Assembly: GCA_025363475.1 (NCBI GenBank)
Contig: JANYDS010000021.1
Coordinates: 1 to 61,691 of the forward strand
DNA length: 61,691 nt
Origin: Terriglobia bacterium
Lineage (GTDB): Bacteria > Acidobacteriota > Terriglobia > Bryobacterales > Bryobacteraceae
Reading direction: 5' to 3'
The notes under the pieces were generated by a model. It did not search any database. It saw nothing but the letters and a program-made list of their open reading frames with translations, and was not told where the DNA came from. Both the position numbers and the translations under genes were made by a program. Each line of letters opens with the position of its first letter. Position 1 is the stretch's first letter. Shown one piece after another: positions 1 to 61,691 of this stretch.

Positions 1-1659
1 CAGCCCGTTCATGTCATACTGCGTTACAATTTCGTCGCGATTGGTGCGGCTTAGCGGAACAAGCGTTTTCAAAGGCTCGGGCGATATAACAACGCCTGCC
101 GCATGGACCGAAGAGTTCCGCGCGAAGCCTTCCAGACGCTGCGCCACATCCAGCAGTTCCCTTATACGCGGATCCTTTGCGGCAGCTTCATTAAAACCCG
201 GCTCCTGGCTGATTGCATCCTTCAGCTTGATGTTCAGCGTGGCAGGGACAAGCTTCGTGAGCTTCTCAACATCGCCCACGCTGAATTCCAGCACCCGCCC
301 AACGTCCTTAATGGCAGCGCGCGCGCCCAGCGTATTGAAGGTGATAATCTGCGCCACCTGTTCGCGGCCATACTTCTGCGTGACGTACTGAATCACTTCG
401 CCACGCCGGTTCATGCAGAAATCGATATCGATATCGGGCATGCTGACGCGTTCAGGATTGAGGAAACGTTCGAACAGCAGACCATATTGCAGAGGGTCAA
501 TATCGGTAATCTGCATGGCGTAGCTGACCAGACTGCCGGCAGCGGAACCACGACCCGGACCCACCGGAATGTGCTTCATTTTCGAGAAGCGGATGAAGTC
601 CCAGACGATGAGGAAGTAGCCGGAAAATTTCATCTGCTGGATCATGCGGATCTCGAAATCGAGGCGCTCCACATAGTGCGGCAGATCGAACTTGAGCTTG
701 CCTGCTGCGCGCATGGCTTCGAGGCGCGGACGGCGTTTTTCAAAACCCTCGCGGGCGACGTAGGCGAAATAGGAATCGGTGGTCTGATCCTGCGGGATGT
801 CGAAGCGGGGGAAGGGATCTTTGACCTTTTCGAGCTTGACGTTGCAGCGCTGAGCGATTTCCCACGGGCGGTTGACCGCATCTTCCAGTTCCCCGAAGAG
901 GGACATCATTTCATCGCGTGATTTGAGGTAGAAATCCGGGTGATCCCAGTGCATCCGGTTGGGGTCAGACATAGTCTTCCCGGTGGAGATACACATGAGA
1001 ATTTCATGGGCGCGGGCGTCTTCGCGGCGCAGGTAATGGGAGTCGTTGGTGGCGACCAGCGGGATGCCGGTTTCGATGGAAAGACGGTTGACCTGCGGGA
1101 CCAGACGCTTGTCCTGTTCCAGACCGTGGTCTTGAATTTCGAGGAAGAAGTTATCCTTGCCAAACATCTCGCGGTAGGTGTAGGCGAGGCGTTTGGCGTC
1201 GTCGTATTTATCGTTGAGGATGTTTTCGTTGAGATCGCCGCGCAGGCAGGCGGAGAGGCAGATCAGGCCTTTGGAATGCTCGGCCAGCATTTCCTTATCG
1301 ATGCGGGGTTTGTAATAAAAGCCTTCGAGGAATGCTGTCGAAACCATCTTGATGAGGTTGCGATAGCCGTCCTGGTCTTCACAGAGCAGCACCAGATGGT
1401 GGTAGCGGTCTGATTCACTCCGGGTTTTATGGCCTTGCGAAGACACGTAAACTTCGCAGCCGATCACCGGGTGGATGCCTTTGTTTTTAGCCGCGTTGTA
1501 GAACTTGACTGCGCCGAAGAGATTGCCGTGGTCAGTCATGGCGACGGCGGGCATTTTCTGCTCGGCGACGACGTCCATAAGCTGCTCGATTTCGCAGGCG
1601 CCATCGAGGAGGGAATAGTCGGTGTGGTTGTGTAGGTGGACGAAGGGTGTTTCAGCCAT
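1..1659 (-). CDS. dnaE: DNA polymerase III alpha subunit, 5' part (runs off left edge)
   Basis: This is the replicative DNA polymerase catalytic subunit. The minus-strand reading frame is open from an ATG at 1659 to the window edge, giving 553 codons. The N-terminus is a PHP domain with the HLHNHTDYS motif at residues 8-16. The polymerase signature GPGRGSAAGS is present, and so is PDIDIDF around residues 408-414, which holds two of the three catalytic aspartates (D409 and D411). The rest of the palm, with the third aspartate, and the fingers, OB-fold and C-terminal regions lie outside the window. The family is about 1,150-1,200 residues, so roughly half is seen. No lesion was found in the visible part. 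Confidence 0.97.
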   Translation of the reverse strand, partial: MAETPFVHLHNHTDYSLLDGACEIEQLMDVVAEQKMPAVAMTDHGNLFGAVKFYNAAKNKGIHPVIGCEVYVSSQGHKTRSESDRYHHLVLLCEDQDGYRNLIKMVSTAFLEGFYYKPRIDKEMLAEHSKGLICLSACLRGDLNENILNDKYDDAKRLAYTYREMFGKDNFFLEIQDHGLEQDKRLVPQVNRLSIETGIPLVATNDSHYLRREDARAHEILMCISTGKTMSDPNRMHWDHPDFYLKSRDEMMSLFGELEDAVNRPWEIAQRCNVKLEKVKDPFPRFDIPQDQTTDSYFAYVAREGFEKRRPRLEAMRAAGKLKFDLPHYVERLDFEIRMIQQMKFSGYFLIVWDFIRFSKMKHIPVGPGRGSAAGSLVSYAMQITDIDPLQYGLLFERFLNPERVSMPDIDIDFCMNRRGEVIQYVTQKYGREQVAQIITFNTLGARAAIKDVGRVLEFSVGDVEKLTKLVPATLNIKLKDAISQEPGFNEAAAKDPRIRELLDVAQRLEGFARNSSVHAAGVVISPEPLKTLVPLSRTNRDEIVTQYDMNGL

Positions 1660-1759
1660 GGGGTGACACGCGAAGCGAATCGGGTGCCGATCTCCAGTTT
1701 AGCGGTTGGTCTTTGCGCAGGAAGACATCGCAATCGCGTAATCTGAAAGAACGCAGCCG

Positions 1760-1873
1760 ATGCCCATCCAGACTGTCATGCCGGTGACTTATACGACGCT
1801 TTACCGCCAGACCTTAGCGGAGTTCGGGACCCCGGCCCTGTGGATTGAACAGGCTTGCGATGCCGCTGACTAA
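1760..1873 (+). pseudogene. 37-aa ORF upstream of the AbiEii-like gene, possible antitoxin remnant
   Basis: A short ATG-initiated frame of 37 codons ends in TAA inside the start of the next gene, overlapping its ATG at 1860 by 14 bases. The peptide includes TTLYRQTLAEFGTPALW, which looks like the beginning of a larger helical protein. AbiEii-like nucleotidyltransferases are normally paired with an upstream partner gene, so this may be a truncated partner. It could also be a chance ORF. I do not recognise a family with certainty. Confidence 0.3.
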
Positions 1874-2681
1874 GATTCAGACGGATGTTCTGAGATTACT
1901 GGCGGCGCATCGCGATCCCGAAAGTTACGTTGCGGGCAGTACGCCAATCAACCGGACCGCGGCTGGCTTTTCCAGCGACATGGAAGTCTTTCATGACCGG
2001 GAGGAACGAGTCGCGAGGGCAGCGTCAGAGGATGCCGCTTTCCTGGAGTCGCACGGATTTACGGTGCGATGGCAGCGGCGCGAGCCAGCGATTTACACTG
2101 CCGCCGTAGAACATTCCGGCGAGGCCACGAAACTGGAATGGGTTGTCGAGAGCGATTATCGTTTCTTCCCAACTGTGCCGGATGAGATTTTTGGTTACGT
2201 ACTGCATCCGGTCGACCTCGCGGTGAATAAAGTGATGGCCGCTGCCGGACGGCGCGAAGTTCGCGATCTGGTGGATCTGGTTACGATTCACGAAACCATC
2301 ATTCCCCTGGGGGCGGCAATCTGGGCGGCAGTGGACAAGGCTCCGGGCTTTACGCCGGCAGGGCTGATCAGGGAGATTCGTCGCAACTCTTCCTATTCAC
2401 GCGTTCAGTGGCGAGCACTCATGAGTACTGAGCCTGTCGAACCCGATGAAGTCATGACGCGACTGAGACTCGCTCTGGATGAGGCGGGGGCTTTTGTGGG
2501 GAAGATGCCTACTTCAGAAGCGGGGTTGCTGTTTCTGGAAAACGGCAGGGTTGTGCAGCCTGATCCGGCACGATTAGGGGATTACCAGGCGCATTCCGGA
2601 CAGCGGCGCGGCCAGTGGCCGGCCAGTAGCGAGATTGACGCCGCTCTGTTTGAGCATTACCAGGCGAAGCCCCGAATCTGA
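1860..2681 (+). CDS. AbiEii/AbiGii-like nucleotidyltransferase (putative toxin)
   Basis: This resembles the AbiEii-type nucleotidyltransferase family, toxins of type IV toxin-antitoxin and abortive infection systems. The protein from the ATG at 1860 is 273 residues. A TTG five codons upstream, at 1845, is an alternative start. The N-terminus has the family layout: AGSTPINR, then SSDMEVFHD, equivalent to the S-x-D-x-D-hFHD nucleotidyltransferase motif but with Glu in place of the second Asp. A conserved helical stretch with HPVDLAVNKVMAAAGRREVRDLVDL follows. No full-length antitoxin gene lies next to it. It overlaps the end of a dead VapC gene on the other strand by 25 bases. Activity is uncertain because of the D-to-E change and the missing partner. 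Confidence 0.6.
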   Translation: MPLTKIQTDVLRLLAAHRDPESYVAGSTPINRTAAGFSSDMEVFHDREERVARAASEDAAFLESHGFTVRWQRREPAIYTAAVEHSGEATKLEWVVESDYRFFPTVPDEIFGYVLHPVDLAVNKVMAAAGRREVRDLVDLVTIHETIIPLGAAIWAAVDKAPGFTPAGLIREIRRNSSYSRVQWRALMSTEPVEPDEVMTRLRLALDEAGAFVGKMPTSEAGLLFLENGRVVQPDPARLGDYQAHSGQRRGQWPASSEIDAALFEHYQAKPRI

Positions 2682-3094
2682 CGTAGTTTATCCGGAGTTG
2701 GAATCTGTTGCCAGATTCGCCGGATACCGTAAAGATCGAACAGTTCCTCATTGCTGACCAGTGGTATGTTTTCCGCCTGAGCCTGTGCGATCAACATCCG
2801 GTCGAACGGGTCTTTGTGTGGTCCGGGGAGCTGCCCGGCGCGGATCGCGTGATCTGCCGAGATAGCCAGATGATTGAAGCCCGCCTGCCGCAGCTATCCC
2901 TCAAAGTCGGAAGTCAACACCGCCGCCGAGGGGAGGCGTCCGAGGCGAACCTTAGGGGCAATTTCCCACGCAGACGCAGCGCTCACAAGCAGAGTATTTT
3001 TCGTATCTGCCATGAATAGCCGTGCTGCGGGCGAGAGCGACGGATCATCCGCAAACCACCACAGAAGCGCGTGAGTATCGAGCAGGGCGCGCAC
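2657..3094 (-). pseudogene. VapC-like PIN-domain toxin, interrupted by one in-frame TAG
   Basis: Read from the GTG at 3094, this is a complete PIN-domain ribonuclease of the VapC type, 146 codons long, with a single amber codon at codon 67. Upstream of the stop it has LLDTHALLWW with the first acidic PIN residue and SAWEIAPKVRLG with the conserved Glu. Downstream, in the same frame, it continues with LRQAGFNHLAIS, the conserved DPFDRMLIAQA with the later Asp, and a normal end. The family usually has a residue such as Tyr at the interrupted position, so one base substitution explains the lesion. The paired Phd antitoxin, 6 bases upstream, also has an in-frame stop. Confidence 0.8.
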
Positions 3095-3100
3095 GGGGCC

Positions 3101-3331
3101 TTACTCCAAGCCAGCCAGTTCCTCGGGCGGTAGCGGGTGGAAGAACTCCGGCCCAACTTCAAGAATGCCCTTGAGCGGACCGGGCTTGCGTTTCCCTTCT
3201 ATCTCCCCAAGGGCCACCAGTCGGGCTACTGGTTTTTATCCGCGCGAAATGATTACATCCTCACCGGCCGTTGCGTTCTGGATCAGGCGCGAGAGATTGG
3301 TCTTGGCTTCGTGGATCGTAACTTGTATCAT
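3101..3331 (-). pseudogene. Phd/YefM-type antitoxin with in-frame TAA
   Basis: From the ATG at 3331 this frame reads as a Phd/YefM antitoxin of 77 codons: a start like MIQVTIHEAKTNLSRLI, then GEDVIISRG, then a TAA codon, then KPVARLVALG and a typical tail. The segment on both sides of the TAA matches the family pattern in one frame, so the gene is disrupted by a single nonsense codon at about residue 32. It sits directly upstream of the dead VapC gene, so the pair was once an antitoxin-toxin operon. Confidence 0.8.
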
Positions 3332-3344
3332 TTCGTTAGCTAAT

Positions 3345-4490
3345 TTAATTTAGCTTAGCCGTCTGGTTTTGTATCAGGAATTTCTGGACCCGATGGCCAG
3401 TACCCACTTCTGCCACGTAAATATTCCCCTTGGAATCGGTTGCCAGATTGTGCATGAAAACGAATTGGCCCGCATAGTGCCCTATACGCCCGAACGAACC
3501 CACTTCCTGCAGCGATTTCCGGTCATAAATATGCACCTTGCCGTTTCCGGCGTCGGCTTCGTAGAGCCAGCGCTGGGCGGGGTCGGGGGAGAATGCGGTT
3601 GAGAATGATGTCCCCAGCAGTTTCGTCTTCCGTTCAATGAAAATCTCGCGCTGGAATTTGCCGTCGATCGTGAAGACCTGGATGCGGTTATTCATACGGT
3701 CATTCACATACACCAGACCATCCGCCGAAACCTTCACTCCATGCACCAGATTGAACTGCTGCGGGCCCGGACCTTCATCCATACGGGTCTTCGGAGCTTT
3801 GTCGTCCGGCACATTGCCGTATGCGCCCCACATACGTTTGAACTTGCCGGTATCGGCGTCAATCACAATGACGCGGCGGTTCACATAGCCATCAGCAATG
3901 AATGCTTCATTCGTTTTGGGATAGACAGCGATGTCGGCAGCGTTATTGAAATTGTCCGTATCCAGACTGCCCTTGCTCATGCCGCGCCGCCCGATCTGCA
4001 TGATGAATTTTCCTGTGGCAGTGAATTTCAGGATGAAGTTTTCTTTGCCATCGCGCAGATGCGGTCCACCCGCCGATGAGATCCAGACATTGCCTTTGTA
4101 ATCCACGTGAATACTGTGTTCATCGAGCGGCCACTCATAGGAATCATCGGCTGGCTTACCGCCCCAGCCATGGAGGTAATTACCCGCGTTGTCGAACTCC
4201 ATCACAGGCGGGGCTTCGCGGCAGCATTCGGCTTCAGGGTTCTGCGCCTTCTCATCGTTGTTGATGGACCAGGGGCGCTGGATGATCCAGATGTTGTCCT
4301 GCGCATCGACATCAAGGCCGGAGACCTGGCCCAGAATCCACTGCTTTGGCATTTTCGGCCAGAACGGATCAACTTGGAATTGGGGTGAACCGAAATCCTT
4401 TTGCGCGTGGGCTGCGCGGCCGACTAACAGTGACCCGGCTTCGAGCAACACGACTGCCGCGATCAGGGAGAATGCGTGCCAGCGTTTCAT
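3345..4490 (-). CDS. Secreted six-bladed beta-propeller (NHL-like) protein, paralogue 1
   Basis: The 381-residue product has an N-terminal hydrophobic segment after MKRW and an AHA-type cleavage region, suggesting export. The body is built of repeated NHL-like blades such as GNVWISS, NRRVIVIDADTGKFKRMWGAYG, NRIQVFTIDGKF and GNIYVAEV. A conserved Cys pair (AECC) sits in the second blade. It is clearly homologous to the proteins at 13555-14838 and 19647-20900, which share WIIxR, the Cys pair and the RVIVFDAETGKYKRHWGAYG-like blade. This paralogue lacks the Ala/Pro/Gly-rich insert seen in the other two. The family is often annotated as 6-bladed propeller or peptidyl-hydroxyglycine lyase-like. 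No enzymatic role can be assigned from sequence. Confidence 0.85.
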   Translation of the reverse strand: MKRWHAFSLIAAVVLLEAGSLLVGRAAHAQKDFGSPQFQVDPFWPKMPKQWILGQVSGLDVDAQDNIWIIQRPWSINNDEKAQNPEAECCREAPPVMEFDNAGNYLHGWGGKPADDSYEWPLDEHSIHVDYKGNVWISSAGGPHLRDGKENFILKFTATGKFIMQIGRRGMSKGSLDTDNFNNAADIAVYPKTNEAFIADGYVNRRVIVIDADTGKFKRMWGAYGNVPDDKAPKTRMDEGPGPQQFNLVHGVKVSADGLVYVNDRMNNRIQVFTIDGKFQREIFIERKTKLLGTSFSTAFSPDPAQRWLYEADAGNGKVHIYDRKSLQEVGSFGRIGHYAGQFVFMHNLATDSKGNIYVAEVGTGHRVQKFLIQNQTAKLN

Positions 4491-4588
4491 GGGGTGAGGG
4501 TATTCTATCGCAGGGCGGGCGGGAAGTTCGAACGAGACAAGTTCTCACGGGAGGCCGCTTGTCAGGGCCGCCTCCCGTCTTGTTGCCG

Positions 4589-7036
4589 TTAGTGCTTTGG
4601 TGCGTAGCCAAAGGTCATGGAAACGGAAACGCTGCGGCCCGCCAGCATGGTGAGTGAATCGTTCTGGCTGAGCACATACGGAGCGCCCGTTTTGCCTGCG
4701 ACAGCCGCACTGACTCCGGTAATTGCATGGCTGTCAGTCAGGTTGTTTATGGCAACGCGGAATTTCGTGCCACGCAACCGCGATTCGCCCTTCACGGTGT
4801 AGTTGAAATACATGTTGGTGATGTGGAAAGGGTCAATCGAAATAGCCTGATTGAAGGCGCCATTGTCGTTGTAGAGTTCACCGACCCGTTTGCTGAAGAA
4901 GCCGAGGTCCCAATTCCTGTGCAGATAAGTCACACCGATGGTTTCGGTGTCTTTGGGAGAATTCTGGACCCAGAGATGAGTATCGGCATACTTCGCGCTG
5001 CCGGTGGTGGCATTGAGATAAAAATTAATCCCGCGGCCGGCGACGATGGTGCTTTCCACTTCAAAACCCTTGGTCTGAGTATCGCCCGCGAGGTAGTACA
5101 CGGGTTCGCCCGTGATCGGGTCGGGTGCTGAAGCGTAAGGATTCTGGGCCCGGATGAAGTACGCATCGGCATCCAGCGTGAAGCGGTTGAAGTGCAGTAC
5201 CGAACCGAACTGGTAAGCGGTCGTTGACGTCGGGGCCGGAATTATTTTGACGTTGGCGCTCTTTACGTCAAACACGCTGCTGGGCGGGATGACATTGCCC
5301 GTAGCGTACTGGAAGTAGGCAGACCACTTGTTGGTCAGCAGGTATCGGGCGCTTGCGTTCGGCTGCCAGGCTCTGTAATTCGCCGTGTGGCCCACAAAAG
5401 CAAGCCCGCCGAGATTGCCAATGGTTTTCCCATTGTCCGCGAACTGATTCAGATGCTGGTTGTAGTTCGACATCTTCAGACCGCCGATGAGCGTCAGGCG
5501 GCGGGTCGCGCGGAATTCATACTGGCCGAAAGGCTGGAACGACTGAGTGATGAATTTTTCATGAAAATTCGGCACTGCGGCGTCGACCCAGGTGCGGGGG
5601 TCAGTCGGGATCTGAAAGCGATCCGTATAGGCTGCTTCATACCAGACGCCTGTCCGGAATACGCCCCACTTAGACTCCTGACTTACCTGCAGAATATTGC
5701 CGAACTTGCGGTAGCTGTTCAGTTTGTCGGTGCCGCTGGTCGCGGTAATGGTTGCGCCGTTATATTGCTGGTGGTTGTAGTAGCGATTGGTGTAGACCTT
5801 GTCTTCCAGTTTCCAGCCCCGTCCCAGTTCTGTTTTCAATCCCACGTATTCAAAATCAGTAGGGATCTGATAGAAGCTGTAGTTGTAGTACAGGGGATCG
5901 GCGGGGTTGTTGTTGAGCAGATAGTTATCGCCAAACTGGGCGACTGCGGCGCGCGTGGGTCCCTTCACGTTAGGCGTGTTGGTCGCCAGATCGATGATCC
6001 CCGTGAAGGCGGTCAGAACGGTTTTATCCGAGAATTTGAACTGATATTTGGCGGAACCTCCCCAGCGGTTTTGATGGTTATAGGTCTGGTAACCATCGGA
6101 ATCGAGGTTATGCACGTTCAAGATCAAATTCGATTTTTTCGCTTTGCCGCCGAACGGCCCGGATTCATAATCAAGCGACATCATGCGTGTATTGAACGAA
6201 CCGTAAGAAATGGTTGCGCGGATGTTCTGGCTGTCCGATTCGTCGCGCGATAGCAGGTTGATGGAGCCGCCGGAATTGGAGGGGCCGATTGCAGTGGCGT
6301 CCCCTGGGCTGCGGTTGAAATCCGTGTTGCCCAGAAACTGATTGGGAAACCATACCCAGGAATGATGTGTGGGGTCATTCGTGTCGTTAAACGGAATTCC
6401 GTCAAACGTCATGTTGTAGAAACCGTCTTTGAAACCGCGGAAGAAAGTTTTGGTGTCGCCGAGCCCCGGCCCGTTGGTACTGACGCTGAACGTACCGGGT
6501 GACATGATGATCACGTCAGAATAGTCACCGGTGGGTGCCATGAAGTTCTGGATATAGGTTTGGCTGATGATTGATTCTGCGGAAACTGCGTCCAGTGAAG
6601 AGTGCGACGGCGCAGCCTCAGCGGCCAGGGAGACCACTGCGTCAACGGTTACGGACTGGGATATGTCACCGATATTTAAGGTGATCGGGAGATCTTGTGT
6701 CAGGCCATTTGACAGGCTGACGCCTTTCCGCGAGGCAGTGGCGAAACCGCGGGCGGAAATTTCGAGGTTGTAGGTTCCTCCAGCGAGGTTGATCAGGCGG
6801 AAGTGTCCTTCCCGGTCAGTTTGTGCAGTCGACGCTGAGCCGCTGGCCTGAATCCGTGCCGAAATAGTGGCATCCGGGATGGACTTGCCGGAGGCGTCGA
6901 GCACGGTGCCTGTCAATGTGGCTGCGTTCTGCGCGGCGAGCGGTACGGAACCGGCAGTGATCAAAGTAATGGTGAGAGCAACTGCGAGCGCTCCGACGTT
7001 TGGACGCGATATGGATATTCTCATGGAAATAGACAC
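4589..7036 (-). CDS. TonB-dependent receptor with carboxypeptidase regulatory-like domain
   Basis: This 815-residue outer-membrane receptor probably imports a siderophore, sugar or other large nutrient with energy from TonB. After a signal sequence (about residues 1-35) comes a carboxypeptidase regulatory-like beta-sandwich (GTVLDASGKSIPDATISAR, about 40-120). A plug domain follows (about 145-265, with FFRGFKDGFYNMTFDGIPFND), then the beta-barrel to the C-terminus. The architecture is typical of Acidobacteria and Bacteroidetes. No SusD partner, ECF sigma or FecR gene is adjacent, so the substrate cannot be inferred. The gene stands alone between a beta-propeller gene and a divergent NHL gene. 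Confidence 0.92.
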   Translation of the reverse strand: MSISMRISISRPNVGALAVALTITLITAGSVPLAAQNAATLTGTVLDASGKSIPDATISARIQASGSASTAQTDREGHFRLINLAGGTYNLEISARGFATASRKGVSLSNGLTQDLPITLNIGDISQSVTVDAVVSLAAEAAPSHSSLDAVSAESIISQTYIQNFMAPTGDYSDVIIMSPGTFSVSTNGPGLGDTKTFFRGFKDGFYNMTFDGIPFNDTNDPTHHSWVWFPNQFLGNTDFNRSPGDATAIGPSNSGGSINLLSRDESDSQNIRATISYGSFNTRMMSLDYESGPFGGKAKKSNLILNVHNLDSDGYQTYNHQNRWGGSAKYQFKFSDKTVLTAFTGIIDLATNTPNVKGPTRAAVAQFGDNYLLNNNPADPLYYNYSFYQIPTDFEYVGLKTELGRGWKLEDKVYTNRYYNHQQYNGATITATSGTDKLNSYRKFGNILQVSQESKWGVFRTGVWYEAAYTDRFQIPTDPRTWVDAAVPNFHEKFITQSFQPFGQYEFRATRRLTLIGGLKMSNYNQHLNQFADNGKTIGNLGGLAFVGHTANYRAWQPNASARYLLTNKWSAYFQYATGNVIPPSSVFDVKSANVKIIPAPTSTTAYQFGSVLHFNRFTLDADAYFIRAQNPYASAPDPITGEPVYYLAGDTQTKGFEVESTIVAGRGINFYLNATTGSAKYADTHLWVQNSPKDTETIGVTYLHRNWDLGFFSKRVGELYNDNGAFNQAISIDPFHITNMYFNYTVKGESRLRGTKFRVAINNLTDSHAITGVSAAVAGKTGAPYVLSQNDSLTMLAGRSVSVSMTFGYAPKH

Positions 7037-7276
7037 CTATGACTGAGCGAATGGGGATATTGACAGGTTGCCAGTCAGAAATAACAACACCATGACAATT
7101 GAGTATCGATCAGGCAACACCACCCGTTGCATGACTGAAAAATTTGACCTGGCACCCGAGCCGAAGCCCTCTTGTCCGGGCTAAATCAGACAAATTCGGG
7201 AACGGGCCTGACCGTTGAGCGGCTGGCGGCAACTATAATAAACTTTGCTTCGTCCAGTACATATCAGGAGATATTC

Positions 7277-9031
7277 GTGCGCTTTCTACAAACTATCGTT
7301 CTTGCCACTACCATTACCTTCTTAGCCTCGGGCCAAATCACCACTGTCAGCAGGGTTGCGGGAAATCCTGCCGTCGGCGGAGGCTATGGCGGCGACGGAG
7401 CTCTCGCGACTGCGGCGCGGCTGTTTGGGCCCGCGGGCGTTGCTGTTGATTCGGCAGGCAATGTTTATATCGCGGATACACAGAATTCAGTGATCCGGAA
7501 GGTGACAGCTGCAACCGGGATCATTTCGACCGTCGCGGGCAACACCACTTTGGTACCAGGCTTCAGCGGCGACGGTGTGGCGACGGCAGTTTCGCTCAGC
7601 CAGCCTAATGGAATCGCGGTTGATAGTGCTGGAGATCTTTACATCGCCGATTCAGCCAACAACCGGATTCGCAAAGTCACGTTCGCAACAGGCTTGATCT
7701 CCACGGTTGCTGGTGGGGCTGCTGGTTTTGCTGGTGACGGGGGCGTCGCTGTTGGAGCCGCGATGAATTTTCCAGCCGGTGTCGCGGTTGATTCAGTCGG
7801 GAATATTTATGTTGCGGACGCGGCCAACCACCGGATACGTAAGATTACAGGCGGCAATATTTCGACCATCGCCGGAAATACTCAGATTGGCTTCAACGGC
7901 GACAACGTGGCGGCAATTTCCACCTCGCTCTTCTCTCCCCGCGGTGTTGCGGTGGACGTGCAAGGCAATATTTACATAGCTGACACGCTGAATCACAGGA
8001 TTCGCAAAATCTCAGGAGGCGTCATCACCACAGTTGCCGGCAGCAGCAGTACCGGTGGCTATTCGGGTGACGGTGGTTCGGGGATCGCAGCTCAGCTGAA
8101 CACTCCCAAAGGTGTTGTTGTTGACTCGGCCGGCGCAATTTACATTGCCGATACCAACAACAACGTAATTCGACAGGTGCTAAACGGAGTCATCTCGACG
8201 GCGGCCGGCACGGGGGTTTATGGCTTTGGTGGCGACGGCGGCTCTGCCAGTGTTGCGTTGTTCGCGTCTCCCGCCGGGCTCGCCCTTGACCCCACCGGTG
8301 GTTATACGTACATCGCCGACACAAACAACAGTACGGTTCGCGTGATCAATAACGCCGGGGTAAATGGGGTCATTCCCCATTTCGCGGCTGGAGCCACTTA
8401 TGTCACCGGACTCTATGTTGTCAACCTAAGCAACCAGCCAGCTCCTTTTGCTATTACCTTTCGTGATAACGCAGGCAATAAGATTTCGCTCCCGTTCACC
8501 GGTGGCATAACGACCAGTGGTGGTGCCCTCACTGACACAGTCCCCGCCTACGGTACTGGCTATTATGAAGCCGGTTCTCTGACAGGCTCTACCGGCGTTT
8601 CTGGTTCGGGCGTTATCCAGTCCAGCCCGTCCATTCTGGTACATACCCTGATCCGCCACATCGGCCCCACCGGCACACTCTATGAAGCTGCGCTGCCGTC
8701 AAGCCGGGGTAACTTCGGTGTGGAAATTGTATTTGACGCCACAACGCTCAACGGCACCCAGATCTATACGGGAATCGCCATCACCAACGTCGACGCAGTC
8801 AACGCAGCAACTGTAACGTGCATTGCCAGGGATAACACGGGAACCGTGATTCCCAATGCCGTTGGGCCACTCACTCTCCAGGCTCAGGGCCACTATGCGG
8901 AATACAACTTCCCCGCACTACTGGGCAAGCGCGGCACACTCGACTGCACCTCAACCACGCGGATCGGCGCGATCGCTTTGCGCTTCCTCGGCAACGATGC
9001 CCTTTCCACGCTGCCGGTCATTCTCAAGTAA
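7277..9031 (+). CDS. Secreted NHL-repeat protein with C-terminal acidobacterial domain
   Basis: The start is placed at the GTG at 7277, which is preceded by CAGGAG and followed by a clear signal peptide (MRFLQTIVLATTITFLASG). The open frame extends further upstream, but without these features. The 584-residue product has about six NHL blades, each with a VAVDSxGNxYIAD...NNRIRKV pattern and an ISTVAGN link, spanning roughly residues 25-365. A beta-rich C-terminal region of about 220 residues follows, of the kind found in many secreted acidobacterial proteins. It probably acts as an extracytoplasmic binding or scaffold protein. The gene ends opposite the serine hydrolase gene, and a strong hairpin lies between them. 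Confidence 0.88.
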   Translation: MRFLQTIVLATTITFLASGQITTVSRVAGNPAVGGGYGGDGALATAARLFGPAGVAVDSAGNVYIADTQNSVIRKVTAATGIISTVAGNTTLVPGFSGDGVATAVSLSQPNGIAVDSAGDLYIADSANNRIRKVTFATGLISTVAGGAAGFAGDGGVAVGAAMNFPAGVAVDSVGNIYVADAANHRIRKITGGNISTIAGNTQIGFNGDNVAAISTSLFSPRGVAVDVQGNIYIADTLNHRIRKISGGVITTVAGSSSTGGYSGDGGSGIAAQLNTPKGVVVDSAGAIYIADTNNNVIRQVLNGVISTAAGTGVYGFGGDGGSASVALFASPAGLALDPTGGYTYIADTNNSTVRVINNAGVNGVIPHFAAGATYVTGLYVVNLSNQPAPFAITFRDNAGNKISLPFTGGITTSGGALTDTVPAYGTGYYEAGSLTGSTGVSGSGVIQSSPSILVHTLIRHIGPTGTLYEAALPSSRGNFGVEIVFDATTLNGTQIYTGIAITNVDAVNAATVTCIARDNTGTVIPNAVGPLTLQAQGHYAEYNFPALLGKRGTLDCTSTTRIGAIALRFLGNDALSTLPVILK

Positions 9032-9053
9032 TCGCTTCACCGCGGACTGGAAA

Positions 9054-9093
9054 CAGAAAAGGCAGCCGCATCGAAAGCGCCTGCCTTCTTCTG
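9054..9093. terminator. Hairpin between convergent genes
   Basis: An inverted repeat has outer arms CAGAA and TTCTG, middle arms AAGGCAG and CTGCCTT, and inner arms CGC and GCG around a 7-base loop. One base is bulged and one pair is mismatched. It lies between the stop of the NHL gene (9031) and the stop of the convergent serine hydrolase gene (9106). The position suggests a bidirectional transcription terminator. The T-tract on either side is weak. Confidence 0.6.
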
Positions 9094-9105
9094 TTTGACA
9101 GACCT

Positions 9106-10260
9106 CTACGAGCCGGTGACCGAGGCCATCAGCCGCTGAATCATACCGTCAATAGACCGGCCATCGTGCCAGTGCCAAACCATGACGATGTCATGATCAG
9201 GATCAATCCAGATGATGTTCCCGCCATTTCCCACAGCACCAAAGCTTGATGCCGGGCCGCTTGGCCATTCCTTGCGCTTCGTATTCAGCCACCAGAGATA
9301 GCCATAATCCGGACCGTGGGCACTTGGCGTGGTTGCATCCCGCACCCACTTGGCAGCAACCAGCTGTTTGCCTTCCCAGTTGCCTTTATTCAGAATCAGC
9401 AGGCCGAAGCGTGCCAGATCTTCAGAATTGATCCACAGACCGCCGCCCCAGCGCGTGCCGCCGCTCACCGATTCCACCGGCTTGCCGTTAATCTCAACGG
9501 TTGACTTCAGACCATAACCCTGCCATTTCCACGTTTGTGAGGCACCGATCGGGTCCATGATACTTTCTTTGAGCACGTCCGGCAGAGGCTTGCCGAAGAT
9601 CCGTGCCAGCGAAAGCGCAAAACGGTTGATGCGAACGTCGTTATACTCGTAAAAAGAACCGGGTTCTTTGATCTCCCGAGGTTCCCGTTTGCCGTTGCCA
9701 AACTGTTCAACGCCTACGAAGTCAGCGTTCTTGCCCCACATCGTCCCTTCCCATTCACTCTCCTGCTGGAAATGATTTTTCCAGGTGATTTTAGCGTTGT
9801 GCGCAGAATCATAACCGCCGTCATGGATGTATTTATTCACCGGATCGTTGATGTCTTTGATCAGCCCGCGCTCGACTGCAAGACTGCCTGCCGTCGAAAG
9901 GAAACTCTTGGCCACGCTGTAAACCGGGTCGTTAGTCTTTGTGTCACCAAACGTCGCAACAATGTAACCATGGCGCAGGATCACGCCATTGGTGGCCGCA
10001 CGCTTCGCGGGCAACGGCCCCACCACGGCCCCGAAGGTACGAATTTGATCCCTATCAAAATCCCAGGGATTCGGGTGAGCCAGCGCGAAATCCACTGCCT
10101 CCTGAAGCTTCACAGGGTCCATGCCCACTTCCGCAGGCGCTTTACGCTGCCAGTTGCCGGAGGGCGGGTAGTAAGTTCCCGTCTTCTGGGCGGGGAGGGA
10201 CTGGGCAAAGGCTGCTACGGCCAGGGCCAGTGCGAACGGTGAACGGCGTGCCAGGTGCAT
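9106..10260 (-). CDS. Serine hydrolase, beta-lactamase/class C esterase family, exported
   Basis: The 384-residue product has a signal peptide (about residues 1-24) and the beta-lactamase-related fold. The nucleophile motif S-x-x-K is at S115-V-A-K118 (DPVYSVAKSFLS). A YEYND segment near residues 204-208 corresponds to the Y-x-N region, and GAVGNGGNIIW near the C-terminus corresponds to the third active-site motif. The family includes esterases, D-aminopeptidases and penicillin-binding-like enzymes. The substrate cannot be determined. It is divergent from transketolase, whose start is 62 bases away. Confidence 0.85.
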   Translation of the reverse strand: MHLARRSPFALALAVAAFAQSLPAQKTGTYYPPSGNWQRKAPAEVGMDPVKLQEAVDFALAHPNPWDFDRDQIRTFGAVVGPLPAKRAATNGVILRHGYIVATFGDTKTNDPVYSVAKSFLSTAGSLAVERGLIKDINDPVNKYIHDGGYDSAHNAKITWKNHFQQESEWEGTMWGKNADFVGVEQFGNGKREPREIKEPGSFYEYNDVRINRFALSLARIFGKPLPDVLKESIMDPIGASQTWKWQGYGLKSTVEINGKPVESVSGGTRWGGGLWINSEDLARFGLLILNKGNWEGKQLVAAKWVRDATTPSAHGPDYGYLWWLNTKRKEWPSGPASSFGAVGNGGNIIWIDPDHDIVMVWHWHDGRSIDGMIQRLMASVTGS

Positions 10261-10322
10261 GGATGAAAGTTTCCCACATTTTCAGGCGACCGGATTCATG
10301 ACGGTAAAATAGTGCGAACGTC

Positions 10323-12425
10323 ATGTCCACTGAAAACCCAGCCAGCAGCAATTCAACCGAACTCGACGATTTGTGCATCAATACGATTCGGATTCTGTCC
10401 GCCGACGCCGTGCAGGCTGCGAATTCCGGACACCCCGGTATGCCGATGGGCGCAGCTGCCATGGGCTATACGCTTTGGACTAAGTTTCTGAAACACAATC
10501 CGGCCGATCCGGCCTGGGTGGACCGCGACCGGTTTGTGCTCTCAGCCGGACACGGCTCCATGCTGCTCTACAGTCTGTTGCATTTGACCGGCTACGATCT
10601 GCCGCTCGAAGAAGTGAAGAATTTCCGCCAGTGGGGAAGTAGAACGCCGGGGCATCCGGAGCGCGGCCATACGGCGGGCGTGGAAGTGGCTACCGGGCCG
10701 CTGGGGCAGGGCTTCAGCAACTGCGTTGGCATGGCCATCGCTGAGGCGTGGCTGGGCGCGAAGTACAACCGGCCCGGCCACACGGTTGTTGACCACCACA
10801 CGTATACGATATGCGGCGATGGCGATCTCATGGAAGGGGTGACGCAGGAAGCCGCATCGCTGGCCGGCCATCTGCGCCTGGGAAAAATCACCTGCCTGTA
10901 TGACCAGAATCATATTTCGCTGGCCGGAGGAGTTGACCTCTGCTTCACCGAAGACGTCGCGAAACGGTTTGAAGCCTACGGCTGGCATACACGCGCGGTT
11001 GCGGAAGGCAACGACGTGGCGGATCTCACTGCGGCGATTGCGGAAGCGAAGGCGGAGACGAACCGACCTTCCCTGATTCTGGTGCGGACGCGGATCGGCT
11101 ACGGCAGCCCGAAAAAGCAGGATACGTTCGGAGCGCACGGCAGTCCGCTGGGTGAAGAGGAACTGCTCGCGACGAAGAAAGCGCTGGGCTGGCCTTCGAC
11201 GGAGAAGTTTTATCTGCCACAGCAGGCTGTTGATCATTTCCGGGGTGCTCTCGATACCGGTGCGGCAGCGCAACTGGTCTGGCAGGCAAAATTTGAAGCC
11301 TACCGGGCTGAGTTCCCGGCTGAGGCTGCGGAGTATGAACGGATTATGAGCGGCGGTTTGCCTGACGACTGGGCGGCGGATTTACCCAAATGGAGTCCCG
11401 CTGACAAGCCTCTCGCCACACGCGTGGCTGGCGGCGAAGTGATGAACGGCCTGGCCAAGCGCATTCCGAACCTGGCGGGCGGCTCAGCGGATTTGAATCC
11501 TTCAACCAATACCGGCTTGAAGGGCTGCGGCGATTTTCAGCCTGCTGATTTTTCCGGTCCGGGAACACCCGGTGCGGTGGGCGGTGTCTGGAGTTATGCG
11601 GGACGCAATGTGGCGTTTGGCGTTCGCGAACATGCCATGGGTGCGGCGGTCAACGGTATGGCTGCGCACGGCGGCCTTATCCCCTTCAGCGCAACCTTCC
11701 TGGTATTTGCGGATTACATGAAGCCCGCAATGCGCCTGGGTGCTCTGAGCAAATTGAAGGCGATTTATGTTTTCACTCATGACAGCGTGGCGGTGGGCGA
11801 AGATGGTCCCACCCATGAACCGGTTGAGCAGATCGCAGGGTTGAGGGCGATACCGGGCCTCACTGTCATTCGACCTGCGGATGCGACTGAAACGGCGGAA
11901 GGCTGGGCGTTTGCTGTGCAGCATGACGGACCAACGGTATTTGCTCTCTCGCGCCAGAACGTGCCTCATCTTGACCGAGGCGCGGCGGAGAAGGGCGGGG
12001 TCGCACAGGGTGCTTATGTGCTGTCTGAAGCGGCAGGCGGTGCGCCAGACGTGATTCTGATCGGCACCGGGTCTGAGGTGAGCCTCTGCGTGAATGCGCA
12101 GCAACAGCTGAGCGCCCTGGGCGTCCGGGCCAGAGTGGTGAGTATGCCGGCGTGGAACTTGTTTGAAGCTCAGGACCCCGCTTATCAGGAAAGCGTCCTC
12201 CCCCCGTCGGTCCGCAAACGCGTCACCGTTGAAGCAGGGTGTTCTATGGGTTGGCACAAATGGGTTGCAGATGGAACCGTTATCGGGATCGACCATTTTG
12301 GTGCTTCGGCGCCAGGCGACCTGCTGATGAAGAAATTCGGTTTTACATCTGATCACGTGACCGCCGCAGCCTTGCGACTGGTGGGCCGGAATGCGGAAGC
12401 AGATCAGGTTCTGTCTGGTTTATAA
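10323..12425 (+). CDS. tkt: Transketolase
   Basis: This thiamine-diphosphate enzyme of the non-oxidative pentose phosphate pathway moves two-carbon ketol units between sugar phosphates. The 700-residue length is close to the family norm of 660-700. The N-terminus has the substrate-site GHPGMPMG, then [27 protein letters not shown], and the ThDP-binding [10 protein letters not shown]. The central pyrimidine-binding region has [14 protein letters not shown] and the histidine-rich [19 protein letters not shown], and a C-terminal domain follows. No lesion is visible. The ATG at 10323 is preceded by only a weak purine stretch. Confidence 0.97.
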
Positions 12426-12488
12426 CCGGCACTGAAGTTCGGGCTAAAGTTTCTTGTTCGGTCCGCCGATAGGAAAGAGGTCGAACTC

Positions 12489-13490
12489 ATGATCTCTATC
12501 AACACTTCTCTGTCGGAATTGCAGCGGTGCTATACAGCGCTGGACTCTGCGGTCGGCTGTTACCGCGACCTTGTCAGCGATCTGGCTGCGCATTGTGTGG
12601 TCGCTGCAGATGATGAGACACAATCGATGCGCAGTGACCTGCGGCGTCTGGTGGCAGCGGTAGGGGCGGCACCTGTTCGTGAGCTGCCTGAGTATGGCCC
12701 GCAGGTGCGTGAGTGGCTCGCAGCCTACGGCGAGCGCGTAAGCTCCTACATTGCAGAACTCGAAGAGCGCCAAACGGCCACGGCTCGGGCGTTTGAAGAG
12801 CTTGTGGCATCTCTGTCACAAGCCGACGATGATCACGACGGACGCATCAAAATAACCATTGAGAAGCTGCGGGCAATTGCCCGCACGCCTGAGGCGCGCC
12901 CGCTGCGAAACGTGCTGTGCAATGCCGCGGAGTCAGTTGAAAAGAGTGTGGAGCAAATCCGGAAAGAACACCAGTTGACCATTTCTCAGTTTCACAACGA
13001 AATTCGTACGCTGCAGCAGCGTCTTGACCCTGAGGGGAACGAAACCGGCGGTGACCCGCTCACACTGGTTCTGACACGTGTGGAGATGCAGGAAAAGATC
13101 CGCTCTTCGCGGTCCGGTGGGTTTTCTGTGATCATGTTGCACGTCCGCGGACTGGGGCTGGCTGCGGCACAATACGGCGCTCAGGTCGCGGCGCAGGTTG
13201 CTTTGGCCGTCAACGTCCGGCTGCGAAACTTGCTGCCCGTAAGTTCGGCCATTTCGCGCTGGGGTGATGAAGAGTTTGTGTGCGTCATCCCGGCGGGGAG
13301 CTGCGGTGGCTCGACCCACGTATTTTGTGCCACACTGGCCGACCAGCTGGCCGGGACCTATGGATGTTCAAGGAACGGCAAGATCGTACGGCCTTCCGTT
13401 GAAATCACAGTGTGTTCGGTGGAAGCTGGCACAAAGGATGCCCCGGAACACATTTTGGAGCAGGTTGAGACTGCTCTGCTTAGGATTTAG
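12489..13490 (+). CDS. GGDEF-domain protein (variant GDEEF signature)
   Basis: The 333-residue cytoplasmic protein has a helical N-terminal half (about residues 1-175, coiled-coil-like, with no recognised sensor). The C-terminal half (about 180-333) resembles diguanylate cyclase domains, which make cyclic di-GMP. The family signature [GS]G[DE]EF reads GDEEF here (RWGDEEFVCVIP), so the second Gly is replaced by Asp. The Shine-Dalgarno AGGAAAGAGG precedes the ATG. Because the substitution lies in the active-site loop, the domain may be inactive or act as a GTP sensor. The window also contains an MshEN-like domain (54048-55844), a possible c-di-GMP receptor. Confidence 0.75.
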   Translation: MISINTSLSELQRCYTALDSAVGCYRDLVSDLAAHCVVAADDETQSMRSDLRRLVAAVGAAPVRELPEYGPQVREWLAAYGERVSSYIAELEERQTATARAFEELVASLSQADDDHDGRIKITIEKLRAIARTPEARPLRNVLCNAAESVEKSVEQIRKEHQLTISQFHNEIRTLQQRLDPEGNETGGDPLTLVLTRVEMQEKIRSSRSGGFSVIMLHVRGLGLAAAQYGAQVAAQVALAVNVRLRNLLPVSSAISRWGDEEFVCVIPAGSCGGSTHVFCATLADQLAGTYGCSRNGKIVRPSVEITVCSVEAGTKDAPEHILEQVETALLRI

Positions 13491-13503
13491 CAACAAAACA
13501 AAA

Positions 13504-13535
13504 CCCCGGCGCATCGCTGCGCCGGGGTCCGTAGT
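13504..13535 (-). terminator. Rho-independent terminator for the beta-propeller gene at 13555-14838
   Basis: Perfect 10-base arms CCCCGGCGCA and TGCGCCGGGG surround a TCGC loop at 13504-13527. On the minus strand the hairpin is followed by TTTTGTTTTG, so it reads as a classical intrinsic terminator for the minus-strand gene ending at 13555. It lies only 13 bases after the stop of the GGDEF gene and could also stop plus-strand transcription. Confidence 0.85.
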
Positions 13536-13554
13536 ACAAGAAGTGGGTCTAAAA

Positions 13555-14838
13555 TTATTTCTTTTTCGGCCAGACGTTCGGAACGTAAGCAGCCGTCACA
13601 GGGCCAAGACCCTTATAAACGAACTTCTGTACGCGCTGACCGCGGTAGGTTTCCGTCGTGAAAATATCGCCCTTCGAGTTGGTGGCGATACTATGCGCGG
13701 CGTAGAACTGACCAGGCTGGCGGCCACCATCTCCGAATGCCGTAAGTTCGGTCAGAGAGAGGCGGTCGAAAATGTGGATGCGTTCGTTGGAGCCGTCAAC
13801 CATATACAGGAACTTCTGTTCCTTGTCCTTGGAGAATGCAACTTCCCAGACCGAACCGTCGCCACGTGTATTGGGAAGGACATTGATTTCCTTAACAAAC
13901 GTACCGTCTTCCTTGAAGACCTGCATACGATCATTCACACGATCACACACATAGATCATGCCGTCGTGCGAAGGAACGGCGCAATGAACCGGGTTGCGGA
14001 ACTGTTTGTTCGGAGCATCGCCAGGAACATAGGCGGGCTGAGCGGCATCGCTGACGTTTTTCTCGCCAAATGCACCCCAGTGCCGAATGTACTTGCCGGT
14101 TTCCGGATTCCAAATCGAAACGCGCTTGTTGCCGTAACCATCGGCAGCGACCAGTTCGCCAGCGTCGTTAAAGCGGATTTCAGCAACACCCTTCACGTTT
14201 TCCGTGTCGTTGCTGCCCTTGCTCATGTTCGCTTTGCCGATCTGCTTGATGAACTTGCCGTCCTGCGTGAATTCCAGCATGAACGCGTCATGATAAACGG
14301 CACCGGCGCGGGCAACACCCGCTTCAGGAGCATTGATACCAGCTGCGGGAGCAGTGCCTGCGGCTGCGCGACCTGCTGCGGCGGGAGGAGCTCCGCCACC
14401 ATTGGCACCAAGCCACACGTTGCCGGTTTTCGGGTTCACTGAGATTCCATGGTTCGAGGCCGGCCAGTCGTTACCGGTTTTCGGATCGGTCCAGGAGCGG
14501 ATCAGTTTGCCCGCTGCGTCAAATTCAAGTACGTCAGGAGCTGCAATGCAGCATTCCGCGCTGGGCGGAGTGGTCATCGCGTACGATTCCTTGGCTTCCA
14601 CGGAACCGCGACGATGAATAATCCAGACGTTGTCTTTCGTATCCACATCGAGGCCGATGGTCTGGCCGATAATCCAATGGTTCGGCAGCGGCTGCGGCCA
14701 CATCGGATCAACTTCAAACCGGGGTGCCACGACACCAGCAGCCTGAACAGAGGCTTTCTTGCCGAGAACTACGGATCCAACTCCGAGTCCGGCGGCGAGT
14801 GCGACGAGAGTCCCACCCACTATCAGTTTTTTCTTCAT
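13555..14838 (-). CDS. Secreted six-bladed beta-propeller protein, paralogue 2
   Basis: The 427-residue product has a basic start (MKKKLIVGG) and one hydrophobic N-terminal segment, then a propeller of NHL-like blades. Shared features with its paralogues include RFEVDPMWPQPLPNHWIIGQ, VWIIHRRGS, the Cys pair in SAECCIAAP, GNKRVSIWNPETGKYIRHWG, and VHCxxxSxDGxxYVCDRxNDRxQVF. An Ala/Pro/Gly-rich insert of about 35 residues splits one blade around residues 150-190. The protein is closest to paralogue 3 at 19647-20900, which sits on the other side of the HupE/UreJ cluster. Its function is unknown. The placement suggests a role linked to those membrane proteins. Confidence 0.85.
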   Translation of the reverse strand: MKKKLIVGGTLVALAAGLGVGSVVLGKKASVQAAGVVAPRFEVDPMWPQPLPNHWIIGQTIGLDVDTKDNVWIIHRRGSVEAKESYAMTTPPSAECCIAAPDVLEFDAAGKLIRSWTDPKTGNDWPASNHGISVNPKTGNVWLGANGGGAPPAAAGRAAAGTAPAAGINAPEAGVARAGAVYHDAFMLEFTQDGKFIKQIGKANMSKGSNDTENVKGVAEIRFNDAGELVAADGYGNKRVSIWNPETGKYIRHWGAFGEKNVSDAAQPAYVPGDAPNKQFRNPVHCAVPSHDGMIYVCDRVNDRMQVFKEDGTFVKEINVLPNTRGDGSVWEVAFSKDKEQKFLYMVDGSNERIHIFDRLSLTELTAFGDGGRQPGQFYAAHSIATNSKGDIFTTETYRGQRVQKFVYKGLGPVTAAYVPNVWPKKK

Positions 14839-14933
14839 AAATTTTGTATGCTACCTTTTCTGGGCCCTGCTTCGGCAAATCCCCGGAACGGACCTACTAT
14901 ACACGATTCGTTTTTGGAATGTAAACTGACTGC

Positions 14934-16250
14934 ATGCGATTTTCTCTGTCGCGGGTGGTCTTTACCGCGGCACTGCTGGCGGGTTTTGTCTCCTCCGCCC
15001 CGGCCCGAACCGTTCCAGATGATGTAACCGTTAAAGTTTTTGCCAAGCCGGAAGGCGGCAAACTGCGGCTGCTGGTGCGTCTTCCGCTGGTGGCGCTGAA
15101 CGATATCCAGTTCCCGTCACGCGGCCCCGGTTACCTCGATCTGGCCCATATGAATCAGGTTCTTCCGGGCGCTGCGCGCTATTGGGTGGCCAACTCGATG
15201 AACCTCTTTGAAGACGACCGGCACCTGCCCCGACCGGAAGTTGCTCAGACCCGCCTGTCGGTCCTCGCGGACAAGTCGTTTGATTCGTATGACGAGGCGC
15301 TTGCTCACCTGGCAGGCTCGCAACTCGATGAAAAGACAGATACTTTCCTGACTCAGGTCTGGTTCGACATGCAGCTCGAATACCCCATTCAGGCCGACAG
15401 GTCTCTGTTTTCCATCAATTCCCGTCTGGCGTCGCTCGGCGTAAAGGTTTCCACCACGCTAACCTTCATCGCCCCGAGTGCCGCGCCCCGGACTTTTGAG
15501 TTCACGGGCGATCCGGGTCTGCTGAGGTTGGAACCCCAGGCGTTCGAGGTCGCGCGCCAGTTTTTCAACTGGGGCTTCCTGTATCTCTTGAACGGGTCCG
15601 ATTACCTGCTGTTTCTCTTTTGCGCAGTTCTGCCGTTCCGGCGTTATCACCAGGTTGCGCCTCTGGCCGGGGGCTTCGCTGTCGCGTTCTCTCTTACGTT
15701 CATCGCGTCAATTTTGAATCAGGCACCTGACGGATTCTGGTTCCCTCCACTGGTGGAAACTGCCGTGGCTCTCGTGATTGTCTATACCGCGCTCGAAAAT
15801 ATCGCGGGTACCGTGCCGCCCCTCCGTCGCGCGCTGGTGAGTCTGGTGTTCGGTCTCGTCTTCGGTTTCAGCTTTGCGTTGGGTCACGCTACAAAAGCTC
15901 AATTCGCAGGCGCCTGGCCGATGCTTGCCGCCATTGCGTTCGACGCAGGCCTGCTTGCCGCTATGGGCGTGGTTATCCTGCTTCTGGTTCCAGTGCTCCG
16001 CTGGCTGCTCCGCTTTACCCCTGCCGCGCGGACTGAAACGATTGTGCTCTCGGTCCTTGCAGCACACACATCCTGGCACTGGCTTACCGAGCGTTTCGCC
16101 CGGTTCAATCGCTTTCCCATCCGCTTTCCGGGTCTTGATGCCGCATTGCTGGCGGGTGCCATGCGCTGGGGGATGCTGCTTGTGTTGTTGGCTGGTGGAG
16201 TCTGGTTCGTCTCCGGTTACCTCAAGCCAAAGGGTCTGAAGCCACAATGA
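14934..16250 (+). CDS. HupE/UreJ-like membrane protein, paralogue 1 (missing family histidines)
   Basis: The 438-residue product has a signal peptide, an extracytoplasmic beta-rich domain of about 190 residues (PDDVTVKVFAKPEGGKLRLLVRLPL onward, in part), and then about six membrane helices of the HupE/UreJ type. HupE and UreJ family members are proposed nickel or cobalt permeases. In the family core the first helix reads H-x-x-x-G-x-D-H. Here it reads YLLNGSDYLLFLFC, so both histidines are replaced by Tyr. The later G-L-V-H-G motif reads GLVFG. A distal SWHWLTERF motif is kept. Its stop overlaps the next start (ATGA), so the two are translationally coupled. Confidence 0.8.
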   Translation: MRFSLSRVVFTAALLAGFVSSAPARTVPDDVTVKVFAKPEGGKLRLLVRLPLVALNDIQFPSRGPGYLDLAHMNQVLPGAARYWVANSMNLFEDDRHLPRPEVAQTRLSVLADKSFDSYDEALAHLAGSQLDEKTDTFLTQVWFDMQLEYPIQADRSLFSINSRLASLGVKVSTTLTFIAPSAAPRTFEFTGDPGLLRLEPQAFEVARQFFNWGFLYLLNGSDYLLFLFCAVLPFRRYHQVAPLAGGFAVAFSLTFIASILNQAPDGFWFPPLVETAVALVIVYTALENIAGTVPPLRRALVSLVFGLVFGFSFALGHATKAQFAGAWPMLAAIAFDAGLLAAMGVVILLLVPVLRWLLRFTPAARTETIVLSVLAAHTSWHWLTERFARFNRFPIRFPGLDAALLAGAMRWGMLLVLLAGGVWFVSGYLKPKGLKPQ

Positions 16251-17521
16251 TCCGCAAGGCTCTCGCGCTCCTGCTGGCTCTCTGTGCCTGTGCCGCAGCG
16301 CACGATGTTCCTGACAATGTGACCGTCCGCATTTTCATCAAACCGATTGGCAATCGGCTTCGTTTCGTCGTGCGAGTTCCCGTCAACGCCATGATTGACA
16401 CCCAGTTGCCGATGTCGGACGGCCCCGGTTACCTCATTATTCCGGACTCAATCCCCATGCTGCCAGGGGCGGCCCGCGTCTGGGTTTCAGACCTGCTAAG
16501 GCTCAGGGAAGGGGAGACTCAGCTCGAAAGCCCGCAGTTGCTGCAGACGCGGCTCTCCCGCATGTCAGACCCTTCATTTGCGACGTACGAAGAGGCTCTG
16601 GCGCATGTGAACGGCCCGGATATGCCTGCCAATGCACTGGTCACCTGGGACCGCGCGGCGCTCGATGTGCTGCTTGAGACCCCCATCCAGTCACCGGATT
16701 CGGTGTTTACCTTTACTCCCCGCTTCGGGCGCATTGGTGTACGAGTCATGACTACCATGACGTTTCTTCCACCCTCCGGCGGACAGCGCAATTTTGTGTA
16801 TGAAGGAGATCCCGAACCTTACAAGCTCAATCCACCATGGAATTACGCGGCCATCCGGTTCCTGAAGCAGGGCTTTGGTCAGATCTTCAGCGAAACGGAC
16901 AGCCTGCTGTTTCTCTTCTGCTCCGTCCTCCTGTTTCGAAAATTTCGGGCGCTGATTCCATTCGTAATTGCTTTCGCCTTGTCGCACTCGCTCGTTTTAC
17001 TGGCCGCAGTTTATGGCCGTGGCCCGGGTGCGGCAATGGTTCCGGCTCTCGCGGGCACTGCGATGGCCCTGACCGTAGTATTCCTGGCGCTCGAATCGGT
17101 AGTGCAGGGAATTGCCCGGTCGCAACGCTGGATCATCGCCGTCGCTGCAGGTATTTTCTTCGGTGCGGGTTTCTGGGTTTCCCTTCAACCGGAACTGCAG
17201 TTCGGCGGGGCGCACCCGCTGATTTCAGCGCTCGGGTTCAATCTGGGGCTGGAACTGGCACAGGCTCTCGCTCTCGCGATCATGGTGCCGGTTGTTGGGC
17301 TAATGTTCCGATTCGCCCTCGCAGACAAGATGGGAACCATCATCCTGGCGGGCCTCGCCGCACATATCGCCTGGCACTGGATGACGGACCGGGCACTTTT
17401 GTTGAGCAGGCTGCCGCTTCAATGGCCGCAGTTTAGTTTTCCGAGCCTCGCAGTCTTTGCTGTCACGCTGGCACTGGGCTGGTATCTTTTCGCCAGATCA
17501 AGCGCTCCCGAACGACGATAA
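16247..17521 (+). CDS. HupE/UreJ-like membrane protein, paralogue 2 (missing family histidines)
   Basis: The 424-residue product has a signal peptide ending near CAAAHDVPD, the same extracytoplasmic domain as its neighbours, then about six membrane helices. The core motif that should read H-x-x-x-G-x-D-H is QIFSETDSLLFLFC, without either histidine. The G-L-V-H-G position reads GIFFG. The distal AWHWMTDRA motif is retained. The start ATG overlaps the stop of paralogue 1, so the two form an operon. If metal transport needs the missing histidines, this copy has another role or acts as a partner subunit. That is inference. Confidence 0.8.
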   Translation: MIRKALALLLALCACAAAHDVPDNVTVRIFIKPIGNRLRFVVRVPVNAMIDTQLPMSDGPGYLIIPDSIPMLPGAARVWVSDLLRLREGETQLESPQLLQTRLSRMSDPSFATYEEALAHVNGPDMPANALVTWDRAALDVLLETPIQSPDSVFTFTPRFGRIGVRVMTTMTFLPPSGGQRNFVYEGDPEPYKLNPPWNYAAIRFLKQGFGQIFSETDSLLFLFCSVLLFRKFRALIPFVIAFALSHSLVLLAAVYGRGPGAAMVPALAGTAMALTVVFLALESVVQGIARSQRWIIAVAAGIFFGAGFWVSLQPELQFGGAHPLISALGFNLGLELAQALALAIMVPVVGLMFRFALADKMGTIILAGLAAHIAWHWMTDRALLLSRLPLQWPQFSFPSLAVFAVTLALGWYLFARSSAPERR

Positions 17522-17588
17522 TGTTATCTGGAGCCGCTGACGTCGCATGTGACATGCATTTCGCATGCAATACGCACACAATAAAGCT

Positions 17589-17834
17589 ATGCCTGCCTTG
17601 CAAATCCGCGATTTCCCTCTGTCTCTGCATCGCCTTCTCGTGGAGCGCGCCAGACAGGAACGGCGGACACTGGCGCAACAGGCCACAGTCTTGCTAACCG
17701 AAGCTCTGGCGGTCTTAGCTCCGCAACCACGGCGGCGTGCAGTCCTGTCTGAACTGAGCCTCGGTCGCCAAAAATTTGACCTGTCACGCTTCGCATCACC
17801 AGAAGACCTGATTCGACAGGACCGCAACCGTTGA
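17589..17834 (+). CDS. VapB/FitA-like ribbon-helix-helix antitoxin
   Basis: From the ATG at 17589 the product is 81 residues. The N-terminus (MPALQIRDFPLSLHRLLVE) has the FitA/VapB ribbon-helix-helix pattern, a short beta strand then two helices with RARQERRTLAQQATVLL, for DNA binding. The C-terminus (ASPEDLIRQDR) should wrap the toxin. It overlaps the TTG start of the PIN toxin by 4 bases. This pair is intact, unlike several others in the window. It sits between two HupE/UreJ paralogues, as if inserted into their cluster. Confidence 0.8.
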   Translation: MPALQIRDFPLSLHRLLVERARQERRTLAQQATVLLTEALAVLAPQPRRRAVLSELSLGRQKFDLSRFASPEDLIRQDRNR

Positions 17835-18205
17835 TCGTTATCGACGCCAGTGCAGCTGTGCGGACGGTAATTGATCCTGAAACCCCATTCCGCGCGATGC
17901 TAAATGCCGTCGAACTGGTCATCGCACCGGAATTGATTGTCGCGGAAATCGTTAGCGCTTTTCGAAAGTACGTCCGCGCGAAAATGCTGACACGAAGTCA
18001 GGCCGACAAATCGATTAAACTGGCGCTTGCTCTGATTGACCAGTTGCAACCGCTGCGGGAACTTGTACCAGACGTTCTCACCCTCGGGGCGCGCACCGAT
18101 TCTTCCGCGTACGATCTGTTTTACCTCGCACTCGCGCAACGAACAGGGGCGACGCTGTTAACAGCGGATTTGGCTTTGGGGCACCTCGCTCAGACTCTGT
18201 CTTAG
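17831..18205 (+). CDS. VapC-like PIN-domain toxin
   Basis: The 124-residue product starts at TTG inside the antitoxin stop (TTGA) and reads MIVIDASAAVRTVIDP. The conserved acidic PIN residues are present: Asp in IDAS, Glu in LIVAEIVSAF, Asp in SSAYDLFYLALA, and Asp in LLTADLAL. These form the Mg-binding RNase site, and VapC toxins cleave RNA, often tRNA, until neutralised by VapB. No lesion is visible, so the module may be functional. Confidence 0.85.
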   Translation: MIVIDASAAVRTVIDPETPFRAMLNAVELVIAPELIVAEIVSAFRKYVRAKMLTRSQADKSIKLALALIDQLQPLRELVPDVLTLGARTDSSAYDLFYLALAQRTGATLLTADLALGHLAQTLS

Positions 18206-18241
18206 TTAGCGTAGCCACAGAGAGAACCCGCCCCGTGAGCG

Positions 18242-19549
18242 CTATGCCCTGCTCCACTTCCTGAACCACCGGTTTACCAGCCACAATCCATACCCCAGTA
18301 CAATTGCACCCCCCGCCCACCGCAACAAACCAGCCACAAAAAACGCATTCCACTCCGGCCACTGAAGCCTGAATTTACTCAGCAAACCCCATCGCTCACG
18401 CATCCAGTGCCAGCCAACATCCGCAGCCAGGGCCGAGACAATAATCGTTCCACGTGCTTCGTCCACCACCTTGCGGAACAGCAAATCCAGCGCGGGAATC
18501 AGAATCGCCAGCACCAGCAACTGACCCAGTTCCACGCCCACATTGAACGAAAGCAGTGAGGCCAGCAGGTGGCTCCCCGCAAACTGCAGCGTCTCCCGTA
18601 AAGCAAACGAAAATCCGAAGCCGTGGACCAGCCCGAAGCCGAACGTTATCAGCCAGCGCCGTTCTACCGTGCTTCCGCCCACAATGTTTTCGAGGGCCAT
18701 GTACACGATGGAGGTCGCAATCAGAACCTCAATCAATGGGGGGAACCAAAGCGCATCCGGAGCCAGATTGTAAGCGGAAGCAATCAGCGTGATTGAATGC
18801 GCCACAGTGAACGCAGTCACAACAGGAATCAGCGCCCGAAACCGCCGAAAAGGCACCACCAGACAGAAGAGAAAAAGTAAGTGGTCAGCCCCGTCCAGAA
18901 TGTGAAAGAAACCCAGGCGGACAAACTGGCCCGCCGCTTGATACCAGTGCGGATCGAGCCGCACCAGCCCCGGATTTCCTTCATATTCGAAGGCGCGGAC
19001 CGCCCCGCCGGGAGGCAGGAATCGCAAAACGGTAAGCGTCCGCATTCCCAGTCGCGCCAGTCCGCCCGGATCAATGGAGAAACGCGCCTGATCGTGCGCG
19101 ACCGGATACTCGAACAAAACATCGAGCATCGTCTGATTCCAAAACGTATTGGTATCACCTGGCATCCGGGGTCCCGTGACGTGAGCCAGCGCTTGTTCCC
19201 ACGACGCAAATGACTTGTCAGAGAGCAAAGAAATTCGTGTTTCGACCACTGCCGGTTTTGGTAGTTGGTGGTCTTCTTCAAAGAGCTTGATCGAATCCGA
19301 AATCCAGAGGATCGCCGCATCGGGCATCATCGCTTCCGCCCGCGCCAGATCGAAGTAGCCCTGACCTCCCCGCGTCGGAAAATCCACATCACGAACGGCA
19401 GCCATCGGGATGCGCACCAGCAGCCGCATCTTTTGCCCGTCAGGCTTCAAAAAAGCCTGCACAGTCACGTCGTTGGGAATGTCGTGCGCGAGTGCGCTCC
19501 ATGACAGCGCCAAAAGCAGCAGCGGAAGCGTCTTGGATATACGTAACAA
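18242..19549 (-). CDS. HupE/UreJ-like membrane protein, paralogue 3 (family histidines kept)
   Basis: The 435-residue product has a signal peptide (AHD after about residue 20) and the shared extracytoplasmic domain to about residue 195. Membrane helices follow, with the complete family motifs: FFHILDGADHLLFLFC (H216, D222, H223), AHSITL (H251) and FGLVHGFGFSF (H309). A WHWMRERW segment is near residue 380. HupE/UreJ proteins are proposed Ni/Co permeases, and these histidines are the likely metal ligands. The gene runs opposite to paralogues 1 and 2 and diverges from beta-propeller paralogue 3. Confidence 0.85.
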   Translation of the reverse strand: MLRISKTLPLLLLALSWSALAHDIPNDVTVQAFLKPDGQKMRLLVRIPMAAVRDVDFPTRGGQGYFDLARAEAMMPDAAILWISDSIKLFEEDHQLPKPAVVETRISLLSDKSFASWEQALAHVTGPRMPGDTNTFWNQTMLDVLFEYPVAHDQARFSIDPGGLARLGMRTLTVLRFLPPGGAVRAFEYEGNPGLVRLDPHWYQAAGQFVRLGFFHILDGADHLLFLFCLVVPFRRFRALIPVVTAFTVAHSITLIASAYNLAPDALWFPPLIEVLIATSIVYMALENIVGGSTVERRWLITFGFGLVHGFGFSFALRETLQFAGSHLLASLLSFNVGVELGQLLVLAILIPALDLLFRKVVDEARGTIIVSALAADVGWHWMRERWGLLSKFRLQWPEWNAFFVAGLLRWAGGAIVLGYGLWLVNRWFRKWSRA

Positions 19550-19646
19550 CGTGGTTTTGCTCCGGTTTCAGCTTTGATAGACTAGCATACGATTTCGGCA
19601 GGTGTGGCAATTGAAATGCCTGATACCGAAAAGAGGTAAAAGCCGT

Positions 19647-20900
19647 ATGAACAGGGAATTTCTCCTCGGAGCTGTAGCGCTGGGTGGAGCCGCAGCGCTG
19701 ATCGCAGGGTCATACCTGTTGGAAACGAAAGCCACCGTTCAGGCCGCCGGTGTCCAGGCCCCCAGGTTTGAAGTTGATTTGATGTGGCCCAAGCCGCTGC
19801 CGAACCACTGGATTCTCGGCAACGTGATCGGCGTTAACGTCGATTCGAACGATCATGTCTGGATCATCCACCGCGGCGCTTCCATTGAACGCATGGAATC
19901 CTACGCGCAGACCACACCCCCAAGTGGAGATTGCTGCGTAGCCGCTCCCCCGGTACTCGAATTTGACCAGGCTGGCAACCTGCTGCATCACTGGGGTGGC
20001 CCTGGCCAAGGTTATGACTGGCCGGATTCCAACCACGGCATCACGGTGGATTTCAAAGGCAACGTCTGGATCGGCGGTAACGGTCGCGGCGCCCAGCCTG
20101 CGCGTCCTGCCGCTCCCGCCGCACCCTCTGCTGGTGGCGACGATATCGGCCCCGGCGCGTTCAATGACAACATGATTTTGAAGTTCACGCAGGAAGGTAA
20201 ATTCCTGATGCAGATCGGCAAGCCGGGCCAGAGCAAGGGCAGCAATGACGTTGAAAACGTCAAAGGCGCAGCCAAGTTATTCATCGACAAGGCGACCAAT
20301 GAATTGATCGTTGCTGATGGCTATGGCAATCATCGCGTCATCGTGTTTGACGCCGAGACGGGCAAATACAAACGGCACTGGGGTGCCTACGGCCACAAGC
20401 CGAGTGACGTCAATCTGGGCCGCTATAACCCCGATGCGCCGCCCGCGCAGGAATTCCGCAACCCGGTCCACTGCGCCGAACTTTCGGTTGATGGCCTGCT
20501 CTATGTCTGTGACCGCCCGAATGACCGCATCCAGATCTTCAAACCAGACGGGACCTTCGTGAAGGAGGTCTTCATCGAAAAGCGTACCCTCGGAGACGGC
20601 TCCACCTGGGATATCGCGTTCTCGAAGGATCCCAAGCAGACCTACATCTATCTCGCCGACGGTGTGAACGAGAAGATTCACATTCTGAAACGCGACACCA
20701 TGGAAGAACTCACCAACTTCGGTGACGGCGGACGTCAGCCGGGTTCATTCTATGCCGTACACAGCATCGCAACGGATTCCAAAGGCAATATCTTCACTAC
20801 GGAGACGTACCGCGGTCAGCGTGTGCAGAAGTTCCTTTACAAGGGTCTGGGCCCTGTTACGAAGAAGGATCAGGGCGTTCTCTGGCCCGCTAAGAAGTAG
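19647..20900 (+). CDS. Secreted six-bladed beta-propeller protein, paralogue 3
   Basis: The start is placed at the ATG at 19647 because AAGAGG lies 9 bases upstream and a hydrophobic export signal follows (FLLGAVALGGAAALIAG). The 417-residue product shares RFEVDLMWPKPLPNHWILGN, VWIIHRGAS, the Cys pair in GDCCVAAPP, NHRVIVFDAETGKYKRHWGAYG and the VHC...YVCDRPNDRIQIF blade with paralogue 2. It also has an Ala/Pro-rich insert near residues 150-175. It lies on the outer flank of the HupE/UreJ cluster, mirroring paralogue 2 on the other flank. The function is unknown. Confidence 0.85.
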   Translation: MNREFLLGAVALGGAAALIAGSYLLETKATVQAAGVQAPRFEVDLMWPKPLPNHWILGNVIGVNVDSNDHVWIIHRGASIERMESYAQTTPPSGDCCVAAPPVLEFDQAGNLLHHWGGPGQGYDWPDSNHGITVDFKGNVWIGGNGRGAQPARPAAPAAPSAGGDDIGPGAFNDNMILKFTQEGKFLMQIGKPGQSKGSNDVENVKGAAKLFIDKATNELIVADGYGNHRVIVFDAETGKYKRHWGAYGHKPSDVNLGRYNPDAPPAQEFRNPVHCAELSVDGLLYVCDRPNDRIQIFKPDGTFVKEVFIEKRTLGDGSTWDIAFSKDPKQTYIYLADGVNEKIHILKRDTMEELTNFGDGGRQPGSFYAVHSIATDSKGNIFTTETYRGQRVQKFLYKGLGPVTKKDQGVLWPAKK

Positions 20901-20920
20901 TTATCCCCCTGCTGCCAGTG

Positions 20921-20957
20921 CCCCGGGTTGCGCCAAAAGCGCCCCGGGGTTTCTTTT
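20921..20957 (+). terminator. Rho-independent terminator after beta-propeller paralogue 3
   Basis: The left arm CCCCGGG..GCGC and the right arm GCGCCCCGGGG pair around a CAAAA loop, with two Ts bulged on the left. TTTCTTTT follows. The hairpin begins 20 bases after the stop codon at 20900 and precedes the S9 peptidase gene. Confidence 0.85.
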
Positions 20958-21012
20958 GGCTCCGGTGCTTCATATTCTGCAGCGAAATGCCCTAACCTTT
21001 TATACTCATTGG

Positions 21013-23001
21013 ATGCGGGCACTCCTCTTTTTCCCTCTCCTTGCGGGTTCTCTTTTTGCCGCCGGATTTCAGTCCACAGACGGCTTGAAAATCCGCTCCA
21101 TCGGCACCGTTCGTCTTTCACCTGACGCCACGAAAATCGCCTATACAATCAACCGCAGCGATCTGCCAGGTAGAGGCTTCGGTCAGTTGTATGTGATGAC
21201 AATTGCCACCGGCCAGGCTGTGGCTTTTAGCGAAGGCAACGACAGTTCTGGTGACCCCATCTGGTCTCCTGACGGCAAATGGATTGCCTACAGCGGCAAG
21301 TTGAGCGACCGTGCGGGGCTGCTCATTGCACGCCCTGATGCCTCCGGGAAGAAGTTCCTCACCACGCTTGAAGCTACAAACAGTCCGCTGCCTACCACCG
21401 GAGCACGCGTTGTCTGGTCGCCCGACAGCACCCGTATCGCCTTCGTAACCGCGCAGCCCGGTCCTGAAACCGCTGATGCCACCGGCGACCCCGTCGTTAT
21501 CACCCGATACCTTTACAAGCCCGACCTGAGCGAGGGCAACACCCGCTTCAACGACAATAAGCGCCTCCACATTTTCGTCCTCAACATCGCCGACGCTCAG
21601 ATCACCCAGCTCACTTCAGGCAACCACTACGAGCACTCCATCGACTGGTCCCGCGATGGCAAGGAACTGCTCTACGTCTCCAATCGCGAACCCAACGAAG
21701 ACCAGTTTTTCAACTACGATATGTTCACCCTGGGCCTCGCTGACCACGAATCGCGCCGCATCACGTCCACCGAGAATGCGGAGTACCGCCCCCGCTGGTC
21801 ACCCGATGGCAAACACATCGCTTACGAAGGCACAAAGCGCGGCCTTACAGATCTCGAAACCACAATGGAAGATACCCATGTCTGGATCGTCGATGCTGAT
21901 GGTAAAAACCGCCACGAACTCTCGACTATCGATAACCGGCAGGGTGAACCCGTTTGGTCATCCGATGGCCGGTCTGTTTATTTCAATGTCCAGGAACGCG
22001 GCTATACCCGCCTGTATCGCACAGCAGCCGATGGCACCGGCAAACCTGTGGTCGTCGCAGGCGAGAACGGTTCTGTGAACGCGTTCTCCACTCAGGGCAA
22101 TCGCCTAGTCTATGCGATGGTAACCCCTGGCTCGCCCGCAGAACTGTTCGTCAAAGAAGGCGACGCACCGGCCAGGCAACTAACTGACGTCAACAAGGAA
22201 CTCTTCGCCACAAAGAAAGTGGAAAAAGTCGAGTCCATCCAGTTCATCAGTAATGACAATAAGTGGACTGTCGAGGCCTTCCTCACTTACCCTGCCAGCT
22301 TTGATCCGCTGAAAAAATACCCGATGGTCGTCAACATCCACGGGGGCCCGCACGGCCAGCAGGGTACTGCCTTCAATCTGAAAAATCAGGTCTATTCATC
22401 GCACGGCTGGGCCACGCTCATGGTCAATTATCGCGGCTCAACAGGCTACGGTCAGGCCTTCACTGACGCAGTATTTGCGGATCAGAATGGCAATGAAGGT
22501 CAGGACGTTCTCTACGCCGTGAGCGCGGCAATTCGTCGCAATCAGTGGCTTGATCGCGACCGCCTCGGCATCGAAGGCACCAGCTACGGCGGCCAGCTCA
22601 GCGCCTGGCTCATTACCCAGACGAATATGTTCAAAGCCGCCATCCCCACCGCTGCCATCATCAACCTGATCAGCTACAACTACATGACGTATTACAACCA
22701 GTACGAGCAAATGGAGTGGGGCGCGTTTCCGCATCAGGGCAATCTGATGGACGTGCTGTGGGAACGCTCTGCGCTAAAACATGTAGCCAGCGCCCACACG
22801 CCCACCCTGCTGATGCACGGCGAAAATGATAACGACGTACCCATAGCCGAAGCCGAGCAGTTCTACATAGCGCTCAAGGACGTTGGTACCGACACCGTGA
22901 TGGTTCGCTACCCGAGAGAAGGCCACGGCATTCGCGAACCGAAGCATGTGGTGGACTGGACTGACCGCTCCATCGCCTGGTACGAGAAGTACTTCAAGTA
23001 A
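21013..23001 (+). CDS. Prolyl oligopeptidase family (S9) peptidase, exported
   Basis: The start is the ATG at 21013, which begins a signal peptide (MRALLFFPLLAGSLFAAG). The frame is open further upstream but overlaps the previous gene and terminator. The 662-residue product has an N-terminal WD40-like propeller with repeated WSPDGKWIAY-type blades (about residues 30-380) and a C-terminal alpha/beta hydrolase domain. The catalytic triad is visible: Ser in GTSYGGQLSAW, Asp in ENDNDVP and His in REGHGIREP. The family comprises dipeptidyl and acylaminoacyl peptidases. It probably releases dipeptides or blocked residues from peptides in the periplasm. Confidence 0.92.
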   Translation: MRALLFFPLLAGSLFAAGFQSTDGLKIRSIGTVRLSPDATKIAYTINRSDLPGRGFGQLYVMTIATGQAVAFSEGNDSSGDPIWSPDGKWIAYSGKLSDRAGLLIARPDASGKKFLTTLEATNSPLPTTGARVVWSPDSTRIAFVTAQPGPETADATGDPVVITRYLYKPDLSEGNTRFNDNKRLHIFVLNIADAQITQLTSGNHYEHSIDWSRDGKELLYVSNREPNEDQFFNYDMFTLGLADHESRRITSTENAEYRPRWSPDGKHIAYEGTKRGLTDLETTMEDTHVWIVDADGKNRHELSTIDNRQGEPVWSSDGRSVYFNVQERGYTRLYRTAADGTGKPVVVAGENGSVNAFSTQGNRLVYAMVTPGSPAELFVKEGDAPARQLTDVNKELFATKKVEKVESIQFISNDNKWTVEAFLTYPASFDPLKKYPMVVNIHGGPHGQQGTAFNLKNQVYSSHGWATLMVNYRGSTGYGQAFTDAVFADQNGNEGQDVLYAVSAAIRRNQWLDRDRLGIEGTSYGGQLSAWLITQTNMFKAAIPTAAIINLISYNYMTYYNQYEQMEWGAFPHQGNLMDVLWERSALKHVASAHTPTLLMHGENDNDVPIAEAEQFYIALKDVGTDTVMVRYPREGHGIREPKHVVDWTDRSIAWYEKYFK

Positions 23002-23029
23002 CAGAAGGTGCGGGTTTCGGCCAGCCCCG

Positions 23030-24154
23030 CTACATGAATAAATCTTTGACCTTCTCGAACAAACCCTTCTCGTTAGGCGCATTATTCACTGGCAGCGAAA
23101 CTGCCAGTTCTTCAAACAATCGCCGTTGATCCCGCGTCAGCTTTGAAGGGATCCGAACCTCAATATGCACCACTAAATCGCCGCGCCCGCGCCCCTGTAC
23201 TTCCTGGATGCCCTTGCCGCGAATTCGCAACTCAGTCCCGCTCTGTGTCCCCTCGGGAATCGCAATTTCCTGCGGACCTTCAAGCGTAGGAACGGCAATA
23301 TCATCGCCCAGCGCCGCCTGCGCCACCGTAATCGGTACGCTGCAATGTAAATCATTGCCCTGGCGTTCAAATATCGGGTGATCTTTTACCGCGAAGAAAA
23401 TATACAGATCGCCATTCGGGCCGCCATTCGCCCCCGGTTGCCCTTCATTCGCCACGCGCAGCCTGTTGCCATCACCAATCCCCGCCGGCACCGTTACACG
23501 CAACCGCTTGTTCGCGTGTTTATACCCCTCACCACGGCACTCTTTGCAAACGTTCTTGACGATCTGGCCATGCCCGCCACAGCTCGAACACGTACGTCGC
23601 ACGGCCATGAAGCCCTGTGAAAATACCTGCTCGCCCTTACCGTTACAAGCCGGACAAGTAATCGAACCGCTGCCCGGTTCCGCACCCTTGCCCTTGCACC
23701 GGTCACACGCTTCCAGTTTGGGGACCTGTATTTCAACAGCCTTGCCAAACGCCGCTTCTTCAAACCCCAGCGTCATGTCAAAACGCAGGTCATCGCCCTT
23801 AACCGGCCGGCTCCTGCCGCCACGCTGCTGGCCGCCGCCGAACACATCTCCAAAGCCAAATACCTGGCTCAAAATGTCGCCCAGATCCATGGACGACGGG
23901 TCAAACCCGCCCCCGCCCGCACCTGAAACGCCCTGATGGCCGTAGGCATCGTAAGCCGCGCGCTTCTGCGCGTCGCTCAAAATGCTGTAAGCCTCAGCCG
24001 CTTCCTTAAATTTCTCTTCCGCAGTATGGTCGTCCGGATTCCGGTCCGGATGGTGCTGCATAGCCAGCTTCCGGTAAGAGATCTTGATTTCCTGATCTCC
24101 CGCACCCCGGGCAATGCCCAGCACTTCGTAATAATCGCGTTTTGTCACCGGCAT
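23030..24154 (-). CDS. dnaJ: Chaperone protein DnaJ (type I)
   Basis: The 374-residue co-chaperone stimulates the DnaK ATPase and delivers unfolded clients. The J domain spans about residues 5-70, with HPD at H35-P36-D37. A Gly/Phe-rich linker with GGGFDPSS follows. Four zinc-binding C-x-x-C-x-G-x-G repeats (CDRCKGKG, CPACNGKG, CSSCGGHG, CKECRGEG) come next, and then the C-terminal client-binding domains. It lies 9 bases downstream of grpE in one operon. No dnaK is in the window. Confidence 0.97.
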   Translation of the reverse strand: MPVTKRDYYEVLGIARGAGDQEIKISYRKLAMQHHPDRNPDDHTAEEKFKEAAEAYSILSDAQKRAAYDAYGHQGVSGAGGGGFDPSSMDLGDILSQVFGFGDVFGGGQQRGGRSRPVKGDDLRFDMTLGFEEAAFGKAVEIQVPKLEACDRCKGKGAEPGSGSITCPACNGKGEQVFSQGFMAVRRTCSSCGGHGQIVKNVCKECRGEGYKHANKRLRVTVPAGIGDGNRLRVANEGQPGANGGPNGDLYIFFAVKDHPIFERQGNDLHCSVPITVAQAALGDDIAVPTLEGPQEIAIPEGTQSGTELRIRGKGIQEVQGRGRGDLVVHIEVRIPSKLTRDQRRLFEELAVSLPVNNAPNEKGLFEKVKDLFM

Positions 24155-24163
24155 TGCTTTCCG

Positions 24164-24661
24164 TTAACCGACTGCCACTTTCACCATTGAGGGCCGCAGC
24201 AGTTTGCCTTTAAAGAAATATCCACGCTGAAATTCAGTCAGAATCGCGCCATCGGGCGCGTCTTCGGTTTCCACACGCTCCACAGCCTGATGGAGGTGCG
24301 GATCAAACTGCTGTCCCGCCGTCTCAATCGGTTCAAGCCCCATCTTTTTAAGCGTTTCGTACATGCGGCTGTGAATCATCTCGATGCCCTTCACGTATTC
24401 CGGGCTGTTGCACTCAGTCTTTAGCGCCCGCTCAAAATCGTCCAGCATGGGCAGCAGATCCCGTACCGTCCCCATCCCCGCAAACTGAAGGTATTCCGAG
24501 CGCTCTTTTTCAGTGCGCTTGCGGAAATTGTCGAATTCAGCCTGACGTCTCAGGAACAATTCTTTCAATTCGTCACGCTCTGCACCCAGCTGGGCGACTT
24601 GATCTTCTACTGAATTGGATGACGCAAAATCCTGCGCCGCTTCGGTGTTTTCCACGCTCAC
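24164..24661 (-). CDS. grpE: GrpE nucleotide exchange factor
   Basis: The 165-residue protein releases ADP from DnaK. It starts at GTG 24661. A long N-terminal coiled coil (LGAERDELKELFLRRQAEFDNFRKRTEKERSEY, in part) leads into the C-terminal beta domain, ending FKGKLLRPSMVKVAVG, which matches the family signature. It is the first gene of a grpE-dnaJ pair. No CIRCE element was recognised in the short upstream gap, although hrcA lies about 3 kb away. Confidence 0.95.
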   Translation of the reverse strand: MSVENTEAAQDFASSNSVEDQVAQLGAERDELKELFLRRQAEFDNFRKRTEKERSEYLQFAGMGTVRDLLPMLDDFERALKTECNSPEYVKGIEMIHSRMYETLKKMGLEPIETAGQQFDPHLHQAVERVETEDAPDGAILTEFQRGYFFKGKLLRPSMVKVAVG

Positions 24662-24732
24662 GATACTTTCAGGTTAACATCGGGACTGCGGCAGGCCCCT
24701 TGAAAGCGCACCGTAATTCCAATCGGGGCAAT

Positions 24733-26277
24733 CTAACGAAGGGGCGGAGTTGAAGCCGGTGGATGCCGGTGCTTTGTAGCCTGTTCATACGCGTAAGCGA
24801 ATTTGATCAGAGTTGCTTCCGACCAGGCCTTCCCGAATAGCGTCATACCCGCCGGCAGAGTTCCGCCCCTGCTGAACCCCATCGGCACACTGATCGCGGG
24901 GAAACCGGTGGTAGGAGAAAAAAACTGGCTGTTGTCACCCGCTGGCGTATTCAGATCGCCGATCAGTCGCGGGACATTACTCCATGTGGGATAAACGAAC
25001 GCATCTATTTTGAATTTGCCCATCGCCCGGACAACGGCTTCGCGTACCTGTTCGCGGTACGTCCGGTCGGCTTCACAGGCGGGTGAATCAGGTCCGTTCG
25101 CGGGGCCGCTTTCGGCCTGTTCCAGACGAAGCTGCACCGAAGGATGATAGCCCCGCGATTTCAACACTTCAGCCAGGGTCTTGACCGGTACCTGGTCACC
25201 CTGCGCTGCCAGATAATGGTTCAGGTCGTATTTAAAGCCCTGGCACGGGCCGGCATTTTGCGCACGCCGGATGCCGTCAAGGTCCACTGTTACCGGGTCG
25301 ATAATAGTGGCACCGGCGCGGCGCAATTCTTCAACGGCACTCTTGAAAATGCGGACAACCTCCGGGTCAGCGCTCTCCCGTTCATAAGCCTGGCGCAAAA
25401 CGCCAATTACCGCGCCTTTCAGCCCATTCGGGTCCAGTGCGGCCAGATAGTTCTGATTCCCGTGGTTGCGGGCCGCAACCGTCACCGGGTCGCCCGGATC
25501 TTCGCCCGTGATTACCGCGAAAACTCGCGCGGCATCTTCCACGCTCCGTGCAATCGGTCCCGCAATATCGGCCAGCATACTCAGCGGAATCACGCCTCCC
25601 CGACTCGTCAGCCCCATCGTAGAGCGGATACCAACCAGCGACTGGTGCGACGATGGCCCCCGGATGGAATTGCCGGTATCGCTGCCAAATCCGACCAGAC
25701 CAAAACTCGCAGCGACCGCAGCTGCGGTGCCACCACTGGAGCCTGCCGTTACCCGGCTCAAATCATAGGGATTGCGCGTGTAGCCCGGCTGAATGGAACT
25801 CACCGTTTCATATGGGCTGAACGCCCATTCGGCCATATTGGATTTGGCCAGCACAATCGCACCGGCCTCTCTGGCACGGCGGACCAGGAACGCATCCTGC
25901 ACAGGGATGAATTTTTCAAGTGCCAGCGCCCCGTTGGTGGTGCGCAGCCCGGCGGTCTCGAAATTATCCTTCACGATCAGGGGAACGCAGTGAAGGGGGC
26001 CAGTGATGCCGGTCCGGGCAAAGCGCCGGTCGAGTTCATCGGCCTGTTTTTGCGCCTCAGGGTTAATCAGAACAATGGCGTTAATCGCAGGGCCGTTCTT
26101 GTCATAGGCTTCGATGCGTTTGAGGTATTCATCCACCAGCGCCCGGCACGTCAGACTGCCTGCGTTCATCGCGCTATGCACTTGTGCAATCGTGGTTTCT
26201 TCCACTTCAAACGGTGCTGCGTTTTGGGCAAACGCGGGAAGAGTCAAGGCGAGGATGAACAGAAGCGGACGCAACAT
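24733..26277 (-). CDS. Amidase signature family enzyme, exported
   Basis: The 514-residue product has a signal peptide (MLRPLLFILALTLPAFAQ) and the amidase-signature fold. The Ser-cisSer-Lys triad is visible as K103 (VPLIVKDNFET), S180 (TAGSSGGTAAA) and S204 (SDTGNSIRGPSS). The 24-residue spacing between the two serines matches other family members. Export and the absence of gatB or gatC argue against a GatA role. It more likely hydrolyses an extracytoplasmic amide, with the substrate unknown. Confidence 0.9.
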   Translation of the reverse strand: MLRPLLFILALTLPAFAQNAAPFEVEETTIAQVHSAMNAGSLTCRALVDEYLKRIEAYDKNGPAINAIVLINPEAQKQADELDRRFARTGITGPLHCVPLIVKDNFETAGLRTTNGALALEKFIPVQDAFLVRRAREAGAIVLAKSNMAEWAFSPYETVSSIQPGYTRNPYDLSRVTAGSSGGTAAAVAASFGLVGFGSDTGNSIRGPSSHQSLVGIRSTMGLTSRGGVIPLSMLADIAGPIARSVEDAARVFAVITGEDPGDPVTVAARNHGNQNYLAALDPNGLKGAVIGVLRQAYERESADPEVVRIFKSAVEELRRAGATIIDPVTVDLDGIRRAQNAGPCQGFKYDLNHYLAAQGDQVPVKTLAEVLKSRGYHPSVQLRLEQAESGPANGPDSPACEADRTYREQVREAVVRAMGKFKIDAFVYPTWSNVPRLIGDLNTPAGDNSQFFSPTTGFPAISVPMGFSRGGTLPAGMTLFGKAWSEATLIKFAYAYEQATKHRHPPASTPPLR

Positions 26278-26334
26278 GATTAGAAATCAGCATCGCATCT
26301 TCCAGATCGCGAACCCGTGCGATCATGCCAGTTG

Positions 26335-27678
26335 ATGACCCGCAGATTCCTGCTTTGGCTAATCCTCAGCCTGGCGCCGGTGGCTGTGCAGGGGCAAGTC
26401 AAGTCTCTGACGATTCTCCATTCCAACGATCTGCACGCCCATCTGCTTCCTGATGACCATGGCAACGGCGGCTTCGCCCGTCTCGCCACCGCCGTCCGCC
26501 GCGAAAAAGCCAATTGCAAAGCCTGCCTCTACCTCAACGCCGGTGACATCGTGCAGGGCACTCCCGTGTCCACCATCTACCGCGGCATGCCTGTCTACGA
26601 AGTGGCTAATCTGCTTGGGTTCGACGCCTCCACCCTCGGCAATCATGAGTTCGATTACGGCTGGCGGCGTCTCCAGGAATTCGTCCGTCGGGCTCGCTTT
26701 CCCGTCCTCGCTGCCAACACTGTAGATGATGCTGGCAAGACATTTACAGGCAAGCCCTGGCTAATAAAGAAGGTGGGAGGTGTCCGGGTCGGCATCATCG
26801 GAGTCTTGATGGGCGATCTGATTCCAGTGAGAGTCAGCCCTGCGGATGCCGGCCCCTGGAAAGTACTCCCGGTAGTTGAAACGGTCCGCAGGTATGCTGC
26901 GGAAATCCGGGACCGGTGTGATCTGATCGTCGTCCTGGGGCACATCTACGACTTCAGTCATCCCGGCGCTAACGAGGTTGCCGACATCCTCAATCAGGTT
27001 CCCGAGGTTTCCGTTGTAGTCGCTGGACATAACCATGATGCCTACGCCAAAATGCTGGACGTTGAGGGGCGTGTCGCGGTTCTGGTAAATTTTAACGCCG
27101 ACCAGTTGGGTCGCCTCGATTTGAAAGTCGACCTTGCTACGAAAAAACTCACCTTCGCGGAATGGAAGAAAATTCCGGTCACATTCAGTCTGCCGCCAGC
27201 CCCCGATGTGGACCGCCTGGTGAAGAAATGGGAGTCGAAAGTATCGAGGCTCGTCGATTTCCCCATCGGACAGAACACTGTGGCTCTACCCTTTCGGGAT
27301 CCGCGTGAGCGCACACTCATCGAACGTGCGCTGGCAGAGCAAACGGGCGCCGATATTGCATGGATTTCGAGTGGGACGATTCGCGCCGCACTCCCGGCTG
27401 GCGAAATCACAGCCCGCCTCATTTGGAATGTACTGTCGTACGACAACACGATGATGTCGGGGCGATTCAAGGGCAGTCAACTGCCCCCCGCAATTACGGC
27501 TCGCTATCCGGTTGATCCCGAGCGCGAGTACACTGTAACGGTGGCGCAATACACCGCAGAAAACCAGTCAGCGCCGGATCAGTTTGGAGCCGAAACTGGC
27601 CTCAACTTTCCCGTGAAGGGCAAGGAAATGCGAGACGCAGTAATCGAATGGATCAGGAAAAAACGAACCATCCCGTAA
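26335..27678 (+). CDS. 5'-nucleotidase/metallophosphatase (UshA-like), exported
   Basis: From the ATG at 26335 the product is 447 residues with a signal peptide (MTRRFLLWLILSLAPVAVQG). A GTG six codons upstream is less likely to be the start. The N-terminal metallophosphatase domain has ILHSNDLHAHLLPD (D32, H34), NAGDIVQG (D71), GNHEFDYG (N103, H104) and VVAGHNHD. A C-terminal 5'-nucleotidase domain follows. The enzyme probably dephosphorylates nucleotides in the periplasm. It diverges from the amidase gene. Confidence 0.9.
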   Translation: MTRRFLLWLILSLAPVAVQGQVKSLTILHSNDLHAHLLPDDHGNGGFARLATAVRREKANCKACLYLNAGDIVQGTPVSTIYRGMPVYEVANLLGFDASTLGNHEFDYGWRRLQEFVRRARFPVLAANTVDDAGKTFTGKPWLIKKVGGVRVGIIGVLMGDLIPVRVSPADAGPWKVLPVVETVRRYAAEIRDRCDLIVVLGHIYDFSHPGANEVADILNQVPEVSVVVAGHNHDAYAKMLDVEGRVAVLVNFNADQLGRLDLKVDLATKKLTFAEWKKIPVTFSLPPAPDVDRLVKKWESKVSRLVDFPIGQNTVALPFRDPRERTLIERALAEQTGADIAWISSGTIRAALPAGEITARLIWNVLSYDNTMMSGRFKGSQLPPAITARYPVDPEREYTVTVAQYTAENQSAPDQFGAETGLNFPVKGKEMRDAVIEWIRKKRTIP

Positions 27679-27721
27679 TGGAGGGCGAGGCCCCCCGGCC
27701 CGCAGCCGACGCCCACTTCGG

Positions 27722-28771
27722 CTAAAACTGCAAGGCTTCGAAGGTTTTCCCGATCTCCAGCACAGTAGACATCACCTTCTCGTAATGCATGCGCATCGGA
27801 CCCAGCACCGCAATCCGCGCCCGCACACCCGAAGGCAAATCCAGCGTGATACCAATCAGCGTCAGCTCGCCCATGGACGGGTGCGCATTGGCCAAACCCA
27901 CATGCACGCCCACCTGCTTCCCGCCCTGTCCCTGTGGCACATCCAGAAACCGGTCGAGCAGCGCCACAACATGCTTCTTCTCTTCCAGCGCACGGAACAA
28001 ATCCCGCATCCGTTCCCGCGTCAAGTGCAGATCCAGACCTACCAAATAAGAAGCCCCGTCCATAGCCACCTGCGGATCAGAATCCGAAAGCAGCAAGCCC
28101 TTCTGGTACAGCAAAGTCAGACGCTGCAAAACGGCATCATAGAGTGACCGTTCTTCTTCAATCCGCCGCAGCAGTTCAGCCCGCGCCCGGTCCAGTGTCC
28201 AGCCCGCAAACTCCACATTCACGTAGTTGCGCAGCTGACTCAGATCGTCCTGGCTCATAGGGCGCTCCAGCGTGATCACCCGGTTTCGCACCATCCGGTC
28301 ACGCGTCGCCACAACCATCAGTACCCGGCGTTCCGACAGCGCCACCAGTTCCAGATGTTCCAGTTCCTGCGCCGAAGAAGGCAGCGCCGCCGCGATCCCG
28401 ACATTGCGGGTAATTTCCGTCAGAACACGCGATGCGATCCCCACACGTTCTTCCAGACTTTCGCCAGTCTGCATCTGCTGGTAGATCCGCTCGCGATCCG
28501 CCGCAGGCAAAGGCCCGGCAGTCAGCGTCCCGGCAAAATCACGAAAGGCTATTTCAGTTGGTATGCGCCCTGCCGAAGTGTGCGGCTGCGCCAGATACCC
28601 TTCATCCGCCAGATCCGCCATCACGTTCCGCACAGTAGCCGGACTCAGCGTCAGACTGCGCAATCGCGAAATCGTCCGCGACCCCACCGGTTCACCCGTG
28701 TCCACGTACTCGCGAACAATCGAATGCAGTATCACCCGTTCCCGCTGCGATAGTGTCCGACCGGTATACAC
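27722..28771 (-). CDS. hrcA: Heat-inducible transcription repressor HrcA
   Basis: The 349-residue product begins with the HrcA winged helix (LSQRERVILHSIVREYVDTGEPVGSRTI, in part) and VRNVMADLADEGYLAQPHTSAGRIPT. The GAF-like core and the C-terminal region ending VLGPMRMHYEKVMS follow. HrcA binds CIRCE operators of groE and dnaK operons and is released on heat stress. The start is GTG at 28771. It lies 30 bases downstream of a thioesterase gene on the same strand. It is about 3 kb from grpE-dnaJ, separated by two unrelated genes. Confidence 0.95.
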   Translation of the reverse strand: MYTGRTLSQRERVILHSIVREYVDTGEPVGSRTISRLRSLTLSPATVRNVMADLADEGYLAQPHTSAGRIPTEIAFRDFAGTLTAGPLPAADRERIYQQMQTGESLEERVGIASRVLTEITRNVGIAAALPSSAQELEHLELVALSERRVLMVVATRDRMVRNRVITLERPMSQDDLSQLRNYVNVEFAGWTLDRARAELLRRIEEERSLYDAVLQRLTLLYQKGLLLSDSDPQVAMDGASYLVGLDLHLTRERMRDLFRALEEKKHVVALLDRFLDVPQGQGGKQVGVHVGLANAHPSMGELTLIGITLDLPSGVRARIAVLGPMRMHYEKVMSTVLEIGKTFEALQF

Positions 28772-28801
28772 CCTGTCTTGACTATACTGTTACGGTTTCG
28801 T

Positions 28802-29572
28802 TCAAGCAAAAACCGCCACGCTCTGCCGCCCTGCCGCCATCGGGTTTCCGAACCGGTCCCAGACATCCAGCGACTGGCTCGAATAGCCCCCACCAGCCAT
28901 CTGCGCCCGGCTGCGGACCAGTCGCCACCCGTCATCAGCAACCGGCGGCTCATGCAGAAAATCGATCTCCCAGGTCATTGTGCTCGCTGGTGAACCGCCA
29001 CCAAACGCCGCCATCACAGCCGGAGGCGGCATATCCGCCAGCGCTGTTGTGGACACCGCTGAGTTCAGGCCCCTGTCATCCTGATGCCGTACCCAAAGCA
29101 GAAATTCCGCCCCGCTTCCGCCGGCCGAAACAATCTCGAAATGTTGCAGGAAGGCAGGCCTGTGACCACCCGTCATGATGAACGCCGCGCACTCTTCCGG
29201 AGGTGCAACGTGCGGCGCGGCAAAATCGCTCAAAGCGATTGCAGACTCGCGCGCGGCACCAAAACACAACAGCGCCCGTGTCGCCAGACCCGCCTCGCCG
29301 AATAAATCGACGGCAGCGAAAACCGTTGATTTCCCTCTGCGCAGCACCTGCGGCACGATGCGGATGTCCCCCGCAGCCGGACCCACAAATGCAAACTGCG
29401 CCGCTCTCAGGGGAGGCAAACCTTCAAACGCCCGGCCCGCCGTCTCAACGCACAACCCAGCTGAAAGCCCGCCGTAAATCGTGCGTCCCTGCCGCCAGTC
29501 GTCCGTCACAGCTACCGTAAACGCGTCCCCGCTCGGGGCAATTTCCGCCAGTAATTTTGCCAGTGTGCTCAA
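28802..29572 (-). CDS. Acyl-CoA thioesterase-like (double hot-dog) protein
   Basis: The frame is open to 29665, but a TTG at 29572 gives a natural start (STLAKLLAEIAPSG) for a 256-residue protein. The sequence matches the TesB-like two hot-dog fold: GGLSAGLCVETAGRAF in the first half and AFGGGSPASTMTWEIDFLHEPP in the second, with a late RSRAQMAGGGYSSQSLDVWD. Such enzymes hydrolyse acyl-CoA thioesters. The specific substrate is unknown. The start choice is uncertain because no ATG is present near the N-terminus. Confidence 0.75.
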   Translation of the reverse strand: MSTLAKLLAEIAPSGDAFTVAVTDDWRQGRTIYGGLSAGLCVETAGRAFEGLPPLRAAQFAFVGPAAGDIRIVPQVLRRGKSTVFAAVDLFGEAGLATRALLCFGAARESAIALSDFAAPHVAPPEECAAFIMTGGHRPAFLQHFEIVSAGGSGAEFLLWVRHQDDRGLNSAVSTTALADMPPPAVMAAFGGGSPASTMTWEIDFLHEPPVADDGWRLVRSRAQMAGGGYSSQSLDVWDRFGNPMAAGRQSVAVFA

Positions 29573-29705
29573 GCTCGCCAGTATAAGCCGTTTGCGCCAA
29601 ATTAGGCCATTCGCTAAACTGAGAGTTTGTGTAATCCGGCAGGGACTCCCTCTCGCCGCGTACAACGTACATCCAACTCAGTCTTTAAATAATCCGGGAG
29701 AGTAA

Positions 29706-30875
29706 ATGGCAGCAGCCCAAAAACATCTTTTCACCTCTGAATCCGTCACCGAAGGCCACCCCGACAAAGTAGCCGACCAGATTTCTGACGCCGTCCTTGA
29801 CGCAGTTCTCGCGCAGGATCCCAAAGGCCGCGTGGCCTGTGAAGTCCTTGTCACCACCGGGCTTTGTATCGTCGCAGGCGAAATCACGACCACCTGCTAC
29901 ATTGATGTCCCCACCATCGCGCGTGACACGATCCGTGAAATCGGCTACACGGATGCGGCATTTGGCTTCGACGCCAACACTTGCGGCATTCTCAACGCCA
30001 TCCAGAGCCAGTCACCCGATATTGCCCTGGGTGTTGATACGGGCGGCGCGGGCGACCAGGGCCTGATGTTCGGCTACGCCTGCAATGAGACTCCGGAACT
30101 GATGCCTCTGCCCATCCAACTCGCGCACCGGCTCACGGAACGCCTTTCGCAGTCGCGCAAGTTCGGCGAACTCACTTATCTGCGGCCTGATGGCAAGAGC
30201 CAGGTTTCCGTGGAATATGTGGATGGCAAACCGGTCCGCATTGACGCTGTGGTGATCTCCACCCAGCACAGTGACGACGTATCTACGGAACAGCTTCGGG
30301 CCGATGTCCGCAAGTTCATCATTGACCCGGTCATTCCTGCTTCGATGGTGGATGAGAATACGAAATATCACATCAACCCCACCGGGCGTTTCGTCATTGG
30401 TGGACCCAACGGCGATACCGGCCTCACCGGACGCAAGATTATCGTGGATACTTACGGCGGCATGGGCCGTCACGGTGGCGGTGCTTTCTCGGGTAAAGAT
30501 CCGACGAAGGTTGACCGCTCGGCTTGCTACATGGCCCGTTACATCGCCAAGAACATCGTCGCCGCCGGGCTCGCTACACGCGCTGAAGTGCAGGTGGCTT
30601 ATGCGATTGGCGTGGCAGATCCGGTTTCAGTCATGGTGAATGCTTTCGGTACCGGCACCATTCCGGAAGTGGAAATGACGGAGCTGATCCGCACCCATTT
30701 CCCGCTGACTCCGAAGGGTATCATCGAACACCTCGACCTGCGCCGCCCGATTTATAAGAAGACGGCAGCGTTCGGACACTTTGGCCGCAGTGAAGATACC
30801 TTCACGTGGGAGAAGACGGATAAAGCTGACGCCCTGCGCGCAGCCGGCGCGAAAGTGGCCACCGCAGCCAACTAA
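29706..30875 (+). CDS. metK: S-adenosylmethionine synthetase
   Basis: The 389-residue enzyme makes SAM from methionine and ATP. The family signatures are complete: [18 protein letters not shown] near the N-terminus, [12 protein letters not shown], [33 protein letters not shown] segments, and the P-loop [24 protein letters not shown] precedes the ATG. The upstream region showed no SAM riboswitch pattern and no copy of the palindrome found in front of ahcY. Together with ahcY at 36437 it covers the SAM-to-SAH arm of the methyl cycle. Confidence 0.97.
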
Positions 30876-30883
30876 GTAACCAA

Positions 30884-31069
30884 ATGTGCGCGTGCGGCTG
30901 TTTCCTGTTGATCGGAATCGTCGCCGCGCTGATCTACTGCATCATCAATGGCCTCTGGCTCGCGCTGGGGGCCATTATTATTTTCAGCGCGGTAGTCGGC
31001 TGGCTGGGAAATAAGATGCGCAGGGAAAGTCCTGCTGCGAAGGCACGAAAGAATCCACCAGGAATCTGA
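30884..31069 (+). CDS. Small membrane protein, unknown function
   Basis: The 61-residue ORF starts 8 bases after metK. It encodes two hydrophobic segments (GCFLLIGIVAALIYCI and LALGAIIIFSAVVGWLG) followed by a basic tail (NKMRRES). The Cys-rich start (MCACGC) is unusual. The position suggests co-transcription with metK. I do not recognise a family. It is plausible as a small inner-membrane protein but not certain. Confidence 0.5.
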   Translation: MCACGCFLLIGIVAALIYCIINGLWLALGAIIIFSAVVGWLGNKMRRESPAAKARKNPPGI

Positions 31070-31216
31070 CACTCGACCAGGCAACCAATCCCGGCCGCCA
31101 TTTTGCGACGGACTTATGAGACTTCACCGCCTCTGAATACAAAGGGCTGGCGCGCGTCGCAAACTTACCCTTTTTTGCGATTATCGGAACAGGGCGGCGC
31201 GTCATACAATGGCGGC

Positions 31217-31390
31217 ATGAACCACCATTTGTGGCAGATCGGGTTAGTTGTAGTGATCCCGCTGTCGGGGATCGGGTACGCTCTCTGGTGGGCAGCAAGG
31301 GACGGACTGGATTTACACAATACGCCCGGGGGTTTACAGCGGCTTGGGCTGGACGACCATCCTTTCGAAGATAAGACTCCCCCTCCGTGA
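31217..31390 (+). CDS. Small single-span membrane protein, hypothetical
   Basis: The ATG at 31217 opens a 57-residue frame with one hydrophobic helix (WQIGLVVVIPLSGIGYALWW) and an acidic, proline-rich tail (DDHPFEDKTPPP). It resembles short membrane proteins of respiratory or assembly functions only in a general way. No clear ribosome binding site or operon partner is seen. The following bases, to about 31650, contain no gene I can support. Confidence 0.35.
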   Translation: MNHHLWQIGLVVVIPLSGIGYALWWAARDGLDLHNTPGGLQRLGLDDHPFEDKTPPP

Positions 31391-31653
31391 TCAAGTGCCC
31401 GCGCGGGCTCCATCGGTGAGTCTCCCGACCCGATCTTCCGATAGCTTCGGTAAAACGCGATCAAGAATCCTTGTCGAGTTGCACAAAGGACCCTTTATGC
31501 GACACAGCGCGGCCCACTGGCCAAATCCGCTGCCCCATTTTTTTGCACTCAGGAACGGTGAAAGCGTTTACCGGTGGCGTCAGCTTCGTCATTTTCAGAC
31601 ACCATCGAAACGCTCATCGGCTCGCTTCGAGCCGCCAGGAAACACCGCAGGGG

Positions 31654-31980
31654 TTACTTGAAAGGAATCTCAACCTCGGCGAAGCTGCCCCGCGTTGCCG
31701 CATCGACGGCAGTAACGACCCGTTCAACATAGCGGTGCAAAACCGGCCATTGCGCGTTTCCGAGAACGACAATTGCGATTTTCCGGCCCGTTAGATTTTG
31801 CTGATATCCCATATTCTTGTCAGGCGTCACTAACAGTTCAAAGCCCTCTGCCTCTGCCGCCTTCAGCAACTCGCCGTTAACAAGCCTGTCCCATCCGGCA
31901 TCTTTCGCTTTCGTAAGGGTATGGCCTTCGAGGAACTGGATCAGCGGCGCGGGCGTGCCGTGGTCAAAGAGAATACGAAT
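31654..31980 (-). CDS. DUF5615 PIN-like toxin, apparent ATT start
   Basis: The full family-like protein (about 108 residues) reads IRILFDHGTPAPLIQFL, GHTLTKAKDAGW, LLVTPDKNMGYQQNL and IAIVVLGNAQWP, matching DUF5615 PIN-like proteins that pair with DUF433 antitoxins. The conserved acidic residues (FDHG and TPDKN) are present. No ATG, GTG or TTG lies at the expected N-terminus. The frame begins with ATT at 31980, overlapping the antitoxin stop by 17 bases. The next standard start, TTG at 31869, would remove the first active-site aspartate. Translation from ATT, or loss of the start codon by mutation, are both possible. Confidence 0.7.
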   Translation of the reverse strand: MRILFDHGTPAPLIQFLEGHTLTKAKDAGWDRLVNGELLKAAEAEGFELLVTPDKNMGYQQNLTGRKIAIVVLGNAQWPVLHRYVERVVTAVDAATRGSFAEVEIPFK

Positions 31981-32236
31981 TGTCCATCTGGGCGGGCTGT
32001 TGCAGAGACGACGGCGCGTCCAGACTCCGGGCCGCGAATTCCAGGACGGTCACCACCTGTTCCCGCGTCACGTCAAACCACTCCATGATTTCCTCAATGG
32101 TGGCTCCGGCTTCGAGATTTTCAAACACAATCGAAACAGGCATACGCGTATCCCGAAACAGCCACGCGCCGCTCACCTTGCCTGGAATACGCTCCACGGC
32201 AGGACACTGTGACCAGCCAAGATTTGTTGTTGCCAT
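31964..32236 (-). CDS. DUF433 antitoxin
   Basis: The 90-residue product carries the DUF433 core: PAVERIPGKVSGAWLFRDTRMPVSIVFENLEAGATIEEIMEWF (in part), then a helix-turn-helix-like VTREQVVTVLEFAARSLD. This family is the DNA-binding antitoxin partner of DUF5615 PIN-like toxins. It starts at ATG 32236 and overlaps the toxin frame by 17 bases. It looks intact. Confidence 0.85.
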   Translation of the reverse strand: MATTNLGWSQCPAVERIPGKVSGAWLFRDTRMPVSIVFENLEAGATIEEIMEWFDVTREQVVTVLEFAARSLDAPSSLQQPAQMDNSYSL

Positions 32237-32259
32237 GATCTGCGCTCCAGCCCAGCCGC

Positions 32260-32709
32260 TTACTTCTTCGGATAGCTCTGATAAACCGAACTTTTCCCAT
32301 CAGCAGTAAACAGCATCACCGAATAAGGATCAACCCGGCCGCCTTCCATACCAGGCGAACCCATCACCATTCCCGGTACCGCCAAACCCTTAGCCTTCGG
32401 CCGCTCCTTCAACATCCGCCGGATCTCCGCCACCGGAACATGCCCCTCAACCGCATACCCATCCACCACCGCCGTGTGGCACGACGCCAGCTTTTCCGGA
32501 ACCCCATACTTAACGCGCGAGGCCGTAGTATCCTCAACCTCCACCACATTCACATCAAAGCCACTGGTCTTTAGCTGCGCTACCCAGTTCCCGCAGCATC
32601 CACAGGTCGAAGTCTTATAAACCGTGATCGGTGTCCCCGCAGCAGACATCCGCAAAGCAAACGCAGCAGGCATCACCAGCATCGCTTTAAGAAAACTCGT
32701 TCTCTTCAT
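32260..32709 (-). CDS. DUF411 metal-binding protein, exported
   Basis: The 149-residue product has a signal sequence (about residues 1-23) and the DUF411 domain. The family metal site is visible as VYKTSTCGCCGNWV (two close cysteines plus CC) and the later SCHTAVVDGYAVEGHVP. A Met-rich GMVMGSPGME motif near residue 115 could add copper ligands. DUF411 proteins are often found with copper-resistance genes, but none is adjacent here. A periplasmic copper-handling role is inferred. Confidence 0.88.
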   Translation of the reverse strand: MKRTSFLKAMLVMPAAFALRMSAAGTPITVYKTSTCGCCGNWVAQLKTSGFDVNVVEVEDTTASRVKYGVPEKLASCHTAVVDGYAVEGHVPVAEIRRMLKERPKAKGLAVPGMVMGSPGMEGGRVDPYSVMLFTADGKSSVYQSYPKK

Positions 32710-32756
32710 GGCTTGATCTTCCTCTGCTTCTCAGTGTATCGGTTCAACGACCAATT

Positions 32757-34781
32757 TCAGAATAGATCCGCGCGCAACCCAAGTCGCAAGGCCTGACGCA
32801 AAACGCCCGGTCGCGACGCAGCCAGAGGCCTCCGCACCCCCGCCGGAATCCGCACCACCGAACTGGCCCCAACCGAACTATTACCAAGCGGCGCCTGGCC
32901 CACCGGAATCAACACCTGCGCGGTATACGAATCCGGCCCTGAAATATCCAGCGTATTGTCGCCGCTGGTCAACCCGGTCGCAGGCACCTGAAAACTGATC
33001 TGATACAGACCCGCCAGGTAAGGCGCGAGCCCCGCATAAAACACCGGAGCCGAAACGCCACCCACCAGCACCCGAATCTGATTCTTCGTCACATCTGTAT
33101 TGAAATAAGTCGAGTAACTCAGCGGCCCCGCCGGTCCCGCCGCGCCATCGTCAATCTGCGGAAACACACCGCCCAGCCCGGTCACAAACGCCTGTACGTA
33201 CTCACCCGCCACCGCCGGATTCGCTTTTGACACCAGCTTCCCTGTGTCGTTGTGTACCATCGCGCCATACCCTACACCGCCCGGCGGGACCGTGAACACA
33301 CCCGCCGCCGTATTGTTCACAAATTGCGTCACTACATTCGAAGGCACGCCGTTATTCGTAACCTGAATCTGCGCCACCCCAAACGTATTGCCATAAGGCA
33401 CAATCACCGATATCTGCCCCGCACTCACGTAATAAATGGGTGCGGCAAGACCGTTGACTGAAACCGTTACCCCGCCCAGTGTTTTGGGAAACGGAATCCC
33501 CGGTGCAACCACCGTTGCAGCAGCCAGATTAGACCCGTACAACGTCAGCAGTTCGCCATTCGCAATCCCCGCCGTAAACGGTGCCGAACTAGCCGCATTC
33601 ACCACGCCGGTGGGGTTCAGGAACACCCCTGAACCGGTCAGCACCGGTGCCTTGAACGCCACAGTCAGGCCCAGATAAGGCCACAAACCGGCCCCGATCC
33701 TCACAGCACCCGCGCTCCCATACGCATACTGCGTAAAGCTGTCTTTCACCACCCCGGAACCCGTGATCGTGGTCGGATAAACATCGGCAAACGTTGATGA
33801 CAGAGCACTCGCGTTGAAAACTGACTGCAACCGCTGCGCTCCCACAATTGACCCGCCCCCGGTGCCCAGCGAACCATAATAGGTATCCAGATTTGCATAC
33901 CGCGTCGTCGCAAACGTTGAAACATCCTGATCGATCCCGGCCTGATAATACAGACCATTGAAATTTTCGGTTACCGTGCCTGCGTCATTCCGGATTGCCA
34001 CCAGCATGTCGTAACCGTTGGGTGAGCCGCCAAATGCAAAATTTCCGTCCGGCGAAAAATACAAATACTCCTGGCCCACGAAGTACGATGCTGTATTGGA
34101 GGCAGGAAACGTAATCACCGCCGCACCGCTGCTGAACGCATACTTCACGTTGGGCGTCGATTGTCCGGCGACCGTGCTTGTAGACCCGAAATACCCGGCG
34201 ACATTCACCGTTCCCAGATTTCCCGCACCATCCGGATTCACGGTAAAGAAAACATCGCTGGCGTTGCCAGGGCTGGCAGCCGGTAGATATCCCGCGACAG
34301 TCCAGGCACCCTGAAAGGTAGAGTTGGTCGGCACCGGAGAACCCACTTTCGCGCCGATAAACAGGTCATTGAAACCGCCTTCGGTCGTACTGCCCGTAAG
34401 CACACCGTTCGCAGCGAGCACATAGATGAAATCCCCCGATGAAATCGGGCTGCTCAGTGCCCCATAACCACTTGCGGCCAGCGTGTACGTCCCCGCGGTC
34501 GTGGGAAAAGCGGCTGGTGCGGCCGAATTGGAATCCATCGCACGGCCAGCGGTGATTGAGTAGTTTCCGGCACCGTCAAAGGTGATGTTGCCGTAAAGCG
34601 AAATCGCCCGATTCAAAGTCCCCAACTGATCGCCCACCACATAAATCACATTACGGAAGTAATAGGTTCCATTCAACAGCCCGTTGCCGCTCGAATCAAA
34701 CGTGGGCGTCTGGCCGAACGCATTGCTTCCCCATAATCCCGCCATCGCCCAAGCCAGTTTCCATCCCATCCGCATGTTCAT
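32757..34781 (-). CDS. Large secreted protein with TIGR03437-type C-terminal domain
   Basis: The start is placed at ATG 34781, which has GGGAG about 8 bases upstream and a signal peptide (MGWKLAWAMAGLWGSNAFGQ). The product is 674 residues. The N-terminal 400 residues are Gly/Ser/Thr-rich beta repeats (GNITFDGAGNYSI and VFFTVNPDGAGNL types). The C-terminal half (from about GVVNAASSAPFTAGIANGEL) matches the domain expanded in Solibacter-type acidobacteria, with LTLYGSNLA, VSVNGLAAPIYYVSAGQI and VFYAGLAPYLAGLYQISFQVP. It is probably a cell-surface protein of unknown role. Confidence 0.88.
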   Translation of the reverse strand: MNMRMGWKLAWAMAGLWGSNAFGQTPTFDSSGNGLLNGTYYFRNVIYVVGDQLGTLNRAISLYGNITFDGAGNYSITAGRAMDSNSAAPAAFPTTAGTYTLAASGYGALSSPISSGDFIYVLAANGVLTGSTTEGGFNDLFIGAKVGSPVPTNSTFQGAWTVAGYLPAASPGNASDVFFTVNPDGAGNLGTVNVAGYFGSTSTVAGQSTPNVKYAFSSGAAVITFPASNTASYFVGQEYLYFSPDGNFAFGGSPNGYDMLVAIRNDAGTVTENFNGLYYQAGIDQDVSTFATTRYANLDTYYGSLGTGGGSIVGAQRLQSVFNASALSSTFADVYPTTITGSGVVKDSFTQYAYGSAGAVRIGAGLWPYLGLTVAFKAPVLTGSGVFLNPTGVVNAASSAPFTAGIANGELLTLYGSNLAAATVVAPGIPFPKTLGGVTVSVNGLAAPIYYVSAGQISVIVPYGNTFGVAQIQVTNNGVPSNVVTQFVNNTAAGVFTVPPGGVGYGAMVHNDTGKLVSKANPAVAGEYVQAFVTGLGGVFPQIDDGAAGPAGPLSYSTYFNTDVTKNQIRVLVGGVSAPVFYAGLAPYLAGLYQISFQVPATGLTSGDNTLDISGPDSYTAQVLIPVGQAPLGNSSVGASSVVRIPAGVRRPLAASRPGVLRQALRLGLRADLF

Positions 34782-34919
34782 CGACAACTCCCTGTCAATC
34801 TGACGCAAGCCGGTCACATATGGCTAAATATTATTAACCCGCTGAACCATATTAAGTTAGCCTCAATTTTCAAGTTGCGGCGGACTCGCCGCAGAGGGGT
34901 ACTGCCGAAGAGAGTTATG

Positions 34920-35441
34920 ATGGAAGCAACTATGGCCGTCGCCGAACTGGTCAGTGCCGAACAATACCTTCATTCGAGCTTCGAGCACGACGCCGAATTT
35001 GTCGAATGAAGGCTCGTCGAACGACCCATGCCTACTTGGGAACGCGCCTCCATGCAGGGGTTTCTGATCGAAGGACTTCGAATTATCGGGTGCCGCCTCG
35101 GCCTGTTCACTGTTCCTGAACAGCGGGTCCAAACCCGGCCTGAGCGTTTTCGCGTTCCCGAGGTATGCGTCGTCACCGCGAAACCAGAAGGTGAACCAGG
35201 CCGCCGAATCGTGACCCGTCCGCCCCATCTCTGCGTCGAAATTCTTTCCCCGGAAGATACCGCTGTCGAGACTCTTGAAAAAGTGAGGGTATACCTTAAT
35301 TTTGGCGTAGCCTGGGTTTGGGTTATCGACCCGGTTTCGCTTGCCGGACAGGTACACTCTCGCAACGGAGCCACCAATATCATCGATTGCGTTTTCTCCA
35401 CCGACCGCTTCAGTGTTGATATTTCTAGAGCAGAATCCTGA
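34920..35441 (+). pseudogene. Uma2-family endonuclease-like gene with in-frame TGA
   Basis: The frame from ATG 34920 reads VAELVSAEQYLHSSFEHDAEFVE, then TGA at 35007, then RLVERPMPTWE and on to 35441. The family normally reads VEGRLVER here, so the TGA replaces Gly (GGA to TGA). Downstream, the Uma2 catalytic region is intact: VEILSPEDTAVETLEKVRVYLNFGV and WVIDP. Uma2 proteins are PD-(D/E)XK nuclease-like, very abundant in some genomes, and of unclear role. The interrupted residue is a Gly, so selenocysteine is not a sensible reading. A downstream ATG at 35028 could give a 137-residue product. Confidence 0.8.
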
Positions 35442-35447
35442 AAAATA

Positions 35448-36356
35448 TCAACGGCAACCCAGCGCCAGAATCGTTTCAAACCCCGGAGATCCTTTCTCCC
35501 GGTCCACAATCCAGCTCTGGACCCCCTGAAACCCGGCCTGCGTCAGAAATCCCCGTAACTCAACCTCGGAAAAGCCGAGCCAGGTATCCGCATACAGTTC
35601 CCGCGCCTGCTCAAACGAATGCCGTTTCAGGTCCAGAATCACCATCCGCCCGCCGGGCTTAAGCAGCCGGAACGCCGCAGCCACAGCCTTCTGCGGATGC
35701 AACGCATGGTGCAGACTCTGGCTGAAAAACGCCAGATCCAGACTCCCCGCTTCAATCGGCGGATCTTCCAGATCACCGAGCCGGTATTCCAGATTGGCCA
35801 GCCCGTTCTCACGTGCCAGTTTCGACCCGAACTCCACCATCTTCGCCGAATTATCCACCGCAATTACCTTCGCCGCGCGCTGGGCGAGAAGCTGCGAAAA
35901 GGTTCCTTCGCCCGCTCCCAGGTCGCCAATCGTCATGGGTGGCATCAACTGCAGCAGCATCTCCGCCAAGCCCTTCCACGAACGCCCCGGAACGTAACTG
36001 CGCCCAAACTTCCCGGCCAGTTCATCAAAATAGCCGCGCACCTTATCCCGACGCTTCTCCAGCACCAGTTGCAGCGCCCGCGCATCTTCCTCCGCTTCAG
36101 GAATTTCCACCGCTGCCGAATGCAGCAGGTCTACCAGCTGCCGGTCCTTCAGAACATATAAACTGTTTTTCCCCTGCTTGCGGTCCTCCACCAGCCCGGC
36201 CTGCTTTAACTGCGCCAGATGCGTTGAAATACGGCTCTGCCCCGTGGCCAGAATCTCCTGTAGCTCCGCCACGGAAAGCTCCTCCCGCTCCAACAGCAAA
36301 AGTAGGCGTAAACGGTTCGGATCGGCGAGAAGGCGTAGCGATTTAAGGACTGACAT
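35448..36356 (-). CDS. ArsR-type HTH regulator fused to a SAM-dependent methyltransferase domain (SahR-like)
   Basis: Residues about 1-85 form an ArsR-like winged helix (LADPNRLRLLLLLEREELSVAELQE, in part, then SRISTHLAQLKQAGLVEDRK). Residues about 130-290 form a class I methyltransferase with motif I IGDLGAGEGTFSQLL and LDLAFFSQSLHHALHPQKA. This architecture next to ahcY matches SahR, which senses S-adenosylhomocysteine in Proteobacteria. The gene diverges from ahcY with an 80-base gap containing a clear palindrome, so regulation of ahcY and autoregulation are likely. That role is inferred from architecture and position. Confidence 0.85.
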   Translation of the reverse strand: MSVLKSLRLLADPNRLRLLLLLEREELSVAELQEILATGQSRISTHLAQLKQAGLVEDRKQGKNSLYVLKDRQLVDLLHSAAVEIPEAEEDARALQLVLEKRRDKVRGYFDELAGKFGRSYVPGRSWKGLAEMLLQLMPPMTIGDLGAGEGTFSQLLAQRAAKVIAVDNSAKMVEFGSKLARENGLANLEYRLGDLEDPPIEAGSLDLAFFSQSLHHALHPQKAVAAAFRLLKPGGRMVILDLKRHSFEQARELYADTWLGFSEVELRGFLTQAGFQGVQSWIVDREKGSPGFETILALGCR

Positions 36357-36363
36357 GCTAATG

Positions 36364-36389
36364 TATCAATATATCCTGATTTATTGATA
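36364..36389. promoter_or_regulatory. Candidate operator of the ArsR/methyltransferase regulator
   Basis: Perfect 8-base inverted arms TATCAATA and TATTGATA are separated by 10 bases. The site lies 7 bases upstream of the regulator start (36356) and 47 bases upstream of the ahcY start. It is unusually AT-rich for this genome and is the only strong palindrome in the divergent intergenic region. A winged-helix dimer could bind it and control both genes. Confidence 0.6.
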
Positions 36390-36436
36390 TGTTGCTAGTT
36401 CAACACATTTGCTAGCCCAAAAAAGGAGAACGCACG

Positions 36437-37864
36437 ATGAGCACCGCTACTTTATCCGAAATCGCACTCAACTACAAAGTCGCCGACATGAACCTGGCCG
36501 ATTGGGGCCGCAAAGAAATCATGATCGCTGAGCAGGAAATGCCCGGCCTCATGTCCATCCGCCGCAAGCACGCGAGGACGAAGCCTCTCGCGGGCGTCCG
36601 CGTCACCGGCTCTCTCCACATGACCATTCAGACCGCGGTTCTCATTGAGACGCTGGTTGACCTCGGTGCCAGCGTTCGCTGGGCCAGTTGCAACATCTTC
36701 TCCACGCAGGACCACGCTGCTGCCGCCATCGCCGCCGCCGGCGTTCCCGTATTCGCCTGGAAGGGCGAATCGCTCGAAGAATATTGGTGGTGTACCGATC
36801 AAGCCCTCAAGCACCCCGGCGGCCTCGGCCCCCAGCTCATCGTTGACGATGGCGGCGACGCCACCCTCTTTATCCACAAAGGCTATGAACTCGAAAACGG
36901 CAGCGGCTGGGTTAATACCCCGTCCGGCAACAAAGAAGAACAGGTCATCAAAGATCTGCTGAAGCAGGTTCACGCCGAAGACAAAACCCGCTGGCACAAT
37001 GTAGCGAAAGACTGGAAGGGTGTTTCCGAAGAAACCACCACCGGTGTTCACCGCCTCTATAAAATGCACGAAGCCGGCCAGCTCCTGGTCCCCGCCATCA
37101 ACGTGAATGACTCGGTAACGAAGTCGAAGTTCGACAACCTCTATGGCTGCCGCGAATCACTGGCCGATGGCATCAAGCGCGCAACTGATGTTATGGTTGC
37201 CGGCAAAGTCTGCGTCGTCTGTGGTTATGGCGATGTCGGCAAGGGCAGCGCGCAATCCCTGCGTGGTCTCGGTGCACGTGTCGTGATCACCGAAATTGAC
37301 CCCATTAACGCCCTTCAGGCCGCAATGGAAGGTTACGAAGTTACTACGCTTGAAGACACCCTCGGTCGCGGCGATATATACGTCACCACCACGGGCAACC
37401 TCGATGTCATCACTCTGGCGCACATGCGCAAGATGAAGGACCAGGCAATTGTCTGCAACATCGGCCATTTCGACAGCGAAATTCAGATCGAAAAACTCAA
37501 CCAGTCTGATGCTCTCAAGATTGAAATCAAGCCGCAGGTTGATATGTATACTTTCCCCGCAGGCAACAGCCTTTTTGTTCTGGCTGAAGGCCGTCTCGTG
37601 AACCTCGGGTGCGCTACCGGCCACCCCAGCTTCGTCATGTCCAACAGCTTCTCCAACCAGACCCTCGCGCAACTCGATCTGTGGGAGAAGAAGGACAGTT
37701 ACAAGCCTGGCGTTTACGTGCTGCCGAAGCGCCTTGATGAAGAAGTCGCCCGTCTGCACCTCGAAAAAATCGGTGTGAAACTCACTACCCTCACCGCTGA
37801 GCAGGCCGAATACATCGGCGTGCCTGTGGATGGCCCGTACAAGCCCGACCACTACCGCTACTAA
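36437..37864 (+). CDS. ahcY: Adenosylhomocysteinase
   Basis: The 475-residue NAD-dependent enzyme splits S-adenosylhomocysteine into adenosine and homocysteine and so relieves inhibition of methyltransferases. Signatures include [17 protein letters not shown] near the N-terminus, [22 protein letters not shown], the NAD-binding [17 protein letters not shown], and the end [13 protein letters not shown]. It carries the internal insert (about residues 160-200) typical of many bacterial and plant forms. The Shine-Dalgarno AAAAAAGGAG precedes the ATG. Confidence 0.98.
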
Positions 37865-37875
37865 ACACCAAACAG

Positions 37876-37914
37876 TCCGGACACCTTTCACCGCTAGAAT
37901 GAAAGGTGTCCGGA
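37876..37914 (+). promoter_or_regulatory. Perfect 15-bp inverted repeat abutting a start codon
   Basis: Arms TCCGGACACCTTTCA (37876-37890) and TGAAAGGTGTCCGGA (37900-37914) are perfectly complementary, with a 9-base loop. The hairpin starts 12 bases after the ahcY stop. Its right arm contains the GAAAGG Shine-Dalgarno-like sequence and ends exactly at the ATG at 37915. There is no T-tract, so it is a poor terminator. It would hide the ribosome binding site of the downstream gene when folded. Confidence 0.75.
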
Positions 37915-39429
37915 ATGCAAACCAAGGCCAGGGTTCTCGTCTTCATCGTTGCCTACAACGCTGAAAAAACCATCGCTCAGGTGGTGAGCCGCATCCCCGC
38001 GAGCCTGCTCGATACGTACGACGTCGAAGTTCTCATCATCGACGATTCGTCCCACGATGAGACATTTGCCACCAGCCATTCCGTCAGCAAAGATACCAAC
38101 CTCCCCTTCCGTATTACTGCGCTGTTCAATCCCGTCAACCAGGGCTACGGTGGCAATCAGAAAATCGGCTATCGTTATGCCATTGAGAACGGCTACGATT
38201 TTGTAGCGCTCATTCACGGAGACGGCCAGTACGCCCCCGAATGTCTGCCTGAACTCCTCGAACCCCTGCGAACCGCTCAGGCCGATGCAGTCTTCGGCTC
38301 CCGCATGATGACGCCGTCCGGAGCCCGCCAGGGAGGCATGCCGCTCTACAAATACGTCGGCAACCGGATCCTGACCTGGCTCGAAAACAAGCTCCTCCAT
38401 TCCAGCCTCAGCGAGTTCCATTCGGGCTACCGCCTCTATGCAACACGCGCTCTCGCGGCCGTTCCCTTTGAACGCAACTCGAACGCCTTTCACTTCGATA
38501 CCGAGATCATCATTCAGCTCCTGGTCGCGAAAAAGACGATTAAAGAATTGCCCATCCCCACCTATTACGGCGATGAAATTTGCTACGTCAACGGCATGCG
38601 CTACGCGGTGGACGTCGTCATCTCAGCCCTCAAAGCCAGACTCCAGCACGCCGGTCTTTTCTATGACCGCAAGTTTGATTGCGCGCCCGGTGAGGATTCG
38701 CCCTACCAGCCCAAGCTCACCTACGCCAGCCCGCATTCCCTCGCTTTCAATCGCGTCAAGCCCGGCGCACGTGTGCTCGATATCGGCTGCGCAGGTGGGT
38801 ATATGGCAGAGTGGCTGGCCAACGATAAACACTGCAAAGTCGATGGTGTGGATGCGTGGCCCGGCTCAGGTGACGGCCTCAACGCCTTTTATTTGCATGA
38901 CCTGAATTCCGGCCTCCCGCAACTCAACTACGAACAATACGACTGCGTGCTCATGCTTGATGTGATTGAGCATCTCACCAAGCCCGAAGCGTTTCTGGAC
39001 GACCTGCGCCGCGCCCTGGCCACCAACACCGGCGCCGAAATCATCATCAGCACGGCCAATATCGGGTTCTTCGTAACGCGCTTCATGTTGCTGATCGGGC
39101 AGTTTAACTATGGCCGTCGCGGCATCCTCGACCTTACCCACACGCGCCTTTACACATTCCGTTCGTTCGAGCGCACCATGGAACAATCGGGTTTCGACAT
39201 CCTCGAACGTAAAGGCGTCCCCGGACCCTATCCTCTTGCCCTCGGCGACAACTTTCTGAGCCGCACGCTGCTTGCGCTGAACCAGTTCCTGATTCGCATT
39301 TCGCGCGGCCTGTTTTCCTATCAGATCTTCTTGCGCATCAAACCCCAAGCCTCTCTCGAACTCCTGCTGCGCACGGCGCAGGAGCATACAAAGAAGCGCG
39401 TGGAAGCCATCGAGACGGTTCAGACTTGA
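37915..39429 (+). CDS. Family 2 glycosyltransferase fused to a SAM-dependent methyltransferase
   Basis: The ATG at 37915 follows GAAAGG by 8 bases. A GTG three codons earlier is an alternative start. The product is about 504 residues. Residues about 5-230 form a GT-A glycosyltransferase of the dolichol-phosphate mannosyltransferase type (VFIVAYNAEKTIAQVV, VLIIDDSSHDET, ALIHGDGQYAPE). Residues about 270-430 form a class I methyltransferase (ARVLDIGCAGGYMAEWLA, CVLMLDVIEHL). It probably glycosylates and methylates a lipid-linked or surface glycan, producing SAH that the upstream AhcY removes. It overlaps the next gene by 4 bases. Confidence 0.88.
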   Translation: MQTKARVLVFIVAYNAEKTIAQVVSRIPASLLDTYDVEVLIIDDSSHDETFATSHSVSKDTNLPFRITALFNPVNQGYGGNQKIGYRYAIENGYDFVALIHGDGQYAPECLPELLEPLRTAQADAVFGSRMMTPSGARQGGMPLYKYVGNRILTWLENKLLHSSLSEFHSGYRLYATRALAAVPFERNSNAFHFDTEIIIQLLVAKKTIKELPIPTYYGDEICYVNGMRYAVDVVISALKARLQHAGLFYDRKFDCAPGEDSPYQPKLTYASPHSLAFNRVKPGARVLDIGCAGGYMAEWLANDKHCKVDGVDAWPGSGDGLNAFYLHDLNSGLPQLNYEQYDCVLMLDVIEHLTKPEAFLDDLRRALATNTGAEIIISTANIGFFVTRFMLLIGQFNYGRRGILDLTHTRLYTFRSFERTMEQSGFDILERKGVPGPYPLALGDNFLSRTLLALNQFLIRISRGLFSYQIFLRIKPQASLELLLRTAQEHTKKRVEAIETVQT

Positions 39430-41414
39430 AAAGGTTCGCAGTCAGAGACAGCCTGCTGGTGCTGTTCTGTTCCATCCTCCTCATCGGACCGCTGTTCCGT
39501 TTGAAGTACATGGACAACTGGCCGTCCATCGAAAGCACTTTCATTGCGGACGCCCGCATAACTGCGGAACACCTGCCGCACACCGGCTGGCAGCCACTCT
39601 GGTATTGCGGCACGCGGTTTGACTACGTCTATCCGCCCGCGTTGCGCTATGGCCCGGCGCTGCTGGCCAAAGCAGCGCATCTCACCACCGCGCGCGCTTA
39701 TCACCTCTACACAGCGATTCTCTATGTACTCGGGATGCTCGCTGTCTACTGGTTCGTCCGCATCGGCACGCGGTCGCGAAGTTCTGCCCTGCTGTCCGCT
39801 GCGGCTGCCGCGCTGCTTTCTCCCACTCTTCTGCTGGTGCGCCAACTGCACTACGACAGCCCCCTGTGGGTGCCGCAGCGCCTGCATGTTCTGACGTCTT
39901 ACGGAGAGGGGCCGCATATGTCCGCGCTGGCGATTCTACCTGCGGCGCTTGCGGCATCATATCTGGCACTGCGGCAATGGCGACCCGCGGCCCTCGCCCT
40001 CGCCGGTGTTCTTTGCGCCCTGGTTGTGATGCACAATTTCTATGGCGCAACCGCGCTGGCCATCTTCTTTCCGGTGCTGGTCTGGTCCGTGTGGGTGGCC
40101 GACTCCGGACGGCTGGTTTGGCTGCGGGCCGCAGCTATCGCGCTGCTGGCCTATGGACTCTGCGCACCCTGGCTTACGCCTTCGTACATCCGGATTACCC
40201 TGACTGACATGCAGTGGGTTTCCCATCCCGGAAACCGCGCTCTGCAGCTTGTTTTTGCCCTCATTCTGACCGTTTTTTGTGCTCTGAGTTACCGTCTTGG
40301 CCGCGGCAAGCCGGAGCGCTTCTGGACGATTTACGTGACAGGTCTGGTGCTGATCATTGGCCTTGACGTTCTGGGCTACTACTACTTCGATGCCCGCATC
40401 TTTGGCGAAGGCCACCGCCTGGCTCCGGAACTGGATTTGGTCCTCATCCTGGCGGGCGTTGAAATCGTCCGCAGAATGTGGCTCGTGCCGCGTCTGCGCG
40501 TGGTCACCGCCATCGCTGTGGCGATTGCTTTTGTGCCAGGAACTATTTACCTGCGGAACGCCTGGTCCCCCTATCGGAAGCTGGCTTCGGTGGAGAGTGG
40601 GTATCCCTGGAAGATGGCCAAATGGGTGCATGACAACCTTCCCGGGCAACGGTCGCTTCCCGCAGGCGAAGTGCGGTTCTGGTTTGATGCCTGGGCTGAC
40701 AATGCGCAGATGGATGGCGGCTCCATGCAGGGCATGCTGAACCAGATCATCCCGATCAGCACCTACCAGGTGATGACCGGAGACAAACCCGAACTTTCCG
40801 TGCTCTGGCTCCAGGCGCTGGGCACCGACGCCATCATCGTTCCAGGGGCGAATTCACCGGACAACTATCGTGCAGACTACAAGTTCCCGTACAAATTCCG
40901 CGGCGCGATTCCGCTCCTGTACGAAAAGATGGATACGGCCGTCTATCGCATTCCGAGGATTTATCCGAACATAGGGCGCGTTGTGGATCGCGCAGCGATG
41001 GCGTCCCTGAAGCCTATTAATGGCGGCGACGACCTGCCCGGTCTTACGAACTACGTGTTTGTCGTGGAAAACAAAGATCAGCCGGAAACGAAAGTCACGT
41101 GGCACGGTTTCGATGAAGTGAACATCCGCGCCAAAGTCGCGGCAGGCCAGTCAGTGTTGCTGCAGCAGACTTATGACCCCGCCTGGCATGCTGACGAAAA
41201 CGGCCAGGAGCTGGAAATTCGCCGTGAACCAATTATGGGATTCACTCTGGTCGACGTGCCGCCAGGCGATCACAACATTACCCTGAAATTCGAAACCCCG
41301 CCGGAAAACCTGGCGGGGTTTGGATTATTCGGATTGTCGCTACTCGCTGTGACCGGCCTAGTGGCTGGGCGGAAGCGCTTGCTTCAGGATGGCCCCGGCA
41401 ATAACCGGCTTTGA
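39426..41414 (+). CDS. Polytopic membrane protein, glycosyltransferase-C-like
   Basis: The TTG at 39426 overlaps the previous stop (TTGA), indicating coupling. The 662-residue product has about ten membrane helices in the first 380 residues, beginning with LLVLFCSILLIGPLF. A soluble extracytoplasmic part follows, and one last helix near the C-terminus (LFGLSLLAVTGLVAG). An early periplasmic loop with DNWPSIESTFIADARI holds acidic residues, as in GT-C enzymes. It may transfer sugars or assemble the glycan made by its upstream partner. The family is not firmly recognised. Its end overlaps infC on the other strand by 57 bases. Confidence 0.65.
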   Translation: MKRFAVRDSLLVLFCSILLIGPLFRLKYMDNWPSIESTFIADARITAEHLPHTGWQPLWYCGTRFDYVYPPALRYGPALLAKAAHLTTARAYHLYTAILYVLGMLAVYWFVRIGTRSRSSALLSAAAAALLSPTLLLVRQLHYDSPLWVPQRLHVLTSYGEGPHMSALAILPAALAASYLALRQWRPAALALAGVLCALVVMHNFYGATALAIFFPVLVWSVWVADSGRLVWLRAAAIALLAYGLCAPWLTPSYIRITLTDMQWVSHPGNRALQLVFALILTVFCALSYRLGRGKPERFWTIYVTGLVLIIGLDVLGYYYFDARIFGEGHRLAPELDLVLILAGVEIVRRMWLVPRLRVVTAIAVAIAFVPGTIYLRNAWSPYRKLASVESGYPWKMAKWVHDNLPGQRSLPAGEVRFWFDAWADNAQMDGGSMQGMLNQIIPISTYQVMTGDKPELSVLWLQALGTDAIIVPGANSPDNYRADYKFPYKFRGAIPLLYEKMDTAVYRIPRIYPNIGRVVDRAAMASLKPINGGDDLPGLTNYVFVVENKDQPETKVTWHGFDEVNIRAKVAAGQSVLLQQTYDPAWHADENGQELEIRREPIMGFTLVDVPPGDHNITLKFETPPENLAGFGLFGLSLLAVTGLVAGRKRLLQDGPGNNRL

Positions 41415-41966
41415 ACCCTGTACCTGAACCTTTACAGGGCTGATCAGGATGTGGGCATTGCGGCCTTCCATACGTGCACTGCCATCGACAACGCCGTAAG
41501 CCGTTAAATCTTCAGCGAAGCGCATGAGCAGTTTGCGGCCAAGATCCGTATGGGCGATCTCACGTCCGCGGAACTGCACAACGGCCTTGACGCGATTTCC
41601 CTCGGTAAGGAAGCGGATGGCATGGTTTTTCTTGAAGTCGTAATCATGATCGTCGGTGTTGGGACGGAACTTCAGTTCCTTCACCTGAACGACATGCTGC
41701 TTCTTTTTCGCTTCATGCGATTTCTTCTTCATCTCGTACTGGTAGTGACCGTAGTCGATCGCTTTCGCGACGGGCGGCACTGCAGTGGGGGAGACGACGA
41801 CCAGATCAAGCCCCAGTTCCTGCGCACGGCGCAAGGCTGCTGAAGTGGGCATGATTTCCGCAGTCCCATCCGGGAATACGGCCCTCACTTCACGGGCACG
41901 GATCGATTCATTCACGTTTTCGCGGCGACTGGACTTGCGAGGCGGGAAGTTGCGGCCTGGAATCAT
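41358..41966 (-). CDS. infC: Translation initiation factor IF-3
   Basis: IF-3 prevents premature joining of ribosomal subunits and proofreads the start codon. The 202-residue product contains NESIRAREVRAVFPDGTAEIMPT near the N-terminus (quoted in part), AKAIDYGHYQYEMKKK in the linker, and KELKFRPNTDDHDYDFK and VKAVVQFRGREI in the C-terminal domain. It is somewhat longer than the usual 170-180 residues because of both ends. The ATG at 41966 is followed directly by ATT, the start codon infC often uses elsewhere. Neither rpmI-rplT nor thrS is adjacent, so the usual operon is broken here. Confidence 0.95.
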   Translation of the reverse strand: MIPGRNFPPRKSSRRENVNESIRAREVRAVFPDGTAEIMPTSAALRRAQELGLDLVVVSPTAVPPVAKAIDYGHYQYEMKKKSHEAKKKQHVVQVKELKFRPNTDDHDYDFKKNHAIRFLTEGNRVKAVVQFRGREIAHTDLGRKLLMRFAEDLTAYGVVDGSARMEGRNAHILISPVKVQVQGSKPVIAGAILKQALPPSH

Positions 41967-42124
41967 GCGTTAAGTAGAGTATTTCCCAACATAGCCTCAA
42001 GTCTACTACAGAGACTGAATATTTGCGGCTTCCTCACCGATCCAGTTGCGAATGATGTCTCTAGTACCCTCAGGTACTGCTCGCTGCCAATTGCAAGAGA
42101 AACCGACCACGGTGAGCTTCCGTT

Positions 42125-42757
42125 TTAACGGTATGCCGCACAAAGTATCCACAACTCCTCGAACTCTCTCGGGCATCTGTTTACCGTATGGCTAAGGACA
42201 GCGCTTCGGTGTTCCAGTGGAATTTCTGCCAGTATCTCAAACTGCTTGAAGACGCGGCGGCCATTGAGCACCAACAATTGGACAGGGGATTCCCGCAAGA
42301 GTTCGGCGAGGGTCGCACCCGCTGCATCCAGAAGCATGGACTGGCTGGAAGGACTGAGCTTTGACCGAACTGGAGCCGTTGCGTACGGTACCAGGTCCGG
42401 ATGGCAAGCGTCACGGTCGGGGGAATAATAAGACGCGGCCGTCCTGCGAATCAGGTTCTCCATTGGCTTGAACCACTTGTCGTACGGATGCCGCAGGAAG
42501 TACTCCCGGCATGATTCGAGAATCGTTTCCAAATGCTCCTGCCTGGCTTCGGACCAGTCAGCGATTCCGAGCGAGCCGAGCGTTGGGAATCGGCGCTTTT
42601 CACCCCTCAGTTCGTTTCCGCTCTTTTCAAATTCCACATTGCTGGGATTGAGTCCGAGTGTCGCAATCCGGGCTTGGGCCAAATCACCAAAACACAATAC
42701 CGGACAGGCGTATGGGATCACCCGTGAACGCTCGTCGAGACAAGAAAGATCAGCCAC
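42125..42757 (-). CDS. Conserved protein, possibly uracil-DNA-glycosylase-like fold
   Basis: The 210-residue product contains RIATLGLNPSNVEFEKSG near residue 30, RRFPTLGSLGI, a PVQLLVLNGRRVF strand-turn, and SHTVNRCPREF near the end. The N-terminal strand-loop with Gly-Leu-Asn-Pro-Ser resembles the active-site loop of uracil-DNA-glycosylase superfamily proteins, but I cannot confirm this. The start is GTG 42757, and the frame continues upstream without an ATG. It lies 46 bases downstream of the decayed HEPN gene on the same strand. Confidence 0.55.
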   Translation of the reverse strand: MADLSCLDERSRVIPYACPVLCFGDLAQARIATLGLNPSNVEFEKSGNELRGEKRRFPTLGSLGIADWSEARQEHLETILESCREYFLRHPYDKWFKPMENLIRRTAASYYSPDRDACHPDLVPYATAPVRSKLSPSSQSMLLDAAGATLAELLRESPVQLLVLNGRRVFKQFEILAEIPLEHRSAVLSHTVNRCPREFEELWILCAAYR

Positions 42758-42803
42758 GAGCCGCGCGAGTATCGGTTTCAGCGGAGACGGTTGATTTGCA
42801 CCT

Positions 42804-43234
42804 TTACTGCGAGTCCGGTTCGTCGGATGAAAGCCAGTGCTTGAGCCGTTCCATCACGGCTTCCCGCACCAGACTAGCCAGTTCAAGCGCCTTCGCTTCA
42901 TCGCCGGGAAGCGTCTCGGGTCGGTCCCCTGGGTACCTGATTTCCACACCGAACGGACTTAGCCATTGCGCGATTCGCGAAGCAACTCCGCCAACTGCGG
43001 CTCCGCTGGCGACAACAACACCAGCAACTGTTGCATGAGATGAGTCTTTGGAAATTCGATTTGATGTCGGGTGAGAAGAGCCTTCAAATATTTCTCGGCA
43101 GCCTGCTGCGCATGGAAGGCGACGATGTCCCGGAACTTTCCTTCCGGCTCAAGGCGGACTACTGTCGCGAAATCCAGGTCCGCCTTCCCGATCCACCCAG
43201 CGATCAGCCGTCTCAGTTCTTCATTACGCGGCAT
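42804..43234 (-). pseudogene. HEPN-domain gene with 1-base frameshift
   Basis: From ATG 43234 the frame encodes a HEPN protein (PRNEELRRLIAGWIGKADLDFA, in part, then the signature FHAQQAAEKYLKALL and THLMQQLL). Near 42963 the frame ends prematurely after ELLRESRNG. One base out of frame the protein continues as WLSPFGVEIRYPGDRPETLPGD and a helical end to 42804, as expected for the family. A single-base deletion explains this. It is paired with a nucleotidyltransferase gene (MNT), the usual HEPN/MNT toxin-antitoxin arrangement, overlapping it by 11 bases. Confidence 0.8.
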
Positions 43235-43535
43235 AAAGAACCCTGCCGTACTTATTGGCGGGGAAAGCAATACCGCCGATGAGGTTTTTGGTGGCCTCAA
43301 AACGCTCAGCGGCAATGAGCTTTACGTCGATACCAAACTCCACATCCCCGACCGCTCTGCCGATCTCCACAATCGTCTCGTGCTTGTTGGCCGGCCCGAC
43401 GATCAATAGATCAATATCACTGTCGCGTGTCATTGTCCCCGTCGCAGCCGACCCGTAAAGAATGATCTTGTCCGGGGAGACGACCGTCAGGACGCGCTTA
43501 ACAATCGTGTCGAGAGTATCTTGATCAACGTCCAT
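43224..43535 (-). CDS. Minimal nucleotidyltransferase (MNT) antitoxin
   Basis: The 103-residue product has the nucleotidyltransferase core ILYGSAATGTMTRDSDIDLLIVG, quoted here in part (GS then DSDIDLL with both aspartates). In HEPN/MNT modules this enzyme neutralises the HEPN toxin, in studied cases by AMPylating it. The gene is intact, but its HEPN partner is frameshifted, so the antitoxin probably has no target here. Confidence 0.85.
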   Translation of the reverse strand: MDVDQDTLDTIVKRVLTVVSPDKIILYGSAATGTMTRDSDIDLLIVGPANKHETIVEIGRAVGDVEFGIDVKLIAAERFEATKNLIGGIAFPANKYGRVLYAA

Positions 43536-43590
43536 TTACTTCTCTATATTAACGTCATTTCGTGCCATACTGCCTTTTCCAGGGTTCGTC

Positions 43591-43990
43591 ATGAAGACTC
43601 TCGCCATTCCCCCCCTGCTGCCCTTTCTCCTCACTGCCTCGTTTGCCCAGCAGACCTATGACCTCACCGGCGTCTGGTTCAGCAATGCGGCCACCCCTCG
43701 GCCCGCGCAACTGGTCGGTCGCGCCACCCTCACTAATGCCGAAGTGGCCAAAATCAAGGCCCGCGCCGCGCGTCTCTTCAAGGACGGTCACAGCGACTTC
43801 GCAGCCGGCGACGCCGCCTTCATGGCCGCACTCAACAACGTCGAACACTTCACCAGCACAACGGCCACCGACCGCGCGGACTTCATGATCGAACGCGAAT
43901 TCGACAATCGGACTTCACTCATCACCGATCCGCCCGACGGCAGGATCCCGCCACTAACCGCAGCAGCGCAAATCAGACGCAGAGCGCGCA
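43591..43990 (+). pseudogene. Truncated secreted acidobacterial protein (N-terminal part)
   Basis: The ORF from ATG 43591 has a signal peptide and then a stretch (DLTGVWFSNAATPRPAQL, DFMIEREFDNRTSLITDPPDGRIPPLT) that resembles the start of a larger secreted protein family common in Acidobacteria. The resemblance stops near 43990, and the frame then runs on for about 26 unrelated codons to 44070. The rest of the gene is absent, and a metalloprotease remnant follows directly. This is a deletion or recombination junction. Confidence 0.55.
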
Positions 43991-44003
43991 CCGATGGGGT
44001 CCA

Positions 44004-44309
44004 CTTCACTCGAACGGGATTCTTAACGCATATGCACGCCGAATTTTTGGACGCAAGTACATCCTGCTGACATCATCGCTGGTTCATGCAAGCAAAGACG
44101 AACAAGTAAGATTTGTGATTGGGCACGAACTGGGTCACCACGCGGCTGGACATCTTAACCCTTACCTGTCCTCCTTAAGATTGCCGGCACGATTTGTGCC
44201 ATTTTTGTACTCTGCGTATTCACGGCAAAGTGAATACACTTGTGACCGAATTGGCTTCTTTGTATCGCGCGATGTAACAGATTCGTGTTCCGCCATACAG
44301 ATGTTAGTT
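44004..44309 (+). pseudogene. M48-type metallopeptidase remnant
   Basis: One frame reads NGILNAYARRIFGRKYILLTS, then DEQVRFVIGHELGHHAAGHL with the zinc motif H-E-x-x-H, and later SRQSEYTCDRIGFFVSRD. These are three segments found in order in M48 family peptidases. There is no valid N-terminus, since the preceding DNA belongs to another truncated gene. The similarity ends around ATGTTAGTT at 44301, after which the DNA encodes an antitoxin remnant on the other strand. It is a middle fragment only. Confidence 0.65.
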
Positions 44310-44360
44310 AAGCCATTTGCTTCCGCAAATCCCTGCATAGCCATCTCTACTATGTGTATC

Positions 44361-44498
44361 TCAGGCGCAACACTTCCGTGCCGTCACACGGACGAGCGGT
44401 TTGCCTGCCTTCGCAATCACGAACGATTCACCTCGTGCGGCCTTCTCCACCTACCGGGAGAGATGGGTCTTCGCTTCGTGGATGTTGATCGATTCCAT
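44361..44498 (-). pseudogene. Phd/YefM antitoxin remnant with in-frame TAG
   Basis: From ATG 44498 the frame reads MESINIHEAKTHLSR, then TAG at codon 16, then VEKAARGESFVIAKAGKPLVRVT, and soon stops. The family would have Leu at the interrupted position. The C-terminal toxin-binding half is missing. No toxin gene lies next to it. It is a second dead member of the family also seen at 3101-3331. Confidence 0.7.
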
Positions 44499-44548
44499 GC
44501 CTTAGTCCAGTAAGTTCAATTTACCAGTATCTCTGGGCAGCGCGGACA

Positions 44549-45172
44549 TTATCCCCGCAAAACCGTTGGCAACAAAATCACAAACCCGTCATCCACCCCC
44601 AGCACCGGAGGCAATTCCTGCCGCTGCGGTCTCCGATGCGGCCTTAACTCCCGCACCACCGCAATCTCATCACAGGCATGAAATTTCGGACACCGCAAAC
44701 AATCCTTCCACGCCTTCAGCGGTAACTCCCCTCGCTCCACCTCATGGAAACCCACCCTGGCAAAGAACCCAGGCACATAAGTAAACGCAAACACCGCATC
44801 AAGGCCATACATCTTCGCCTCATAAATCAGCGAATCCACAATCAGCCGGCCAATGCCATTGGTCTTATGACTCTCCGCAACGGCGAGGGACCGCACCTCG
44901 CCCATTGTCGGCGAATAAAAATGCATCGCGCCACAACCCGCCAGCTTGTTTCCGTCAAACGCCACCATAAAATCGCGCATGTTTTCGGACATCTCAAATT
45001 CCGTGCGCGGCAACATAATCCCCTTGGCCGCGTAGCCGTTAATCAACTCCAGCAACTGCGGAATATCCGCCATTGACGCTTTTCTAACCTCAATCTCCTT
45101 AGCCGAAGCTGTCTGGTTTTCCACCAGGTCAGGAGTCAACGCGCTGATCATTTTTTCATACCAGTCATGCAA
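44549..45172 (-). CDS. N-acetyltransferase, probable N-acetylglutamate synthase
   Basis: The product (up to 207 residues) has a GNAT domain: VRKASMADIPQLLELINGYAA, GEVRSLAVAESHKTNGIGRLIVDSL (in part, acetyl-CoA loop) and VPGFFARVGFHEVER. It closely follows argB, overlapping by 8 bases, in an argC-argB-acetyltransferase operon, so it is most likely the short, kinase-less N-acetylglutamate synthase that starts arginine synthesis. A CxxCxxFxxC-like region (CLRCPKFHACDE) near residue 160 is also seen in such enzymes. TTG 45172 or ATG 45151 may be the start. Confidence 0.8.
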   Translation of the reverse strand: MHDWYEKMISALTPDLVENQTASAKEIEVRKASMADIPQLLELINGYAAKGIMLPRTEFEMSENMRDFMVAFDGNKLAGCGAMHFYSPTMGEVRSLAVAESHKTNGIGRLIVDSLIYEAKMYGLDAVFAFTYVPGFFARVGFHEVERGELPLKAWKDCLRCPKFHACDEIAVVRELRPHRRPQRQELPPVLGVDDGFVILLPTVLRG

Positions 45173-45935
45173 TTACCCTCGTACCAGTCTGTTCACCGGC
45201 AAAAACCCGCCGCACAATACCCGCCTCTGAACCCTTCACGATGCGAACTTCCTGCACGCCATGCTCCACCGCATCCATCGCCGAATTCAGCTTGGCCTGC
45301 ATGCCGCCCGTAGCGACTTCCGTATCGATCAGCGAACGGCACTCCGCCGCAGTCAGCACCGGAATCAGCGCCTTTTCTGCGTCCAGAACCCCCGCCACAT
45401 CAGTCAGAAACACCAGCCGGTCCACCTGCCAGTTATATGCAACAGCCACAGCCATGGAATCGCCATTCACATTAAACACTTCCCCGTGAATGCCACCCGC
45501 GATGCAAGCGACCACAGGCATATAACCCGCGCCCGAAAGCGTAGCGAGCAAGCGCGAATCCGAAGCCACTACCTTGCCCACAAAGCCCAGTTCCGGGTCC
45601 AGCTGGTCCGCCGTCGCCAGCCCTGCATCAATCCCGGTAAGCCCCACCGCCAACGCCCCGGCCGCACACAACGAAGCCACCAGCTGCGTGTTTACTGACC
45701 CTGCCAGAACTTTCAAAACCGCGTCAATCGTCTCATCCGTCGTCACCCGCAGCCCGCGCACAAAAGTGCTCGTCACGCCGCGTTCTTCCAGAAAACGCGT
45801 CATCTGTTTGCCGCCGCCATGAACCACCGTCACCGTAACGCCGGATGCCGCTACTTCGGCAATCTGCGCCGCAATATCATTGCGCGAAGCCGCATCATCC
45901 AGCAGACTCCCGCCGATCTTAATTAACGCCTTCAC
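45165..45935 (-). CDS. argB: Acetylglutamate kinase
   Basis: The 256-residue amino-acid kinase phosphorylates N-acetylglutamate in arginine biosynthesis. It starts at GTG 45935, overlapping the argC stop by 4 bases. Motifs include MKALIKIGGSLLDD, VVHGGGKQM, VTTDETIDAVLKVLAGSVN and VEHGVQEVRIVKGSEAG near the end. It lacks the N-terminal helix of arginine-inhibited enzymes, so it may not be feedback-regulated that way. Confidence 0.95.
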   Translation of the reverse strand: MKALIKIGGSLLDDAASRNDIAAQIAEVAASGVTVTVVHGGGKQMTRFLEERGVTSTFVRGLRVTTDETIDAVLKVLAGSVNTQLVASLCAAGALAVGLTGIDAGLATADQLDPELGFVGKVVASDSRLLATLSGAGYMPVVACIAGGIHGEVFNVNGDSMAVAVAYNWQVDRLVFLTDVAGVLDAEKALIPVLTAAECRSLIDTEVATGGMQAKLNSAMDAVEHGVQEVRIVKGSEAGIVRRVFAGEQTGTRVIA

Positions 45936-46936
45936 GACAACCCCGCCGTCTCGTCAAAGCCCAGCGCCAGATTCAAATTCTGAATCGCCTGACCCGCCGC
46001 GCCTTTCACCAGATTGTCGATAGCGCTGACCACAATGCAACGCCCGGTCGCCGGATCAGCCACCACCCCGATATCACAGAAATTCGTATGCGCGACAGCA
46101 TGCAGATCGGGCACGCTCCCCGCCTGATACAGCCGGATAAACGGCTCATCCGCATACTGCGCCGAATAGACATCCATAATCTCCGCCGCCGTGACCGGCT
46201 TCCAAGCCCGGAAATAAATCGTCTCCAGAATGCCGCGGTCAATCGGAATCAGCTGCGCCGTGAAACTAAACTCTGCTTCTTCCAGCCCGCTGTTCATCAG
46301 CACTTCCGGCACATGCCGATGATTGAAAAACGAGTACGCCGAAAAATTCTCAGTCACTTCGCAAAAGCTGTTCTTCAAAGTCGCTTTGCGCCCGGCCCCG
46401 CTAACACCACTCTTTGCATCGCAGATCACGCCCGCCTTGCGGTCAATCAAACCCGCCGCCAACAAAGGCCGCAGCGCCAGATTTGCCGCCGTCGGATAAC
46501 AACCGGGATTCGAAATCAACCGGGCCCCGCGCACTGAATTCCGATAGAATTCCGGCAAACCATAAACTGCCGAAGCTAGTAAATCCGCAGCCGTGTGCTC
46601 TTCTTTATACCAGGCTTTGTAGAGTGCAGGAGTGCGCAAGCGGAATGCTCCGCTCAGGTCAACCACCACAGCCCCAGCCGCCAGAAACTTCGGAGCCAGC
46701 TCCATTGAAACTTCAGGAGCCGTACAAAGCAGCACCGCCCGCAGGCCTTCCGCAGCAACCGAATTAGCCGAAGCCGGAGCACGCCGCACGGAGGCTTTTC
46801 TCAAAAGCTTCAACCCGTCCACATCGGCCCGGTGCTCTAAAAGTACAGGCTCACACTGCGGATGGCGACCCAGAATCCCCACCGCTTCCACGCCGCTATA
46901 CCCGCTGAAACCGACAACTCCGACCGAGACGCTCAT
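45932..46936 (-). CDS. argC: N-acetyl-gamma-glutamyl-phosphate reductase
   Basis: The 334-residue enzyme reduces acetylglutamyl phosphate. The N-terminal NADP fold begins VGVVGFSGYSGVEAVGIL, and the catalytic Cys lies in SNPGCYPTAANLAL. The conserved KSGVSGAGRKATL and FNHRHVPEVL follow. It is the first gene of an argCB-acetyltransferase operon. An AT-rich palindrome sits just upstream of the ATG, and no clear Shine-Dalgarno is visible between them. Confidence 0.95.
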   Translation of the reverse strand: MSVSVGVVGFSGYSGVEAVGILGRHPQCEPVLLEHRADVDGLKLLRKASVRRAPASANSVAAEGLRAVLLCTAPEVSMELAPKFLAAGAVVVDLSGAFRLRTPALYKAWYKEEHTAADLLASAVYGLPEFYRNSVRGARLISNPGCYPTAANLALRPLLAAGLIDRKAGVICDAKSGVSGAGRKATLKNSFCEVTENFSAYSFFNHRHVPEVLMNSGLEEAEFSFTAQLIPIDRGILETIYFRAWKPVTAAEIMDVYSAQYADEPFIRLYQAGSVPDLHAVAHTNFCDIGVVADPATGRCIVVSAIDNLVKGAAGQAIQNLNLALGFDETAGLS

Positions 46937-46942
46937 AATGGT

Positions 46943-46968
46943 TAATTATTCACCGCTGTGAATAATTA
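46943..46968. promoter_or_regulatory. AT-rich palindrome upstream of argC, candidate arginine-repressor site
   Basis: Perfect 11-base arms TAATTATTCAC and GTGAATAATTA are separated by CGCT. Each arm contains TGAATAATTA, close to half of the ArgR box consensus. The site begins 6 bases upstream of the argC ATG, so bound repressor would cover the translation start region. No argR gene is in the window, so the assignment rests on sequence resemblance and position. Confidence 0.5.
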
Positions 46969-46974
46969 TAACAG

Positions 46975-47373
46975 CTAGACCAGAAACGCCAGCCAGACCA
47001 GCACAGGCGCCAGTACCGTTGTCAGCAGGCAGTAGAAACACCACGCCCCCAGCTGCGCCATATCCCGAATTCCCATGACGTTGGCTATTCCTGCCACCAC
47101 TGCGATGGTCCGAAGTGAATAACGCACCCAGCCATGCACAGGTGAAACAAACGCCAGTGCGATCAGAGCCGCATACATCCCCGCCGCGATAAACCCGTCA
47201 GGAATGCCGCCAGGCCGCGCGAAGGGTGCATCCGCCACTGCCTCGCAACCACCTTTCAACAGAGGGCAGCTCATATGTTCAATTGCCCGTATCTGATACG
47301 CGCCTACGTAAAGCATGGCCGCGGCACTTACTGCTGAAAGCAGAATCAGCCACGACCGTACCGACAGTCTCAT
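46975..47373 (-). CDS. Vitamin K epoxide reductase (VKOR) family protein
   Basis: From ATG 47373, which overlaps the redoxin stop as ATGA, the product is 132 residues with four hydrophobic segments. The VKOR features are present: a Cys pair region (MSCPLLKGGCEAV) after the first helix and the membrane CFYC pair (GAWCFYCLLTTV) near the C-terminus. VKOR homologues oxidise periplasmic thiol oxidoreductases using quinone. Coupling to the upstream redoxin gene suggests it reoxidises that protein or a partner. Confidence 0.88.
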   Translation of the reverse strand: MRLSVRSWLILLSAVSAAAMLYVGAYQIRAIEHMSCPLLKGGCEAVADAPFARPGGIPDGFIAAGMYAALIALAFVSPVHGWVRYSLRTIAVVAGIANVMGIRDMAQLGAWCFYCLLTTVLAPVLVWLAFLV

Positions 47374-48527
47374 CGCGTTGCCGGCGCAACTACGGGAGCG
47401 TTCGGCCGCTGAAAAATAGTCGGACGCATATCCAGAGTCCACGTGAGAGGGACTTCAACCGGATTAAAACATTCCTTGTCGTTGCACGCCTGGTACTGCA
47501 GCGTCCCGTTCAACGTCAGCGTCTTTGTCCCGCGCAGCGCAGCCTGCGTCTTCAGCGTGCCGTCCAGCACTATTTCCTGAACCAGCTGGAACGGCTTTTG
47601 AAACACGGGAACTCGCTCCTTGAGCGGTTTGAAATAGTAAGTCTGCGAAGCAGAGAACTTGGCCGGCAACGCCCGCACATACTCCTGCGGGGTTATCGTA
47701 AGCGCCACAGGCTTGTATCCCGCGGCCCCCGGTGCGTATACGTGGATCCCAGGCCCGGGCGTAATATCCAGCACCAGTGAAATCCGGTTCCCCGCCGCTA
47801 TTGACGAGTCGCTGGAATACGTAGTCAGATCCAGATGCGAGCTCGAAACCTTCGTCGCCGCCACAGCCTTATCGCTTCGACCCAGTTTCACCATCAAACT
47901 GGAAACAGTATTCCGCTCAATATAAAAATCCTCAAAGAAGCGCGACGTAACCCTGCCCTTCCGGTCCAGCATGAAGGTCCCAGGAAACGCCATGCCAATC
48001 ATGATCCGGTTCGGGTTCACTTCGGAAACATACATCTTGATATCGGCTTTCACTGCCGGATCATCTTTGTTCGCGCCGAAAGCCTCTTCCGTCACGGGAT
48101 TCAAAATGCCATATCGCTTGATGGTCGATGAACCTGCATCCGACAGCAGCGGAAAAGTAATCGAACGCTGCTTACTGAACGCCGCCAGTGTCTCAACCGG
48201 ATCGTAGCTCACAGCCACCAGACCCAACCCCTTTGCCTGAATCTCCTTCAATCGTCCCTGCAACTCGACCAGTTGCGTTTTGCAGTATGGTCACCAGTCT
48301 GCGGAACGGAAGAACACCAGCATCGTTCCCTTAGGCCCGGCCACGGATTCAAGGGTCGTCACCCGTCCGTTCTGATCTTTCAGACTAAAGTCCGGCACTT
48401 TCTCGCCCACCTGCGGGCCAAGTTTCGAGACGTCAATCTTCGCGCGCGGAGTCTGCGCGAACGCGCCCGCCGCTAATAACACCAACATTGCCGAAGGAAA
48501 AATGGAAAGCCGCATAGGTGTTAACAT
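47370..48527 (-). CDS. Redoxin (AhpC/TSA-like) with DsbD N-terminal-like domain, predicted selenoprotein (Sec79)
   Basis: From ATG 48527, with GGAG 5 bases upstream, the frame reads a signal peptide and a redoxin domain up to VFFRSADW, then UGA at codon 79, then PYCKTQLVELQGRLKEI and on to a normal stop. The total is 385 residues. Cys-containing relatives read WCPYC, so the UGA sits exactly at the first redox cysteine, giving UPYC. A SECIS-like hairpin follows. The rest of the redoxin domain reaches about residue 205. Residues about 240-370 resemble the DsbD N-terminal domain, with YQACNDKECF. It is coupled to VKOR. The alternative is a nonsense mutation, but the position and hairpin argue for selenocysteine. 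Confidence 0.8.
48258..48285 (-). promoter_or_regulatory. SECIS-like hairpin downstream of the in-frame UGA
   Basis: On the minus strand, 15 bases after the UGA (48293-48291), the sequence forms a stem CAACT/AGTTG closing a five-base loop GGTCG. An outer CTG/CAG pairing lies across an internal bulge. The E. coli fdhF SECIS also presents GGUC in its apical loop. The loop begins 20 bases after the UGA here and 18 bases after it there. Folding and covariation have not been computed. Confidence 0.6.
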
Positions 48528-48555
48528 ATCATCTCCAGACGGCCTCCCCATTCTG

Positions 48556-48912
48556 CTATTGCAGCTTCAGCGTCTTAACCTTGACCGTATCGCCGTCCAT
48601 TTCGCCCGTGACGGTCACTTTAAGGTTGTCTTTCTTTTTGGTCGCTCTCAGTGCAGCCGAAGCTTTTGTATTTCCCGCCGCATCCAGCATCACGAACTTG
48701 TTATCGACCGTAAACACGCCATAGCCGCTCTTCTCGCAATCAGGCATCAGGGCGCACTTCGTGTCATGCATGGCTGCTGCTGCCTGACCGCCTTTTTCCG
48801 CTTTCATTGAGCACATCTTGTCCATCAAAATTCCGTCGACCTGTGCGGCCGAGAGCGTAAACGTGAGTCCGGCCAGCAGGATTGCAAGGCGCGGAACTGA
48901 TTGAAGTTTCAT
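48556..48912 (-). CDS. Small secreted Cys-containing protein, unknown function
   Basis: The start is placed at ATG 48912, which has AAGGAG upstream and a signal peptide (MKLQSVPRLAILLAGLTFTLSA). The 118-residue product has three cysteines in the segment MDKMCSMKAEKGGQ...CALMPDCEKSGYGVFTV, then a Lys-rich beta-strand end. Similar small exported proteins occur in Acidobacteria. It lies directly upstream of the predicted selenoprotein redoxin on the same strand. Its cysteines could make it a redox partner, but that is speculation. Confidence 0.65.
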   Translation of the reverse strand: MKLQSVPRLAILLAGLTFTLSAAQVDGILMDKMCSMKAEKGGQAAAAMHDTKCALMPDCEKSGYGVFTVDNKFVMLDAAGNTKASAALRATKKKDNLKVTVTGEMDGDTVKVKTLKLQ

Positions 48913-49039
48913 ATCGAAATTGTTCTCCTTTGCACTTCTTCGAAAGCAGTTGGCTTTCGTCAGGTGAGTGTTTGCGTGGTTCAATTCCTTACAGTTTTTT
49001 TCGTTGCTTTTGCACCCGCTTCCCGTTAGATTGAAGGTC

Positions 49040-49666
49040 TTGTCATCAGCCGCCGAAGAGTTGATCGCGCGCCTCCGCCGGCGAGACCCTGCTGCGCTTG
49101 CAGATTCTGTTCACGACCATCTCGGTCCGCTGCTCAGAGCGGCCCGCGCCATGGGCTTGTCCGCGCACGAAGCCGAAGACGTGGTGCAGGACGTCTTCAC
49201 AATATTTCTACAGAAACTCGATGCCTTTGAAGGGCGCTCACAGCTCCGAACCTGGCTGTTCGGTATTCTCCACCGCAAAGTAATGGAACACCGCCGGGCC
49301 GCATCCAGATACAGCAGGGCAGACCCCATCGATCAGGTGTTTGAAGACCGCTTCGACGCCAGAGGCAGTTGGGTGCGACCTCCGGCAGATCTGCAGCGGC
49401 TGCTGCTGTCAAAGGAAATTCACGACGTGATCAGCCTCTGCATGGAGAGTCTCTCCCCTGATCAGCGTGAAGCGTTTGTCCTGCGCGAAATCGAGGGTCT
49501 GGATACAGCCGAGATCTGTAAGATTATGGGCCTGACGATCACTAACTTTGGAGTCCAAATGCACCGCGCGCGAGCTAAGCTTCGGGAGTGTCTGGAGCGG
49601 AAGGGTTTCAGCCGCAAGCCCGCCGCATTCAGGAAGACCTGCTGGAAAAAAGGAGACGACGAATGA
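49040..49666 (+). CDS. ECF-type RNA polymerase sigma factor
   Basis: The start is placed at TTG 49040 because GAAGG lies just upstream. The frame is open further back but has no better signal. The 208-residue product has sigma region 2 (AEDVVQDVFTIFLQKLDAFEGRSQLRTWLFGILHR, in part) and region 4 (LSPDQREAFVLREIEGLDTAEICKIMGLTITNFGVQMHRARAKLRECL, in part). The following zinc-finger anti-sigma gene overlaps its stop (ATGA), so the pair forms a regulatory unit. The target is unknown. The divergent Cys-protein/redoxin/VKOR genes are obvious candidates. Confidence 0.93.
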   Translation: MSSAAEELIARLRRRDPAALADSVHDHLGPLLRAARAMGLSAHEAEDVVQDVFTIFLQKLDAFEGRSQLRTWLFGILHRKVMEHRRAASRYSRADPIDQVFEDRFDARGSWVRPPADLQRLLLSKEIHDVISLCMESLSPDQREAFVLREIEGLDTAEICKIMGLTITNFGVQMHRARAKLRECLERKGFSRKPAAFRKTCWKKGDDE

Positions 49667-49887
49667 TTTCCTGCCGGGACGTGGCCACCATAATAATGTC
49701 CGACCAGTTCGATGCGCTGCCCTGGCTGCGCCGCATGGAAATCCGCCTGCACCTGGCCATGTGTAAACTCTGCGCACGCCTGGCGAGCGACATAAAACAG
49801 TTGCGTCGCAAAGTCCGCAGCCTGGCCGACGTCCAAGTCAATCCTGATTTCGAGGCAGAGCTTGTCCGCCGTCTTTCAAAATTGTGA
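49663..49887 (+). CDS. Small zinc-finger anti-sigma factor
   Basis: The 74-residue product starts in the sigma factor stop codon. It has the anti-sigma zinc motif H-x3-C-x2-C (RLHLAMCKLCARL), preceded by an early Cys (MISCRDVATII). It has no transmembrane segment, so it is cytoplasmic, like redox-responsive ZAS proteins. It probably sequesters the sigma factor until an oxidative or metal signal disturbs the zinc site. Confidence 0.85.
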   Translation: MISCRDVATIIMSDQFDALPWLRRMEIRLHLAMCKLCARLASDIKQLRRKVRSLADVQVNPDFEAELVRRLSKL

Positions 49888-49957
49888 GACTTGGTTCTGA
49901 AAATTCAAAGCGGGTCGGAATTAAAAGTCCGGCCCGCTAAACTTCAAGACAGCTTTC

Positions 49958-50353
49958 TTACCAGCGCGGTTCGCGCCGCGGAGGCCGGGCACCACCGCCG
50001 CCACCACCACCGGGACGTCCACCACCCCCACCGCCATATCCACCGCCACCGCCACCCCCGCCGCTGCGGTTGCCGCCAAAGCCGCCACCACCGCCGCCAG
50101 TGCGCGGTTCACGCGGACGGGCTTCATTGACCGTCAATGCCCGGCCACCCAGTTCGGCACCGTTCAAAGCAGCCATCGCTTTATCCGCATCGCCGTTATC
50201 CGGCATCTCGACAAACGCGAAACCGCGCGCCTGCCCTGTTTCCCTGTCTTTCACGATTTGAACGCGATCCACCTGACCGTATGCCGAAAATGCCGCATCA
50301 AGATCCTGCTCGGTCGTCTGGAACGAGATGTTCCCGACATAAATATTCTTCAA
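49958..50353 (-). CDS. RNA-binding protein with RRM and Gly-rich tail
   Basis: The likely start is TTG 50353, because AAGGAG lies 6 bases upstream. The 131-residue product has an RRM domain (residues 1-80) with RNP2 IYVGNI and RNP1 RGFAFVEM. A Gly/Arg-rich tail of about 45 residues follows. Such proteins resemble bacterial and cyanobacterial Rbp cold-inducible RNA chaperones. The long frame upstream of the TTG lacks a start signal. The repetitive Gly codons make the C-terminal region GC-rich. Confidence 0.88.
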   Translation of the reverse strand: MKNIYVGNISFQTTEQDLDAAFSAYGQVDRVQIVKDRETGQARGFAFVEMPDNGDADKAMAALNGAELGGRALTVNEARPREPRTGGGGGGFGGNRSGGGGGGGGYGGGGGGRPGGGGGGGARPPRREPRW

Positions 50354-50571
50354 GACGTGCTCCTTCGTTGCTTCAAGGCTCTGTACTTCAATTGCAGTTG
50401 CTGTAGTTGGATTCTCTGCCAGGCAGGCAGCCGTGTTGATGTAGCGCTCATCTCGACCGGATCGTTGTTGATAAAGGCGGGCAAGGTAAGCAGTCAGCGG
50501 CATCGAACAGCCGCAATCCCATAGTACCTCTATAAATGCCGCTCTGGGAAAAGGCTAAACGAAGCGAAACG

Positions 50572-51060
50572 CTAATGTTCGGTCGCCGACCGTTGCGCCA
50601 GTTCCCCGATGATCGGCAAAACGTAAGGCTCATTATGGCTGGCCTTAACCATCATGAAGATCGAAACCCCAATGATTGCGGCTTCCAGAATGCGGTCAAG
50701 CCGTACGAAATGGTCCGGCAGTGTCATTGACAGCGGCCGCACCACCCATTGCACCACCAGCCACGCAGCGAAAAGGTACAGTCCCTGAAATGCATGAAAT
50801 CGCACCATACGGTCAGCCTTGAACTTCCGCGCAGCCAGCACGATAATCGCCGGAATCCAGCCGATCGTAGGGATGTAACAAAGGATGGAAGCAGTTCGCG
50901 GCGTCAGGCCCGACAACGGATCGGCCCCCGCTCCATTCGAGGTGGAACTTCCACCCGACCACCGGTTCCCCGAAGGCGCATCTGTTTGTTTGCCACCGCA
51001 ACTCGCGCAAAACACGTCCGTCGTGGCTGCCTGATGACCGCATTGTGTGCAGAAGGGCAT
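50572..51060 (-). CDS. Zinc-ribbon membrane protein
   Basis: The 162-residue product begins with a zinc ribbon (CTQCGHQ then CASCGGK). A Ser/Gly-rich linker and three or four hydrophobic segments follow (ILCYIPTIGWIPAIIVLAA, LYLFAAWLVVQWVV and IIGVSIFMMVKA). The membrane part resembles DUF4870-type proteins. No function is known. Confidence 0.75.
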   Translation of the reverse strand: MPFCTQCGHQAATTDVFCASCGGKQTDAPSGNRWSGGSSTSNGAGADPLSGLTPRTASILCYIPTIGWIPAIIVLAARKFKADRMVRFHAFQGLYLFAAWLVVQWVVRPLSMTLPDHFVRLDRILEAAIIGVSIFMMVKASHNEPYVLPIIGELAQRSATEH

Positions 51061-51123
51061 ATCTATTAGAGGGTACGTTACGCTACCCGGCTTTGTTCAC
51101 GCAAGCGCGTCTACACTGGTTCT

Positions 51124-51906
51124 TTGCCGCCCATCCCGCTCATCGAACTCAAACACATCACCGTCATGCGCGGCACCAGCATCGCCCTGCATGACATCAG
51201 CCTCACCATAGGGGCAGGGGAACACGTCGCCATTCTCGGCCCCAACGGCTGCGGCAAATCCACCCTGATCAAGACCATCACCCGCGAATGCTATCCTCTG
51301 GCGCGCCCGGAGACTTCCGTCGCCATCCTCGGCCGCTCACTCTGGAACGTCGTCGAACTGCGCGGCATGCTCGGCATCGTTTCCAATGATCTGATGGCGC
51401 AATGTACCCGCGAAATCACCGGCTTCGATGTCGTCCTCTCCGGCTTCTTTTCCAGCATCGGCATCTGGCCCAACCACCACGTCACAGACACCATGCGCCA
51501 ACAGGCAGCCGACGTTCTGGATCTGCTCGAAGCCCCGCAGCTCAGTCTCAAACCGGTGAGCGAAATGTCCTCCGGCGAAGCCCGCCGTTGCCTCATCGGA
51601 CGCGCCCTGGTCCACAGCCCGAAAGCCCTGCTGCTCGATGAACCTTCCACCAGCCTCGACCTTTCCGCCCAGCATGAACTCCGTGAAACGGTGCGTAAAC
51701 TGGCCTGCGCGGGCATAGGAATCCTGCTCATCACCCACCACCTGTCAGATATCGTGCCGGAAATTGACCGCGTCATTCTCATGCGCGCAGGCCGCATCGT
51801 GGCCGATGGTCCAAAAGCCGACATCCTCACCGCCGCCAGCCTGCGCGATCTCTTCGGCGTTGACGTCGAACTGGCACAGCGCGACGGCTATTACCACCTC
51901 TGGTAA
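51124..51906 (+). CDS. ABC transporter ATP-binding protein
   Basis: The 260-residue ATPase starts at TTG 51124. Walker A is GPNGCGKST, the signature is MSSGEARR, a slight variant of LSGGQ, and Walker B is ALLLDEPS. A switch His is in LLITHHLSD. It resembles iron-complex or molybdate-type ATPases, but no permease or binding-protein gene is adjacent. It may serve a transporter encoded elsewhere or act as an ATPase in another process. Confidence 0.88.
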   Translation: MPPIPLIELKHITVMRGTSIALHDISLTIGAGEHVAILGPNGCGKSTLIKTITRECYPLARPETSVAILGRSLWNVVELRGMLGIVSNDLMAQCTREITGFDVVLSGFFSSIGIWPNHHVTDTMRQQAADVLDLLEAPQLSLKPVSEMSSGEARRCLIGRALVHSPKALLLDEPSTSLDLSAQHELRETVRKLACAGIGILLITHHLSDIVPEIDRVILMRAGRIVADGPKADILTAASLRDLFGVDVELAQRDGYYHLW

Positions 51907-52139
51907 TCAGCGCGCTCTGGTATCAGCCGTTTCTGGTAATCAGCCCACAAGCTCGCCCACGTCGGCATATCCTCAACGGTTCGGGCATTCAAGACTTCCC
52001 CCGACGAAAGCGAACCGCGAGTGCCGACAGTGGGCGCACATGTTCAGAATTATAGAGCCGTTCCGCCCCCGCCTGAAATCCCCTTTTTAGTGCACGCTCT
52101 GTCACTAACTTTAGGCAGTGCGCGATCATAGCTGGTGGT

Positions 52140-52790
52140 ATGCCTGACACCGAAACAAAACCAGAGCCGCGCTGGCCTGCGCTTGTCGCGGCACTCATCA
52201 TTGGTGGCCTGTTCTATATCCTGCCCGAGCCCCTGACAGCCGGCCCGCGCTGGCTGCCCATACTGTTGGTTGTCGCCCTCATGGTTCCCGCTCTGCTCTC
52301 CCACCACGCCGGCCGCCACGATCTGGCTGCGTTTCTGGCTTACAGCGGTATGACCGTAATTACTCTCTCGCTGATCGCGTCTCTCAGCCTGCTGATCACC
52401 CGCCTGCCCAAACACCTTGACCCGCCCGGTGAACTGCTCAAAGCCGCCGGGGCCCTCTGGTCCGCCAACCTGCTGCTTTTCGCCTCATGGTACTGGCGCC
52501 TCGATGGCGGCGGCCCCACTGAACGCGATAAACGCGGCATCCACACGGACGGCGCGTTCCTCTTCCCCCAGATGCAGATGGACCCTGTGCTGAAAAAGCA
52601 AATGGGCGAAGAGGACTGGACCCCCCGCTTCATCGACTACTTGTTCCTCGCCTTCAACTGCAGCACCGCGTTTTCACCCACCGACGCACCGGTGCTCTCA
52701 CGCTGGGCGAAAGTCCTGATGATCATCCAGTCGTCGATTTCTCTGGCAACGCTGGCCTTGCTGGCCGCCCGTGCAGTGAATATCCTCTAA
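52140..52790 (+). CDS. Conserved membrane protein, unknown function
   Basis: The 216-residue product has about five hydrophobic segments: two early (ALVAALIIGGLFYIL and LPILLVVALMVPAL), a central pair, and a C-terminal helix (SISLATLALLAARAVNIL). A soluble loop with RRDGGGPTERD-like charged residues and FNCSTAFSPTDAPVLS lies between them. It resembles DUF1345-like membrane proteins. It ends convergently with the Kbl-like gene, overlapping it by 4 bases. Confidence 0.7.
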   Translation: MPDTETKPEPRWPALVAALIIGGLFYILPEPLTAGPRWLPILLVVALMVPALLSHHAGRHDLAAFLAYSGMTVITLSLIASLSLLITRLPKHLDPPGELLKAAGALWSANLLLFASWYWRLDGGGPTERDKRGIHTDGAFLFPQMQMDPVLKKQMGEEDWTPRFIDYLFLAFNCSTAFSPTDAPVLSRWAKVLMIIQSSISLATLALLAARAVNIL

Positions 52791-53977
52791 ATGCCCACGA
52801 TTCCCAGTCGCTTGCCCACACGCGCAAATACCTCCAGAGCCCGTGCCAGCTGAGCTTCCGTATGGGTCGCGCTCACAATCGTGCGTACCCGCGCTTTCCC
52901 TTTCGCCACCGTAGGGAAAGCGATCCCTGTAGCGAAAACACCCGCTTCAAACAAAGCCGCTGAGAATTGATAAGCTTTAGCCTCATCCCCCACCATCACG
53001 GGCGTAATCGGCGACTCACTGAGGCCGGTATCAAAACCCGCCTCCCTCAAGCCCTTCTTGAAATAGCGAGTGTTCTCCCACAATCGCTCAATCCGTTCCG
53101 GTTCTTCTTCCAATACATCGAACGCAGCCAGACAAGCAGCCGCAACCGCCGGCGGATGCGAAGTCGAAAACAAAAACGGCCGCGCCCGCGCATAAAGAAA
53201 CTCAATCAGATCCTTCGTTCCGCACACATACCCGCCCAGCACTCCAATCGCTTTCGACAGTGTCCCTACCTGAATATCCACGCGCCCGTGCAGCCCGAAA
53301 TGGTCAATTGTGCCGCGCCCGTTGCGACCCAGCACCCCCGAGGAATGCGCGTCATCCACCATCATTATCGCCCCGAATTGTTCCGCATGGGCCACTAGTT
53401 CCGGCAGAGGACCAATATCGCCATCCATGGAAAACACGCCATCCGTAATCACCAGCTTCCGCCCCGGCTCGCCTGCAAGCTCGCTTAGAATATTGCCCGC
53501 AGCCACATGATCCCGATGCGGATAAACATGAATCTTCGCCCGTGACAGCCGCGCCCCGTCAATAATGCTGGCGTGGTTCAACGCGTCCGAAATAATATGA
53601 TCGTCAGGCGTAAGTACCGCTGCCACAGTCCCTGCATTGGCCGCGAAACCGGACTGGAAAACCACACAAGCCTCTACGTTTTTGAACTGCGCAATCCGCC
53701 GTTCCAGCTGCATATGCAGGTCCATCGTTCCCGAAATCGTACGTACTGCCCCAGACCCAGCGCCATACTTCCGCGTAGCCGCAATCGCCGCCTCAATTAA
53801 CTTCGGATGCGTCGTCAAACCCAGATAATTGTTCGAAGCCAGATTGATAACATCATGGCCATCAAACCGCGATTCAGCCGCGCTGGGGCCTTCCAACACG
53901 CGTAGCGGCTGAAATGTCCCAGCCTGTTTCCAGTCCAAAAGCTGCTCACCAAGATAAGCCAAAGGGTCAAGTCGCAT
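52787..53977 (-). CDS. kbl: Glycine C-acetyltransferase or related alpha-oxoamine synthase
   Basis: The PLP enzyme of about 396 residues starts best at ATG 53977 (MRLDPLAYLGEQL). The alpha-oxoamine synthase features are LASNNYLGLTTHPKL, GAGSGAVRTISGTMDLHMQLE (in part), DDAHSSGVLG, and the PLP-Lys region VGTLSKAIGVLGGYV. It most resembles 2-amino-3-ketobutyrate CoA ligase of threonine catabolism. An 8-amino-7-oxononanoate synthase role cannot be excluded, since no tdh or bio genes are adjacent. Confidence 0.85.
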   Translation of the reverse strand: MRLDPLAYLGEQLLDWKQAGTFQPLRVLEGPSAAESRFDGHDVINLASNNYLGLTTHPKLIEAAIAATRKYGAGSGAVRTISGTMDLHMQLERRIAQFKNVEACVVFQSGFAANAGTVAAVLTPDDHIISDALNHASIIDGARLSRAKIHVYPHRDHVAAGNILSELAGEPGRKLVITDGVFSMDGDIGPLPELVAHAEQFGAIMMVDDAHSSGVLGRNGRGTIDHFGLHGRVDIQVGTLSKAIGVLGGYVCGTKDLIEFLYARARPFLFSTSHPPAVAAACLAAFDVLEEEPERIERLWENTRYFKKGLREAGFDTGLSESPITPVMVGDEAKAYQFSAALFEAGVFATGIAFPTVAKGKARVRTIVSATHTEAQLARALEVFARVGKRLGIVGI

Positions 53978-54047
53978 AACCCAATTGTCACCCGCCACCC
54001 GCCGGAAATACGGGTTCCCGCCGCGTTCGTGAACTGAACGACCCGCC

Positions 54048-55844
54048 CTAAGGTAAATACTCCAAAGCCAGTTCCTCTAACTCAGTAGGCGTAACCAATT
54101 GAAACCGAACCTCCAGCGAGCTAAACTCACGAATCGCACGGCGCATCTCATCCCCTGGTAACTCCGCCCCAGCCAAATAAATCTCCCCAGCCGAAATCCG
54201 AAACGGCAAAACACGCCACCGCCGCGACACAGCCAAAGGCAGTGCCCGCGTGACCGGAATAGAAACAACTTCAGCCTCAGGCTTGCCCAGCGGCAACTGG
54301 TTCTGCAAACTCAAAGCCGTATACAAATTAACTTCTGAAATCAGGCCCAGCGCCATCAGATGCTCACCCAGCCGCACCGACCCCGGCTTCGTCAACAACG
54401 CCGATTCCAGTTGCTCCGGCGTAATCCACAAAGACCCCGTCAAAATCTCGCCCAGCCGTTTCCGCTCCGTCAACAGCGCCGTACGATTCGGATACGCATG
54501 GTCCGTCTTCGCCCACCGCAGCGGCTGCCCCCGAATCTTCGCGCTCGCATAATTCCAAATCGCGCGCGAAGTAGCAAAACAATTAATCCAGTTCCCGGTC
54601 AGCACGCGCAGCGGCACGCCGCACGCATATTTCCACCCATAAATCCGCCCGGAACACCCCGCCCGGATAGCAGTATGCAAACCCTGCAACACCAGCCCCG
54701 CCGTACAGATGGACGAATACCGCGACAGCTCCCGCGCCAAAAGCCAGGCATGGTGACTGGCATATGCCCAGCCCCACGTCCCGGCTCCCAAAACGAATAA
54801 GATATTGGTAAGCGGCGTCGCCAGATTGCCAATCAGGCACTTCCGGTCCCGCCAAAACCAGTAGGCCTGCGCCAGCGTGTCGCGCGCCGAATGAAACTCC
54901 CACGACTGCAGCGCAATCCCCGTCACCCACCGCGACCTCTGCTTCACCGCCGTCGCAAAGTTCCGCGGAAAATATTCCCGCGTGGCAATCGCCCTCCCGT
55001 GGCGGATCTGCACCGGAATAAACTTCTGCTTCATCCCCAGCTTATGTATGCGCCAGCCGTTCTCGTAATCTTCCGTCAAACAGGCGGGCTCGAAAATACG
55101 ATTGGAATGCGTCTGCGCCAGCCGTTCCAGTGCAGTGCGTGAAAACCCGGTACCCACTCCATTTGATGGAATAAACCCGCCCAGCAGCTGCCGGGCCGGC
55201 ATGTCTTTGAACTGGAACTCCGCAAATTCATCGCAATAGACCCCATGCGAAAACTCGGTCCACGGTGTCGGCAGAGCCAGTACCGGAATCTGCACCATCT
55301 CATTCCACTGCGCGTAGTAATTGATCCAGCGCAGCGCATCCGGGTCCATCAAATCCTCCGCATCATGGGTCAGGATCATGTCGAAGCGCACGCCCCATTC
55401 CTCTTCATGCAGCAGCATGCGCTGATAGATCCAGTTCAGACAATCGGCTTTCGAAGTCGGCCCGTCATGCGGACAGATAGAGATGTGGACATTCGGAAAC
55501 CGCTTCATCGCCTCGCGGATCGCAGCAATGGTGGGGGCGTCATTGGGATAGGCACCAACAAAGAACTCAAAGCGCGGATAATTCAGCTTTGTAACATTAT
55601 TTTCGATCATCTTCTGGATGACCCGGTGCTCTTTCCAGAGCGCGACAAAGACAGCCATGAGTCGGGGCGGCGCGGCATCAATCTCAGCTTCAGAAGGATC
55701 GCGATGCGCGGGGTCAGAGGAAAACCGTCGGCGGATGTAGCTGTAAAGGCCTGCGAGATCAATGATGAAATCGTCGATCCCGTTGAGCAGCACCCAAAAC
55801 GCCAGCGGCGCGAGCAAATTCGCAACCCAGTGGTCGAGGTTCAT
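54048..55844 (-). CDS. NfrB-like membrane glycosyltransferase with MshEN-type C-terminal domain
   Basis: The 598-residue product starts at ATG 55844 with a membrane segment (LLAPLAFWVLLNGIDDFIIDL). A cytoplasmic family 2 glycosyltransferase domain follows, with DMILTHDAEDLMDP, PSNGVGTGFSR, TEDYENGWR and the QRSRWVTGI acceptor motif, then further membrane helices. The C-terminal 130 residues resemble MshEN: RLGEILTGSLWITPEQLESALL, RLGEHLMALGLISEVNLYTALSLQ. MshEN domains can bind cyclic di-GMP, so synthesis of a surface polysaccharide under c-di-GMP control is plausible. The 5' end of this gene is duplicated twice to the right. Confidence 0.85.
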   Translation of the reverse strand: MNLDHWVANLLAPLAFWVLLNGIDDFIIDLAGLYSYIRRRFSSDPAHRDPSEAEIDAAPPRLMAVFVALWKEHRVIQKMIENNVTKLNYPRFEFFVGAYPNDAPTIAAIREAMKRFPNVHISICPHDGPTSKADCLNWIYQRMLLHEEEWGVRFDMILTHDAEDLMDPDALRWINYYAQWNEMVQIPVLALPTPWTEFSHGVYCDEFAEFQFKDMPARQLLGGFIPSNGVGTGFSRTALERLAQTHSNRIFEPACLTEDYENGWRIHKLGMKQKFIPVQIRHGRAIATREYFPRNFATAVKQRSRWVTGIALQSWEFHSARDTLAQAYWFWRDRKCLIGNLATPLTNILFVLGAGTWGWAYASHHAWLLARELSRYSSICTAGLVLQGLHTAIRAGCSGRIYGWKYACGVPLRVLTGNWINCFATSRAIWNYASAKIRGQPLRWAKTDHAYPNRTALLTERKRLGEILTGSLWITPEQLESALLTKPGSVRLGEHLMALGLISEVNLYTALSLQNQLPLGKPEAEVVSIPVTRALPLAVSRRWRVLPFRISAGEIYLAGAELPGDEMRRAIREFSSLEVRFQLVTPTELEELALEYLP

Positions 55845-55871
55845 GTTGGAAGGTCAGTTCCCAATGGAAGA
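55746..55871 (-). repeat. Repeat copy A: 5' end of the NfrB-like gene and its leader
   Basis: This is the presumably original copy, covering about the first 33 codons of the NfrB-like gene and 27 bases upstream. A very similar segment occurs at 58243-58368 (about 16 mismatches and one 1-base gap by hand). A shorter one occurs at 59510-59570. All three read in the same direction on the minus strand. Confidence 0.85.
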
Positions 55872-55922
55872 AGTGTGCCCAACCCTGAAAGTTCTCAGTC
55901 CGAACAGGCTACAATCAGCCCA

Positions 55923-56165
55923 ATGACAACCGAACCTGCAGAGTTGCTCAGAGATGCGCTTTCGCTTCCCGCTGAAGCCCGCGCCGCACTGGTCGATTCG
56001 CTGCTCGAACGCCTTGATGCCACAGTCGATGACGACTCGTGTAACGCCTGGAAGGCGGAAATCAACCGCCGTCTCCGCCAAATGAATAATGATGTAGTCC
56101 AGCTGATTCCGTGGGATGACGCTCGGAAGGGCAGTTCTGACTCGCAAACGCGTGTTCAATTTTAA
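55923..56165 (+). CDS. Addiction module component-like antitoxin, altered C-terminus
   Basis: From ATG 55923 the 80-residue product resembles the small putative addiction-module family: AELLRDALSLPAEARAALVDSLLERLD, in part, then CNAWKAEINRRLRQMNNDVVQLIPWDDARK. The last 15 residues do not fit the family, and one frame over a short run follows. A 3' frameshift or recombination junction is therefore likely near 56130. No RelE-type toxin follows. IS4 remnants come next. Confidence 0.65.
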   Translation: MTTEPAELLRDALSLPAEARAALVDSLLERLDATVDDDSCNAWKAEINRRLRQMNNDVVQLIPWDDARKGSSDSQTRVQF

Positions 56166-56191
56166 GCACCGCTGTGCGGTTACGGCCGAGT

Positions 56192-56386
56192 GTACTAATT
56201 GCGCGAAACTCATGCACAAAAACTGGTCGCGGCAGGAAAAGCCACGCGATTTATACTTTTCGCGAGAGCCTGCGCGACATCGAAGCGAGTCTGCGTTCAG
56301 TACCCGAGAAACTCTATCACCTCGGATTTCGGGGACGCATTGCGCGTTCGACGTTTGCCGAAGCCAATGAGAACCGGGACTGGCGG
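56192..56386. mobile_element. IS4-type transposase N-terminal remnant with an internal inversion
   Basis: On the plus strand, 56255-56386 encodes TFRESLRDIEASLRSVPEKLYHLGFRG (in part) and STFAEANENRDWR, the conserved N-terminal region of IS4-type transposases (DUF4372). The segment that should precede it, SCRDQFLCMSFAQL, is encoded directly beside it but on the minus strand, about 56192-56244. Nothing of the catalytic domain remains. The element fragment has replaced the end of the HNH gene. Confidence 0.7.
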
Positions 56387-57344
56387 TGCAATTCGTCATG
56401 ATGCACATTGCAGAGAGTCACCAGATTGTCGACAGTGTTGGCCCCCTGGTTTTTGTGATGTTGCCGGTGATGAAGTTCCAACATCTTTCGTGGATCGTCC
56501 GGCGATAACATGGCTCGGTGCCAGCCGCATTGAACGCACTTGAATTCGTCCCGCTGCAAGACCGCGACTCGAACCGGATCAGGAATCGCGCGATCATGCT
56601 CGTACGTCTGGCGATCTTCTTCGAGCAGGTAAACTCCTATGGCTAAATCGTCGCGACCGCTGTTTCTTGTCACGATGGGCCACCCCTGCTCGGTTCGGAG
56701 TTCTCGGACCCGGCGTGCCCACTCTTTCTTATCTTTGGCGAGATACTTCAGTTCCTCGCCAGTGATTTCCACCCCCACGTTCTTGCGAAAATATTCGATG
56801 ATCTTATCCGAAACCGAGGTCTTCTTCTTCCTGACCTCGTTCAGCACATTCCAGCGATGGGCCGCCTGTCGATCCTGCTCAGGACGCATCAGAACGTACT
56901 GTTCAGGCTTGATTTTGGAAGGATCAAGAGCGAGCATGGCCTTCAGTCCAGCCATCTCGCCGTAGTTGTCGGCCTCCTGCGCGTCCTCCGCCATAGGAGC
57001 AAACGTCACGCCTGAGTAAATCCACCAGCCGAATTCGAGGCGAAGTTCCCTGACTCTCCGCGCCCATCCCCGATGCCGGAAACGATCATGAGCTCGTCGC
57101 CATCGATCACCTTACCTGGATATCGGTGCAGATAGGCGATGATTCGCTCACGCCCCGACACCTCGTCGGTCTTTGGCATCAGGGAACTGCCGAGATCGCG
57201 TAGTTTGTGAAATGCGGGGATCAGCGCAATCACCTTGGCTCGAAGATCATCCCTCTTAAGTTCAGCGGCGAAATTGGTCAAAAGCTCGACAAGCGAACCC
57301 CTGATGGATTCCGGACTGTCGTTAGGCTGCGACCGACGTGCCAT
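56317..57344 (-). pseudogene. HNH endonuclease (likely restriction enzyme), frameshifted and 3'-truncated
   Basis: From ATG 57344, with GGGAGG upstream, the frame reads MARRSQPNDSPESIRG, then GRERIIAYLHRYPGKVIDGDEL and VSGIG, and is then broken near 57066. One base out of frame it continues as WARRVRELRLEFGWWIYSGVTFAPMAED and runs to a C-terminal HNH domain (CVQCGWH, LELHHRQHHKNQGANTVDNL in part, LCNVHHDELH). A 1-base deletion explains the break. The last 20 codons are antisense IS4 sequence. It lies 40 bases downstream of a cytosine methyltransferase gene, so it was probably the nuclease of a type II system. Confidence 0.75.
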
Positions 57345-57384
57345 GCTTCCCTCCCGGCGGACCCGTTTTTCCTTGAATTGCTCT

Positions 57385-58119
57385 TTACGCGCTTTTCCGT
57401 ACACGTGGCAGCCTTTGCCTGTAAGCCAGGTATCGAAGGAGTCCCAATCCAATGAATTCCGTATAGGCAGGAGGAATCGATTCGTTGATTTCGCCCTTGG
57501 TCATCCAGTCGATGCCCATGGCCTCGCGTGCTGCCGCAATTGTGCAGTTTCCACCGCCCGTGACCTGGACAAAATCTATCCATTCGTTGGTTTTACCGTA
57601 ATGAGATTTTCGCCGGTCAAAAGTGTGGACCTTTGGATGTTTCCGGTGAGGCGGCGGCACGATCTCAAAGTTTGCCTCAAACAGGCGATGGCGGAGCACG
57701 CGTAGCCCTGGAAACATTGTTCCGCAGAGCACAACCGCATTCAGCAGCGGTGCGCCATCCACGTTCTCAATGATGTAAGGCAGGCCAGACCGGATCAGGA
57801 GTTCGCGGACCGGTTCGACAAGGCGCGGCCACGCATCGGCGTTGCCGTTGCGCTAGGCGAGGTCGGAATACGATTGGCAGGGCGGCGAGGCGTGAACAGC
57901 ATCGAATGACGCAATGAAAGCGGGATCGAGTTCGAGCGCATCTGCCTGGATAAAAGGGAACGGATAGTGCGGCTGGGGGCTTAGATCCACCCCAACGACC
58001 TCAAATCCGGCACGTGAATAGCCCATTCCCGCACCGCCAGCGCAGCAGAACAGATCGAGCATCCGGGGTTTGTGTCGTGAAGCCAAAAAGATATTGTCGC
58101 CGTAGAACAGGGTATTCAT
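57385..58119 (-). pseudogene. DNA (cytosine-5) methyltransferase with in-frame TAG
   Basis: From ATG 58119 the frame has 245 codons, with one TAG at codon 89. Before it are motif I ([14 protein letters not shown]) and the catalytic motif IV ([12 protein letters not shown]). Immediately after, in the same frame, are RNGNADAWPRLVEPVRELL, motif VI (YIIENV), motif VIII (RHRLFEANFEI) and motif X (SIPPAYTEFIGLGLLRYL). A Lys codon AAG changed to TAG would explain the lesion. Its restriction partner at 56317-57344 is also broken. Confidence 0.85.
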
Positions 58120-58242
58120 CTAGTTTCCCAGTGTGATGATCGGCGGTATCGTCAGTTTTGTTTAGGGTATCAAAAGATGCACGATTCACGCCATCCTCAC
58201 GGTATGGATCGTGCGCTCGCGCTTGTGATCTGGTAGCAGCAA

Positions 58243-58368
58243 AAGGCTGGCGAGATCGATGATGAAATCGTCGAGCCCGTTGAGCAGCACCCAGACGCCA
58301 GCGGTGCGAGCAGATTCGCAAGCCAACGGTCGAGGTTCGTGCTGGAAGGTCACTTCCCAATGTAATAA
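58243..58368 (-). repeat. Repeat copy B: duplicated 5' end of the NfrB-like gene
   Basis: About 125 bases match 55746-55871 with about 87 percent identity by hand count. The copy includes a start-codon region changed to CAC (ATG to GTG) and the codons for WVLLNG(L)DDFIIDLA. A 1-base deletion breaks the frame relative to copy A. The gene is not continued beyond the first 33 or so codons. A small antitoxin gene starts 95 bases to the right. Confidence 0.85.
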
Positions 58369-58462
58369 CTTCTCTTGCAGCGGTTCAGGCTGTTCCCTGA
58401 CAGCCCGGACCGCCACAATTAGAGTGAGAATTGTCCACCAGACCAGACGAAAGGGCCATCCC

Positions 58463-58654
58463 ATGACAGGAATTCAGTTCGTAACCGATGACAAAGGCCG
58501 CAAGCTGGCTGTCCAGATCGACCTCGAAAAATACGGAGCCGTGCTGGAAGATTTCTGGGACGGCTTGATCTCGGAATCGCGTCGTAAGGAGAAGGGAATC
58601 CCGCTCGAAAAGATCAAAGCAGATCTTGTGAAACGCGGTCGCTTGCGTGGGTAA
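58463..58654 (+). CDS. Antitoxin of a RelE-type module
   Basis: From ATG 58463 the 63-residue product reads MTGIQFVTDDKGRKLAVQI, KYGAVLEDFWDGLISESRR, GIPLEKIKADLVKRGRLRG. It matches small antitoxins that precede RelE/ParE toxins in cyanobacteria and acidobacteria. It is intact and overlaps the GTG start of the toxin remnant by 8 bases. Confidence 0.7.
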   Translation: MTGIQFVTDDKGRKLAVQIDLEKYGAVLEDFWDGLISESRRKEKGIPLEKIKADLVKRGRLRG

Positions 58655-58890
58655 GTACTCCGTTGATTTAAAACCTTCAGCGCTCAAGGAACTGACCGCG
58701 CTTTCCGATGACCTGCTGGCTCGGATTGTACGAAAATTGGATTCCCTGGGCGAAGCACCCAGACCTGCGGGTTGCAAAAACTGAAAGTAGATATTTGTGG
58801 TTGTGGGACAGGCTGATGCCGACGCGGAGATGGGCATTCAATCTTGAGACAGACAGAGTCCGCCGCAGAAGGCCGAATCGGAACAAGTAG
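58647..58890 (+). pseudogene. RelE/ParE-like toxin remnant
   Basis: From GTG 58647 the frame reads GKYSVDLKPSALKELTAL and DDLLARIVRKLDSLGEAPRPAGCK, the first half of a RelE-type toxin, then stops at TGA 58782. The family would continue with KLKG..YLWRxRxGxYR. Traces (RYLWLW) are visible in another frame up to 58890, so at least one frameshift and further decay have occurred. The toxin is almost certainly inactive. Confidence 0.65.
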
Positions 58891-58916
58891 CAAGATCGGC
58901 TATACTCCTCGGTGAA

Positions 58917-59443
58917 TTGAACTCGCAACTTCAAGTTCGCGACCACCCGGATGGCATGACTCTCATCGCAGTGGGCCGATACTCTGCTTGGGAAGCAGTT
59001 GTGGTCGCCTGCCTGCTGTCGGCAGGCACCGGATACCTGGCTTTCAACATCTGGAGTTGGCAGGTGGCCCTTGTCTTTCCGGTTCTGGCGGGTTGGTTCG
59101 CTTATCAGCAAATGCGTCATGATCAAACCGCCAACCTCGTTGCCACAAACCTGGAATTCCATCCGAGTCAACGTAAATGGATGGTCGGACTAAAACGGTC
59201 GGTACCTCGGGCTGACATTGCCGATCTCGAATACCGGTCGCAGCGCGGAGGTGGTGATGCCGGTGCCGAACCTGGTGGCATTTATGCCACCCTAAATCCG
59301 GCTTAGCCGTATGCCTTTTGCCCTACTTGGACGAGCCCGAAGCGAATGCGGCTATCGAAGCGATCTACCGCCGGTTTCCTGATATGCCAGTCTCGAACGA
59401 CCCTCGCAGATTGCTTCAACACTTCACAACGCTTGATCTTTAG
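58917..59443 (+). pseudogene. Hypothetical membrane protein gene with 1-base frameshift
   Basis: From TTG 58917 the frame encodes 129 residues with two hydrophobic helices (AVVVACLLSAGTGYLAF and VALVFPVLAGWFAY) and a soluble region to GGIYATLNPA. One base out of frame the coding sense resumes as SGLAVCLLPYLDEPEANAAIEAIYRRFPDMPVS and ends at 59443. The shift is near 59285. The whole would be about 176 residues, a membrane-anchored protein with a small C-terminal domain. No function is recognised. Confidence 0.6.
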
Positions 59444-59509
59444 CCGCTGTGTCCGTTTCTGCCGTATCGCCGGTCCCCGCCGGTTGCCCGGGGTGTCTCT
59501 CCCGAAAAA

Positions 59510-59570
59510 GCGCGAGCAGATTCGCGGCCCAGTGGTCGAAGGTTCATTCTGGAAGACCACGGCCCAATGA
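59510..59570 (-). repeat. Repeat copy C: shorter duplicate of the NfrB-like gene start
   Basis: About 60 bases resemble 55808-55867, covering the first codons of the NfrB-like gene and its leader. The match is recognisable from GCGCGAGCAGATTCGC through CCCAGTGGTCGA to CCCAATG. It lies 161 bases left of an antitoxin gene. The rest of 59444-59730 contains no gene I can support. Confidence 0.75.
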
Positions 59571-59730
59571 CAGAGAATAACTATTCAACGTTGAAAGACT
59601 GGCCGGTTTCGCTCCATCCCGGCAACTGTGAAAAATTCGCCGCCGTTGCCAGGTTGGTACCAGCAGAGGAGTCTGAAGCCAAAAACCGTCTCACAAGACG
59701 CACCTCACGGCGTTAAACTGGAAGCACGAT

Positions 59731-59994
59731 ATGGAAGTCACCGTTCAAATCCCGGATGATCTTGCCGCAACCATGAGACTGGGCGGCAACGACCTGTCAC
59801 GCCGTGCTCTTGAAGCCCTGGCGGTGGGTGAATTCAGGTCCGGTCACATTTCCAAACCCGAACTGCGAAGGCTTTTGAATCTTGATACCAGGTACCAGGT
59901 TGACAGCCTCCTCAGAACCCATGGATTGTTCGAAGACTACACCTTGGAAGACCTGGAACACGAACTGGAAGGCCTTACACGACTGGGCATCTGA
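59731..59994 (+). CDS. UPF0175-family antitoxin
   Basis: The 87-residue product reads MEVTVQIPDDLAATM, then RRALEALAVGEFRSGHISKPELRRLLNL (in part) and RTHGLFEDYTLEDLEHELEGL, matching the UPF0175 helix-turn-helix family. These proteins pair with DUF3368 PIN-like toxins, and such a gene follows with a 1-base overlap (TGATG). The module is intact. Confidence 0.85.
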   Translation: MEVTVQIPDDLAATMRLGGNDLSRRALEALAVGEFRSGHISKPELRRLLNLDTRYQVDSLLRTHGLFEDYTLEDLEHELEGLTRLGI

Positions 59995-60485
59995 TGCTCC
60001 TGGTTGTAGCCGATACGGGGCCGATCCGCTATCTGATTGAAATCGGCAATATCAGCATTTTGCCGCAGCTTTTTGGGAAGGTCCTGATACCTTCCGTGGT
60101 GCTCGACGAACTTCAGCATTCCTTCGCACCCGCATCCGTTCGCGCCTGGGCGAATTCGACGCCCGCCTGGCTGGAAGTTCGGAGCGTCATATCCATCGAT
60201 GAGCCGGCATTCCAGTCCCTGGATGAAGGCGAAAAAGCTGCTCTAAGTCTTGGAATGATACTCGGAGCTGATTTGGTCCTGATTGATGATCGTAAGGGGG
60301 CCGCAGCAGCAAGGAAAATGGGGTTCGAGGTTGCCGGAACCCTCGGCCTGCTAACCCGCGCATCCCAGCGCGGTCTCATTGATATCACACAGGCTATCAA
60401 CCGTCTCAAAAACACGAATTTCCACTACCGGCAGGAAATGCTTGACGAACTCTTGCGAAAGTACGCCCGTGAGGCACCCGGCTAA
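59994..60485 (+). CDS. DUF3368 PIN-like toxin
   Basis: The 163-residue product begins LLVVADTGPIRYLIEIGN with the first acidic PIN residue. It has IPSVVLDELQH with a conserved Asp/Glu, LDEGEKAALSLGMILGADLVLIDDRKGAAAARKMG (in part) with the later acidic cluster, and GTLGLLTRASQRGLI. It is the toxin partner of the UPF0175 protein and is likely a ribonuclease. No lesion is visible. It is one of two intact toxin genes with clear antitoxin partners in the window. Confidence 0.85.
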   Translation: MLLVVADTGPIRYLIEIGNISILPQLFGKVLIPSVVLDELQHSFAPASVRAWANSTPAWLEVRSVISIDEPAFQSLDEGEKAALSLGMILGADLVLIDDRKGAAAARKMGFEVAGTLGLLTRASQRGLIDITQAINRLKNTNFHYRQEMLDELLRKYAREAPG

Positions 60486-60799
60486 CAAAGCAGACGGCAT
60501 CCAGAAGGATTATTGATCTTCATCCTCAAAAATCCGCGCAACATCCGCGCAAATCCGTGACAGCGGAGAAACGGCGAGGCCTTATCCACTGGAAAGCCCG
60601 GTCATTCTCTGCGCTCCTTGTCGGCGTGACGCCGTTGACCTTGAGTGAACGAAACCGCTTCGCGGTAAACGGCTGCGAGGCAACGGTCTAAATGAGGGAT
60701 TTCCGCCACCCGAGAGGGTTGAAGGCGTGGGGTTCCGTCTGGAAAACTGGATCAAGTTATTCCCAATGACCAATCCAGCAACCAAAGGAACCCGCACCT
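60486..60799. other. Gene-poor spacer before the integrase
   Basis: This stretch of 314 bases contains no coding region I can support. It has a repeated ATCCGCGCAA-like element near 60530-60555 and a small hairpin ACCGC-TTC-GCGGT at 60654-60666. The hairpin could be part of an element end, but nothing identifies it as one. Confidence 0.4.
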
Positions 60800-61664
60800 A
60801 TGACGCCGCTACGCCGACGCATGTCGGAAGACATGCAATTACGCAACTTCTCGCCTGAGACGCAACGCAACTACATCCACCACGTTAATTAAAGGACTGG
60901 CGGAGTTTTATCAACTCAGCCCGGAACTTCTCGGGCTCGAAGATATCCGGGAATACCAGTTACATCTTCTGAACGAGCGCCATCGCTCGGCGGAAGCGGT
61001 AAACCAGTTCATCTCCGCAGTGAGTTTCCTGTATCGGACGACACTCGAAACAGTGTGGCCGGACAAGGCCTTGCCACGAGTCCGCGTCCCTCATAGACTC
61101 CCGGTTGTGCTCAGCCCGGCCGAAGTCGACCTGTTCTTCCGGCACGTAGGAACGTTGCGTTATCGGGCCGCTCTGATGACCGCCTGCGGCGCGGGCCTGC
61201 GCGTCTCCGAAGTGGTGCGGCTGAAAATAACCGACATAGATTCGGCGCGCGGTCTGCTTCGGGTTGAGCAAGGTAAAGGCAGGAAGGACCGCTACGCCAT
61301 GCTGTCGCCGCGACTGCTCAAGGTGATGCGTGCCTGGTGGAAGGTGGACCAGCCGAAAGACTGGCTGTTTCCCGGCGGCCACGCGGACAAACACATGGAC
61401 GCCGATGTGTTGCAACTGATCTGCCGGCAGGCGGCGGAACTGGCCGGTATAGCAAAACGAGTGCGGGTTCACACGCTGCGGCACAGCTTCGCCACGCATC
61501 TGCTTGATCAGGGCGTGGACTTACGCGTAATCCAGGAGATGCTGGGGCATACCCGCATCGATACCACCGCGCGCTACGCGCAGGTCTCGCCGCAGCTGGT
61601 GGCGGTGACAAAGAGTCCGCTGGACCAGCTGGGCCGTAAACCCGGCAAACCGAAGAAGCGGTAA
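60800..61664 (+). pseudogene. Tyrosine recombinase (IS91-associated type) with a 4-base insertion
   Basis: From ATG 60800 the frame reads TPLRRRMSEDMQLRNFSPETQRNYIHHV, in part, then stops at TAA near 60889. In another frame the protein continues as KGLAEFYQLSPELLGLEDIREYQ and runs to 61664. Removing four bases (GTTAATTAAAGG to GTTAAAGG) restores a 286-residue integrase. The catalytic residues are all present: Arg in GLRVSEVVRL, Lys in GKGRKDR, HTLRHSFATH, GHTRIDT and Tyr in TARYAQVS. This type commonly precedes an IS91-family transposase, which would lie beyond the right edge. Confidence 0.8.
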
Positions 61665-61691
61665 CGCTTCTTGTACAGGCCAGCCTTCGAA

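Follow-up and report, generated by a model that had tools for sequence, protein, structure and literature searches.

In DsbD, the N-terminal domain (nDsbD) takes electrons and hands them on in a reducing pathway, and the redoxin SelL carries a UxxU motif. The selenoproteins listed as Prx-like thiol:disulfide oxidoreductases (PF00578, UxxC or UxxU) are given as a redoxin domain alone in excerpts of PMC9312934 and PMC13188914. The same excerpts contain entries named "Redoxin family protein" (MBA3499694.1 in PMC9312934; HEU0032618.1, PF08534, in PMC13188914), which are also UxxC redoxins, and other domain fusions of Prx-like selenoproteins are described in an excerpt of PMC2398784. For Acidobacteriota, table 2 of a 2006 survey recorded three families with four selenoproteins (PMC1794560).

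We investigated a locus in an acidobacterial window, i.e., the whole stretch of 61,691 nt that was analyzed. A predicted exported redoxin gene with a UPYC site and an nDsbD-like fusion lies on its minus strand (47370..48527), as do all other window features given below, and comprises 385 codons before a terminal TGA. Its sole internal TGA, predicted to encode selenocysteine, is codon 79 (48291..48293). The surrounding residues read SADW-U-PYCKTQL, with the motif W-U-P-Y-C (U79-P-Y-C82), in which Cys82 (TGC; 48282..48284) is the second active-site residue. Translation from 48527 to 47370 bore out the claim of an earlier, sequence-only reading of this DNA that the frame is continuous with a single UGA at codon 79. 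As that reading had expected of automatic gene callers, a standard-code ORF scan split the gene into 48291–48551 (86 aa) and 47370–48263 (297 aa). Searches of the whole window for tRNAs and for Rfam families at gathering scores were negative.

The predicted product begins with a putative signal peptide (residues 1–24, ending in LLAAGAFAQ; 48456..48527), recognized by eye and coinciding with a low-pLDDT N-terminus in the structural model. It continues with an AhpC-TSA redoxin domain (PF00578, residues 40–194; 47946..48410; 102.2 bits, cut-off 26) and an nDsbD-like domain (Pfam DsbD_N, residues 245–356; 47460..47795), the latter assigned from Pfam, aligned members, and fold. The C-terminal Cys pair, C348-x4-C353 (CNDKEC; 47469..47486), was invariant in a 24-row alignment of this domain. 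In an AlphaFold model built from 30 rows (pLDDT 92.7, pTM 0.87), a beta domain comes after the redoxin fold. The fold of the redoxin domain resembles AhpE, Bcp, and ResA, and the best solved relatives by profile and fold together were the Bcp and AhpE peroxiredoxins. The DsbD N-terminal-like domain had also been proposed from the sequence; its Pfam score in the window protein was borderline (24.5 bits against a cut-off of 25; 26.8 in the genome search), but 23 of the 30 aligned family members matched DsbD_N, and the fold supported the assignment as well. When the C-terminal domain was modelled alone (pLDDT 92.9), its two best fold matches were the N-terminal domain of ScsB (6c29; E = 3.8e-5) and nDsbD of N. 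meningitidis (6dps; E = 1.3e-4), with moderate similarity (TM 0.56/0.40 and 0.43/0.57, respectively). A sequence search of solved structures with this domain gave 0 matches at E ≤ 1.

The nearest listed kind appears to be the UxxC Prx-like thiol:disulfide oxidoreductases, with which the window protein shares the AhpC-TSA domain (well over its cut-off), the UxxC motif, and a predicted redox function. Beyond what is listed for them in those excerpts, the window protein has a signal peptide, as judged by eye, and an nDsbD-like domain that brings a Cys pair of its own. SelL, a related redoxin, differs in having UxxU where the window protein has UxxC; against the corresponding NCBIfam family NF040769 (SelL_rel_redox), the window protein scored 45 bits, far below the cut-off of 120, and 29 of the 30 aligned members matched this family at E ≤ 1e-5. 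The window protein matched 17 NCBIfam families, in every case with a score under the family's cut-off, and the best NCBIfam E-value among the other 29 aligned members was 3.5e-16. Its C-terminal domain shares fold and Cys pair with the N-terminal domain of DsbD and ScsB. However, the protein had no Pfam match to the DsbD membrane domain or the C-terminal thioredoxin domain, and therefore cannot alone be a DsbD.

The fusion was not found in the literature examined. In the inventory table of a 2026 study (PMC13188914), no redoxin-DsbD fusion was found, the one DsbD entry noted being the rhodanese/DsbD fusion-like TsoB, and the string "acidobacteri" is absent from the main text of that study. Likewise, no such fusion appeared in excerpts of PMC9312934, PMC2398784, PMC5029168, PMC12013277, and PMC1794560, and among the papers listed by literature searches, none dealt with a redoxin-nDsbD selenoprotein fusion, as judged by title and abstract start. 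The two UxxC "Redoxin family protein" entries may belong to the same family as the window protein.

UGA and cysteine codons across the family

Homologues were collected from 101 genomes (the window's own and 100 relatives, among the matches listed) and from a collection of GTDB contigs, of whose 107 loci the best 80 were taken. The nearest homologues with a named source were from Acidobacteria MAGs (L053–L057), in keeping with an acidobacterial origin of the window. The search patterns for the contig collection included ADWCPYCK, which favours Cys loci, whereas the 101-genome search was free of that bias. Before alignment, five loci that had been retrieved a second time with longer flanks were omitted, and the contig of L075 was treated as identical to that of L030, the two agreeing in length and in best selB E-value. 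From 138 aligned rows, a motif filter removed 32, namely five TGA rows of a group with RG[YH]W-U-P[FY]C and 27 general peroxiredoxins in which the site residue is Ser or Thr, and nine were removed as duplicates over 40 nt from the site codon, leaving 97 (48 TGA, 46 Cys, and 3 AGC). The family considered here comprises 92 of these: the three AGC rows (L107, L111, and L123), which are general peroxiredoxins with PLDWSP that the loose filter had passed, were excluded, as were two Cys rows lacking the SADW motif (L108 and L114).

In these 92 non-duplicate rows, the site codon was TGA in 48 (hereafter U rows) and TGC or TGT in 44 (Cys rows); the UGA thus stands exactly where relatives carry the first Cys of WCPYC, as the sequence-only reading had stated. 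All aligned rows of at least 70 bits had TGA or Cys at the site, and Thr or Ser occurred only in general peroxiredoxins of at most 68.2 bits, so that the absence of any other residue is true of the kept family and not of redoxins at large. Strong homologues with a non-Cys residue, which the same reading had named as contrary evidence, were therefore missing from the rows at or above 70 bits. U and Cys alternate repeatedly within the family: on the 92-row tree (quick method), the distribution of U and Cys rows needed 12 changes, 7 of which were forced by well-supported (starred) branches.

The protein downstream of the UGA is intact, again as claimed. Every one of the 48 U rows and 44 Cys rows has the counterpart of Cys82, and beyond the UGA all 48 U rows stay open for 259–309 codons up to the stop. 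In comparison with eight relatives, the part 3' of the TGA was under purifying selection, with dN of 0.26–0.36 and pS of 0.68–0.77, the latter meaning that synonymous sites are near saturation.

The genes for Sec decoding were sought in the host assembly (4.16 Mb, 96.34% complete), a search suggested together with the original prediction, and all four were present above cut-off: tRNA-Sec (70.7 bits; identified by ARAGORN as tRNA-SeC, anticodon tca), and selA, selB, and selD (477.5, 350.7, and 351.8 bits, respectively, each above the curated cut-off). There were eight weaker tRNA-Sec matches, and the three run through ARAGORN were serine tRNAs. Across the family, selB exceeded its cut-off in the genomes of 45 of the 48 U rows versus 7 of the 44 Cys rows, the selB state of each row having been entered by hand. 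The three U rows without selB above cut-off (L033, L040, and L155) come from draft genomes that are 85–88% complete, and the genome of L155 contains a selB fragment. Conversely, one of the seven selB-positive Cys rows (L154) comes from a genome that also holds a U copy. On independent tree pairs (n = 7), selB and U/Cys state changed in the same direction in 4.3, in opposite directions in 0.0, and without difference in 2.6 (median p = 0.125, not significant), so relatedness may explain part of the association. Counts for a genome-level Fisher test (selB with 46 of 49 U genomes and 6 of 43 Cys genomes) were made by hand and ignore relatedness, and we prefer the row counts and tree pairs.

Of the 101 genomes, at least 45 hold a UGA copy (hand count, among the matches listed), so that in Acidobacteriota, a major phylum of soils, this selenoprotein family looks common. 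If the family has indeed switched repeatedly between selenium and sulfur, the value of selenium in one enzyme could be compared across close natural pairs. Repeated Sec/Cys interchange in near relatives, with the SECIS kept or decaying, would also make it testable, in matched pairs of natural enzymes, why bacteria keep selenocysteine.

The motif Y[QRM][AVTG]C...C was found in 43 of the 48 U rows and 23 of the 44 Cys rows. By eye, three further U rows (L031, L035, and L155) had a similar motif with F in place of Y. Among the 21 Cys rows without the motif, 20 were short proteins of 99–207 aa from Proteobacteria and Verrucomicrobiota, except for one acidobacterial row (L098). Within this sample, the redoxin-nDsbD fusion is thus the acidobacterial form. 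The sole named exception is L062 (CALQBJ020000168.1), an acidobacterial-type homologue that is sister to L055 in a record named as a Bifidobacterium breve MAG, which is probably a mislabelled MAG or a contaminated bin. A related clade (L071, L068, L066, L146, L135, L144, and L041) shares an N-terminal piece that precedes the redoxin and may be fused to it; in L071 and L066 this piece is weakly DUF5818-like. The window's own genome also contains a UGA-containing paralogue (L133; G000:C5:33013-33999) with the same fusion, all six SECIS pairs, and no adjoining VKOR match. In addition, a second redoxin group in the same relatives (L157, L158, L159, L165, and L166) carries RG[YH]W-U-P[FY]C with an in-frame TGA at the same site, and is probably another selenoredoxin family.

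The hairpin after the UGA

In E. coli fdhF, the SECIS is a stem-loop at a similar distance after the UGA, with a GGUC apical loop. At the redoxin locus, the sequence-only reading had placed a hairpin with such a loop within 48245–48293. The hairpin was found, although its core is narrower than that span: the bSECIS core GCAACU-GGUCG-AGUUGC occupies 48260..48276, where 48276–48271 pairs with 48265–48260 around the 5-nt loop GGUCG (48270–48266; GGUC at 48270–48267). With the U of the UGA numbered 1, this is a 6-bp stem of positions 18–23 with 29–34, and the loop starts 20 nt after the UGA. The published bSECIS model allows a loop of 3–9 nt, a stem of 4–16 bp, and a spacing of 16–37 nt, with G in the first two loop positions (PMC13188914); the 5-nt loop, 6-bp stem, 20-nt spacing, and G24/G25 all lie within these constraints.

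In the 48 U rows, 97.2% of the pair cells were formed, a level reached by 0 of 500 shuffles and compared with at most 43% for a slid partner. In the 44 Cys rows, 65.5% were formed (14 of 500 shuffles; at most 39% for a slid partner), an excess as expected if Sec was lost recently in some rows or if part of the stem is promoted by the coding sequence alone. The full six pairs were present in 41 of the 48 U rows versus 2 of the 44 Cys rows. On independent tree pairs (n = 7), hairpin and U/Cys state changed together in 5.2, oppositely in 0, and without difference in 1.8 (p = 0.06, not significant).

The covariation was synonymous. Pair 21–31, which in U rows was G-C in 28, A-U in 19, and G-U in 1, lies between the third position of the Gln85 codon (CAA/CAG) and the first position of the Leu89 codon (mostly TTG/CTG), and neither change alters the protein. 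The two bases changed together in 7.8 of 8 independent tree pairs (median p = 0.008). When non-adjacent columns among 45 were scanned for mutual information, pair 21–31 ranked first and pair 24–27 second, both inside the hairpin, and pair 18–34 ranked fourth. Pair 24–27 (C-G in 20, G-C in 19, and other in 9 of 48) links the wobble bases of Leu86 and Val87, again synonymously; between them, G25 was invariant and U26 was present in 47 of the 48 U rows. Unlike in the fdhF SECIS, the loop in this family is either GGUC or CGUG, and its closing pair covaries. On independent tree pairs (n = 6), 24 and 27 changed together in 5.0 and oppositely in 0 (p = 0.06, not significant), and for pair 18–34 there were only 2 independent tree pairs (p = 1). 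At the level of sequence comparison, the hairpin is confirmed to behave as a SECIS, and its synonymous covariation cleanly describes the SECIS used by the redoxin-nDsbD family.

Folding and covariation had both been proposed as checks, and they differed in outcome: covariation was positive, whereas the window piece folded alone preferred another structure over the hairpin (z = −0.96). The 49-nt piece has a minimum free energy of −10.1 kcal/mol (bSECIS criterion ≤ −7.5), but this minimum-energy fold differs from the hairpin, which makes the energy criterion uninformative here. A single sequence would thus miss the hairpin, and the family alignment reveals it.

One Cys homologue, L057 (L057:2477-3625), has all six stem pairs intact in a genome without selB above cut-off, and is sister to a U row (L026) at a starred branch. 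Most simply, it is likely to represent a recent Sec-to-Cys change that left a fossil SECIS.

Periplasmic role and neighboring genes

Given the observed frame, UGA/Cys interchange, SECIS covariation, Sec machinery genes, and predicted folds, we regard it as highly probable that the product is a selenoprotein and that it has a redox role in the periplasm. SelB and Sec-tRNA(Sec) would decode the UGA at codon 79 as selenocysteine, directed by the SECIS hairpin at nt 15–31 after the UGA within the coding sequence, and the product would be exported. The redoxin domain would act as a thiol-disulfide oxidoreductase, in which Sec79 attacks and Cys82 resolves through a selenenylsulfide. The nDsbD-like domain, with C348 and C353, most likely relays electrons to Sec79/Cys82. 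The electron source is probably a DsbD-like membrane protein encoded elsewhere in the genome; the host genome does contain a DsbD-like frame of 771 aa with DsbD_N by Pfam and, by eye, a hydrophobic region and a CxxC-containing C-terminal part. The enzyme might then reduce periplasmic disulfides or peroxides. A selenium-dependent periplasmic thiol system, as the earlier reading had suggested, is plausible from the by-eye signal peptide, the redoxin domain, and the nDsbD-like fold. We favour the reducing direction because an electron-relaying nDsbD-type domain is fused to the selenol centre, and hold the chances for this direction to be about even. We propose more tentatively, with slightly less than even confidence, that this is a large unnamed acidobacterial family of exported redoxin-nDsbD proteins with a one-chain periplasmic relay (C348/C353 to Sec79/Cys82), at least seven supported Se/S switches, and a fossil SECIS in L057.

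It is somewhat unlikely that the protein is a selenium-dependent periplasmic peroxidase, in which Cys82 or Sec79 would meet peroxide and the nDsbD-like domain would re-reduce the centre. Bcp and AhpE, the best solved relatives, are peroxiredoxins, and in the alignment Cys82 shares a column with the Cys of their TxxC motif. However, Sec/Cys79 takes the place of the Thr in TxxC, the CxxC spacing matches thioredoxin-like disulfide oxidoreductases, and the top NCBIfam match was ResA, though under its cut-off.

We consider it unlikely that the same selenoprotein works in the oxidising direction, with VKOR and quinone oxidising the UPYC centre, which would then introduce disulfides into exported proteins in a DsbA-like manner. 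Here, the nDsbD domain argues to the contrary, as it belongs to a reducing pathway in DsbD. What suggests oxidation is a gene for a VKOR-family membrane protein (46975..47373; Pfam 47.6 bits), whose ATG overlaps the redoxin stop codon (4-nt ATGA), together with the situation in L077, where a related VKOR (46% identity) immediately precedes the redoxin, a gene order swapped relative to the window. VKOR/DsbA pairing is, moreover, an established pathway, as described in an excerpt of PMC11208910. However, with the window's VKOR as the query, a match adjoined the redoxin in just 2 of 97 loci (flanks were short in some), and in three genomes with close redoxin homologues (G097, G013, and G090) the match sat on another contig. 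Matches were found in 19 of the 101 genomes and in none of the other 82. The coupling of redoxin to VKOR claimed from the sequence thus holds for the window genome and L077 and does not extend to the rest of the 97 loci, and a family-wide VKOR partnership is not supported.

That the gene is no selenoprotein but a pseudogene, arising by nonsense mutation or assembly error, was rejected as having next to no probability: the standard-code scan does yield two ORFs, but the recurrence of TGA at this codon across 48 non-duplicate rows with an open frame behind it, the purifying selection, the synonymous SECIS covariation, and the Sec machinery genes all contradict it. Reading of the UGA as Trp was rejected by argument, since the gene's own terminator is TGA and relatives carry Cys.

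No obvious gene was shared among the neighborhoods listed for 21 rows. Upstream of the redoxin gene, 48556..48912 encodes a small exported-looking protein with several cysteines and no Pfam family over cut-off, whose membership in the redoxin system is uncertain; a homologue (37% identity) adjoins the Cys redoxin in L055 (L055:1985-2341, minus strand). Finally, at G082:C87:20741-21977, some 470 nt separate a VKOR match from a weak redoxin match that contains an internal TAG, a further VKOR-redoxin neighborhood that is probably outside the UPYC redoxin family.
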